A DNA stretch of 38,686 nucleotides from the IMG/VR virus record IMGVR_UViG_3300030329_000334, positions 1 through 38,686 of that record. One strand, 5' to 3'. This document shows positions 1-38,686 of this stretch, in pieces. Every line of letters starts with the position of its first letter. Within the stretch, counting starts at the first letter, position 1. The notes beneath the pieces are model-generated. The model did not search any database and was not told the origin of the DNA. It saw nothing but the letters and a program-made list of their open reading frames with translations. Source of the DNA: a virus. Made by a program: the position numbers and the translations under genes.

Positions 1-97
1 ATTTAGTATTTAATTGTTTTAATAACTTCTTATAACTCATAGCTTTGTATTCTTCTTCTTTGCCTTGCTGATCCTTTATTAAATAAGTATATCTCAT
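1..97 (-). CDS. truncated copy of small basic protein (5' part only)
   Basis: This is the start of a gene cut off by the window edge. It begins at the ATG read from 97 to 95 and gives about 32 residues starting MRYTYLIKDQQGKEEEYKAM. It is nearly identical to the start of the complete 61-residue gene at 38355-38540, with an Asn-Thr instead of Asn-Ser near the cut. If the genome is circular the two may be the same gene in two strain variants; if linear this is a truncated duplicate. No function is recognised. Confidence 0.6.
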   Translation of the reverse strand, partial: MRYTYLIKDQQGKEEEYKAMSYKKLLKQLNTK

Positions 98-124
98 AAG
101 TGTTGCATATTTACCACAGTTGCA

Positions 125-133
125 TTTATATCA
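125..133 (-). promoter_or_regulatory. extended -10 promoter candidate, leftward
   Basis: On the minus strand this reads TGATATAAA, an extended -10 element (TGnTATAAA), about 30 bases upstream of the start at 97. No good -35 is visible. The same element is kept in the right repeat at 38567-38575. Confidence 0.4.
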
Positions 134-154
134 CACTAATATCTTTGACCCATT

Positions 155-182
155 TTGAACTTATTATTTGCTTGACTATAAT
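155..182 (+). promoter_or_regulatory. sigma70-like promoter for the left early cassette
   Basis: A -35 box TTGAAC (155-160), a 16-base spacer and a perfect -10 box TATAAT (177-182) lie about 55 bases upstream of the first rightward gene. The box spacing repeats in the promoter at 587-614. In the right repeat the -35 is kept but the spacer and -10 differ. Confidence 0.7.
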
Positions 183-236
183 AAATAATATTGTACCAAT
201 TCGGTTATGAACAAAAAAACAAACAAAGGGAAAACA

Positions 237-581
237 ATGAGTAAAAAAACAATAAAAGAATGGGTACTTAAAGAAGTAAAAGATGAAACATTACACCTTG
301 AAGATGTTGTAAAATATGGATGTGTAAATGGATCTGTATCATCATTAATTTATTACAGTGATACTGTAAAATTTTATGATCAATTTGAAGATGAAATATG
401 GGACATGCTTCATGAAGATACAGAAAATTTTGGCAATGATAACATTTTACAGACTATTGGACAATTCAATGGTGCTAAAAATGTCGGCTCATTAGATCAA
501 TTTAAAAATCTATTAGCTTGGTATGCTGTTGAGGAAACTTGCAGAAAGCTATTAGATGAACAAGAAAAACATGTTGCATAA
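237..581 (+). CDS. small early phage protein (DUF7222-like, tentative)
   Basis: A 114-residue acidic protein and first gene of the rightward early cassette. An in-frame ATG exists at 207, but the start at 237 (MSKKTIKEWV) is preferred because AAAGGG lies just upstream and the same start with the same leader recurs in the right repeat. The central part (VVKYGCVNGS, LIYYSDTVKFYD, NLLAWYAVEE) resembles a small conserved phage family I associate with DUF7222, from memory only. The pattern of aromatic and acidic residues suggests a compact helical protein. No catalytic motif, membrane segment or signal peptide is visible. Expressed from the 155-182 promoter, it is likely an early host-interaction or regulatory protein, but that role is inferred from position alone. 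Confidence 0.8.
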   Translation: MSKKTIKEWVLKEVKDETLHLEDVVKYGCVNGSVSSLIYYSDTVKFYDQFEDEIWDMLHEDTENFGNDNILQTIGQFNGAKNVGSLDQFKNLLAWYAVEETCRKLLDEQEKHVA

Positions 582-586
582 TACTA

Positions 587-614
587 TTGACAATATGGTT
601 AATATAAGTATTAT
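587..614 (+). promoter_or_regulatory. strong sigma70-like promoter
   Basis: A perfect -35 TTGACA (587-592), a 16-base spacer and -10 TATTAT (609-614) sit between the first and second small genes, about 30 bases before the ATG at 644. It would boost the second part of the early cassette. Confidence 0.7.
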
Positions 615-643
615 AAATATAAAAACAACAAGGGGTAAATAAA

Positions 644-799
644 ATGATACAAGCAATATACTTCGCATTATGCTTTGCAATAATGTTCTTAGGACTGATC
701 ATAGCTTTACATATTCATACATGGATAGGTTTAAGTATTATGATCTTATTTGGCATAAAGTTTATGCTACAACTACCAAATAATGAGGAGTGTAAATGA
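644..799 (+). CDS. small membrane protein (51 aa)
   Basis: A 51-residue protein that is nearly all hydrophobic: residues about 3-23 (YFALCFAIMFLGLIIALHI) and 27-43 form one or two membrane-spanning helices, with a short polar tail NNEECK. The start has a strong AAGGGG site in the recurrent A/C-rich leader, and its stop overlaps the next start (ATGA at 796-799), so the two genes are probably translationally coupled. A role at the inner membrane early in infection is plausible, such as superinfection exclusion or membrane modification, but there is no family evidence. It lies close behind the 587-614 promoter. Confidence 0.7.
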   Translation: MIQAIYFALCFAIMFLGLIIALHIHTWIGLSIMILFGIKFMLQLPNNEECK

Positions 800-999
800 G
801 AGAATATATTTTAATTTCATTCTCATCAGTTGAGAGAGCATCTAAAAGAATTGATAAATCAAGAAGGAATACAAAAAGAATAAAAGCTAAAACTGAAAAG
901 GATGCTATTTTAAAAAGAGATAAATATTTAAAAGATATGGATGCTGATTTATTAAATTTTGGATGGGTACTAGATACAATTGATGGGAGGGAAGTTTAA
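796..999 (+). CDS. small basic protein (67 aa), unknown function
   Basis: A 67-residue Lys/Arg-rich protein starting MREYILISFS. Residues 13-47 are strongly basic and likely helical (ERASKRIDKSRRNTKRIKAK and following), suggesting nucleic acid contact, and the C-terminus (NFGWVLDTIDGREV) looks like a folded beta/turn element. The start uses GAGGAG at 785-790 and overlaps the preceding gene by four bases. I do not recognise a family. Context places it in the early small-gene cassette. Confidence 0.65.
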   Translation: MREYILISFSSVERASKRIDKSRRNTKRIKAKTEKDAILKRDKYLKDMDADLLNFGWVLDTIDGREV

Positions 1000-1024
1000 A
1001 TGATAAAACAAACAAAGGGGAAAG

Positions 1025-1228
1025 ATGAAAATTAAAGATTTAATTAAAAAACTAAAACAATTACAAGGGACAGAAAGTGGTGAAGTATCTTTTAAAATTT
1101 GCACTAGAGGTGGTAAAGAAATTTCTACTTGGGAAGGTGATATTTTAACAGAAATAAATTTAATTTCTTGTGAGAATGCAGATAATGCGTTCACAGAAAT
1201 TATTTTTGGGGGTGAAAATGACAAATAA
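1025..1228 (+). CDS. small protein (67 aa), unknown function
   Basis: A 67-residue protein MKIKDLIKKL... with an N-terminal amphipathic helix (KIKDLIKKLKQLQ) followed by a mixed, beta-looking part (VSFKICTRGGKEIS, EINLISCENADN, FTEIIFGG). The layout resembles small phage proteins with a short helix and a beta sheet, but no family is recognised. It has a strong AAAGGGGAAAG site within the cassette's recurrent leader, and its 3' end overlaps the next gene by 11 bases, so translation is likely coupled. Confidence 0.7.
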   Translation: MKIKDLIKKLKQLQGTESGEVSFKICTRGGKEISTWEGDILTEINLISCENADNAFTEIIFGGENDK

Positions 1229-1481
1229 AGTATCACAATGGTTGATTGACTATGTTTATAAAAAGAATGGAGTTGATTTAACTAATGTACCAAGCGACAA
1301 ATCCTGGACTGAGCTTAATCCATTTAGAGATAGTATAAGACTTAGCGATCATGTTATTGAGTTCATAAATGAAAAGAACTTGTCAGGTATTAAATCTTCT
1401 ATGGATAAAGTGGAAGATGATAGTATGAAACAAGCTAAGGCAGAGAGAGAGCTAAACACAATAAACAAGGGGGATAAATGA
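1218..1481 (+). CDS. small charged protein (87 aa), unknown function
   Basis: An 87-residue hydrophilic protein. The chosen ATG at 1218 has GGGGGTG just upstream inside the end of the previous gene; the longer reading from 1170 would overlap that gene more and lacks a site. The N-terminal half (VSQWLIDYVYKKNGVDL) is probably helical, and the C-terminal third is a run of charged helix (DKVEDDSMKQAKAERELNTI) likely to form a short coiled coil. No known domain is recognised. It overlaps the next start by four bases (ATGA-type junction). Confidence 0.65.
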   Translation: MTNKVSQWLIDYVYKKNGVDLTNVPSDKSWTELNPFRDSIRLSDHVIEFINEKNLSGIKSSMDKVEDDSMKQAKAERELNTINKGDK

Positions 1482-1621
1482 CATTAATAGAATATAGAAA
1501 AAAATTATTAGAGTTAGATTTAAAACCAATAAATAATAAAAAAGATTATCTTAAATTTATAAAACAAAGAGATCAATTATTATCAATATATTTAACTAAA
1601 AAAAAGGGGAATAATGAGTAG
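1478..1621 (+). CDS. very small basic protein (47 aa)
   Basis: A 47-residue protein MTLIEYRKKLLELDLKPINN, predicted to be two short helices (residues 3-14 and 23-41) around a proline turn. The start has AAGGGGG at 1469-1473 inside the recurrent leader, and its stop overlaps the following start. The good ribosome site, tight spacing and lack of any other gene here support a real gene. No function is recognised. Confidence 0.55.
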   Translation: MTLIEYRKKLLELDLKPINNKKDYLKFIKQRDQLLSIYLTKKKGNNE

Positions 1622-1874
1622 CGAGAAGCAAAAAAAATATCTAGTAAAATTTAATTGTATCATAGGAGATTATGAACATTTAGATAGTTATATTTTTGAT
1701 AAACAAATGACAGAATATCAATATTGCAAAAAATTTTGGGGTTTATCTAAAAAAAACGAATTGAAGACAAATGTTTTTTGGGACGATTACGAAATGAACG
1801 CAATAGAAGTTTATTCAGAAACAGAATTAACACCGAACCAATATAAAACAATGCAAAAATTAGGGGTTATTTAA
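1614..1874 (+). CDS. small protein (86 aa), unknown function
   Basis: An 86-residue protein MSSEKQKKYLVKFNCIIGDY rich in aromatic residues (Tyr, Phe, Trp), with a beta-alpha appearance: YLVKFNCIIG strand, FDKQMTEYQYCKKFWGL helix, NAIEVYSETEL strand, TPNQYKTMQKLGVI helix. The start has AAAAGGGG upstream and overlaps the preceding stop. Its first five codons (MSSEK) are nearly base-for-base the same as those of the next gene, a local duplication of the start region. Function unknown. Confidence 0.65.
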   Translation: MSSEKQKKYLVKFNCIIGDYEHLDSYIFDKQMTEYQYCKKFWGLSKKNELKTNVFWDDYEMNAIEVYSETELTPNQYKTMQKLGVI

Positions 1875-2017
1875 TGAGTAGCGAGAAACAATTACTATTA
1901 ATTATAATTACTACTGTGATTATATTTGGTTATCAATGGTACAAGGAAAACAAACAAAAAAAATATGATGAAAAATTACAAAGACACTTGTCAAAATACT
2001 TTGACAGCAAGTGGTGA
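1874..2017 (+). CDS. small single-span membrane protein (47 aa)
   Basis: A 47-residue protein. After MSSEK it has a hydrophobic helix at residues 6-20 (QLLLIIITTVIIFGY), then a basic, charged tail (KENKQKKYDEKLQRHLSKYF) that should face the cytoplasm. The start overlaps the previous stop (TAATG). This small membrane-anchor layout is common among early phage proteins of unknown role. Confidence 0.6.
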   Translation: MSSEKQLLLIIITTVIIFGYQWYKENKQKKYDEKLQRHLSKYFDSKW

Positions 2018-2122
2018 ACAGAATTTAGAGGAGTTAGTTAAGCTAACAATACTAAATATATTGAGTGTAAAGGGTGTTATTTATACTCATTATAAAAACA
2101 AACAACTAAACAAGGGGAAAAA

Positions 2123-2269
2123 ATGGAAACAAATAAAATACTAGAAACACATAAGCAATTACAAAAATTGTATGATGTTATTTATTTAATAAAAGACAAA
2201 GAAGAGAGAAAAATAATATCTAATTTATTTCAAGATTTATCAGATAAATTATTAGACAATCAAAATTAA
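2123..2269 (+). CDS. very small helical protein (48 aa)
   Basis: A 48-residue protein METNKILETHKQLQKLYDVI that is predicted to be helical throughout and able to form a short coiled coil (leucine/isoleucine spacing at residues 6-46). It has the cassette's strongest form of the leader (ACAACTAAACAAGGGG) at 2104-2118. Its stop abuts the end of the convergent small terminase gene with no gap. The 105 bases before it (2018-2122) hold no convincing gene. Function unknown. Confidence 0.6.
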   Translation: METNKILETHKQLQKLYDVIYLIKDKEERKIISNLFQDLSDKLLDNQN

Positions 2270-2791
2270 TTAATCCTTTGGTGGTGTAGGTACTGTTTCG
2301 GCAGTACTTACATCAATTAATTCACTTGGTTCTTCCCAACTTACTTTTAAATTGGTATCAGATTTAATATTCTGTACCTTATTATTGGAATAGAGGTCGG
2401 TTAGATGACCAGCAAGATACTGAATGAACTTTGTTTTCTCTCTTATCCATAAGATTTGATTAGGATTTTCTACCTCTTGATGTTGGAATATCTGCAACAT
2501 TTTATCAATTAAAGTTTGGACTCCTAACTTACGAGCTTCAATAATCCTACTCTCTAACTTTGGATTTTTTTTTAAAAAATGATAAAACTTCATCAAGCTG
2601 AACTGATATTGCTTTTGATCTAGTATTTCTGAAAGTGTTAGACCTCTTACGAGCTGTTCTTCTATGGTATTCAGATTTTGTTCCTTTAATGAGCTTGGGT
2701 TTAACAATGGAGTAATAGTATTCTTGGACTTCTTTTCTTGTTTTGTTTCTGAATTGGTAGAGTGCTTTGAGTTGGTTAATTCTTTTGTCAT
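2270..2791 (-). CDS. terminase small subunit candidate (Sf6/Bbp28-like)
   Basis: Probable DNA recognition subunit of the packaging motor, 173 residues. Residues 1-40 are polar and low-complexity. Residues 47-85 form a helix-turn-helix-like segment (LVRGLTLSEI, SLMKFYHFLKKNPKLESRI) followed by EARKLGVQTLIDKMLQIF and WIREKTKFIQYLAGHLTDLY, the order seen in Sf6-type small terminase subunits (recognition helices, then an oligomerisation helix ending in a region around an R-K/W-L-A motif). The C-terminal 35 residues are polar with a Pro-rich end. It overlaps the next gene upstream (2547-2951) by 245 bases in another frame. TerL is at the other end of the linear map but upstream-to-downstream order holds if circular. 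Assignment is from pattern memory. Confidence 0.55.
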   Translation of the reverse strand: MTKELTNSKHSTNSETKQEKKSKNTITPLLNPSSLKEQNLNTIEEQLVRGLTLSEILDQKQYQFSLMKFYHFLKKNPKLESRIIEARKLGVQTLIDKMLQIFQHQEVENPNQILWIREKTKFIQYLAGHLTDLYSNNKVQNIKSDTNLKVSWEEPSELIDVSTAETVPTPPKD

Positions 2792-2951
2792 CTGTGTAGT
2801 TGGGTTTCTTAAACCCTAAAATATTATTATACCCATGAAATCTGCATAGGTACTTACCATTAGCACATAAAAAACCTTTTGCCAAACAAGGTCGTTTACT
2901 TCTTCTTGTTAAACTTTGACAGAAAATCTTTTGTCTTGGCTTCCCTGCCAT
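2547..2951 (-). CDS. Cys/His 'HG(G/Y)' small protein overlapping TerS
   Basis: A 134-residue basic protein. Residues 10-45 carry Cys/His positions (FCQSLTRRSKRPCLAKGFLC, YLCRFHGY), matching the small phage proteins with C-x-C...C...HGG patterns thought to bind zinc. The middle (INQLKALYQFRNKTRKEVQE) is a plausible helix. The last 80 codons share DNA with the small terminase subunit in a different frame, and the extreme C-terminus is Lys/Arg/Ser-rich and may be carried along by that overlap. The start overlaps the end of the initiator gene by 56 bases. The Cys/His half looks genuine; the true C-terminus is uncertain. Confidence 0.55.
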   Translation of the reverse strand: MAGKPRQKIFCQSLTRRSKRPCLAKGFLCANGKYLCRFHGYNNILGFKKPNYTDDKRINQLKALYQFRNKTRKEVQEYYYSIVKPKLIKGTKSEYHRRTARKRSNTFRNTRSKAISVQLDEVLSFFKKKSKVRE

Positions 2952-3609
2952 CTTTATCCTTTCTTTTATGGATTGCTTGTTGATAACCGAAGTGAGCTTT
3001 CTTTCTAAAGTTATCTATTAGATTTTTAGGTAAATCCACCATCTTACCCCTTTTATTAGACTGTTCTTCTAATGCCAACTTACTATAAAATATATTGTCG
3101 TTCTCTTTAATGGCTTTCTTTAATTGTTCGGCAGGTAGAGTGGCTAGTGTACTAATTATTTTAGATTGATCTCCTCCTTCTTCTACTACTTTTTTTACTA
3201 CTTTAGTTATATTACTGATAGGTAAGTTAATGTTAGATTTATTAATATCTGTGTAATCCGAATATCTGATGTTCGTATTACGAATATTAGTGTTCGTATT
3301 CCGAATACCTACTATATATTGTGGTGCGATTGTATATAAAACACTAGAAGATAATCTTTTTTTTGTTATAATTCCAACCTTTTCTAATTGAACTAAAGCT
3401 AAATAGACAGAGGTTCTGCCAAGTCCAATGGTGTTGCAGATTGTTTGGATGCGTGGATAACATTGCCTTGTCACATTGCTGACATATTTCAACAACACAC
3501 ACAGAACAGAGAAACAATTACTTCTTTTGTTCTTTGGAATGGTTCTAAACTGTGGATCGTCAAAGAGATCAAAGCGAACTCTAATATGAGGGTCATATTT
3601 TTGCTTCAT
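2896..3609 (-). CDS. winged-helix replication initiator-like protein (lambda O-like layout)
   Basis: A 237-residue protein from the start at 3609 (MKQKYDPHIRVRF); an upstream extension to 3684 would run through the preceding gene. Residues 15-50 plus 51-90 form a winged helix-turn-helix (YPRIQTICNTIGLGRTSVYL, ALVQLEKVGIITKKR), the replication-initiator/HTH_36 type. Residues 101-120 are encoded by three iterons, and the rest is hydrophilic with charged helices and a Lys-rich C-terminus that could bind a host helicase or loader. The gene-internal iterons copy the phage lambda O design. It follows a nuclease-like gene and precedes the packaging gene in one minus-strand operon. No ATPase or primase motif is seen. 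Confidence 0.6.
   Translation of the reverse strand: MKQKYDPHIRVRFDLFDDPQFRTIPKNKRSNCFSVLCVLLKYVSNVTRQCYPRIQTICNTIGLGRTSVYLALVQLEKVGIITKKRLSSSVLYTIAPQYIVGIRNTNTNIRNTNIRYSDYTDINKSNINLPISNITKVVKKVVEEGGDQSKIISTLATLPAEQLKKAIKENDNIFYSKLALEEQSNKRGKMVDLPKNLIDNFRKKAHFGYQQAIHKRKDKDGREAKTKDFLSKFNKKK
3253..3308. other. candidate replication origin: three iterons inside the initiator gene
   Basis: Three 13-base direct repeats start at 3253, 3275 and 3296: GTAATCCGAATAT, GTATTACGAATAT and GTATTCCGAATAC. Their spacing of 22 and 21 bases equals two helical turns. The second and third also contain near-perfect palindromes (3272-3284 TTCGTATTACGAA; 3296-3308 GTATTCCGAATAC). AT-rich stretches flank them. The placement within a winged-helix protein gene matches the lambda origin in gene O. 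Confidence 0.55.
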
Positions 3610-3976
3610 CGGGACAAAATTCCTTATGTTGGTATTGAATATCATATAATTCATTGACCCACTCATCCTCCGACATGATCTCATAATCCGAATTAGGAAG
3701 GTGTAGTCGCTTAATTCTAAAAGCTAGGCTACCCTGACCTATATTCTTGTAGAAAACTAAAAAACTAGGCACTCTAAGGCGATCTGAGAGGGTCTTTACG
3801 AGGGTTGTTGCCTTGTATTTTTGACCTTTATCGTAGCAAGTTTCAAGTATAGCAAGAGGTTCGTAGCAATTAGGACAAACCTCTATGAAATCAATATCAA
3901 TACCAGCAAGGTGATCGTACTTGCGATGCCAATCATTGTATAATCCATTGCTAAAAGCATAAGTCCATCTAGCCAT
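3593..3976 (-). CDS. possible PD-(D/E)XK-type nuclease with Cys pair (127 aa)
   Basis: A 127-residue protein. Residues 21-50 (LAGIDIDFIEVCPNCYEPLA, ILETCYDKG) combine acidic residues with ILE...K spacing as in small PD-(D/E)XK-fold phage nucleases, and residues 34-37 form a CPNC pair. It continues with YKATTLVKTLSDRLRVPSFL, a helix-strand unit typical after the core. The match is by impression only and the lysine of the motif is not certain. It overlaps the coiled-coil gene before it and, by 17 bases, the initiator gene after it, so it belongs to the minus-strand replication operon. It could equally be an uncharacterised zinc-binding protein. Confidence 0.4.
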   Translation of the reverse strand: MARWTYAFSNGLYNDWHRKYDHLAGIDIDFIEVCPNCYEPLAILETCYDKGQKYKATTLVKTLSDRLRVPSFLVFYKNIGQGSLAFRIKRLHLPNSDYEIMSEDEWVNELYDIQYQHKEFCPDEAKI

Positions 3977-4181
3977 TTTTATTTTTTAAAGTTTGTATCT
4001 CTAATTCTTTAATATCAATTTCTGTTTTTAATGTGTCTATTTCTTTAAGTTTTTCTTCAATAATTCTTTCAAGATCGTTCTGACCTCTAGTTTTATCTGC
4101 TCTTATTTTTTTTAATTCTTTTTTTAATTGCTTAACCTTGTCTTGCAAATCCACTTCCTCAAAAATACCAACATAGGTCAT
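3969..4181 (-). CDS. coiled-coil protein (70 aa)
   Basis: A 70-residue protein. After a short N-terminus MTYVGIFEEV, residues 10-68 are an almost uninterrupted charged heptad-like helix (KVKQLKKELKKIRADKTRGQ, then IIEEKLKEIDTLKTEID), so a coiled-coil dimer is likely. It overlaps both neighbours by a few bases (4178-4181 and 3969-3976), as expected in a translationally coupled operon with the repressor and replication genes. No enzymatic motif is seen. Confidence 0.65.
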   Translation of the reverse strand: MTYVGIFEEVDLQDKVKQLKKELKKIRADKTRGQNDLERIIEEKLKEIDTLKTEIDIKELEIQTLKNKNG

Positions 4182-4438
4182 TTTATTACCTCAATTTTTT
4201 TTATAACCTTTCTTGGAAAACAAGTTAATCCACCCACCTCTAAACCATCTTCATCTTCTGCGTATGAAGTAAATAACCATAGTTTATCTTTAGTTTTTTT
4301 ATAAATATAACCAACATCTTCACAAACTGATACATCATGGTTAAGTATATCTTCTTCATCAATCCAGCTCTCTGTTGAGGAACAAATATCCCACCAAGTA
4401 ATTTTGACTTGCTTATATTTTGAGATCGTAGAAGTCAT
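4178..4438 (-). CDS. small acidic phage protein (86 aa)
   Basis: An 86-residue protein with VKITWWDICSSTESWIDEED, DVGYIYKKTKDKLWLFTSY and GGLTCFPRKVIKKIEVIK. The alternating strand pattern and short length suggest a compact beta-rich (barrel or SH3-like) fold. I recall closely similar small proteins in phages of diverse hosts, but with no assigned function. It overlaps the repressor gene by 26 bases upstream and the coiled-coil gene downstream, so it is part of the leftward early operon. Confidence 0.7.
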   Translation of the reverse strand: MTSTISKYKQVKITWWDICSSTESWIDEEDILNHDVSVCEDVGYIYKKTKDKLWLFTSYAEDEDGLEVGGLTCFPRKVIKKIEVIK

Positions 4439-4619
4439 TGGGTTGTACCTTTTTGTTTGTTGCTTTATAAATCTTAATCATCTCTTTGGGTCTAGGTATT
4501 CTCTGACCATTGCAGTACCTCCAAACATTAGTCGCAGGATTTATGTTTTGAATACCAATTTTTCTCGCAGCTTCGCTACAACTTAAGCCTTCTTCTTTTA
4601 TCCATTCTTTTAATTTCAT
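4413..4619 (-). CDS. Cro/CI-like helix-turn-helix repressor (68 aa)
   Basis: A 68-residue Cro-sized DNA-binding protein. Residues 6-36 read as a helix-turn-helix (WIKEEGLSCSEAARKIGIQN, INPATNVWRYCNGQRIPRPK), with recognition helix around residues 26-36, and the C-terminus MIKIYKATNKKVQPNDFYDL matches the end of XRE/YdaS-like small repressors. The start has AAAGGA upstream. It is the first gene of the leftward operon and faces the divergent rightward operon, the normal place for a phage switch protein. It probably binds the 4620-4722 control region, though an integrase and a large CI repressor are absent, so lysogeny is unlikely. Confidence 0.75.
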   Translation of the reverse strand: MKLKEWIKEEGLSCSEAARKIGIQNINPATNVWRYCNGQRIPRPKEMIKIYKATNKKVQPNDFYDLKI

Positions 4620-4652
4620 AGTTGTCCTTTCGCCATTACCAATAAGGTATAT

Positions 4653-4661
4653 TTATCCACA
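4653..4661 (+). promoter_or_regulatory. perfect DnaA box TTATCCACA
   Basis: TTATCCACA is an exact match to the bacterial DnaA box consensus. It lies between the divergent repressor and nuclease genes, 20 bases upstream of the rightward -35 element. I found no second perfect box by eye. The phage encodes a DnaA domain IV protein at 7234-7752, a natural candidate ligand. Confidence 0.65.
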
Positions 4662-4681
4662 AATCAACCTTTAATTAAGTA

Positions 4682-4710
4682 TAGACAATGTGGAAAAAGG
4701 TGTATATAAA
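4682..4710 (+). promoter_or_regulatory. sigma70-like promoter for the rightward replication operon
   Basis: A -35 box TAGACA (4682-4687), a 17-base spacer and -10 TATAAA (4705-4710) precede the nuclease gene. The predicted start, near 4717, is only about 6 bases before the ATG at 4723, and no ribosome site is present there, so a nearly leaderless mRNA is expected. This also rules against the in-frame GTG at 4690. Confidence 0.6.
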
Positions 4711-4722
4711 AGCAGAAAAACA

Positions 4723-5634
4723 ATGAGTAATAAAAAATATTTTAATACATTAAATAATGGTAAAGGCTTAGATCATTGGTCGCCATCTAGCTCTAGTATG
4801 CCACTAGCCAAATTTAATATTAACTATGGTCATCATGATGGTGTGGAAAGAAGTATGTTATTAATGGATTATAAACCTAGATTTGGAAACCTGGTTAATA
4901 ACACAGCTCAAAGAATGGAATGTGAAACTCTTTATTGGAAAGATAAAACAATTCAACTTAAGAATAGAAACTATGAAGAAGTGTTTGGCAAAGAGTTAGA
5001 TGATATTAATAAGTATGATCCTGTTGATGAGAAAGATGCTTACGCAAGAGAACACATGATTGAGTATGCACATAAGACTATTGAGCAGACAAGAAAGGTA
5101 GTCAAGGAACTTTGTGGCAAAAATAAGATTACCTCTGAACGATATGTCATGAACAAACCTAAACAATTATTACACGACATCATAGGTCGTGTTGATTATG
5201 AAACTAATAAACTATTTATAGAACTTAAAACTAAACCACCAAAGATTGTAAAGAAAAAAAATAAAGACGAATACTATTTTAAAAAATCTGAACCACTTGG
5301 AGATAGTGCAGTTTTCGATGCGTACTGGGGTCAAGTAGCTTTCTATTGGAAGTGTACAGGTAAAAAACCTTTTTTAGTTTTAGTTAATGATAAAGAATAT
5401 TTAATCTATGATGATACTCATGCAGCTTTGTATGACGATCATTTAGACTACCAATACGACATGATGGTAAGAAGAATTTATAACTGGGAACAAATGATTA
5501 TATACTGTAAAGGTGATTTGCAGAAGCTCGCAAATATTTCAGAGCCACCTGATCTTAATCATTACTACCATTATAAATACTTAACAGACAAACAAAGAAA
5601 AATAATAAAAAAACAATGGGGGTTAGATGCGTGA
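4723..5634 (+). CDS. PD-(D/E)XK phage exonuclease
   Basis: A 303-residue nuclease of the PD-(D/E)XK superfamily, the phage exonuclease/Cas4-like group. The core motif is HDIIGRVDYETNKLFIELKT at about residues 151-170, with D158, E167 and K169 as the metal-binding D...ExK set. It is followed by the typical helix with Q (DAYWGQVAFYWKCTG) and a strand LVLVNDKEYLIYD. Such enzymes resect DNA ends 5'-3', giving single strands for an annealing protein, and the next gene looks like one. ATG 4723 was chosen over GTG 4690, which lies inside the promoter. It overlaps the next gene by eight bases. Confidence 0.8.
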   Translation: MSNKKYFNTLNNGKGLDHWSPSSSSMPLAKFNINYGHHDGVERSMLLMDYKPRFGNLVNNTAQRMECETLYWKDKTIQLKNRNYEEVFGKELDDINKYDPVDEKDAYAREHMIEYAHKTIEQTRKVVKELCGKNKITSERYVMNKPKQLLHDIIGRVDYETNKLFIELKTKPPKIVKKKNKDEYYFKKSEPLGDSAVFDAYWGQVAFYWKCTGKKPFLVLVNDKEYLIYDDTHAALYDDHLDYQYDMMVRRIYNWEQMIIYCKGDLQKLANISEPPDLNHYYHYKYLTDKQRKIIKKQWGLDA

Positions 5635-6214
5635 TAAAATAAAACAAGTAAATGAATTGTGTCGTAAAGATGGCATATATCAAAATGAGAAAGGTCAAAA
5701 AGCTGTATCATCTTGGAGCAAGATTAAATACTTTAGACAAGTGTTTGGTGATGAACTAGGATTTGATACACAAATATTTGACCAAGAAGATTATTATATT
5801 TGTAAGTGTAAAATTTTAGCTTATGATCCTGAACGAGTGTTAGCCACAGGTCATCATAAAACTTTTAAAAAGCAGGGATCATATCAGCTCTGCGAAACAT
5901 TTGCAATATCAAGAGCTTTAAGTTTCTTTGGTATATTGGAGAGTGACATAACCTCCCTCGAAGAATACAATATGTTAGGTATTCCAATAACTAGAGAAAC
6001 TAAAGGTGCTGTTAATAACAGTACAAATAAAGGTGTAGATCAAATCATAAATGATTTTAAAAAATGTAGAAACATTTATGAGTATAGGAGAGTTAGAAGA
6101 ATAAACGATCCTTACATTGAACAAGCCTTAACTAAACATCCCTCTACTTATAAATCAATAATGAATATTGTTGAAAGTGTAGAGGATAAACTAAACAAAC
6201 AGGAGAAAATATAA
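5627..6214 (+). CDS. Rad52-superfamily single-strand annealing protein candidate
   Basis: A 195-residue protein. Residues 85-103 read SYQLCETFAISRALSFFGI, which matches the 'TSAvGRALgflG' signature helix of Erf/Sak-type Rad52-like single-strand annealing proteins, and the preceding strand (ILAYDPERVLATGHHKTFKK) fits the beta part of that fold. The C-terminal 70 residues are charged helices. Sitting directly behind a 5'-3' type exonuclease is the classical two-component phage recombination arrangement (as in Red or RecET). It overlaps the nuclease by eight bases and the next gene by one (TAATG). Assignment rests on this motif and context; length is near that of Erf/Sak proteins. Confidence 0.55.
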   Translation: MRDKIKQVNELCRKDGIYQNEKGQKAVSSWSKIKYFRQVFGDELGFDTQIFDQEDYYICKCKILAYDPERVLATGHHKTFKKQGSYQLCETFAISRALSFFGILESDITSLEEYNMLGIPITRETKGAVNNSTNKGVDQIINDFKKCRNIYEYRRVRRINDPYIEQALTKHPSTYKSIMNIVESVEDKLNKQEKI

Positions 6215-6534
6215 TGGATAAGATATATATAAAACTTATACCAAATGCAGACAAACAGCCAGGAGATAACAGACCTAGCTTTGTTGCACCTATTAATCCT
6301 AAATCGCCACAAGGAAAAACATGGCGGATAGGAGCTAAAGTAGGCGACACTTGGTACAACCAAGCTGGATTTGACGATACCAATGAAGATGGTACACCAA
6401 CAGGAGGATTGAATGTTGTGCTTACACCAAGCGATAGTAAGACACCTCAATCTGGTAGTGGTGGACAACAGCAATTTGGTGGGTATAAAAAACCCTACCA
6501 AAAAACTGGAACTTATGGTAATTACAGAAGATAG
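6214..6534 (+). CDS. small Gly/Gln-tailed protein, possible ssDNA-binding partner
   Basis: A 106-residue protein. Residues 1-70 are beta-rich (KIYIKLIPNA, FVAPINPKSPQGKTWRIGAK, WYNQAGFDD, GLNVVLTPSD), and residues 73-106 form a flexible Gly/Gln/Tyr/Lys tail (SGSGGQQQFGGYKKPYQKTG) of the type seen in single-strand-binding proteins, although the end is basic (RR), not the acidic tip of host SSB. Its start overlaps the annealing-protein stop. The gene position in a nuclease-annealing pair supports a ssDNA role, but no OB-fold signature can be confirmed. Confidence 0.5.
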   Translation: MDKIYIKLIPNADKQPGDNRPSFVAPINPKSPQGKTWRIGAKVGDTWYNQAGFDDTNEDGTPTGGLNVVLTPSDSKTPQSGSGGQQQFGGYKKPYQKTGTYGNYRR

Positions 6535-6612
6535 AGCTTAGCTCTAAAGTTTGTGGCGGAGTTTTAGTCATCACCCTTGACTTTCTATTAGTTGTTTTTC
6601 TTCGCCACAGAC
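6532..6612 (+). ncRNA. strong structured RNA element, two hairpins
   Basis: Immediately after the 6534 stop are two stems. Hairpin A is TAGAGC (6532-6537)/GCTCTA (6541-6546) with a 3-base loop. The second stem pairs 6549-6561 with 6600-6612: 13 consecutive pairs, two of them G-U. Inside its 38-base loop is AGTCA (6566-6570)/TGACT (6578-6582) with a 7-base loop. The whole element ends 9 bases before the ATG at 6622 and could be a translation control element or a processed small RNA. Confidence 0.6.
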
Positions 6613-6621
6613 GACTTAAAT

Positions 6622-6834
6622 ATGACAGATAATGTATATAAAAAGCAGGTAGGTGGAGATCATTATGCTTCTATGCCTATCCAAGCTAGTGAGTTTATTA
6701 ACAAAAACAACATCCCATTTGCCGAAGGCAATGCTATTAAATATCTATGTAGACATAAGGCTAAAGGTCAAAAACAAGATTTATTAAAAGCTATTCATTA
6801 TATAGAAATGGCAATTGAAAGAGACTATGATTGA
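6622..6834 (+). CDS. DUF3310 family protein
   Basis: A 70-residue protein of the DUF3310 family: HYASMPIQASEFI near residue 13, GNAIKYLCRHKAKG near residues 37-50, and DLLKAIHYIEMAI in the C-terminus. Many phages carry it, often annotated as a nucleotide-kinase-like protein; its activity is not established. The true start is ATG 6622 (MTDNVYKKQ). The longer in-frame reading from TTG 6592 would lie within the stem of the RNA element. There is no clear ribosome site, so the RNA structure just upstream may matter for its translation. It overlaps the next gene. Confidence 0.85.
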   Translation: MTDNVYKKQVGGDHYASMPIQASEFINKNNIPFAEGNAIKYLCRHKAKGQKQDLLKAIHYIEMAIERDYD

Positions 6835-7060
6835 CAATAAGGTTAAATTCTATATAAGAGAGAGAAACGGACAAGCATCTTTTCAATATTTAGAAAGATT
6901 TGATTCCGTTGAGAAAGCTGCCGACCCCTCAAATGAGGGAGAGTTAGTAGAAGTAAAAGTTTCAGATATAAAATGGGACTTTACAAAAGTGAAGGAGGAT
7001 GCTGATGGAAATCAGAATGCGTCTACAAAAGCTAAGAGACCTTCAAGAGAAAAAACATAA
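6827..7060 (+). CDS. small protein (77 aa), unknown function
   Basis: A 77-residue protein MIDNKVKFYIRERNGQASFQ that overlaps the DUF3310 stop by eight bases. Residues 5-55 look beta-rich (KFYIRERNGQASFQY, GELVEVKVSDIKWDF), and the last 25 residues are polar and basic. A longer reading from TTG 6815 is less likely. Its 3' end overlaps the next small gene by 56 bases. I do not recognise a family; it belongs to the rightward replication operon by position. Confidence 0.6.
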   Translation: MIDNKVKFYIRERNGQASFQYLERFDSVEKAADPSNEGELVEVKVSDIKWDFTKVKEDADGNQNASTKAKRPSREKT

Positions 7061-7163
7061 GAAGTATCTTGAAGCTCAAATGAAAGCCGAAAAATATCAT
7101 AGAGATAGTATTAGGCTTGGTAGAAAAGTAGTAGACACACAAGAGCAATTAATGAGAGCTTAA
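7005..7163 (+). CDS. very small basic helical protein (52 aa)
   Basis: A 52-residue Lys/Arg-rich protein MEIRMRLQKLRDLQEKKHKK, helical through most of its length and likely to bind nucleic acid or form a short coiled coil. It has a very good AAGGAGG ribosome site at 6992-6998, better than its neighbours, and overlaps the 3' end of the preceding gene in another frame. That site is the main evidence it is real. No family is recognised. Confidence 0.55.
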   Translation: MEIRMRLQKLRDLQEKKHKKYLEAQMKAEKYHRDSIRLGRKVVDTQEQLMRA

Positions 7164-7189
7164 TAGTCTTATTAATTACATAATTATAA

Positions 7190-7222
7190 AAACAACAGAA
7201 AGTTGTGTAAACAACAGAGGGG
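7190..7222 (+). promoter_or_regulatory. alternative hairpins in the DnaA-like gene leader
   Basis: The leader reads ACAAC (7193-7197)-AGAAA-GTTGT (7202-7206)-GTAA-ACAAC (7211-7215)-AGAGGGG. The central GTTGT can pair with either ACAAC, the second way giving a 5-base stem closed by a GTAA (GNRA) loop next to the ribosome site GAGGGG. Such mutually exclusive stems can tune translation. A tiny MLRK leader frame (7223-7237) overlaps the ATG at 7234. Confidence 0.35.
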
Positions 7223-7233
7223 ATGCTACGCAA

Positions 7234-7752
7234 ATGAAAACACTAACACAATTAAAACAAGCAATGAAAGCTCCTATGTACAGGGAACTAACAGGGAGAG
7301 AACTTTTAATTTATAAAACAGGATTTAAGAATGGCTATCGTATGTCTTTACAACAAAACAGAGCAAAAATAGAAAATCAATTACTAAGATTAAGATATAG
7401 AGAAGAAAGATTTGAAGAAAAGAAAAGTGGTTTGGCAACAGAAAGAAAGAAAGTTTATCCTCAAACTTTAGATGCTGTGATTAATAAAGTTTGTATAAAA
7501 TATGAAGTTAATAAACAAGAGGTGTTGGGTATAAGAAGATTTGAATCTTTAGTAAGAGCTAGAAGTATTATTATTAATCTTATGGTTGAAGTATATGGAG
7601 CATCGTCATCTCACTTAGGTAGAATGTTGAAGATAGATCACTCAACTGTAATTCATCATCGTAGATTAAAAGCATTAGGCAGAAGATTTTGGACACCTGA
7701 AAAAACAATTCACGAAGAGTTTAAAGAATTAAGACAAGAGTTAGAGGTTTAA
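7234..7752 (+). CDS. stand-alone DnaA domain IV (DNA-binding) protein
   Basis: A 172-residue protein. Residues 1-75 are a charged helical region, and residues 77-150 are the C-terminal, DNA-binding domain of DnaA (Bac_DnaA_C): VCIKYEVNKQEVLGIRRFES, LVRARSIIINLMVEVYGASS, then the recognition helix with the signature DHSTVIHH at 135-142. Domain III, the AAA+ ATPase with Walker motifs, is absent. It should bind DnaA boxes without unwinding DNA by itself, acting as a transcription factor, a competitor of host DnaA, or an origin-binding adaptor. The perfect box at 4653 lies before the promoter of its own operon. The leader carries an RNA stem and GAGGGG at 7217-7222. Overlaps the convergent gene by 12 bases. 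Confidence 0.85.
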   Translation: MKTLTQLKQAMKAPMYRELTGRELLIYKTGFKNGYRMSLQQNRAKIENQLLRLRYREERFEEKKSGLATERKKVYPQTLDAVINKVCIKYEVNKQEVLGIRRFESLVRARSIIINLMVEVYGASSSHLGRMLKIDHSTVIHHRRLKALGRRFWTPEKTIHEEFKELRQELEV

Positions 7753-7923
7753 GTATCTATCAAAACAACTAGGTTTCTTTTCACCATAGTGTTCACAAAA
7801 TCGTTTTTTTTCTGCATTAACAATCCACCCACCTTCATTACTCAATAGCTGTCTTTTACACATGATGCAATATCCACAAACTAAAGTAATGTTTCTTTTA
7901 GACCAAGTTTTTTTCTTAGGCAT
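7741..7923 (-). CDS. zinc-ribbon-like small protein (60 aa)
   Basis: A 60-residue basic protein with CGYCIMCKRQL (residues 16-26) and later CEHYGEKKPSCF (residues 43-54). The C-x2-C-x2-C and C-x-H...C spacing fits one or two zinc sites. It ends the long leftward late region and its last codons overlap the convergent DnaA-like gene. No specific family is recognised. A role in DNA or RNA contact is possible. Confidence 0.6.
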   Translation of the reverse strand: MPKKKTWSKRNITLVCGYCIMCKRQLLSNEGGWIVNAEKKRFCEHYGEKKPSCFDRYLNL

Positions 7924-7928
7924 TTTAA

Positions 7929-8087
7929 TTATATATTATATTTTCTGTTATATAATACAACTTTCCATTTAATTTTTTTTTTAAACTTATTTCTTTTAGC
8001 ATAATCCAATGCTTCTTTCTCTGTCTCCCATACCTCGTTTGTGAATATCTGCCAACGATCATTTTGAAACCAAATGATGCAGTACAT
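7929..8087 (-). CDS. very small protein (52 aa), unknown function
   Basis: A 52-residue protein MYCIIWFQNDRWQIFTNEVW with an aromatic N-terminal strand pattern, a helix (TEKEALDYAKRNKFKKKIK) and a basic C-terminus. The start overlaps the preceding stop by one base (TAATG), arguing for coupled translation, and the reading frame fits neatly between neighbours. No family is recognised. Confidence 0.55.
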   Translation of the reverse strand: MYCIIWFQNDRWQIFTNEVWETEKEALDYAKRNKFKKKIKWKVVLYNRKYNI

Positions 8088-8287
8088 TAATCTGCTTTTG
8101 ATATGCTTATAATTTTACCATCTTTAACAACAGCATTAACTTTCATACATTGAAACTGTGCATTGTTTGTTGATCTCATGCTTATTCTTTTTCTAGCCAT
8201 ACATTCGCTTAAAGAAGGCATGAGCAAGTGTTCTTTTAAAACTGGCGGATCGCCTAGGTACATGAGAAGTGCAAAAACTAATTCCAT
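8087..8287 (-). CDS. small secreted-like Cys protein (66 aa)
   Basis: A 66-residue protein with a hydrophobic N-terminus (MELVFALLMYL) like a signal peptide, followed by PSLSECMARKRI and AQFQCMKV. The pair of Cys residues with a W/L-x-EC and a later F-x-C pattern is shared with the proteins at 8614-8829 and 10839-11051, suggesting a small periplasmic or surface-exposed family stabilised by one disulfide. No function is recognised. It sits in the lysis/accessory cluster. Confidence 0.55.
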   Translation of the reverse strand: MELVFALLMYLGDPPVLKEHLLMPSLSECMARKRISMRSTNNAQFQCMKVNAVVKDGKIISISKAD

Positions 8288-8617
8288 TTAGTGTCCATTC
8301 ATTTTCTTTTGTAAAGTATCAACTTGTTCTTTCAAATGATCTATGTTTACTTTGTTATATCTTGATGCTTCTATTTCTTTTTCTATGCTTTCTATCTGAC
8401 CAGCAAGGTGTTCGATAAGCATATACATCTCTAAGTTCTTAGGTTCTTGTTCTGCTTTTTTTAAAAGATCAGCTTGGAATAATGTATCTGCTGTTTCTAA
8501 TCTGTTAAGTCTTTCTTCTATACCAAAGTAAACCCACACACCAACAGCAACTCCAGCAGCAATAGATAAAATTGTTTTAAGGTCTGTGCTTACTTTTGTA
8601 CCTTCATTAATTTTCAT
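8288..8617 (-). CDS. membrane-anchored coiled-coil protein, i-spanin-like
   Basis: A 109-residue protein. A membrane span is at about residues 13-33 (LKTILSIAAGVAVGVWVYFG), and residues 34-109 are a charged helical coiled coil (EERLNRLETADTLFQADLLK, IESIEKEIEASR, DHLKEQVDTLQKKM). The layout, N-terminal anchor with a periplasmic coiled coil, is that of an inner-membrane spanin, and a small lipoprotein is encoded nearby at 8833-8961. It overlaps the following gene by four bases. A holin-like or tail-cap role is possible instead; the spanin reading is an inference from shape and context. Confidence 0.45.
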   Translation of the reverse strand: MKINEGTKVSTDLKTILSIAAGVAVGVWVYFGIEERLNRLETADTLFQADLLKKAEQEPKNLEMYMLIEHLAGQIESIEKEIEASRYNKVNIDHLKEQVDTLQKKMNGH

Positions 8618-8829
8618 TGTGGTTCATTTCCTCCGCAAATATATCCTATAACTTTTTTACCTTTGTAAGTGTGGTAATAATGATTTGACATAAATGTCTT
8701 TTTCCTTTTTTCATGTACTACAACATTAGTATTAAACCAAGTACCACAACTTGTAAATATCTCAAAGCTATCTTGTTTAAGATCGCCACCAAAGGTTAGA
8801 TATAGCAATGTTATTATTGTAGGTTTCAT
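8614..8829 (-). CDS. small secreted-like Cys protein (71 aa)
   Basis: A 71-residue protein with a hydrophobic N-terminus MKPTIITLLYLTFGG, then DSFEIFTSCGTWFNTNVVVH and the end KKVIGYICGGNEPQ. Spacing of the two Cys residues suggests a disulfide-linked, exported small protein like its neighbours at 8087 and 10839. It overlaps the i-spanin-like gene by four bases. Function unknown. Confidence 0.5.
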   Translation of the reverse strand: MKPTIITLLYLTFGGDLKQDSFEIFTSCGTWFNTNVVVHEKRKKTFMSNHYYHTYKGKKVIGYICGGNEPQ

Positions 8830-8832
8830 GGT

Positions 8833-8961
8833 TTATTTATTTTTTTGAAATACAATTTTAACTATTTGAGTACCTGTACTTTGAATAGGGTCTAAATGAA
8901 TATTTTTAGAACATCCTGTAAGTAATATAATTATTAATAAATTAACGACCTTGTGCCGCAT
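8833..8961 (-). CDS. small lipoprotein, o-spanin-like (42 aa)
   Basis: A 42-residue protein with a classic lipoprotein signal: MRHKVVNLLIIILLTGCSKN, in which LLTGC is a lipobox and Cys17 would be lipidated. After cleavage about 26 residues remain, the size of small outer-membrane spanin lipoproteins, although Pro-richness typical of Rz1 is missing. It overlaps the preceding gene in another frame by 20 bases. It sits three genes from the i-spanin-like protein and close to the endolysin, so a spanin role is plausible. Confidence 0.6.
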   Translation of the reverse strand: MRHKVVNLLIIILLTGCSKNIHLDPIQSTGTQIVKIVFQKNK

Positions 8962-9085
8962 ATTTTTTCCATGTTCTTTTTTTATGTTTATTCATAGATG
9001 ACATTTTTGGTCGTCTACCAATGCTAGTTTTTTTTGCGATTCTTTCGTGCTTTGGTTTGTTTAGATCGAACTTTACTCTTGCCAT
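8942..9085 (-). CDS. small basic conserved-type protein (47 aa)
   Basis: A 47-residue highly basic protein MARVKFDLNKPKHERIAKKT, with R/K-rich blocks SIGRRPKMS and NKHKKRTWKKYAAQ. Short basic proteins of this kind recur in marine phages, and the composition suggests DNA or RNA binding. It overlaps the lipoprotein gene and lies in the late region between the lysis genes. The exact family is not recognised. Confidence 0.55.
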   Translation of the reverse strand: MARVKFDLNKPKHERIAKKTSIGRRPKMSSMNKHKKRTWKKYAAQGR

Positions 9086-9112
9086 ACTTACCTGTTTGTT
9101 GTGATAATAAAC

Positions 9113-9352
9113 TTACCTTAGATTTATATTGGTTGGTGTAAGCTGTTGATATTTTTTTTCCCATATTTCCTTTTGTGTTAAACCTTTCTCATCTTTTTTT
9201 TCTTTATTCCTAGAGTCTATATCTTTTGGATGTATAACCTCAACTAAAGCATAACGATAAACATCATTAGATTTATCCCATTGAAAATGAACTAAATATC
9301 TTGGCTCTTGATATTTGTCAATTAACCTAGGATCATAATCGTTGGTTGTCAT
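9113..9352 (-). CDS. small protein (79 aa), unknown function
   Basis: A 79-residue polar protein MTTNDYDPRLIDKYQEPRYL with an aromatic middle (YLVHFQWDKSNDVYRYALVE) that may be a strand pair, and a Lys-rich helix (RNKEKKDEKGLTQKEIWEKK). It overlaps the holin gene by four bases, so translation is likely coupled to it. No family is recognised. Confidence 0.55.
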   Translation of the reverse strand: MTTNDYDPRLIDKYQEPRYLVHFQWDKSNDVYRYALVEVIHPKDIDSRNKEKKDEKGLTQKEIWEKKYQQLTPTNINLR

Positions 9353-9729
9353 TTGCTAAAGTTTTTTATTTCACTTGCTTTGATACCATAGATAGCAGCA
9401 ACGACTGATACCCAAAGTCCGACCAACCACCAAGGCATTGATTGGAGCTTCTCAAAAAATAAATCCATCTTTCTTTCTATCTCTGGATCATCTGCAAATA
9501 CAGAGTAAGCTAACATGAAGATAGGGGTAGACAACACGATAAGTACGAACTCATCTTTCCAGTCTCCCTTCTGATGCTCGAATACTTTACCTTTGTACTC
9601 TATCTCCCCCCTCCTCATCTTCTCTGCATGGTGAAGTCTGGCTTCTGATAATGCTTCTTTAGTTTTTTGTTTGTCTTGATATAGCTTGGCAGCTGTCTTA
9701 ACTCCCATACCTAATAAATTTAACCACAT
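9349..9729 (-). CDS. holin, GTA/phage three-span type
   Basis: A 126-residue protein with a charged N-terminal half and two clear membrane spans: WKDEFVLIVLSTPIFMLAYS at about residues 57-77 and WWLVGLWVSVVAAIYGIKAS at about 99-119. The pattern (basic helix, D-E-x-hydrophobic start of the first span, small-residue rich second span ending in G-I-K) fits the holin of the gene-transfer-agent type (GTA_holin_3TM), which releases endolysin through the inner membrane. It lies directly downstream of the endolysin gene in the late operon. Confidence 0.65.
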   Translation of the reverse strand: MWLNLLGMGVKTAAKLYQDKQKTKEALSEARLHHAEKMRRGEIEYKGKVFEHQKGDWKDEFVLIVLSTPIFMLAYSVFADDPEIERKMDLFFEKLQSMPWWLVGLWVSVVAAIYGIKASEIKNFSK

Positions 9730-9730
9730 A

Positions 9731-10201
9731 TTATTCTAACCAAGGTTTATAAACTACCTTGCCTTCTTCTCTTATGGCTCTTAACCATTGTTGTCTGTTT
9801 GTATTAATTGAATAACTACAATGAATCCAACCTGATGTTGGCTCTCCATCTCTATAAAATTCTAATATACCCTGATCTACTTCAAGGTTATTTCTAATCC
9901 ATCTTGCAAGTTCTCTGTTATCTACACCTGGTATTTCAAAATCTGCTGCAGCAGCTTCATCGTCTGCCACATGTTGGCTGGTAATTTTGCTACCAATTTC
10001 TAAGCACAGCTCTGCACATCTAAAGCCACTAGATATAATTAGAGGTTTGTCAAAGTGTGAACGAATAGGTTGTAGTACATTGACAGCTAATGCTTTTAAA
10101 TTTTCTATTTGTTGTGGGTTAGGATTATTGTTAATGCCTTTCCGTTCAGCAATCTGCGACTTAGTTAGCTCATCCAATGTTATGTTAGCTGTAAGTTTCA
10201 T
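9731..10201 (-). CDS. endolysin, peptidase M15 type
   Basis: A 156-residue lytic enzyme of the M15 family, which cuts peptide cross-links in peptidoglycan. It has PIRSHFDKPLIISSGFRCAE at about residues 45-64 and SQHVADDEAAAADFEIPG at about 75-92, with zinc ligands H77 and D87, and the last ligand in WIHCSY (H127). The start of the family motif, S-x-H followed by A-D, is stretched by about three residues compared with the usual H-x6-D spacing. No signal peptide is present, so export needs the adjacent holin. It overlaps the upstream nuclease-like gene by four bases. Confidence 0.75.
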   Translation of the reverse strand: MKLTANITLDELTKSQIAERKGINNNPNPQQIENLKALAVNVLQPIRSHFDKPLIISSGFRCAELCLEIGSKITSQHVADDEAAAADFEIPGVDNRELARWIRNNLEVDQGILEFYRDGEPTSGWIHCSYSINTNRQQWLRAIREEGKVVYKPWLE

Positions 10202-10500
10202 TTATTGTAATATATTTTAACCTTTAATTTTTTTTGCTCGCCTGTCAAGCCTCTATTTATTAGTGTTCCTGCTTTCCTTTTATAAGTATCTTTAGGAGTA
10301 TACTCTGATTTTCTATAATTAGCACTCTTAACATCATAGGCTTGATACTCTCCTGTGTTTATATCTAAGACTACCATATCTATTGGTCCTTTACCCATAG
10401 CAGGTACGAATACAATTTTATTAGGGTCTTTGGCAAAGTGTGCTTGTGCAATAAGTTCATTATAAAGTCCAACAGAAGCTGTCTTTCTGCGTTTAGCCAT
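10198..10500 (-). CDS. small PD-(D/E)XK nuclease-like protein (100 aa)
   Basis: A 100-residue protein resembling the compact PD-(D/E)XK nucleases. Residues 33-60 contain PAMGKGPIDMVVLDINTGEY and QAYDVKSAN, with D41 and D56-x-K58 as the metal-binding pattern. The N-terminal helix (SVGLYNELIAQAHFAKD) fits that fold. It may act as a Holliday-junction resolvase or nicking nuclease, or in host DNA degradation; its place in the lysis cluster is odd for such a role. It overlaps neighbours by four to eight bases. Confidence 0.55.
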   Translation of the reverse strand: MAKRRKTASVGLYNELIAQAHFAKDPNKIVFVPAMGKGPIDMVVLDINTGEYQAYDVKSANYRKSEYTPKDTYKRKAGTLINRGLTGEQKKLKVKIYYNK

Positions 10501-10768
10501 TCCATTTAAAGAAGCTAATTGCAGCTCCTATAAGTCCACCGAGTATAATAACAAATGATATAACTCCTTTACCCTTATTCATGTCAGAGTGTAAATTTTT
10601 AATATCTGCTCTCATCTCGTCAATAGCTTTGAATAAAGTTTTCATGCGTTCAGCACAAACTTTCTCATGGTATGAGATACGAACACTATTACTCTTTTCT
10701 GCGTACTGTTTAATCTTTTTGGCACTTGCAGTTGCAGATGATTTTCTTAACTTTGTTTTTAATCCCAT
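10493..10768 (-). CDS. coiled-coil protein with C-terminal membrane span (91 aa)
   Basis: A 91-residue protein. Residues 1-35 are basic, residues 36-65 a coiled coil (ERMKTLFKAIDEMRADIKNL), and residues 69-87 a membrane span (GVISFVIILGGLIGAAISFF), ending in KWNG. This N-in coiled coil plus C-terminal anchor resembles haemolysin XhlA-like and antiholin-type phage proteins. It overlaps the nuclease-like gene by eight bases. Its 5' part overlaps the small gene at 10710-10829. Confidence 0.5.
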   Translation of the reverse strand: MGLKTKLRKSSATASAKKIKQYAEKSNSVRISYHEKVCAERMKTLFKAIDEMRADIKNLHSDMNKGKGVISFVIILGGLIGAAISFFKWNG

Positions 10769-10829
10769 CTCTTAAATCTTTCCAAAATATTTTTACTTCT
10801 TCAATAAATACTTTTAAAAATTTATCCAT
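10710..10829 (-). CDS. very small amphipathic protein (39 aa)
   Basis: A 39-residue protein MDKFLKVFIEEVKIFWKDLR followed by a Cys-rich basic end (IICNCKCQKD). It has a strong AGGAG site just upstream, better than that of the coiled-coil gene whose start it overlaps by 59 bases in another frame. It may be real or may mainly serve to bring ribosomes to the next start. Function unknown. Confidence 0.4.
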   Translation of the reverse strand: MDKFLKVFIEEVKIFWKDLRDGIKNKVKKIICNCKCQKD

Positions 10830-10838
10830 AATATTCTC

Positions 10839-11051
10839 CTATGTTTGCTCAACTGGTACACATTTAAAATTAACGACCACTTGATTTCTGTTTACTATAT
10901 CACTATCCATTTTATTAGTAGTTTCAATAGCTCGTAGATAACCCGCATTAGCACATTCTATCCAAGAATTAAAGATAAAAGTATCATTTACTGGTGGTAA
11001 ACAATTAAGATGAACAACTGAGCAAATATGTAAAACTAAAATAAACTTCAT
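10839..11051 (-). CDS. small secreted-like Cys protein (70 aa)
   Basis: A 70-residue protein with an N-terminal hydrophobic stretch MKFILVLHICSVVHLNCLPP, then FIFNSWIECANAGYLRAIET and VVVNFKCVPVEQT. The W-x-EC and F-x-C pattern resembles those at 8087-8287 and 8614-8829, so it may be a small disulfide-bonded exported protein. No ribosome site is seen before the start. Function unknown. Confidence 0.5.
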   Translation of the reverse strand: MKFILVLHICSVVHLNCLPPVNDTFIFNSWIECANAGYLRAIETTNKMDSDIVNRNQVVVNFKCVPVEQT

Positions 11052-11090
11052 CTAATTTAACTATCAGATATAAGTTATTATTGATATGTG

Positions 11091-11735
11091 TTATTTAGGA
11101 ATACCTAGAATAGGTCTTTTGTCGTATAGATTTTCTTTGCCGTACTTACCTTCAACATAATTATAATGTAAAAAAACTTGACCACAAAGTTTTCCTTTAA
11201 ATGGTTCTCTCCAATGTTCTAAATCACAACCAGAATAGATTAACATATCCCCTGGTTTTAAATCTATTTTTATTCCTTTAGGTGCATTAGGTTTCATAAT
11301 ATTTTTATACTCATCAATAACATTATCGCTTCCTGTCGGGTCTAAATAGATAGACCAAGGATCACCGCCAAGATTAAGTGTAGTAGATATTTCACATGAA
11401 GGTCTGTCTTTATGTCTACATAAAACATTACCTGTTCTATATAATCTTGTATAGGCATAAGTAGGAATAAGATTTAATCCTGTTTTTTTTTGCATGACAG
11501 GCATAGTTTTAATTAATAATGTTTCCATTAAACGATCTGCATATTTAGCATAAGAATTAGGAACTTGTCGGTCTGTAAAATTTCCAATTAAAGGATTTGC
11601 AGTATGAGTTTTGTTGTTTTGTAGCATCCAATAGTCTGCTTCAGCAGAGATTTGCAAGTAAGTAAAAGCTAAATCAGCTATATCTTTTGATATTGCTTTA
11701 CGAATTATTTGGTATTTATTTTTTTTAAAACTCAT
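11091..11735 (-). CDS. 2OG-Fe(II) dioxygenase
   Basis: A 214-residue 2-oxoglutarate/Fe(II)-dependent dioxygenase. The iron motif is CRHKDRPSCEISTTLNLGGD, with H108 and D110 in the HxD position, and the distal His is in SGCDLEHWREPFKG (H174), with R176 next to it and a C-terminal strand CGQVFLHYNYV. It matches prolyl-4-hydroxylase/AlkB-like jelly-roll enzymes. It is last of four such genes in a row. Likely substrate is unknown; nucleic acid or virion protein hydroxylation are both possible. Confidence 0.75.
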   Translation of the reverse strand: MSFKKNKYQIIRKAISKDIADLAFTYLQISAEADYWMLQNNKTHTANPLIGNFTDRQVPNSYAKYADRLMETLLIKTMPVMQKKTGLNLIPTYAYTRLYRTGNVLCRHKDRPSCEISTTLNLGGDPWSIYLDPTGSDNVIDEYKNIMKPNAPKGIKIDLKPGDMLIYSGCDLEHWREPFKGKLCGQVFLHYNYVEGKYGKENLYDKRPILGIPK

Positions 11736-12331
11736 GTTTGTATAAAATTATAAGATACAGATACTCTCCAGCTTTTTTCACCTTTATCTGTATTCATATT
11801 AATATCTACACCATGAGGCAGCCATGAAGGAAAGAATATCATACGACCTTCAATAGCATCGTAAGCTGTAACTCTCCATAATTGTTTTGGTAAATTATCT
11901 AATCGTCTAGGCATATAAATATTAGGTCCTGGTCTAGGATCTTCAAAAAATATCTTACCGCTATCTTTAGGTACTTTAATATAATACACACCTGACCATA
12001 ATGAGTTTGGGTGAGTGTGGGTTTTGTTGTAACTATAACTAGGATTAATATTACACCACATATTACCTAGTCCCAGCTTAGGTTGAATACCATAATCTTT
12101 ATTACATTCTTCAGCCATCTTAAATAATTCTGATGTTAAAGGATTGTATTCTTTTTTTTCATTCATGTTTGTTGGACTATGCCAACCAAAACCAGAATTT
12201 GTTTTTGTTTCACCTTTAGGATTTTTTTTATACCAAGCCTTTATATGTTTAAATAAATATTTATTTATTTTTTTAGCATCAGGTAAATCTTTCCAATAGA
12301 TAGGAGTAGGAAATAATACTTCTCGATTCAT
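11732..12331 (-). CDS. 2OG-Fe(II) dioxygenase (2OG-FeII_Oxy_5-like)
   Basis: A 199-residue enzyme. The strand KTHTHPNSLWSGVYYIKVPK carries the HxH-type iron motif (H105 and H107), then GKIFFEDPRPGP, a distal His in FFPSWLPHGVDINM (H173), and R189 in SWRVSVSYNF, the pattern I recall for the TIGR02466/2OG-FeII_Oxy_5 family. It starts MNREVLFPTPIYW, also typical. It overlaps both adjacent oxygenase genes by four bases. Confidence 0.75.
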   Translation of the reverse strand: MNREVLFPTPIYWKDLPDAKKINKYLFKHIKAWYKKNPKGETKTNSGFGWHSPTNMNEKKEYNPLTSELFKMAEECNKDYGIQPKLGLGNMWCNINPSYSYNKTHTHPNSLWSGVYYIKVPKDSGKIFFEDPRPGPNIYMPRRLDNLPKQLWRVTAYDAIEGRMIFFPSWLPHGVDINMNTDKGEKSWRVSVSYNFIQT

Positions 12332-12915
12332 TTAAAAGGTGGACCACCAAACCACATAACAAGAGATCGTCTTATTCCTTTTTTAACTGGAGCTACTCTA
12401 TGTCTCATAAAAGATGCAAAGAATATAGCTTGTCCTTGTTGTAATTTTATTACATCTTGTTTACCTGTATCAGAAAATAATAAATCACCGCCTGAAAATT
12501 CAGAAGGATCAGATAATAAACAAGTCATAGATATTTTTCTAATAGGATGTTCACCATTAGCACCAAAAGGATTTAAGTCCATGTGCCAATCATAAAAACC
12601 ACCTTTAGGATATTCTGTAAACTGTGCGGGTTCTGTAATTTTAACACCATCAAACATAAAGTGATTTAAATTAACTTTGGATATTTGTTGTTCAATAACT
12701 TTATACATCTGTGGTAATTTTTGAAATGGAATCCAACTAATTGTAGTAACTCTTTTTTTAGTATCATGCTTACCTTTTTTTCCTCCACCTACTCTAGCTT
12801 GTTCAGGTTTACAAGAATGACCAGCATTAATAATATCTCTACATTGTTCTGGACTAAATAAAGGTCCTGTTGTAGTAGCAACATAAGACTGCCATGGTGG
12901 CATATAAGTTATCAT
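12328..12915 (-). CDS. 2OG-Fe(II) dioxygenase (PKHD-hydroxylase-like)
   Basis: A 195-residue enzyme. YPKGGFYDWHMDLNP holds H111 and D113; RKISMTCLLSDPSEFSGGD is the characteristic strand; the distal histidine is in FMRHRVAPVKKGIRRSLVMW (H172), with R182 expected to bind 2-oxoglutarate. This matches the Fe(II)-dependent PKHD-type hydroxylases (YbiX-like). N-terminus (SYVATTTGPLFSPEQCRDII) also fits the group. It overlaps neighbours by four bases, so it is in the same transcript as the other oxygenases. Confidence 0.75.
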   Translation of the reverse strand: MITYMPPWQSYVATTTGPLFSPEQCRDIINAGHSCKPEQARVGGGKKGKHDTKKRVTTISWIPFQKLPQMYKVIEQQISKVNLNHFMFDGVKITEPAQFTEYPKGGFYDWHMDLNPFGANGEHPIRKISMTCLLSDPSEFSGGDLLFSDTGKQDVIKLQQGQAIFFASFMRHRVAPVKKGIRRSLVMWFGGPPFK

Positions 12916-13574
12916 TCGTTTTGTCCTCCTGCCGATCTACTTGCTACTGGGTTATAATCTACATCTACATTACAAACTAAAGTTCTTCTTTTTTCTTTTG
13001 TAGAATTAAAAGGATAAACACAATGTCTCATGTCATAAGGAAAAACATAGAAGTCTCCAATCTTCATGTTTGGAGAATAATCTGTTTTAGCAAACTGACC
13101 TGCAGCAGCACCTATAATTTGTAATCGTCCATTCATAGGTTTGTCTTGTGCTGAATATTCCATACCTGTTTCTTTTGGTAATTTTAAACACATTACAGAA
13201 GATAAGCCTGTAAAAATTTTACCTTGATGAATATGTACTGGATTATATTCGTTGGCTTTCATTTCATTAACCCATATAGAATTTATTGATCTATGGTTTT
13301 CACCAACTTTATTCCATGTAAGATAATGATTAAATATAGAATCAAACCATTGTAGAATATCTTGAGGTAAAAAAGAATGTTGGTGCATTTTATTACTGTT
13401 AGGACCAGAATAAAATAAAGACACTTCATCTTCTATTTTACCTACAAGTTGTTTGTTTGCTTTAGGTAATTCCTTTTTTCTTTTTTCGTATATATCGTTA
13501 AGAGCAACAAATACCTCTAAGGGTACTTGGTATTTTAAAACTGTTTGACCAAGATAAACAAAGTCGAACTTCAT
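12912..13574 (-). CDS. 2OG-Fe(II) dioxygenase-like protein
   Basis: A 220-residue protein. NEMKANEYNPVHIHQGKIFT has H114 and H116 as iron ligands in an HxH-type motif; GDFYVFPYDMRHCVYPF provides the distal H184; and the basic KRRTLVCNVDV following gives the 2-oxoglutarate Arg. The double-stranded beta-helix layout is shared with the next gene. It is the first of the four oxygenases and overlaps the second by four bases, with a one-base gap from the coiled-coil gene upstream. Confidence 0.7.
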   Translation of the reverse strand: MKFDFVYLGQTVLKYQVPLEVFVALNDIYEKRKKELPKANKQLVGKIEDEVSLFYSGPNSNKMHQHSFLPQDILQWFDSIFNHYLTWNKVGENHRSINSIWVNEMKANEYNPVHIHQGKIFTGLSSVMCLKLPKETGMEYSAQDKPMNGRLQIIGAAAGQFAKTDYSPNMKIGDFYVFPYDMRHCVYPFNSTKEKRRTLVCNVDVDYNPVASRSAGGQNE

Positions 13575-13575
13575 A

Positions 13576-14244
13576 TTATTTTTTTAGTTTTTTATTTTCT
13601 TTACCTTTAGGTAGTAACTCGCCATCTTTTATAACTCTATTTAATGTATCAAGTTGTCCTAATACATTAAAAACTTCAGGTTGAGATGAACCTGGTGTTA
13701 GTGTTGCTTTTTGATGTTGTAATCTTAACATATAAGATTTAGCTTGGTGGGTATTAACATCTTCTTTATCAAATTTACCATCGTCAAATTCTTTTTTAAG
13801 TTTAGACCATGTTGCTACTTCTCTCATTCTATGTTTAGCAACTAACTCCATACTTGCTTTACCATAAATCTTTTCTTCTAATTCTATTTGTAATAATTGT
13901 TTTTCTAATTTATTTTTTTCTTTACTTATCTTATCTCTTATCTTTTCAATCTCTACATCATTCTTTCTAGCATCAAAAGATAAGTGCATTAAATTTTCAA
14001 AGTGAGTATTCTGTTCTCTTACACATTGCCAATACTTTGCAGCTTTAGTTGGATATTTATTATCTGATAATACAGAAAATCTCATTTCTGTTTCTGTACG
14101 AAACATTTGTTTTTTTTTCCAAGTATCTTTAAGTTCAGGAATTAAACTTTTAAATTGTTTAACATCCTCTTCATCCAAAATACCTGTTAAGTATTTAGAT
14201 TGAGTTTTAGCTAATGTTTGTATGTTGCGTTTTTCTTTTGACAT
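13576..14244 (-). CDS. coiled-coil protein, possible small terminase/head-linked role unknown (222 aa)
   Basis: A 222-residue charged, mainly helical protein starting MSKEKRNIQTLAKTQSKYLT. Residues 95-135 form a strong coiled coil (VEIEKIRDKISKEKNKLEKQ, LLQIELEEKIYG), and the C-terminus is Lys-rich (KGKENKKLKK). I do not recognise it. It heads the oxygenase block and has its own promoter candidate at 14257-14284, which suggests it is expressed with the oxygenases. A scaffold or chaperone role is conceivable, but nothing in the sequence decides it. No ribosome site lies before the start. Confidence 0.6.
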   Translation of the reverse strand: MSKEKRNIQTLAKTQSKYLTGILDEEDVKQFKSLIPELKDTWKKKQMFRTETEMRFSVLSDNKYPTKAAKYWQCVREQNTHFENLMHLSFDARKNDVEIEKIRDKISKEKNKLEKQLLQIELEEKIYGKASMELVAKHRMREVATWSKLKKEFDDGKFDKEDVNTHQAKSYMLRLQHQKATLTPGSSQPEVFNVLGQLDTLNRVIKDGELLPKGKENKKLKK

Positions 14245-14256
14245 AAAGTCATAACC

Positions 14257-14294
14257 AATCTACTTATTTATAGATTAAGGTCAAGTCTTAATCT
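14257..14294 (-). promoter_or_regulatory. promoter candidate plus terminator-like hairpin before the oxygenase block
   Basis: On the minus strand, TTGACC (14279-14284 plus coordinates), a 16-base spacer and TAGATT (14257-14262) make a plausible promoter whose start would be close to the ATG at 14244. A perfect 8-base stem AGATTAAG/CTTAATCT (14272-14279/14287-14294, 7-base loop) overlaps the Kelch-gene stop; no long T-run follows it. Read-through and new initiation at this junction are both possible. Confidence 0.35.
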
Positions 14295-16099
14295 GTGTCA
14301 AATGTCTTAGTTGTGAATGGTACAGTCCACTCTTCTGTTGCATTAGAAACACTACCAGTATTACCACTAAATGCTAGTCCTGAAACAGATGAACCTGATC
14401 CTCTAATATTGGTTCTTGCTGTTCCTAAATCAGCCACCTCTGTCCAGCTTGAACCATTAAATGATTCTGTAATTGCAAGGTTACCACCTGGAGTGCCTCC
14501 TCCAAAAGCTAACCCAGAAGTAGTGTTGCCACTACCGCCTGGAAATTGCCTTCCTGTGTTTAAATTTCCAACTTCTGTCCAACTTGATCCATTCCAAATT
14601 TCAGTTTCATTATGGGTATCGTCTCCTCCAAAAAATATAGCAGATGAATTACTTGGTCCCGCTCCTGCTCCACCTTGCCTTTGTGTATTTACATTGCTAA
14701 CTTCAGACCAACTTGATCCATTCCATGTTTCTGTGTTAGCAGTAAGACTGCCGTCACTACCAGAAAATAAAAGAGCACTGCCTTGAACCCCAGACGAGCC
14801 TCCATAATATCTACCTTCATTTAAATCTCCAACTTCTGTCCACGATGACCCATTCCAAGATTCTGTTACAGCTGTAGACCCTGGATTTCCTCCAAATACA
14901 AGTGATGATGTATTATCTGCACCAGCTGATGAACTTCCATATCTATCTGTGTTTAATTCAGTTACTTCTGTCCACGAGCTTCCATTATAATTTTCTACTT
15001 GTGCAACTGCAGCTGTTGTATAACCTGATATACAGTTGGATGAAGTTTGAGTTCCAGACCCTGATGTTAATCTTCTAGCGGTATTTAAACTTCCTCCAGT
15101 AGACCAAGCACCTGTTCCTTGTGCAGCATAACCTTTTAAAACACTGTCAACACCTGTTGCAGTTTTAACCCAAACTTGTCCAGTTTGTACTGCGGGTGCG
15201 GATGGGAAAGCAAATTCTTCTGTAACAGCAACATTTGTAGTTGTATAACCACCTGTTGCAAACATAGTATCAGGCGAACTTTGTGGAGAAGCTCCCATTT
15301 TTGATCTTGCAGTAGATAAATCAGCTACTTCAGTCCACGAAGTTCCATTCCAATGTTCAGTAACGCTTTTAGTTCCTGGTTGTCCACCAAAAACATATCC
15401 TTCAGTAGAAGTTCCAGAATGAGAACTATAAAATCTTTGTGTATTTAATTCAGCTATTTCAGTCCATGCACTACCATTCCATGATTCAACTGAAGCACTA
15501 TAATAAGGTGCTGATGCTAAACCACCTCCAGCTAAAATAGCAGCAGTAGAACTACCAAGTCCACCACCTAATCCTGTTCTAGCTGTATTTAAATCTCCAA
15601 CTTCAGTCCAAGAAGAACCATTATAAGATTCATTAACAGCTTGATCGCTACTTCCATCAGTACCACCAAAAGCGATTGCTGCAGTCTGTGTTCCTGCTGC
15701 ACCAAGTTGATCTCGTCTAGTATTTAAATCTCCAGATTCTGTCCAGTTTGTACCATCATATTCTTCAGCTTTTATTTCTTTGTTAGGAGAACCTGATTCT
15801 AATCTTCCAGCAACAGCTAAACCAGCTGTTTGCGTTCCTGTTCCAGCAAGTAACCATCTTGCTGTATTAAGATTGTTTCCCTCTGTCCAAGATGTTCCAT
15901 CATATTCTTCTGAAAGATTATAAGCAGGTGGATCACCTCCACCACCAAATACTAATCCTGCTGTAGTTGTTCCAGCACCACCCATAGATTGTCTAGCTTG
16001 ATTAATATTACCACCGCTAGTCCATGCTCCTGCATAAGCAAGTGGATCAGTATCTGTAACTTTTATTGTGTAACCTTTTATATCTTTATATTCAGCCAT
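14288..16099 (-). CDS. tail fibre/receptor-binding protein, two six-repeat Kelch-like propellers (603 aa)
   Basis: A 603-residue protein built from Kelch-like repeats of roughly 45-50 residues, each with NGSSWTEVGDLNTAR-type core and a GG-rich loop (LVFGGN...). I count twelve repeats in two blocks of six, each block starting with GAW(S/T)(S/T)GG and ending in TEEF or TEEW, which looks like two closed six-bladed beta-propellers joined near residue 305 (GQVWVKTATGVDSVLKGYAA). The first 14 residues (MAEYKDIKGYTIKV) are shared with the two related genes and probably attach the protein to the virion. Likely the receptor-binding or glycan-binding spike. Strong codon-level internal repetition is evident. 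Confidence 0.7.
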   Translation of the reverse strand: MAEYKDIKGYTIKVTDTDPLAYAGAWTSGGNINQARQSMGGAGTTTAGLVFGGGGDPPAYNLSEEYDGTSWTEGNNLNTARWLLAGTGTQTAGLAVAGRLESGSPNKEIKAEEYDGTNWTESGDLNTRRDQLGAAGTQTAAIAFGGTDGSSDQAVNESYNGSSWTEVGDLNTARTGLGGGLGSSTAAILAGGGLASAPYYSASVESWNGSAWTEIAELNTQRFYSSHSGTSTEGYVFGGQPGTKSVTEHWNGTSWTEVADLSTARSKMGASPQSSPDTMFATGGYTTTNVAVTEEFAFPSAPAVQTGQVWVKTATGVDSVLKGYAAQGTGAWSTGGSLNTARRLTSGSGTQTSSNCISGYTTAAVAQVENYNGSSWTEVTELNTDRYGSSSAGADNTSSLVFGGNPGSTAVTESWNGSSWTEVGDLNEGRYYGGSSGVQGSALLFSGSDGSLTANTETWNGSSWSEVSNVNTQRQGGAGAGPSNSSAIFFGGDDTHNETEIWNGSSWTEVGNLNTGRQFPGGSGNTTSGLAFGGGTPGGNLAITESFNGSSWTEVADLGTARTNIRGSGSSVSGLAFSGNTGSVSNATEEWTVPFTTKTFDTD

Positions 16100-16100
16100 G

Positions 16101-17978
16101 TTAATCCGTTATTGTTAAATTACTTAATGAAGAAGGTATAGTCCATTCTTCTGTTGCTGCTGGTTGTGTAGGAGCAGAAGCAATACCACCACATACTAAT
16201 CCATTTGCATACGCACCTATAGAAGTACCATTATAATTTGCTGTAGATAAATCTGCTACTTCTGTCCATGCCGAACCATTCCATGCTTCTGTAATAGTAT
16301 AATAAGTTGATCCAGCTCTACCACCTACAAATAAATGTAATGGAGTGCTAGTACCTATACACATTCCACCTTGTCTTTCTGTATTTACATTAGATATTTC
16401 AGTCCAGGATGATCCATCCCATGTTTCTGCATCATTAGTATTTCCAGAACCAGGATGACCTCCAACTCCCATTGCGTCTGTTGAAGTGCCTGAACCTCCA
16501 ATTTGAGTTCTTGACATATTTAAATCAGATACTTCAGTCCAAGAAGAACCATTCCAGCTTTCTGTATTTGCTGTTGTTCCCCCGCCTGATACTTCTCCAC
16601 CAAAAGTAATAGCTGCTGTGTTGGTTGCTCCACATCCACCTGCTTGCGCTCTTGCAGTATTAACATCACTAACTTCTGTCCAAGAACTTGAATCCCAAGA
16701 CTCTACATTTGCCATACCTGATGCTTGACCAGCAAGAATCCCTGAAACAGATAAAGCTCCTGATGGTGTTCCTGCTCCTGTATTATATCCTCTTGATGTA
16801 TTAATTTCTGTAATTTCTGTCCATGATGAACCATTATATTGTTCAACTGCAGTATAAGATGCACCAGGAGAATATTTATTTCCACCAGCTAACATTGCAG
16901 TAGTTTGTGAAGAACCTATAGCAGCATTTTGTGATCTAGCTTGATTTAAATTTCCTCCAGAGGACCATGCACCTGTACCTTGTTGAGTTAATGTAACTTT
17001 CATGTCGCCTGTATCACTACGATAATAAACTTGTCCTTCTGTTTTTATTGAATCTGTTATTGTTGCTGCTGTAAATTCTTCTGTTGCTGTTCCTCCAGGA
17101 CCGCTTGAACCACCAGCGATAGCTAATGCTTGAGTAGCTGTGCCTGCACCATTAACTTCTCGCCTTGCTGTTGATACATCATTAATTTCAGTCCAAGAAG
17201 AACCATTCCAATATTCTACTAAGGCACTAAGTGTAGGACCACTATTAGTTGTTCCTGCAATTACCAATGCAGCAGTAGAGTTTGCTGCTGCAGCTGCATT
17301 ATATCCTCGAGAAGTATTTATGTTTGTGGTTTCTGTCCAACTAGAACCATTCCAAGTTTCTACAGTTGCAGATGGGTTTGCTGCTCCATCTGTTACTCCA
17401 CCTGCTCTTATAGCATCTGTCTGAGTTCCACCTCCTGAAGTTCCATATATTGCTGCATTTAAATCACCAACCTCTGTCCAACTTGATCCATCCCATGTTT
17501 CTGTTAAAGCATATGGTGTAGAAGAAGGAGAACCTTCTCCGCCAAATATTAAAGCTGAAGTGTTTGAAATTCCTGCTGAACCACCTTCTCTTCTTGCTTG
17601 GTTTATCTCGCTAACTTCAGTCCAAGAAGAGCCATTCCAACTTTCGCAATTAGTTACCCATGTAGTAGTATATCCTCCAGCTGCTATTGCAGATGTTTGT
17701 GTTCCATTTCCAAATATATCAAATCTTCCTGTATTTAAATCAGCAACTTCTGTCCAAGCTGTTCCATTATACTGTTCTGTATTTGCACTGCCTCCTGGAT
17801 ATACTCCCCCAGCTATTTGTCCTGCACTATTCGTGCCTGTTTGAGCAGTAGCATCAAACATTCTTGCAGTATTGCAAGCTGCACCACTAGACCAAGCACC
17901 ATTAGCTATACCTGATCCTAAAGGATCAGATGTCCTATTTTTAATAGCTTGTCCTTTTATAGCTTTAAATTCTGCCAT
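16101..17978 (-). CDS. tail fibre/receptor-binding protein, two six-repeat Kelch-like propellers (625 aa)
   Basis: A 625-residue paralogue of the 14288-16099 protein, with the same start style (MAEFKAIKGQAIKNRTSDPL) and the same two blocks of six repeats. The linker is TEGQVYYRSDTGDMKVTLTQ at about residue 315, and each block ends with TEEF or TEEW. The repeats vary in the loops (GGEGSPSSTP and so on), the likely sites of receptor contact, while the SSWTEV core is constant. It lies one base from its neighbour and is in the same operon. Beta-propeller fold is inferred from repeat count, not seen directly. Confidence 0.7.
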   Translation of the reverse strand: MAEFKAIKGQAIKNRTSDPLGSGIANGAWSSGAACNTARMFDATAQTGTNSAGQIAGGVYPGGSANTEQYNGTAWTEVADLNTGRFDIFGNGTQTSAIAAGGYTTTWVTNCESWNGSSWTEVSEINQARREGGSAGISNTSALIFGGEGSPSSTPYALTETWDGSSWTEVGDLNAAIYGTSGGGTQTDAIRAGGVTDGAANPSATVETWNGSSWTETTNINTSRGYNAAAAANSTAALVIAGTTNSGPTLSALVEYWNGSSWTEINDVSTARREVNGAGTATQALAIAGGSSGPGGTATEEFTAATITDSIKTEGQVYYRSDTGDMKVTLTQQGTGAWSSGGNLNQARSQNAAIGSSQTTAMLAGGNKYSPGASYTAVEQYNGSSWTEITEINTSRGYNTGAGTPSGALSVSGILAGQASGMANVESWDSSSWTEVSDVNTARAQAGGCGATNTAAITFGGEVSGGGTTANTESWNGSSWTEVSDLNMSRTQIGGSGTSTDAMGVGGHPGSGNTNDAETWDGSSWTEISNVNTERQGGMCIGTSTPLHLFVGGRAGSTYYTITEAWNGSAWTEVADLSTANYNGTSIGAYANGLVCGGIASAPTQPAATEEWTIPSSLSNLTITD

Positions 17979-17988
17979 GAGGATTTTA

Positions 17989-18288
17989 CTATGGTAATGT
18001 TATATCTGTTGGTCTTGAGTATCTAGCTTTGTATTCATCAGATTTTGCATCATAAGCGGCTTGTGCTGCTGTTACTTCTGCATCAACAATAGCTTGAGCT
18101 TCAGCTTTAGTTTTTTCAACACCAGCTACTCTACCTATCCATCTACCACCATATACATTATCTTCAGTAACCCAAACATCACCAGGGAAGCCTTCAATAT
18201 GAAACATTTTTCTATCTTCATGACGAATAAATGGATCACCATTGGCTTTCTTTCCCCAATTTGCTTTAACACTGTATTTGTATGCCAT
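17989..18288 (-). CDS. small fibre-associated protein (99 aa)
   Basis: A 99-residue protein MAYKYSVKANWGKKANGDPF, with a compact N-terminal part (MFHIEGFPGDVWVTEDNVYG, RWIGRVAGVEK) and a long C-terminal helix (KAEAQAIVDAEVTAAQAAYD). Its place between two fibre genes suggests an attachment, trimerisation or chaperone function, by position only. AGGAGG is just upstream of its start. I recall short proteins like this in related marine phages but no characterised function. Confidence 0.6.
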   Translation of the reverse strand: MAYKYSVKANWGKKANGDPFIRHEDRKMFHIEGFPGDVWVTEDNVYGGRWIGRVAGVEKTKAEAQAIVDAEVTAAQAAYDAKSDEYKARYSRPTDITLP

Positions 18289-18321
18289 AGTTTCCTCCTT
18301 TTTTGTTGTTATAAATCATTT

Positions 18322-19329
18322 TTAACTCGTTGTAACTGTTTTAATTGAATGAGAAAGTGTCCATTCTTCTGTAGTTGCTACTCCTGGATCACCTGCTGGT
18401 GTTTGACCACCTACAGACATAGCTTGTGTATTTGTACCTGCTGCAGTTCCTATATTTCCATTAACTGCAGTTGCTAAATCAGCAACTTCCGTCCAACTAC
18501 TTCCGTTCCATGATTCTGTTTTTGTGCTTTTTGAAGGTTCATTTCCACCAAATAATAAAGCAGATGTACTTGTTGCTCCTGTACTTCCTCCATGTGATCT
18601 TCCTGTATTAATTTCAGTTGTTTCAGTCCAACTACTGCCATTCCAAGATTCAACTACATTTAAATAATTAGGTGGATTAAAACCACCAAAAGCTAAAGCT
18701 GCGGTTGAAGTTCCAGCACCACCAGCTCTCATTCTTACTGTGTTTAAATCTCCTACTTCAGTCCAACTACTACCATTCCAACTTTCTGTTTCTCCTTTTC
18801 TTGATGCTGGAGAACCTGCTTCTCCACCAAAAGTTAATGCTGCTGTGCTAGTGCCAGTTCCTTGATTACCTTCTCTAGCTAAATTTAAATCTCCTACCTC
18901 TGTCCAGCTACTGCCATCCCATTGTTCATTTGCTGCACTTTTTGGTGGTATTGATCCGCCAAAAGCAAGAGCTGCTGTGTTAGTTGCTCCACATCCACCT
19001 GCCGCCATTCTAGCTGTATTTAAATTTGCTAATTCAGTCCAAGATGATCCATTATAAGATTCTGTTTCATTGGCAGCAGCAGAATCATTTTTATATCCAC
19101 CAAATACAAGACCAGCAGTTTGTGTACCTCCACCACTAGACATCATACCTAATCTTCCTTGATTTAAATTTCCACCTGAACTCCAAGCTCCAGTTCCTGG
19201 ACCTAAAAATTCATATTGACCATTCGATGAATTATAATAAAGTTCACCTGCCACTTGTGGGTAAGTTGTAGGCATTGAACTTGATCTAACTTTAACAGTA
19301 GTACCTTTGATTTCTTTATATGTTGCCAT
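18322..19329 (-). CDS. tail fibre/receptor-binding protein, one six-repeat Kelch-like propeller (335 aa)
   Basis: A 335-residue single-propeller relative of the two larger Kelch-like proteins. It starts MATYKEIKGTTVKVRSSSMP, has a short module (GELYYNSSNGQYEFLGPG) and six repeats beginning at GAWSSGGNLNQGR and ending with TEEWTLSH. The N-terminal module also appears as the linker of the larger proteins, so the larger ones look like duplicated fusions of this unit. Loops vary (KSAANEQWDG, PSKSTKTESWNG). Expected on the tail fibre as receptor-binding tip. Confidence 0.7.
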   Translation of the reverse strand: MATYKEIKGTTVKVRSSSMPTTYPQVAGELYYNSSNGQYEFLGPGTGAWSSGGNLNQGRLGMMSSGGGTQTAGLVFGGYKNDSAAANETESYNGSSWTELANLNTARMAAGGCGATNTAALAFGGSIPPKSAANEQWDGSSWTEVGDLNLAREGNQGTGTSTAALTFGGEAGSPASRKGETESWNGSSWTEVGDLNTVRMRAGGAGTSTAALAFGGFNPPNYLNVVESWNGSSWTETTEINTGRSHGGSTGATSTSALLFGGNEPSKSTKTESWNGSSWTEVADLATAVNGNIGTAAGTNTQAMSVGGQTPAGDPGVATTEEWTLSHSIKTVTTS

Positions 19330-19335
19330 TTATCA

Positions 19336-21672
19336 TTATCCTTTAACCAACCAACCTTGTGTTGAATCTGTAAAAACTAATGTAATTGCAGCTCTCTCAA
19401 CACTTATTGTTAAGTCTGCAGCTGATCCTTCGATCTTTTGTGAATTTCTACCGACTGTTAAAGGATAAGTATCAAATGTTCCAGCATAATCTATAATTGA
19501 CACTTCATCTCCTAAACTAGGTGATGCTGGTAAAGTAACTGTAAATGAACCTGATGTTGTATTTGCAAATACACCTTCTAAAGCAGATGCTGTGTAGTTA
19601 GCAGTTTTAACAGACTGCCAATCTGTTCCTCCACCTGCTGCGTCAGAAAATACAGGTGCAGCACCAGCTCCTTGAGAAGTTAATACTTGTCCTGAATTAC
19701 CAGTTGATACTGCTGCAGGATTACCACTAGCATCATAAGTAATTAGATTACCATCTGTACCAGAAGCCATTTTTGCAAGTGTTACAGCATCATCCTGTAT
19801 TTCTGCTGTAGCTACTCCTGAATCTTTAATTGTTATTGCACCTGAACTAGCAGCAAAGTTATCTGAACTAAATGATGCAGCACCTTTTACAGATGTAGAA
19901 GCATCAGCTAAATTTATTGTAACTGTTCCTGATGTACCACCACCAGATAAGTTTGTACCTGCTGTAACTCCTTCAATATCTCCTGTACCATCAGCACCTG
20001 AGTAAGAAAAATGTACACCAACACCATCTGTGTTTGAAAACGATCCACTTGAAACAACATGAGTTACTGGAACTTTTGTATATCCTGATGCGTCTGTAAC
20101 TGCACCTGATACTTTAAAAGTTGCATAAGTTGATGCTGTTCCTTCTTTGGTAATTGTAACAATACCTCTAGCTGTAGAATTAGAAACATCATCCCAAGAT
20201 TGAACATAACCTGATATATCTGCTGAAGCATCATCTGCATCATCCACATATAAAATAGAAACAGAACTTAATGTACCATTATTAAAAGCGATTTTACCTG
20301 CACCTGGATCAGCATCAGAAGTTGAGCTTGACCAAGTCATTGATAATTGTGAGTTTGTACCACTTGCTCCCGTAGAACCTGTTGCTCCTGTACTTCCTGT
20401 AGCACCTGTAGAACCTGTGTCTCCTTTTAATCCTGTTCTTGTGTAATGAACTGATAATTCATCAGCAGCACTAAAAGTATTATTAGAAGCAAGGTGAGCA
20501 ACTGTAATTTTGTTGTAGCCGCTTTCATCACTAACCGCAGCTGTAATTTTAAATCTTGCATAAGTTGAGCTATCGTTAATATCTACAATGTGTAAAAATC
20601 CTTTAATTGTAGAAGTTGATCCTCCCCAACTTTGAACATCTGTAGCTGTACTAGCACCATTAGCATCAGCATCATCAATATAAATTTCTGTAGCTGAAGC
20701 ATAAGTTCCATTGTTAAATGCTATTTCTCCAGCACCAGGGTCTGCATCAGATGTACCTGTATCAAACTTATAGAAATAACCTGGTATTGCACCATCTTCT
20801 CCACTTGCTGTAAATGCAATCCAACATTTATCATCGTTTGCAAAAGTACCTGCAGAGTCAATATGAACTAAAGTAACTTTAGTATAACCACTAGCATCCG
20901 TAACAGCACCACTAACTTTAAATACCATCCAAGTATCTAATGTGTTAGCTTTTGAAATTCTTATTCTACCTCTATTAGTATCGTTACCTGATACATCATC
21001 CCATGATTGTACCCATGCTGAAATATCTGTTCCATTGTATTCTAAATCATCAACATATATTTCTGTTGCACTAGCAATCGTTGCGTTATTTAATCTAAAA
21101 TATCCTGCTCCAGGATCAGCATCTGTAGTTGTTGTTGAATATTGAAACATTGCTGAATCTCCACCTGCAGGTAAAAAATCAGCTACTGTTGTTAAGTTAC
21201 CATCGCTATCAAATCCTAAAGTTTTAGATGCTCTTGTACTAGCATCATCTGTAAATTCTGGTGTTGTAATTGTGTTTGTTCTTGAAACTTTAAATGATCT
21301 ATCAAGCTCCTCTTGCATTTGCTGGACAGTCATGGTTGCACGATCCAAACCCTCTTCGTGAGTCTCCGCAGGGAATGGATCATTGGCTATATAATCTATA
21401 GCCTGTGTTTGCGGGACAGCTCTTCTAATAACAACAGTTTCGCCTGAAGCTGGGGTATTACCAGAAGTGAAAGTTACATTTCCACCTGAAGCATCTCCTG
21501 CACCAGAAACTGTATAGTGTGTTGTTAGAGTCTTTGTTGTTTCAGTTCCTGTTGAGGAACGGATAATGACCTGAAGGTCTGTGTCTGCAAATATTTTAAA
21601 TGCGTAAGCAAATTCAGTTGTAGAGCCATTGCCTGAATATGAGTTTTTTACTGTAGTTGAAGATACTGTCAT
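19336..21672 (-). CDS. T7-type tail fibre protein with collagen-like segment (778 aa)
   Basis: A 778-residue fibre. Residues 1-150 resemble the N-terminal attachment domain of T7-like tail fibres (SYSGNGSTTEFAYAFKIFAD, IIRSSTGTETTKTLTTHY, FPAETHEEGLDRATMTVQQM). From about residue 185 there are three repeats of around 110 residues, each with a TSDADPGAG start and a DVQSW or YVQSWDDVS core, and between the second and third lies a collagen-like run of Gly-x-y triplets (GDTGSTGATGSTGATGSTGA). The C-terminus (WLVKG) follows a pyramid-like beta part. Triplet runs have no proline. Likely a trimeric fibre connecting the tail to the Kelch-like tip proteins. Confidence 0.75.
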   Translation of the reverse strand: MTVSSTTVKNSYSGNGSTTEFAYAFKIFADTDLQVIIRSSTGTETTKTLTTHYTVSGAGDASGGNVTFTSGNTPASGETVVIRRAVPQTQAIDYIANDPFPAETHEEGLDRATMTVQQMQEELDRSFKVSRTNTITTPEFTDDASTRASKTLGFDSDGNLTTVADFLPAGGDSAMFQYSTTTTDADPGAGYFRLNNATIASATEIYVDDLEYNGTDISAWVQSWDDVSGNDTNRGRIRISKANTLDTWMVFKVSGAVTDASGYTKVTLVHIDSAGTFANDDKCWIAFTASGEDGAIPGYFYKFDTGTSDADPGAGEIAFNNGTYASATEIYIDDADANGASTATDVQSWGGSTSTIKGFLHIVDINDSSTYARFKITAAVSDESGYNKITVAHLASNNTFSAADELSVHYTRTGLKGDTGSTGATGSTGATGSTGASGTNSQLSMTWSSSTSDADPGAGKIAFNNGTLSSVSILYVDDADDASADISGYVQSWDDVSNSTARGIVTITKEGTASTYATFKVSGAVTDASGYTKVPVTHVVSSGSFSNTDGVGVHFSYSGADGTGDIEGVTAGTNLSGGGTSGTVTINLADASTSVKGAASFSSDNFAASSGAITIKDSGVATAEIQDDAVTLAKMASGTDGNLITYDASGNPAAVSTGNSGQVLTSQGAGAAPVFSDAAGGGTDWQSVKTANYTASALEGVFANTTSGSFTVTLPASPSLGDEVSIIDYAGTFDTYPLTVGRNSQKIEGSAADLTISVERAAITLVFTDSTQGWLVKG

Positions 21673-21674
21673 AC

Positions 21675-24236
21675 TTAAAATCCTTTAAATAAACTAGAAG
21701 GTTTAGTCAATAAAAATTCGTGTCCACTTTCTTTCATTCTTTTTTCCATTCTTCTTAAGCTACCAGGAGATAATGTTTCCATGATCTGATAACCTATAGC
21801 ATAATCAAAGGCAGTTTTTAAGTAAAATAAATTTAAAAAAGGTATATTTTCTTTAATTGATAAATACCCTTGCTTACCTGCTTTAGAAAATTCTCCTTTA
21901 ATAAGATAATTAAAAATGGCTGTTATCTTTGTTGCTTCAGTCAAACCAGGACCAGCAAAAGTAGCTAAAGCACTTGTACTTTGTTGAATTTTTCCAAATA
22001 AAAAATCAGTATATATACCTAATCCACCGCCTTGAAGTATAGAAGCAAAAAAAGTGTTTTTGTTAATTGGGTCTCTTGGTTTTTTACCTTTTAATAAATC
22101 TTTAGCACTCATAGATATATATCCAAAAATAGCAGAACCAGCAACTAAAGTAGTTATTCCTGTAAAGGCTCTCATTTTAGACCCCGCTTCACTAAATGCT
22201 AATTCTCTTCCTATTGCTTTTTGGAATATAGCAAATGGAAATGCTTTAAACTGACCCCAAAATCTTATAGCTTCACCAGGTCCAGTCCCCGCCTGTAATC
22301 CTTGTTTTAAATTTCCTCTAGTTCTAGCATCTGGTTCTATTACAGCATAAGTTGATCTATCTAAAAACATTCCTAATACTCTTGTTTTTAAATTATCTCT
22401 TGCAATGGCTACTTGTCTTTTAGACATTTTTGTAACACCAGATAAATCTTTAATAACATCATCAGATAAATTATCTATGTTTCTAACTGAAAAAAATTCT
22501 TTACCATCGTCAGCTTTTTCTACATCCATTTTTCTAATGACATTCCAAATTTTTTCATTAATACCAAAGTGAGTAATCAATCTTTTAAATTCAGGTGTTA
22601 AATTATTAAATGCAATTTTTCTTTGTTTAGCAACAAAGTTACCCATGCCTAACATTGCTCCATCTTTAAGAGAATTAGTCCACCAAGCTAATCCGTTAAG
22701 TTTAAAAAAAGTTCTTTGTATTTGTGTAAAATTTCTATTTAAGTTATCACCTACAGAATATCTGGCAGCTAAATCATATATAATATTATCTGCTATAAAA
22801 CCTAATTGTTCTGCTATCTCTGCTTTTTTTTTTGCATTTTTTATTTTAGCCAATCTACCAAGAGCTTCAGCTACACCACCAATATAAGATCGACCTTGCC
22901 ATTTTAATTCTCTAGCATACAAATGAACATCGGCTATTGCAGATATTGTTGCTCCTCCTAATTTTGCCATAGACATAATAGAACGACTAATTGCAGACCA
23001 TTTAGCAAATTCAAATCCATTAATAGTATTTACTGAACCATCTACTTCTGACATAAATTTATAATAACCTCCTTGTTCCTTTTTAACAAAGTTTCCCACT
23101 TTTTCTGCTTGACCTTGCTTACCTTTTAAAATTAATTGTCTTTTAACTAAATCACCTATTTTTAAAAAATTTTTTTGTGGGTTAGAACCAAGCATACTCA
23201 TCATACCAATATTTCTACCCGCCATATTAAAACCATCAAACAAAGATTCTTTTAAATTTTTTCCACCAAACATAGCATTGTAATCAAACCAATCATCAGA
23301 AGTATTAAAATGTAAAACTCTTTTTGCACCAATTCTTTCTGCTAAACTTCTTGAACCAAAAGAATTACCTGCTCCATCTACAACTTGATTTTGATTTTTA
23401 ATTAAAGAATTATAAGCAAAAGTTAAAAACTCATCTATAGCTTGAGGAGAACCATCTGTGTTTGCAAAAGTTCTTTTTTGATCTAGTTTAGGTAAAATAT
23501 ATTCTTTCCAAGCAGCTAAATTTCTTTCTGGTGTACCATTAATTTCTTTTATATTTTTTCTGTTTTTTAAATTTAAAACATCTACAGCATTTCTTAATTG
23601 AAAAGGATCAGATGATTGTCTAACAATCCATCCAGCTAATTTTTCTGTATTAGCTCCATAATCATTATATTTTTTTCTTATTGTTTCTGAAAATTCAGCT
23701 ATAACTTTTCCTAGAGTAATAATATCTTTATTTTTTTCTGTAATTTTTGCATCATTACCTATTTCCCAAATAACTTTTGCTACTTTTCTTTCTATATCTG
23801 CATTAGCTTCTGCAAATAAAGTATCAACCTTGTTTTCTTTTAATTTAGCATTAAAAGAAACAACAATATCTCTATAGTAAGAGAGTTGAGCAAGAGCAAC
23901 TGAAGAACGACTACCTTGTTTTTGTAAATTACTTCCAACTAAAACAGCAGCTAAACCTTCTTTAGGATTATTAGGAAATTCTTTTAAAACATACTCAACA
24001 GTATTTCTAATTTTTACCTCATCTTCTAAAGCATTTAATTTGTTAATTTTTTTTTGTATTTGTTGTCTTTTTAAAACACCATCAGCAAGTTTAGATACAA
24101 TCGTTTCATCTAAAGCTGCAATTTTAGTTTCAGATTGAGCTTTCTTAATATCGTTTAAAATACTTTGTGCTTTTTCTGTACCAATAGAAGATTTTTTTAA
24201 AGTATTCTCTATTCTAGTTAAACATTTATCTGCCAT
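21675..24236 (-). CDS. large internal virion (DNA ejection) protein (853 aa)
   Basis: An 853-residue mainly helical protein. The position after the tail fibre genes and before other internal proteins, the length, and several hydrophobic helices near the C-terminus (SMAKLGGATISAIADVHLYA, ITTLVAGSAIFGYISM, GGGLGIYTDFLFGKIQ) match the last internal virion protein of T7-like phages, which forms part of the ejection channel. No enzymatic signature such as transglycosylase residues was recognised. A function in DNA translocation into the host is inferred from order. Confidence 0.6.
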   Translation of the reverse strand: MADKCLTRIENTLKKSSIGTEKAQSILNDIKKAQSETKIAALDETIVSKLADGVLKRQQIQKKINKLNALEDEVKIRNTVEYVLKEFPNNPKEGLAAVLVGSNLQKQGSRSSVALAQLSYYRDIVVSFNAKLKENKVDTLFAEANADIERKVAKVIWEIGNDAKITEKNKDIITLGKVIAEFSETIRKKYNDYGANTEKLAGWIVRQSSDPFQLRNAVDVLNLKNRKNIKEINGTPERNLAAWKEYILPKLDQKRTFANTDGSPQAIDEFLTFAYNSLIKNQNQVVDGAGNSFGSRSLAERIGAKRVLHFNTSDDWFDYNAMFGGKNLKESLFDGFNMAGRNIGMMSMLGSNPQKNFLKIGDLVKRQLILKGKQGQAEKVGNFVKKEQGGYYKFMSEVDGSVNTINGFEFAKWSAISRSIMSMAKLGGATISAIADVHLYARELKWQGRSYIGGVAEALGRLAKIKNAKKKAEIAEQLGFIADNIIYDLAARYSVGDNLNRNFTQIQRTFFKLNGLAWWTNSLKDGAMLGMGNFVAKQRKIAFNNLTPEFKRLITHFGINEKIWNVIRKMDVEKADDGKEFFSVRNIDNLSDDVIKDLSGVTKMSKRQVAIARDNLKTRVLGMFLDRSTYAVIEPDARTRGNLKQGLQAGTGPGEAIRFWGQFKAFPFAIFQKAIGRELAFSEAGSKMRAFTGITTLVAGSAIFGYISMSAKDLLKGKKPRDPINKNTFFASILQGGGLGIYTDFLFGKIQQSTSALATFAGPGLTEATKITAIFNYLIKGEFSKAGKQGYLSIKENIPFLNLFYLKTAFDYAIGYQIMETLSPGSLRRMEKRMKESGHEFLLTKPSSLFKGF

Positions 24237-24238
24237 AA

Positions 24239-25540
24239 TTATCTTCCATTAAAACAATTAATACCATCTATAATAGCATCTTTTATTTCCTTCTGTTTTG
24301 TATTTAATTCATCAGATTCTTTAATTGTTGTTCTAATTTCTTCACTATCTTTAATGTTTAAATCTTTTTGTTTTTCTTTTAAAACATTTAATTGTCTTTC
24401 AACTGTACCTGCTTCTTCATCTAAATTTCTTAATGTAATATCTTCTTGGCTTCGACTTGCTTCATATTCATCAACTGCTTTTTGCTCAACAGGATTTTTA
24501 GTTCTTGCTCCTGTATCTTGAGAGGTAACTTCTTGTTTTTTTAAAGGCACTTGTTCGTCTATTTGATTTTTTACATTTACTCTTTCATTAGGTGTAACTT
24601 TTTCATTAAGTTGAGCATTTCTTAATTTAGGATCAAGATCAGCTATATTTTTAACATTGACAGGTATATCTTCAATTAAATCAGAAATAGCTTTTGTTAA
24701 TAAAGTTTTTCTAACATCAGGATTAGTTTCAGCAAGTTCTTTCATAATCCTAGAATTTTCAGGATAATATTCTTTATATAAATTAACTACAGGTTCATCT
24801 CCATCTTTAATACCAGCTTTATCTCTAGCTGCTTTGATTCTTTTTTTAAATTTTCTAGCTGTATTAAAATCTTTTAATTTACCAATACCAACATGAAGTC
24901 CTCCACCCAAAATACCTCCAAAACTAACTGCCATAAAACTATCTACTAAACCATAATCAGATTGTTCTCTTTGTGCAGCTGTGTAAACCAGAGGTTCAGC
25001 AATACCAATACCTATAGTTCCTTCTACAGCACCTTTAGCAAATCTTGCTTTTGTAAATCCATATCTAGCAACTAAACTAGCAAATCTTGCTTGACCCACA
25101 TAAGGAACAAACATTAATGCAAGGTTAATAGGATCGAAAATGCTAGTTACCATAGCTGTTCCAAATTTAGCTAATGTTGGTAAATACAAATTACCTAATC
25201 TTCCTTCTGGTCCTCTTTGAATAATACTTTGCCTATTAATTTCTGCTTTTTTTCTTTCTACAATAATATCTACTGTTGATTGTTTTTCATCTTCGTCAAA
25301 AAATAAATTATATTTTCCATATTTATCATTAAGTTCTTGTCTATCAACTAAAGGTTCACCTGTATCTTCTGATCTATTTGTTTCCAATTCTGATAATCTT
25401 AAAATAGACGAAACAGGATTATATTTCCAAGCATCTTTTGCAGTTTCGCCTAACACTTCACCTATACCAGTTTGATATTTATCAAATCCTCTTTCTTTAG
25501 CATATTTATCTGTATCTAAACCAAAAGATATATTTGCCAT
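24239..25540 (-). CDS. internal virion/ejection protein with hydrophobic core (433 aa)
   Basis: A 433-residue protein. Residues 120-225 include Gly/Ala-rich hydrophobic helices (FGTAMVTSIFDPINLALMFV, GAVEGTIGIGIAEPLVYTAA, FMAVSFGGILGGGLHVGIGK), typical of phage proteins that insert into membranes during ejection. The C-terminal half is long, charged and likely disordered or coiled coil. It sits between the two longest internal proteins. Family assignment is by context and this layout; the exact homolog is unknown. Confidence 0.55.
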   Translation of the reverse strand: MANISFGLDTDKYAKERGFDKYQTGIGEVLGETAKDAWKYNPVSSILRLSELETNRSEDTGEPLVDRQELNDKYGKYNLFFDEDEKQSTVDIIVERKKAEINRQSIIQRGPEGRLGNLYLPTLAKFGTAMVTSIFDPINLALMFVPYVGQARFASLVARYGFTKARFAKGAVEGTIGIGIAEPLVYTAAQREQSDYGLVDSFMAVSFGGILGGGLHVGIGKLKDFNTARKFKKRIKAARDKAGIKDGDEPVVNLYKEYYPENSRIMKELAETNPDVRKTLLTKAISDLIEDIPVNVKNIADLDPKLRNAQLNEKVTPNERVNVKNQIDEQVPLKKQEVTSQDTGARTKNPVEQKAVDEYEASRSQEDITLRNLDEEAGTVERQLNVLKEKQKDLNIKDSEEIRTTIKESDELNTKQKEIKDAIIDGINCFNGR

Positions 25541-25542
25541 AA

Positions 25543-27633
25543 TTAAGCTCCTGGAGGTAACTCTTCGTTAAGATTTCTAATATCCATATCAATATCTGTA
25601 GTAGGTAATTTATAAGAATCATCATCAAAATTAACTTGTAATAATTCACCTTTTTTATTTTGTACCAAACCTAAAGAACCATCAGAAAATTCAATAGCAA
25701 AAATAAGACTATTGCCATCACCACTATTAATCCAAACCCCATTATCTTTAGCTTGTTCTAACATTTCATCGTTTAATTCTTTATCTGATATATTGGGATT
25801 ATTAGATTTAAAAGGCATCATATCAAAATCTTGAAGATGATGTTTTTTTATATATTGAATTTTATCTTGAATAAACTCTATATGTTTTGGACTTAATCTA
25901 TCATTATTATAATTTTTAGGTATAAAATAAGTATCTTCAACAACAAAATTATTTGTAATATAATTTGTTGCTTCTTCTATAGCTTTAGATTCCTTCATTC
26001 CTGCAGACATTTTATTAATAGCTATATAAGTAATTACATTTTGTATATCTCCTAATTCATCATTAGCTTTAGTTGTATTCATTTTATTAGAAAACATAAC
26101 TGCATTTCTAAAATCTTCTAATTCATCTGCAACAGACTCATTAATGTCTTGAAAACTTAAATTTGATTGTGTTTTTAAAAATTCATTTAGTCTTGTTCTT
26201 TCTTCTTTAGTATCTATGCTAGTTGCTAATATTGCAAAATTTTCATCATTAAAATAAGAAACTAATTTAGCAGTTACAGGTAAACCTTGAGCAGTTAATT
26301 CGTTTAACACTCTGCCATATTGCTCACCATATTGTTCTTCTAAAGTTTGTAAATAACCAATTTTATTTTCTGTAGGCTGACTATTGTAATCCATAACAAC
26401 TTTTTGTGCAAAATTAACTGGCAATACTCTAATTAAAGTAGGATCAATATTCATGTCTTCTTGTGCTTGAACTACACTATTAATATATTTTTTAAACAAT
26501 AGTTGTTTTGCATCTTTATTTGTTTCAGCATTGTAAGCATCAAAATTATCTCTAACAATAGCATTATGACTTAATATTAAAGTTGCAGCATCTTTTTCAA
26601 TAAGTTCATTTTTTTGACTAATAAAATCTTTAACTTTTTCTTTATACTGTTTATCTTGAGCATAATTACCAGATTTTAATTCAAACATATCTAAAATGCT
26701 TTGTTCATCTCCAATTTTAGAATTAAATATTGCAGTTTTAAATACACTTATTTTTTTTGTGTTGTTTTGTGTTTCTTTAAAATCATTAAAAACTTTTTCT
26801 CCGTAAATAGATTTAATGGCAGCTTCATTAATACCAATATCTTTTCCATCTTCTAATGCAGCAATATAATTAATCATATTTTCTTTTAGTATAGGTTTGG
26901 CTTCTAATGCAGCTTCTCTTTTTAACTGTTCTCTATCTTCAATAAATAAACCTTTATATTTTCCTTCATCAAGATTAACATAAGTTTGCACAGGGTCTTT
27001 TGTCATATCTTTTTGTACTTCAAAAGTAGCAATTAAATTAGGAATAGAAGCATTTTTAGTTTCATAATCTTTAACAGTCATCAAACCATCTAAATAATCA
27101 TTTTCATATAATAATTTTAAATCATTAGGTAACGATTTTTTTGCTAACTCGTTATTTCCGTAAATAGCTTCTGTTAAAAGATTTTGTTCTTTAATTGAAG
27201 AAGCAACTGATCTTTTGTTAATTAAATTATTGTAAACTTTATTATCAACTGAATATATTTTTTTTTGTTCTTCTAATAAATAACTATTAGTAAATAAAGT
27301 TTTTACTCTATCATTAGATGCTTTATTTGCAAATTCATCTCTTATAGCTTTACTTTTTTCCATTAAAAATTTATTTGCATCATTTGAATTAGTAAATTTA
27401 ATGCTAATTTCTTGACTTACATCATTTAATTTAATAACAGCTTGATTTTCTAACTCGAGAGCTTCAGTTTTATTAGAAGCATTTTGTTCTGCTGTTTTAT
27501 ATTTAACTACAGCATCTGTTAAAGGTTTAAAAGCACCAGCAACTGTATTTAATGGTATTTGTAAATTAGATTGAACAGAACTTACTTCTGCAGTAGGTCT
27601 TGCTTCTGTTGTGAATGTAGGTATTTTTGGCAT
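25543..27633 (-). CDS. internal virion protein, helical (696 aa)
   Basis: A 696-residue helical protein starting MPKIPTFTTEARPTAEVSSV with an N-terminal region similar in style to T7-like internal virion protein C, then a long run of alpha-helix (VQSNLQIPLNTVAGAFKPLT onward). No membrane span or catalytic motif stands out. It overlaps the previous gene by one base and the one after it by none, fitting the ordered ejection-protein block. Function: part of the internal core or ejection tube. Confidence 0.55.
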   Translation of the reverse strand: MPKIPTFTTEARPTAEVSSVQSNLQIPLNTVAGAFKPLTDAVVKYKTAEQNASNKTEALELENQAVIKLNDVSQEISIKFTNSNDANKFLMEKSKAIRDEFANKASNDRVKTLFTNSYLLEEQKKIYSVDNKVYNNLINKRSVASSIKEQNLLTEAIYGNNELAKKSLPNDLKLLYENDYLDGLMTVKDYETKNASIPNLIATFEVQKDMTKDPVQTYVNLDEGKYKGLFIEDREQLKREAALEAKPILKENMINYIAALEDGKDIGINEAAIKSIYGEKVFNDFKETQNNTKKISVFKTAIFNSKIGDEQSILDMFELKSGNYAQDKQYKEKVKDFISQKNELIEKDAATLILSHNAIVRDNFDAYNAETNKDAKQLLFKKYINSVVQAQEDMNIDPTLIRVLPVNFAQKVVMDYNSQPTENKIGYLQTLEEQYGEQYGRVLNELTAQGLPVTAKLVSYFNDENFAILATSIDTKEERTRLNEFLKTQSNLSFQDINESVADELEDFRNAVMFSNKMNTTKANDELGDIQNVITYIAINKMSAGMKESKAIEEATNYITNNFVVEDTYFIPKNYNNDRLSPKHIEFIQDKIQYIKKHHLQDFDMMPFKSNNPNISDKELNDEMLEQAKDNGVWINSGDGNSLIFAIEFSDGSLGLVQNKKGELLQVNFDDDSYKLPTTDIDMDIRNLNEELPPGA

Positions 27634-28118
27634 TACATATCCCCCACTAATACACCTTGATCTTTTTTAGGTGAACTAAAACTATTCATAGTTAATAAAC
27701 TTCCCCCTATTTGAGATACAGTTTGTATTTGTGCAAGTCTTGCTTGTTGTTTGGCAACTTGACCAGATATTATAGCAAAGTTTGCTCTTTCGTATGCTTG
27801 AGCTTTTCCAATACTAGCATTGTATCTCATAATCTTATCTTGTAAAACTTTTTCTCTTTCATTAGCTTTTAATATTTTAAAATAAGTTCCAGATAATTCT
27901 GCACCTGATTTAATAGTTGCAACTTTTTGTTCTGCTTGTAATTTTTTAAATTTTTTAGCAAAGGTAGCTACATCAAATTCAGCTTGTTGTTCTATTGCAT
28001 CACCTTCTTGTTTAGCAACTTGAGCATTACGATTTTGTATAGCTTGATTAGTTTTACCTATTACATTTTGTTGCTGTATTTGTGCTGCTCCTATTGCTAC
28101 TGGTATAACCCAAGTCAT
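27633..28118 (-). CDS. internal virion protein B-like (161 aa)
   Basis: A 161-residue protein with an N-terminal hydrophobic start (MTWVIPVAIGAAQIQQQNVI) and a long Gln/Ala/Lys-rich helix (AEFDVATFAKKFKKLQAEQK, RANFAIISGQVAKQQARLAQ). This resembles T7 gp14 (internal virion protein B), which inserts into the outer membrane at infection. It sits between the gp13-like and gp15-like genes, in the right order. It overlaps both neighbours by one base. Confidence 0.6.
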   Translation of the reverse strand: MTWVIPVAIGAAQIQQQNVIGKTNQAIQNRNAQVAKQEGDAIEQQAEFDVATFAKKFKKLQAEQKVATIKSGAELSGTYFKILKANEREKVLQDKIMRYNASIGKAQAYERANFAIISGQVAKQQARLAQIQTVSQIGGSLLTMNSFSSPKKDQGVLVGDM

Positions 28119-28573
28119 TAAAAAATCCTCGCATATCTGAAGTGATCTGAACCATCAAAACCATAATGTTTCATCAATCCTTCGTTTTGTAAACCAAGCC
28201 ATGAAGCAAACTTTAAACCTATTTTAAAGTCAGCTCTTACAGCTGTTTGTACTCTTTTTATATTATTTTCTTTAGCTAGTCTTGCAAAATTTTTCTTAAT
28301 GGCTCTGGCAATAACAAGTGGGTGATTCCAAACTTTATTTGTCGCTAATACCCAACCTTCTGCCACACCATCCCAAATTATTTTCATTCCTGCAGATGCA
28401 ATAGGCTCATCATTAATAATACAAGTATAAGCTAAACCATTCTGTTCTAATTGCATAGCATCTCCATCATATTGTGCATCTTTATCCATAAGAACATGGT
28501 TCATTTGACTAGCAAGAATAATCTTACCATGGGTTGCAATATAAGGCACTATTTGTAATAAATTTTTAGTCAT
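28118..28573 (-). CDS. internal virion protein A-like with acetyltransferase-type fold (151 aa)
   Basis: A 151-residue protein. Residues 40-140 look like a GNAT-type fold: PIASAGMKIIWDGVAEGWVL, HPLVIARAIKKNFARLAKEN, VQTAVRADFKIGLKFASWLG, LQNEGLMKHYG. The order in the operon, next to tail tube B and internal protein B, matches T7 gp13-like proteins, some of which show this fold. Whether it is an active acetyltransferase is uncertain; the acetyl-CoA binding loop is not clear. Confidence 0.6.
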   Translation of the reverse strand: MTKNLLQIVPYIATHGKIILASQMNHVLMDKDAQYDGDAMQLEQNGLAYTCIINDEPIASAGMKIIWDGVAEGWVLATNKVWNHPLVIARAIKKNFARLAKENNIKRVQTAVRADFKIGLKFASWLGLQNEGLMKHYGFDGSDHFRYARIF

Positions 28574-31127
28574 TGGTTTGTAAATCTGGGTATAAAGATA
28601 ATATGGTTAAAGGTAAAGGCTGAGTTTGTCTAACAAAGATAAAACCATCAGTATCGTAATTACCTCTAAATTCTACAGTTTTGTCCCCTGTAAATACAGG
28701 TATACCTTCATCCATAGGATCAGATGATGTTCTAAATGGTATTCTTTCCATGTTGCTTAAAGACTCTCCAACCTCAACACCAACAGATTCATATAATCTA
28801 ATTGTAATTTCATATATTCTTTTTGTCTTAGCTTGAGATGTTCCATTTTGTGAACCAGCATTAAGTCTCATAGTTTGTAATATTGATTTGTAAGCTAAAC
28901 CTAGTTTTACATTAGTTGCTGAACGATCTAATGTAACTGAACCACTTGATACTGTTTTATCAGGATGTGTTGCACCATCTGCTAATATAGAAACTGTTTG
29001 TCCCTCAAGGTGATCTAAACCTGAAATAGTTGTAGCAGCTGAACCGCTATAAGATAAAGCACTATCTAAAAAATTAAATGTTGTATTATCTGTTTCTGTA
29101 AAATCAAAATTATTAATATATTCTACAAACCTTCTTGTAGAACCATTAATTGTTCTTTTAACAATAACCCATGTTTGATACTCTGTATCATCAGTTGGAA
29201 TAACAGCAACACTTTCACATACTGCTTTACCTTCATCAGTTTTTGCTAATCGAGTAGAATCATCTAAAGATTTAACAGTTAAAAATCCTGTAGACAATGG
29301 TGATGTTTCTGTAATTGTAACGACATTACTACTAACTGTTGCTGTAAAATCAGAGTCAGCATTTATTAATGTTTGTAGATTAGTTGCAGTTTGGTTGTTA
29401 CTAGATGTAGTATGAAATTTACCAGTTGTAGCAGATGTAGCAGATGTAAAGGTTGTTGTTGTGCCGTCTGCTTTTGTAAAAACTATTCTTGTACCATCAG
29501 CTATGTTTGCATAATCTGTAACTGTAATGGTTGCATTACCAAATCTTCCGCCAAAAATATGTCTATGCCATGCAGTTACTTGTTGTTCTCTTTGATAAGT
29601 TAAACCTACAAGTTCACCATCACTTCTAACTCCCCAAATAATTTGATTAGGTTCTTGTTGGTAAGCCATTTGTGTTATTCCACCTTCAGTAATATGCTCT
29701 GCAAGAATAGTCATGTCAGGTGCAAGATAACCATCTACATCAAAGTTATAGGCTAGTTCTCTTAATTTTCTTTTAGCTCTTTGTAAAAATAATGTTGCGT
29801 TACCTACAGCTATAGAATCTACATTAGCTGCACCATGGTTTGATTGTTTTTTAATTAATATATTTGTTGGTGTAATAGCACTATCTGTTCCACCTCCTGA
29901 TACTGTAAACTCACCACCTGCTGTACCAATAATTAAAGTTCTTGTTGCAGTCATAAATCTAATAGCATTAACTTGGTTAGACGCAATCGTATAAATAATT
30001 GCATCATCATCTGCTACTGTACCGCCAATATTTGCATCCATATTTTCATAATCACCTGATCTTGAAAAGAAAATAGCTTGTGGTTGTTCACTTGTTCCAG
30101 CAAATACTAATCGTTGTTCAAAGAAAGTAACGCAAGAAGGATGTCCTGTAGTATCTGAAAAAGCTCCTAGTCTCCAATCTGCTGTAGCACTTGCACTATC
30201 TAAAGCTGTAATAATTGTTATTGTTGCATTTGTAGTATCAGTTACTGCTGTTATTTTTGCATAACCTGCACTTAAAAAAACAAATCTTCCAACATCTGTT
30301 GATTGAAAACCTGAACCACCATTAATACCTGTAACTGCAGAAGCTACTAAAGCTATACCTGTACCTACTGCTGATTGACCAGGATTTAAAGTTGTGTCTG
30401 TTGTGTTAGCATCTTGCATTGGTCCTTTAGTAAAATCTACATCAGACAATGTCCAAGAAGTATGACCAGTACGAGATAATTTTTCTACTTCGTGTGAAGG
30501 GTGAGTAATATACATAACATCTGCTGACTGAGCAAACTTAAGATCAAAAAGCTGTGCAGTTGTATAAGGTGTTGCAATTTCATAAACTTTATTAGCTACT
30601 CCACCAGAACTGTAAGCAGTATAACTTGTGCTGTTTATATTTGTTCCATCTTTATCTGTTAATTGGAAAGTGTTTGTTGTTACACCTGCAACTAAAAATC
30701 TTTTACCATTGACTTCTGTCATGCCTGAAACACTACTAATTAAAACTTCATCTCCATTTGAATAGCCATGTGAACTAGAAGTAACAACAGCAGGGTTAGC
30801 TTGTGTTATTGCAGTAATAGTTTTATCGCCTTCTAAAATAGCACCATTGTCTTTATAAAATCTAATTTTAAGATTAGAGAACTCAAGCATATAAGTTTGA
30901 GTTGTAGAAAATTCAAAAGGAATTAATCTTGTTTTGTTATCACTATCTGCAACTTCAGCTACAAAAGTAGTACCTGATCTTCTAGCGGCAGCTCCATGAG
31001 GATAAATAATAAAATTATCTAATCGCTTACAGCTTGATGAATATTTAGTTAGATCGTTACGACCATCTAAACGAGGCGAAAGTTCTCCACCTGTAAAGTT
31101 GGTTAGCTCTGCTGCAACTCGTGCCAT
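28566..31127 (-). CDS. tail tubular protein B-like (tail tip/nozzle protein, 853 aa)
   Basis: An 853-residue beta-rich protein. Its start (MARVAAELTNFTGGELSPRL, DGRNDLTKYSSSCKRLDNFI, IYPHGAAARRSGTTFVAEV) is the typical start of the stabilisation/tail tube protein B of marine podoviruses, followed by long beta-structure. It forms the tail nozzle below the portal. It overlaps the next gene by eight bases. Antisense frames here are not separately supported. Confidence 0.75.
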   Translation of the reverse strand: MARVAAELTNFTGGELSPRLDGRNDLTKYSSSCKRLDNFIIYPHGAAARRSGTTFVAEVADSDNKTRLIPFEFSTTQTYMLEFSNLKIRFYKDNGAILEGDKTITAITQANPAVVTSSSHGYSNGDEVLISSVSGMTEVNGKRFLVAGVTTNTFQLTDKDGTNINSTSYTAYSSGGVANKVYEIATPYTTAQLFDLKFAQSADVMYITHPSHEVEKLSRTGHTSWTLSDVDFTKGPMQDANTTDTTLNPGQSAVGTGIALVASAVTGINGGSGFQSTDVGRFVFLSAGYAKITAVTDTTNATITIITALDSASATADWRLGAFSDTTGHPSCVTFFEQRLVFAGTSEQPQAIFFSRSGDYENMDANIGGTVADDDAIIYTIASNQVNAIRFMTATRTLIIGTAGGEFTVSGGGTDSAITPTNILIKKQSNHGAANVDSIAVGNATLFLQRAKRKLRELAYNFDVDGYLAPDMTILAEHITEGGITQMAYQQEPNQIIWGVRSDGELVGLTYQREQQVTAWHRHIFGGRFGNATITVTDYANIADGTRIVFTKADGTTTTFTSATSATTGKFHTTSSNNQTATNLQTLINADSDFTATVSSNVVTITETSPLSTGFLTVKSLDDSTRLAKTDEGKAVCESVAVIPTDDTEYQTWVIVKRTINGSTRRFVEYINNFDFTETDNTTFNFLDSALSYSGSAATTISGLDHLEGQTVSILADGATHPDKTVSSGSVTLDRSATNVKLGLAYKSILQTMRLNAGSQNGTSQAKTKRIYEITIRLYESVGVEVGESLSNMERIPFRTSSDPMDEGIPVFTGDKTVEFRGNYDTDGFIFVRQTQPLPLTILSLYPDLQTND

Positions 31128-31130
31128 GTG

Positions 31131-31712
31131 TTAATACCTTGAGTTAATAAAGGTACTAGCTTCTATTTCATCTGTCATACCAAGGTCAGGAGAATTGTTT
31201 TGACCTTCAGTTGCGTCTACAAACCTAGCATCCCTTAATTTATCTTGAAACAGCTCATACATATTTTTAGCTACAGGATTAGATGAAGTAACACCATAAG
31301 CAATATCTGCTCCTAATGCTGCAGATAAAGTTTCTCTTAATAGCTCATCATATTCATTGGGGTCTGTAATTCTTGCTACATATAAAATCTTCATAGAAGA
31401 AGCATTGCTTAATATTTTTCTTCCTTCTACTTTATGATCTAAATCATAATCTAATATTCTTAATAATCTTAAACAATCTGCGGGTAAAGTATATTGCTTA
31501 GTAAAACCCCAAGCAGGTGTATCTGTGTCTGCTGCAATTTCTACTCTTTTCTGTAAGCAGTTCCAAGGATGTGTTCTAAATAGTGAGTCTCTAACTTGAG
31601 TGTATCTAGCATTACATAGTCTAGCATTTTTTGAATCTTCTGTTAATGAAAGAATGGTTGTTGCACCTAATTGGTTTAATGCTCCATTACAAATGTCTAC
31701 TACTGATGCCAT
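31131..31712 (-). CDS. tail tubular protein A-like (193 aa)
   Basis: A 193-residue protein beginning MASVVDICNGALNQLGATTI, with YTQVRDSLFRTHPWNCLQKR, LPADCLRLLRILD and TLSAALGADIAYGV. This is the pattern of the T7 gp11/tail tubular protein A family, which forms the upper tail adaptor between portal and nozzle. It precedes the terminator at 31741-31766 on its upstream side and the tail tube B gene downstream. Confidence 0.8.
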   Translation of the reverse strand: MASVVDICNGALNQLGATTILSLTEDSKNARLCNARYTQVRDSLFRTHPWNCLQKRVEIAADTDTPAWGFTKQYTLPADCLRLLRILDYDLDHKVEGRKILSNASSMKILYVARITDPNEYDELLRETLSAALGADIAYGVTSSNPVAKNMYELFQDKLRDARFVDATEGQNNSPDLGMTDEIEASTFINSRY

Positions 31713-31740
31713 AATATTTTATAATCCAAAATCTTTTTAA

Positions 31741-31766
31741 AAGAAAGGGGATTTCTCCCCTTTCTT
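31741..31766 (-). terminator. intrinsic terminator after the head genes
   Basis: A perfect 10-base stem AAGAAAGGGG (31741-31750)/CCCCTTTCTT (31757-31766) with a 6-base loop lies directly after the stop of the decoration-like gene. Read leftward it ends in a short run of T, with further T and A around. Its position between head and tail genes fits partial termination that gives more capsid than tail message. Confidence 0.75.
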
Positions 31767-31775
31767 AATTACTTA

Positions 31776-32273
31776 TTAGTCTATTACATATTCAATAATG
31801 AAACTTAAGTCTCCAGCAGTATCACCAGCTGCATCGAATAATAATCCGACATAGTAGTAACCGCCTGGGTCAGAAGATTGTCCTGCATCTTCCCAAACTT
31901 TTTGTCCCATTTTGTTTATGTTTCTAGCTTCAAATGCTACTTCAGTTCCTGTCGTTACAGCACCTCTAAGGTCTGTAATCGCAGAAGCATAAGCATCATC
32001 ATCCACAGCAACAACATCTGTTGTCCATAAACCAACATCTGTAGTATTTGTTGATCCAGAATCTAAGTCGTCATTAAACAACTTGATTGAGGAAATACTA
32101 GCATTAGTAGGTATTGGAGCTAACATAACTGTGTCAGTCGCTGATAAGTCTCCTGCAGCTAAAGCGATAGTTCCCTGTGCAATTCTTTTTGCACCATGTA
32201 ACTGTTGGGAATCATTCTTTACCTGTGGAGTCGCTACGAAATTCGTAACTATATCTGTATTTACATTTGCCAT
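31776..32273 (-). CDS. head decoration/structural protein (165 aa)
   Basis: A 165-residue beta-rich acidic protein that follows the capsid gene. It has repeats of polar, Asp/Thr-rich strands (TIALAAGDLSATDTVMLAPI, NDDLDSGSTNTTDVGLWTTD, GGYYYVGLLFDAAGDTAGDL). This matches small capsid-associated or decoration proteins placed just downstream of the major capsid protein in marine podoviruses. No function is shown directly. It lies between the terminator and the capsid. Confidence 0.55.
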   Translation of the reverse strand: MANVNTDIVTNFVATPQVKNDSQQLHGAKRIAQGTIALAAGDLSATDTVMLAPIPTNASISSIKLFNDDLDSGSTNTTDVGLWTTDVVAVDDDAYASAITDLRGAVTTGTEVAFEARNINKMGQKVWEDAGQSSDPGGYYYVGLLFDAAGDTAGDLSFIIEYVID

Positions 32274-32289
32274 AATTTATTTCCTCCTA

Positions 32290-33144
32290 TTATGATTCTG
32301 TACATTGTACTTCAACAACTTTTGCTTCTTCCATTCTAGTAGCACCAATGCTCATGCAGTAGTACACTTGAGTAGCATAAGACTTGTCGCTTCTTTCGTC
32401 TATTCTAGCATTGATGTCTTTACCAATACCTAAAGCAATTCCGTCTTGTGCAAAAGCTATACATGATCTAGTTGTGCTAGATAAAGATAGTCTGTTTGAT
32501 ACAATGAAGTTAAAACCAAGGAACGAGTTTACTTCACCATTAGCCAATGCTTTGACTGTGTTGAAGTCTGAACTTGTTACCTCAGTTGTTCCTAAAAGAT
32601 CAGTTATCTGCTTAGGACCAACGATGATGTGTCTAGGGATTGAAGGATCAACATCGCCTAGATCAAGAGTCTGCTTAGCAGTTCTTAATTTAGCAATTGT
32701 TAAACCACCAGAACCATGTGCGATTGTATTCGCATTTGATGTGCTAGTTCCTCCAGTTTCACCAGTGTACGCAGTACCTAATGCAGCTGATATGATTACA
32801 TCATCCATAGCTCTTCCCATTGCCATAGCAGCGGCTTGAGCATAAGATGAAGTCGGGTCAATTAAGAGTCTTACTTTGTCTTGTTGATCTATTAGATCAG
32901 CAAATTCATAATCACTCATAGATAATCTTCTTCTTGCGTGAGGTGTATCTATTTGTGGAGTGTCTGAATGTCTGCTAGTTTTTTCAACTGCAGTTACTGA
33001 GCCAACTTGATCTAAGAAAGCATTTTTTCCTACAACACTTTCAACTCTGACTTTGTCTCTTAATAACGATCCCATTTGTTGAGATAGCATTTGTACATTT
33101 GCAGAATACTGCTGTACAAAAGCTGTAGTTATTTGTGATGACAT
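32290..33144 (-). CDS. major capsid protein
   Basis: A 284-residue major head protein. The N-terminus (MSSQITTAFVQQYSANVQML, SQQMGSLLRDKVRVESVVGK) begins the HK97-like N-arm; the body includes DQQDKVRLLIDPTSSYAQAA, IIVGPKQITDLLGTTEVTS and a C-terminal strand VYYCMSIGATRMEEAKVVEV. Context, directly after the scaffold gene and before the decoration-like gene, fits. The start has a GGAGAG site. No protease gene or fused protease domain is present, so the scaffold is probably degraded or expelled whole. Confidence 0.85.
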   Translation of the reverse strand: MSSQITTAFVQQYSANVQMLSQQMGSLLRDKVRVESVVGKNAFLDQVGSVTAVEKTSRHSDTPQIDTPHARRRLSMSDYEFADLIDQQDKVRLLIDPTSSYAQAAAMAMGRAMDDVIISAALGTAYTGETGGTSTSNANTIAHGSGGLTIAKLRTAKQTLDLGDVDPSIPRHIIVGPKQITDLLGTTEVTSSDFNTVKALANGEVNSFLGFNFIVSNRLSLSSTTRSCIAFAQDGIALGIGKDINARIDERSDKSYATQVYYCMSIGATRMEEAKVVEVQCTES

Positions 33145-33171
33145 AATTGTCTCTCCATTTTATTGTTAGTA

Positions 33172-33282
33172 TTAATTTAAACAGAAAGGTTCTCCACCAA
33201 TAGGTAGGCATCTCTTGCATTTTAGTTCTGTTAGAACACAGTCTTTCCTGTTGTCATTAGGGTTCTTACGAATTGTCCTAAT
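33172..33282 (-). CDS. possible 36-aa Cys-rich protein with ATT start
   Basis: Between capsid and scaffold there is an open frame without any ATG, GTG or TTG but with a good ribosome site (AAGGGG at 33288-33293) five bases before ATT. It reads IRTIRKNPNDNRKDCVLTEL, then KCKRCLPIGGEPFCLN, giving four Cys in C-x6-C-x2-C-x8-C order, which looks like a designed zinc site. ATT is a known but rare start. The ribosome site sits in the 3' arm of the hairpin at 33285-33324. Confidence 0.35.
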   Translation of the reverse strand: MRTIRKNPNDNRKDCVLTELKCKRCLPIGGEPFCLN

Positions 33283-33284
33283 AA

Positions 33285-33324
33285 TAACCCCTTACATTAA
33301 TTTAATAAAAAATACAAGGGGTTA
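33285..33324 (-). terminator. hairpin between scaffold and capsid genes
   Basis: A 9-base perfect stem TAACCCCTT (33285-33293)/AAGGGGTTA (33316-33324) with a 22-base AT-rich loop lies after the scaffold stop. Its 3' arm in the leftward transcript contains the only ribosome site for the possible small gene that follows. It may be a weak terminator or a translation switch; no strong T-run follows. Confidence 0.45.
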
Positions 33325-33327
33325 AAA

Positions 33328-34215
33328 CTATTTGCTATTTAACATTTCTCTTAAAGTATAAACTTGCTGTACCATTTTATCATGTTCAGGGTGTTGTCTA
33401 TTCCAATAAGGACCTTCACGATTATTAATAATTGTAGCTATTTCTGATTCAATATCTGAAGTTTTGTTTACATTTTCGCTTTCTGTAGTAACAATTTTAT
33501 CTTCAGACATCATACCTGCAATCTTAGCAAAGCCTTTAATAAGTTCAGGATGATCTCCAAGTCTCATACCATTTTTAAGTTGCATATCTAATATTTCTGG
33601 ATTTATATTAGCTTTAGCTAATGCTCCAGCTTTCTTAACATTAGATTCAAAGTCTCTACCCCACTCTTGTCTTAACTGTTGTTCAGACTGAGCTTGTGCA
33701 GTTTCAGTATCAATTTTAGCTTGTTGTGCTTGACCTTCCATACTATTTTTATAGAACTCTAAAACACCTTGAGCTTGTTTATTATTCAAACCTAACTTAT
33801 GTGCGTTCTCTGCAAATTGTTTAACTGCAGTATCTTCAATAGGCACAACATCTGATTTAATATTAAGTGCATACTTATCAGGAGACTCAGGTCTACCTAA
33901 TTTTTCATACACTTCATTCCATTGATCTTCTGTTGAGTTTTTATTAGGAACAGCAACCTTATCCTGTCCAATCATTTTAGTTGCATTAATATATGACTTT
34001 GCAAGTGCATCTATCTCTGTAAACTTTTCTATGTTTGGATCGTTTCTAAATTCTTCGGATATAGCTTCTTTCCAAGATTTAGTCGGTTGTGGTTGTTGTT
34101 CTGTAGAAGGCGTGATTGTTGCTTCTACTGGTTTTTCTGTCTTAGTTTCTGTAGGCGTTGTTGTCGTTTCTACAGGCGAAGCAGGTTGCTCCGTTATCTG
34201 CGTTTGTTCTGACAT
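33328..34215 (-). CDS. scaffolding/capsid assembly protein
   Basis: A 295-residue acidic, Gln/Thr/Pro-rich protein just upstream of the capsid gene. The first 45 residues are low-complexity (EQPASPVETTTTPTETKTEK), followed by helical segments (SWKEAISEEFRNDPNIEKFT, QFAENAHKLGLNNKQAQGVL) and a C-terminal helix (HPEHDKMVQQVYTLREMLN). The helical, charged make-up and position are those of phage scaffold proteins, which shape the procapsid and leave during maturation. Confidence 0.75.
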   Translation of the reverse strand: MSEQTQITEQPASPVETTTTPTETKTEKPVEATITPSTEQQPQPTKSWKEAISEEFRNDPNIEKFTEIDALAKSYINATKMIGQDKVAVPNKNSTEDQWNEVYEKLGRPESPDKYALNIKSDVVPIEDTAVKQFAENAHKLGLNNKQAQGVLEFYKNSMEGQAQQAKIDTETAQAQSEQQLRQEWGRDFESNVKKAGALAKANINPEILDMQLKNGMRLGDHPELIKGFAKIAGMMSEDKIVTTESENVNKTSDIESEIATIINNREGPYWNRQHPEHDKMVQQVYTLREMLNSK

Positions 34216-34217
34216 TT

Positions 34218-34466
34218 TTATTTTCCTTTTTCATTTTCATTTTGCAGCATTGCTTTTATAAATAGAAGGATGCTGCGTTGTCCTTCCATATATGCACTCT
34301 CATGACTATCTCCTTTAACATTTGTAGTCGTATGATGGTGGCATCTCTTTTCTAAATCAGACATAACTTGTTTACCTTCGTCTGTTCCGAATATGTATTG
34401 GTAGTTTTTTTTTAAATCTTGAACATACCTTTCAAAATGTTTTTCTTTATCTTTTGCTTGACCCAT
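34218..34466 (-). CDS. Bbp19-like small head protein (82 aa)
   Basis: An 82-residue protein. FGTDEGKQVMSDLEKRC and SAYMEGQRSILLFIKAML match the small family typified by Bbp19, found between portal and scaffold in podoviruses. Two His clusters (CHHHTTTNVKGDSHE) might bind metal. It lies one base from the portal stop/start junction and two bases from the scaffold. Role probably in head assembly, inferred. Confidence 0.7.
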   Translation of the reverse strand: MGQAKDKEKHFERYVQDLKKNYQYIFGTDEGKQVMSDLEKRCHHHTTTNVKGDSHESAYMEGQRSILLFIKAMLQNENEKGK

Positions 34467-36094
34467 TATTCTACTTCAGCATTTGCAACAGCTTTGGCTT
34501 CTTCAGGTAAGGCTTTAGCTAGTGGAGCTATATCTCCTCCTGCTTTTGCTGCCTGTTGTAATTGTTGCATTTGCATTTGCTCCTGTTGTTGTTGTTGTGC
34601 TTGTTCTCTTTCTGCGTTTACTTGACTTTGTGATTTTAATAATTTTTGTGGCACACCAACTATTTCTGCTAGATGTTTAACTAGATTATCAAAATTAATA
34701 TAATCAAATACAGGAGCTACATTAGCCATGCTTCCAAGTATTTCAATAGCTCTCATAATAGATTGAAGTTCTGTGGATTTCTGTGCTTTAGCTAATGGTG
34801 AAACATATTCAATTTCCACATCTTGACCTGATAAAAATTCAGGTGCTTGAGGTAATTGATTGTTTCTTAATAGAATATTAAATACTCTATCAATTAAAGG
34901 TTTTAATAATTCAGATTGTAATCTTCCTAATACTGGTCCAAGCAATCTCATTTTCTCTTCGTTTCTTTGGATAACTTCTGTCGCTGTCATTTGCGGACCA
35001 TCTTGCATCATAAGTTGATTAACATAGAACACAGCTCTAATTGCATCTCGTCTTTGCTCTTCCATGTTTAATCCTAAAGGATTGTTTGCACCAATATTTA
35101 AAGGTTCAATTCTATCTCTTGTACCTGATCTATAAAAATTTAAACCACCTGGTACAGTTCTTACAGGTAATAAAAATCCATCATCAGGAACTAATAAAGG
35201 TGGGTCTACTTGTTTCTGTGCAGCTTTGATCGTTGTCTTAGACATTTCATTTAGCATTTTAACATCTGGCAATGCTGTCATTGCAGGTGATCTTCCATAA
35301 ATTTCATGTGATGCTTTTAAGTATCTAGGTACTACAAAAGGAAACTCTTTAAATCCAGATACCGATAGTTCATTTTTATTTTTATATTCCATGTATACCG
35401 ATTCAAATGGCATATTCTTTTTATCTTTTTTCTTAGGATCAAAATCACTTCTTGGATAAACTGCGTGTATAATTTCTATTTCTTGATAAGGGTCTTTCTT
35501 CTCCATTGTTAAAATATCTGTTGATACTTTATCGCCAAATTTTTGAACAATAGCTCTCGCTGATAATTTAAATCTTCTGTAGATGGTATCTATTTTACCT
35601 TTATCATTTTCAGCAATATAAATTTCATCAATGTGTCTTGTAGAAAATTTTATAATATCATCTGCATCTTCTTCAATAAACATTGCCGCTGTACCAAAGG
35701 TAATAAGGTCATGGTACAATTCAAATATTTCTTGTTGAAAGTTAGAACGATTAAAAGCTGTGTACATAGATTCTGTTGCAGACTCTAACCAAATTTTAGC
35801 TTCTTCTTCGCTATCAATTTCTTCATTTTTAAATCTTAATGTAAACCATGGTGTCGATGGATTTGTAAGCATACCATGTAATGATGCTGCTAATAATTCT
35901 AAGGCTTGTAAAGGTGAGCTATCAAAGATAAGCTCCATTCTTTTATCGCCACGACTTCTTTTTTTAGTTACATCTGATTTTCTAGGAAGCATATAATCTG
36001 ACACTTCTTGCCAATGCTCTTCCCAATTTTGTCTTTGACCTGCTAGTTTATCAAAACGAGATAATAATTTTTTTGTTAAATCAGTCGCTGCCAT
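34466..36094 (-). CDS. portal protein (head-tail connector family)
   Basis: A 542-residue portal, the dodecameric channel through which DNA enters the head. The start (MAATDLTKKLLSRFDKLAGQ, RQNWEEHWQEVSDYMLPRKS) and segments such as LELLAASLHGMLTNPSTPWF, FLLPVRTVPGGLNFYRSGTR and MTATEVIQRNEEKMRLLGPV are typical of the T7/podovirus connector (Head-tail_con). A Gln-rich C-terminal tail follows (AREQAQQQQQEQMQ region). It shares its start and stop bases with neighbouring genes, and the length is normal for the family. Confidence 0.9.
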   Translation of the reverse strand: MAATDLTKKLLSRFDKLAGQRQNWEEHWQEVSDYMLPRKSDVTKKRSRGDKRMELIFDSSPLQALELLAASLHGMLTNPSTPWFTLRFKNEEIDSEEEAKIWLESATESMYTAFNRSNFQQEIFELYHDLITFGTAAMFIEEDADDIIKFSTRHIDEIYIAENDKGKIDTIYRRFKLSARAIVQKFGDKVSTDILTMEKKDPYQEIEIIHAVYPRSDFDPKKKDKKNMPFESVYMEYKNKNELSVSGFKEFPFVVPRYLKASHEIYGRSPAMTALPDVKMLNEMSKTTIKAAQKQVDPPLLVPDDGFLLPVRTVPGGLNFYRSGTRDRIEPLNIGANNPLGLNMEEQRRDAIRAVFYVNQLMMQDGPQMTATEVIQRNEEKMRLLGPVLGRLQSELLKPLIDRVFNILLRNNQLPQAPEFLSGQDVEIEYVSPLAKAQKSTELQSIMRAIEILGSMANVAPVFDYINFDNLVKHLAEIVGVPQKLLKSQSQVNAEREQAQQQQQEQMQMQQLQQAAKAGGDIAPLAKALPEEAKAVANAEVE

Positions 36095-36330
36095 TATTTT
36101 CCTAATAAACTTTTTCTACCCAATGTTAATGTTTCATCTTCTACACCTTTAGGTCCTGTCATAATTGTCATTGATCTACCTTGTGCTTTTGTTTTTCTTG
36201 CATCATATCCATCCATGCTAGTTGCTGTTGCTTGAGAAACTTCTGCTGTAGTTGGTGCGGGTGCTGGAGCTGCAGGGGGTTTTGGTGGACTAAAAATTCT
36301 TGTTACTGCTCTTGCTGGACTTCCTCCCAT
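36094..36330 (-). CDS. small head-associated protein, paralogue pair (78 aa)
   Basis: A 78-residue protein with a Pro/Ala-rich N-terminus (SPPKPPAAPAPAPTTAEVSQ) and a C-terminus GRSMTIMTGPKGVEDETLTL then GRKSLLG. The same tail, GRKSTILTGPLGVEEE...RKTLLG, ends its neighbour at 36332-36553, so the two are tandem duplicates with diverged N-termini. Between TerL and portal, such small proteins are common in podoviruses; role unknown. Confidence 0.6.
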   Translation of the reverse strand: MGGSPARAVTRIFSPPKPPAAPAPAPTTAEVSQATATSMDGYDARKTKAQGRSMTIMTGPKGVEDETLTLGRKSLLGK

Positions 36331-36331
36331 A

Positions 36332-36553
36332 TTATTCTCCTAATAAAGTTTTTCTATCTGTTTCCGCTTCTTCTTCTACTCCAAGCGGTCCAGTTAAAAT
36401 TGTTGATTTTCTACCTTTTCTTTTTCTTTCAATCGCTGCCTGTTCCGCTGCAATTCTTGCTTTTTCTTCAGCAGACACTTCAGTAGATGGGGGTGTCGGC
36501 AAAGGTTGAACTGGCGGTAGTGCTGGCATCTTTGGTGAAAATATTGAACTCAT
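36332..36553 (-). CDS. small head-associated protein, paralogue pair (73 aa)
   Basis: A 73-residue protein: Pro-rich N-terminus (PKMPALPPVQPLPTPPSTEV), charged helix (SAEEKARIAAEQAAIERKRK), and the tail GRKSTILTGPLGVEEE ending RKTLLGE shared with the preceding gene. The shared tail may be a docking peptide for the head or the terminase. One base separates it from TerL. Function unknown, but the conserved GRxST(I/M)xTGPxGVE motif suggests a binding role. Confidence 0.6.
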   Translation of the reverse strand: MSSIFSPKMPALPPVQPLPTPPSTEVSAEEKARIAAEQAAIERKRKGRKSTILTGPLGVEEEAETDRKTLLGE

Positions 36554-36554
36554 A

Positions 36555-37826
36555 TTATAAAATCCTGTATTTATTATCTGCTACACTTTGTGGAGCAGAT
36601 TGTCTAGTACTTATTTCTTGCAACCCAACACTTAAGTATCTCATAGCATCACACGCATGAGATGACCAATCGTGTACAGGTTTAGTTCGGAACATACGAT
36701 TTTTATCAATATACTTCCGATGATAATGTCTTAACGCATCTATTAACTTTTTGCAATGGTCTGTATCAATCCAACATCGAGGTAAAGTCATTGTTGTTGC
36801 GTGTATACCATCTTCTAAAGGTATTTTAGGAACAACTTTAAATCTTATTCCTAGCTGATAAGCTACATCTCTTCTAGTTTTACCATTACTAAAATCAGTA
36901 ACTTCTATATCATGCGGTGCGAAATGATCTTTATAAATATAATCTTTCTCCTTTAATATTTGAATATAGTGAGGTAATCCTTGTCCCCGTTCTTCATGGT
37001 AGTCAATAATGTTAATTGATCTTCCTAGTTGCTGAAAAAAAATAATAGCACTATGATCTGAAACTCCTAAATCCCAAGAAGTATTTACAGGCAATGCTGG
37101 ATCGTAAGGTACTCTGGTTAATTGTTTTTTATTTTCCATTTGTACTAAAGTATCATTGTAAATTGATCCTTCAATATTTGCTATCCAATCGCACTCAAAC
37201 TCTTGTAGATACTTTTTCTCTCCCATAACTTCTTTTGCCTTGACCAGCTCATCGTTATCTACAATCTTAGTATCACTAGCTTTAGCTTTATAATCAAACC
37301 AATCCTCTGCTCCTTGTGCGTGTTGGTAGAGTTCGTAAAAATTATTATTCATTCCTTGTGGAGTTCCAATAAATACGCAGTACCCCTTTCTATCGGATAG
37401 TGCGGGTCTTATGATTTCAGGAAATAGTTTTTCATTGACATTCGCATACTCATCAATCACACATCCATCTAGGTAGATACCCCTCAACCCATCGGAGTTT
37501 TCCGACCCAAGTAAAGTTATTCTTGCACCATTGGGTAAATCTACTCTTAGTTCAGTTTCATTAAACTTTGTGTAAGGTATCTTAGCTGTAAACTGTTTCA
37601 TGTAATCCCAAGCGATTGATTTACTTTGTTTAAATGTTGGCGAGATGTAGGCATATCTTGGGTTCTTTTGTTTCGATAATAAGGCAGATCGTATAAGGTG
37701 ATTAATCATACATACTGTTTTGCCGAACCTTCGATGGCAAACTAGCACCGACCATCTATGTTTAGATATTTGATTATGTAAATGTGCTTGGTGTTTTCTG
37801 GGGGTGTAAGGTATCTTAATATCCAT
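36555..37826 (-). CDS. terL: terminase large subunit
   Basis: A 423-residue packaging motor: ATPase plus nuclease. The ATPase has a Walker A-type motif CHRRFGKT (residues 30-37), Walker B GCVIDEYA (121-128, catalytic Glu at 126) and GTPQG coupling motif (154-158). The nuclease part has TSWDLGVSDHSAI (Asp252, Asp257) and a third acidic in the C-terminal HDWSSHACDAMRY. The length is short but complete for a P22/Sf6-type large terminase. It starts four bases after the gene upstream and leads the late operon with the head genes. Confidence 0.92.
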   Translation of the reverse strand: MDIKIPYTPRKHQAHLHNQISKHRWSVLVCHRRFGKTVCMINHLIRSALLSKQKNPRYAYISPTFKQSKSIAWDYMKQFTAKIPYTKFNETELRVDLPNGARITLLGSENSDGLRGIYLDGCVIDEYANVNEKLFPEIIRPALSDRKGYCVFIGTPQGMNNNFYELYQHAQGAEDWFDYKAKASDTKIVDNDELVKAKEVMGEKKYLQEFECDWIANIEGSIYNDTLVQMENKKQLTRVPYDPALPVNTSWDLGVSDHSAIIFFQQLGRSINIIDYHEERGQGLPHYIQILKEKDYIYKDHFAPHDIEVTDFSNGKTRRDVAYQLGIRFKVVPKIPLEDGIHATTMTLPRCWIDTDHCKKLIDALRHYHRKYIDKNRMFRTKPVHDWSSHACDAMRYLSVGLQEISTRQSAPQSVADNKYRIL

Positions 37827-37828
37827 AT

Positions 37829-38032
37829 CTAGTGTATCATCTTGCTAGGCATACTATACTCAGCATTGTGGTAATCAAACTGTAATAGGCTCATAGTGTA
37901 ATGTGCAAAAGTTTCTGCAGCCACTTTATTTTGTAATCCATATATTTTTATGCAAAGGGTATTAGTCTTTTCATCTATAGCAACAATAGAAATTAAATCG
38001 TCTTGTATATATTCCCACATAGTACACAACAT
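37829..38032 (-). CDS. first late gene, small protein (67 aa)
   Basis: A 67-residue protein MLCTMWEYIQDDLISIVAID, beta then helical (KIYGLQNKVAAETFAHYTMS). It heads the long leftward late region. No ribosome site precedes its start, and the promoter candidate at 38044-38072 would begin transcription only about 5-20 bases upstream. MWEYIQ at residue 5 is a possible alternative start. Similar small proteins occur at this place before TerL in marine podoviruses, but the function is unknown. Confidence 0.6.
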   Translation of the reverse strand: MLCTMWEYIQDDLISIVAIDEKTNTLCIKIYGLQNKVAAETFAHYTMSLLQFDYHNAEYSMPSKMIH

Positions 38033-38043
38033 ATAGTAATTAA

Positions 38044-38072
38044 AAAATAATTAAACTAGAAAGGCTTGGCAA
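38044..38072 (-). promoter_or_regulatory. promoter candidate for the late operon
   Basis: On the minus strand, TTGCCA (38067-38072), a 17-base spacer and TATTTT (38044-38049) form a plausible sigma70-like promoter directing the head genes. Predicted start is near 38037, giving a very short leader. Confidence 0.4.
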
Positions 38073-38288
38073 ATAAAAGTGTGGGTTAATCTGTGGGGGT
38101 GGCTAAGGCTGTGTCTGTAAGGGTGTCCTCGAGTCCCATGTATATATATAAAAAAAAAAGTGGATTGATCTAAGGGGGTATGGGGGGTCTGCTTTTTAAT
38201 TTTAGTCAGTTTCCTAGACAATATAGCTTAACTTCCAATAACTTTTATTTATCGTTACGACAAAATGGTTAAATATTAATAATATATA

Positions 38289-38305
38289 GGTCAATACTAC
38301 TGACC
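38289..38305. promoter_or_regulatory. operator-like inverted repeat
   Basis: GGTCA-ATACTAC-TGACC, a 5-base perfect inverted repeat around a 7-base centre, lies in the gene-free control region. Its size fits a dimeric repressor site, possibly for the small repressor at 4413-4619; not proven. Confidence 0.3.
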
Positions 38306-38317
38306 GATTATATACAC

Positions 38318-38344
38318 GAGGAACGAAGCTGTCGTTGCTCTTTT
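38318..38344. terminator. hairpin with T-run in the control region
   Basis: GAGGAACGA/TCGTTGCTC (38318-38326 with 38332-38340) pair with one mismatch around a 5-base centre, followed by TTTT (38341-38344) on the plus strand. It could end rightward transcription, or fold in the leftward RNA after the small gene at 38355-38540. Confidence 0.45.
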
Positions 38345-38354
38345 AGGATAGCAA

Positions 38355-38540
38355 CTATTCAACCCTTTTAATTTTAACATACTTTAATAAGTTATGATCT
38401 TTTTTATTGGTGTACTTAACTTGAATAACTTCACCTTCTTTGTATTTGCTATTTAATTGTTTTAATAACTTCTTATAACTCATAGCTTTATATTCTTCTT
38501 CTTTGCCTTGCTGATCCTTTATTAAATAAGTATATCTCAT
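38355..38540 (-). CDS. small basic protein (61 aa), complete copy
   Basis: A 61-residue basic protein MRYTYLIKDQQGKEEEYKAM with KLLKQLNSKYKEGEVIQVKY and KKDHNLLKYVKIKRVE. Alternating strands and Lys/Tyr content suggest a small beta-rich, possibly nucleic-acid-binding fold. A near-identical gene start lies at 1-97, so this is duplicated or strain-variant sequence. It has an extended -10 candidate upstream at 38567-38575 on the minus strand. Family not recognised. Confidence 0.6.
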   Translation of the reverse strand: MRYTYLIKDQQGKEEEYKAMSYKKLLKQLNSKYKEGEVIQVKYTNKKDHNLLKYVKIKRVE

Positions 38541-38596
38541 AGTGTTGCATATTTACCACAGTTGCATTTATATCACACTAATATCTTTGACCCATT

Positions 38597-38626
38597 TTGA
38601 ACACTAACATTATTGTAGTCTATATT
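38597..38626 (+). promoter_or_regulatory. diverged copy of the left early promoter
   Basis: TTGAAC (38597-38602), an 18-base spacer and TATATT (38621-38626) correspond to the promoter at 155-182, with changed spacer and -10. It would be weaker than the left copy by consensus. Confidence 0.5.
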
Positions 38627-38676
38627 TATTAGTTTACCAATATGGTAATGACAACAAAAACAACAAAGGGAAAACA

Positions 38677-38686
38677 ATGAGTAAAA
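38677..38686 (+). CDS. first codons of the early gene, cut by window end
   Basis: ATGAGTAAAA follows an AAAGGG site and the same A/C-rich leader as at 237, so this is the start of a second version of the first early gene (or the same gene, if the genome is circular and strain-variable). Only three codons lie in the window. Confidence 0.5.

Follow-up and report, generated by a model that had tools for sequence, protein, structure and literature searches.

Oxygenase clusters in described marine phages

Groups of 2-oxoglutarate (2OG)/Fe(II) oxygenase genes have been described in several marine phages. The closest to the locus analysed here are those of the HTVC023P-type pelagiphages, for which eight non-orthologous 2OG genes are reported and in which several such genes lie beside a phrog_2954-type gene, just as they do in this locus (PMC9599517, Wittmers et al., 2022). 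The cyanophage S-SCSM1 was reported to carry 24 2OG genes (PMC9602691), and Fe(II)-dependent oxygenases of metaviromic islands have already been listed under 'host recognition' (PMC3909814). The pelagiphage gene of phrog_2954 type has been treated as a ferrochelatase and an auxiliary metabolic gene (PMC9599517), and phrog2954 was named as being seasonally enriched together with 2OG oxygenases (PMC11561400). No tested function is reported in the literature found on these genes. Consecutive oxygenase genes are also present in HTVC008M (five), Mosig (several), and HTVC033P and HTVC023P (three each). The initial annotation of the present locus, which regarded four different oxygenases in one operon as unusual, was therefore only partly right: clusters of three to six were known before.

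Genome setting and gene layout

The window, meaning the whole stretch of DNA analysed, comprises the 38,686 bases of one IMG/VR record and comes from a podovirus with kinship to the phages of SAR11, an abundant bacterium of the ocean. The isolates nearest to it are HTVC010P-type pelagiphages, with the portal and terminase of HTVC100P being 79 and 82% identical to those of the window. The genes of interest are all on the minus strand and are listed here in the order of transcription, with the five genes of the cassette designated K, D, C, B, and A.

19336-21672, minus strand: T7-type stem of the tail fibre, including a short Gly-x-y stretch that resembles collagen (tail PHROGs)
18322-19329, minus strand: Kelch-like protein, one six-bladed propeller (Kelch_6 and structure match)
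17989-18288, minus strand: small conserved protein (99 aa) between Kelch-like genes (present in 47 of the IMG loci compared)
16101-17978, minus strand: Kelch-like repeat protein, two six-bladed propellers, hypervariable (repeat units)
14288-16099, minus strand: Kelch-like repeat protein, two six-bladed propellers, hypervariable (repeat units)
13576-14244, minus strand: K, all-helical, first gene of the cassette (remote phrog_1409 similarity)
12912-13574, minus strand: D, PF13759 2OG-Fe(II) oxygenase (Pfam)
12328-12915, minus strand: C, PF13640 2OG-Fe(II) oxygenase (Pfam)
11732-12331, minus strand: B, TIGR02466/PF13759 2OG-Fe(II) oxygenase (Pfam, NCBIfam)
11091-11735, minus strand: A, double-stranded-beta-helix oxygenase-fold protein, phrog_2954 (predicted structure, metal motif)

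The four adjacent, overlapping genes annotated at 11091-13574 correspond exactly to open reading frames, with 4-base overlaps at D/C, C/B, and B/A, while K stops 1 base ahead of D. Their placement next to fibre genes was also sound, as the neighbours are a T7-type stem with matches to tail PHROGs and three Kelch-like genes, identified through Kelch_6 and structure matches. The promoter candidate put forward for K was not borne out: promoter-like matches in the region numbered 13 against 31 expected in shuffles, and a separate promoter for this gene was rejected. The whole genome of the near isolate HTVC100P contains neither the cassette nor PF13759, so K-D-C-B-A is dispensable.

The order C-B-A is common to the window, HTVC023P, HTVC033P, and 023Pt_psg01. 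In the latter three phages it occurs without D and K, beside two to three Gly-rich tip-like paralogues, whereas in the window, which belongs to an HTVC010P-type phage, D and K are present as well and tandem Kelch propellers take the place of the Gly-rich tips. The T4-like pelagiphages HTVC008M (gp068-072) and Mosig (Mosig_00053-00060) likewise have consecutive oxygenases, including a relative of A, near fibre, baseplate or neck genes, but these clusters differ from that of the window in order and composition and have no match to K. The Mosig cluster is immediately followed by a gene for haem oxygenase and one for phycocyanobilin:ferredoxin oxidoreductase (L005:10984-12220). Genes annotated as 'DNA endonuclease V' (phrog_274/2297 type) were also observed inside oxygenase clusters (L005:8663-9175; L288:6242-6724). 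Weak matches link phrog_274 to B and C and URG13117 to PF13640 (E 0.029), and a 'DNA endonuclease V' of P-SSM2 matches the model of A; these genes are possibly a second mislabelled oxygenase family.

Oxygenases B, C, and D

By Pfam, all three proteins pass the cut-off of 27 bits, with B and D matching PF13759 (74.4 and 42.5 bits) and C matching PF13640 (56.4 bits). B also passes TIGR02466 (126 bits, cut-off 62.5), which D fails (18.2 bits). The candidate metal sites are HxH in B (H105/H107 with H173) and D (H114/H116 with H184), instead of HxD/E, and HxD in C (H111/D113 with H172), and each is followed by a 2OG-binding arginine motif (R189-x-S191 in B, R182-x-S184 in C, R196-x-T198 in D). The metal triad and the arginine with its following x-S/T do not vary among 165 sequences of C and 134 of D; among 182 B homologues the triad is found in all and the arginine in 165, the remainder being alignment gaps. 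From the family cut-offs together with these conserved residues, B, C, and D are assigned to the 2OG/Fe(II) oxygenase superfamily.

In a search of PDB sequences, the C profile matched PiuC-type PKHD hydroxylases and prolyl 4-hydroxylases with E values down to 5e-15. Against PRK05467, the NCBIfam equivalog for PiuC/PKHD, C scores 71 bits, which is below the cut-off (the best model scores 143), so that C is a relative of the PiuC/PKHD-type hydroxylases and not a member. The B profile matched two uncharacterised proteins, and no useful match was obtained with the profiles of D, K or A. B and D are related to each other (profile-profile, E 2.4e-5), and no near full-length relative of D above about 30% identity was found in the phage collection.

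Protein A and the 'ferrochelatase' label

Protein A matches phrog_2954 and phrog_3531, both of which bear the label 'ferrochelatase'; neither Pfam nor NCBIfam gave it a match to an oxygenase family. An AlphaFold2 model built with 29 homologues (pLDDT 85, pTM 0.86) has a double-stranded beta-helix (DSBH) like that of prolyl hydroxylases, and compares with 2OG oxygenases at a Foldseek E of 1e-7 and VIA-align Z of 13-14.5. Its best PDB fold matches are Pseudomonas putida P4H, PHD2, HygX, EvdO1, and SnoN, with an identity of just 8-18%. P. putida P4H acts on EF-Tu. The HxD...H triad of A is conserved throughout its alignment (H108 and D110 in 185/185, H174 in 183/185 with two gaps) and is also kept in the cyanophage members. 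No match emerged when the profile of A was compared with those of C and D (the alignments were shallow), so the kinship of A to the oxygenases rests on fold and motif.

Unlike the P4H and PHD2 proteins with which it shares the DSBH fold, A has no canonical 2OG arginine about 9-12 residues past the distal histidine; C184 (182/185, three gaps) and Q186 are found there instead. Three arginines, R97, R111, and R176, are invariant and may be candidates for an alternative co-substrate anchor. The initial annotation had foreseen four distinct oxygenase-type proteins, two with HxD and two with HxH motifs, and this agrees with B, C, and D by Pfam and A by fold, with HxD in A and C and HxH in B and D. 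In each of the four enzymes the metal triad is practically invariant across the 134-185 distinct homologues, a few alignment gaps aside. Of the iron and 2OG sites that the initial annotation wished to see confirmed in all four, the metal triads were found throughout and the 2OG arginine in B, C, and D but not in A, which leaves the description of all four as ordinary 2OG enzymes unproven.

True ferrochelatase (PF00762) had no match in the 13 records that carry relatives of A, although the same model matched 8 of 14 control genomes; conversely, the phrog_2954 model matched none of these 14. Eight relatives of A are annotated as 'ferrochelatase', and a Pfam ferrochelatase match was found in none. 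The absence of PF00762 from A-bearing records, the positive controls and the DSBH fold of A mean that the 'ferrochelatase' label of phrog_2954 is almost certainly wrong, and such a role for A was rejected. The gene placed beside the 2OG genes in the HTVC023P-type system (PMC9599517) accordingly has a 2OG-oxygenase fold, and the reported co-occurrence of phrog_2954 with 2OG oxygenases is largely one of oxygenases with oxygenases. One of the eight relatives, S-SCSM1 gp124, is a fusion of A and C with PF13640 at its C-terminus, and phrog_3531 is likewise cited as a natural A-C fusion, an arrangement that agrees with A and C possibly cooperating.

Protein K

Similarity of K to phrog_1409 is remote (E 5.7e-5; 2.6e-7 to 9.6e-6 for cassette contigs) and may reflect coiled-coil bias. 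This family, T4-like GC 353, belongs to the fibre region of cyanophages, a similar position that favours kinship with K. Fold searching of K returned weak matches (best E 3e-3), and no match was found among 50,697 phage records. In cyanophage S-ShM2 (SShM2_033-042), tip-like proteins are followed by a phrog_1409 (K-like) protein and then directly by two PF13759 oxygenases. This phage differs in being a T4-like myovirus whose oxygenases are remote relatives, with no relative of A in the stretch read. The 'minor coat protein' SShM2_041 (L436:8955-9671) lies between two oxygenases and weakly matches DUF6445, with 20.1 bits where the cut-off is 24, and may be a further oxygenase instead of a coat protein. 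Seven more of the cyanophages sampled, P-HM2, S-RIM2, S-H25, P-RSM1, Syn19, P-SSM4, and Syn33, also have a relative of K, but in all seven the adjoining genes are not annotated as oxygenases.

Kelch-like tip proteins and fibre stem

The product of 18322-19329 matches PF13964 (Kelch_6) with 32.8 bits (cut-off 25.3) and Kelch structures with an E of 1.5e-13, KLHL3 and KLHL2 being at about 1e-13. The Kelch-like proteins have repeat units of 6 and 2x6, each blade carrying a motif of the type W-N-G-S-S-W-T-E-V-x-D-L-N-T-A-R. Repeated motifs are the sort of target used by hydroxylases of repeat proteins. Prolyl hydroxylation of the Kelch proteins was considered and rejected, as proline makes up just 2-3% of residues and lies outside the conserved blade motif. 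Collagen-type prolyl hydroxylation was likewise rejected for the fibre stem: the Gly-x-y stretch GDTGSTGATGSTGATGSTGASG is without proline and Pfam Collagen is below its cut-off. A tblastn search of the phages with a Kelch protein found nothing, perhaps due to low-complexity masking.

Comparison with a sister contig (L010) showed the cassette and fibre stem to be 97-100% identical to the window and the three Kelch proteins only 51-62%. Across 14288-19329 this amounts to tip swapping or hypermutation between near-identical phages. The Gly-rich tip-like paralogues beside C-B-A in HTVC033P, HTVC023P, and 023Pt_psg01 share an NTPPVSPPQG-type motif (paralogues at L003:2392-6464, L004:2684-5634, and L288:1016-5223). 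Proline could matter in such tips, but not as a target common to the tip types.

Gene order, co-inheritance, and selection

Four IMG/VR scans were undertaken, one per enzyme, and K-D-C-B-A was by far the commonest order among the resulting loci, which are biased to their query. Due to this bias, two further IMG/VR scans were made, from K alone and from the Kelch-like protein alone. Among new loci of the K-seeded scan with at least 4 kb downstream, C-B-A was found in 42/42 and D-C-B-A in 40/42. With the Kelch-like protein as query, K was present in 43 of the 45 loci extending at least 1.5 kb past the last Kelch gene (two were without K), and the complete cassette in 26 of the 28 extending 3.8-6 kb. 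When every distinct K locus followed by 3.5 kb or more of sequence was counted, most of these having been found with cassette queries, C-B-A followed in 137/137 and D-C-B-A in 134/137. A Kelch-like open reading frame lies directly upstream of K in 115 of 133 K loci. The two genes K and D are adjacent in 120 cases and separated by over 700 bases in 55, indicating extra sequence at some loci.

The identity matrices of the five cassette genes correlate with one another at r 0.75-0.90, but with that of the Kelch gene at just 0.24-0.33; mean identity is 81-85% for the cassette against 43% for Kelch. Median dN/dS of the five cassette genes is 0.06-0.09, representing strong purifying selection, and the open reading frames are therefore not due to chance. 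K-D-C-B-A is one cassette of fixed order whose genes are inherited together, and its coupling to hypervariable Kelch propellers is near-obligate. Independent scattering of the oxygenase genes across phages, which the initial annotation had named as evidence against its proposal, is refuted by the very strong order and co-inheritance.

Spread among phages and bacteria

The lineage of the window is HTVC010P/HTVC100P-type. A second contig with the cassette (G001) has a portal 56% identical to that of HTVC106P, and a third (G005) has a PolA 63% identical to that of 023Pt_psg01 and 62% to that of HTVC027P, which places the cassette in at least three SAR11-phage-like lineages. The portal, tail-tube, internal-virion, and capsid genes of the window were not found in cassette loci besides L010, many of which are fragments, and a portal search in other cassette contigs was empty, partly for the same reason. 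In G001 (IMGVR_UViG_3300030098_002339, 88284 bases), two genes for the large terminase subunit lie about 44 kb from each other, and K matches at two places, both with an oxygenase set alongside; the contig is either a joining of two related phages or an artefact of assembly.

Among the 50,697 phage records no K-D-C-B-A cassette was found, and D has remote relatives only. The A profile found 12 loci in 84,980 bacterial and archaeal species (one genome each), among them C-B-A contigs filed as Pelagibacteraceae single cells, which are probably phage DNA. Marine-phage 2OG clusters, their 'ferrochelatase' association and Fe(II)-oxygenases in host-recognition islands had been published (PMC9599517, PMC9602691, PMC3909814); as far as our searches reached, the K-D-C-B-A unit, its coupling to Kelch proteins, its occurrence in several lineages and the correction of phrog_2954 are new.

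Proposed role of the cassette

We tentatively propose, at a confidence that falls somewhat short of probable, that K-D-C-B-A is a module for the post-translational modification, or maturation, of tail tips. The cassette would be expressed together with the tail-fibre genes, presumably late, and its four oxygenases would cooperate in modifying freshly synthesised tip proteins, the products of the genes immediately upstream (in the window, the tandem Kelch-like propellers), by hydroxylating side chains across their many near-identical blades. The helical K may serve as a tip-assembly or adaptor protein, and the modification would alter the folding, stability or receptor binding of the tip. This proposal draws directly on the enzyme folds and families, conserved metal sites, fixed order, co-inheritance, and purifying selection, on the constant place of the cassette behind tip genes and on constant enzymes beside variable tips. 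The linkage to differing kinds of tip, this constancy against variable tips and the transfer across lineages argue for tip maturation rather than host metabolism. Against it, adjacency may reflect the co-transfer of a variable region and not chemistry, and since the tips beside C-B-A are wholly different between phage types (Kelch or Gly-rich), no common target motif was found. The two Kelch loci without K, the absence of the cassette from HTVC100P and the missing 2OG arginine of A likewise count against it. A more specific version, in which a multi-enzyme oxygenase line transferable between phage families hydroxylates the repeated blades of beta-propeller receptor-binding proteins, with A using a non-canonical co-substrate pocket, is doubtful. 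With regard to the modification system suggested by the initial annotation, a single unit tied to fibre genes is upheld, its multi-step nature is something we infer, and its nucleic-acid option is unsupported.

The same linkage and co-transfer with host-recognition genes would arise if the enzymes modified the host surface or a surface metabolite, in receptor masking or superinfection exclusion, with tips and enzymes linked through a shared receptor, and the close PDB folds of A do include small-molecule pathway enzymes (HygX, EvdO1, SnoN). Receptor-specific chemistry should vary, however, and here the enzymes are constant while tips vary and one cassette spans several phage lineages, making this explanation unlikely. 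It is distinctly unlikely that these are ordinary auxiliary metabolic genes, drawing down 2-oxoglutarate or tuning host nitrogen, iron or energy metabolism: although this is the standing hypothesis for cyanophage 2OG genes (PMC4164917, PMC9602691), it leaves unexplained the fixed order, the lock-step co-inheritance with K and the constant place behind tip genes, and its iron/haem version rests on the unsupported 'ferrochelatase' label. Tip regions are known variable islands (PMC3909814), and A and C are found without D and K in other phages, so the cassette might be a passenger with functions unrelated to tips, carried as recombination swaps whole fibre regions. Frequent loss or replacement would then be expected, yet all 42 K loci retain C-B-A, 26 of the 28 Kelch loci with room for it have the full set, and purifying selection on the genes is strong; we consider a passenger quite improbable. 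Nucleic-acid oxidation, as AlkB-like repair or base hypermodification, is highly improbable; repair genes are found close to some of the 2OG genes of cyanophages (PMC9146016) and AlkB homologues are among the fold matches of A, but the best matches of A and C are prolyl-hydroxylase/PiuC-type proteins, and neither the tail position nor the Kelch linkage fits.

Few unexplained genes are as common in ocean phages as those for 2OG oxygenases, which are usually classified as metabolic. A cassette locked to the tail tip makes a role in tip-protein hydroxylation directly testable, and the correction proposed here concerns a label, phrog_2954 'ferrochelatase', that is used in published marine-virus studies.
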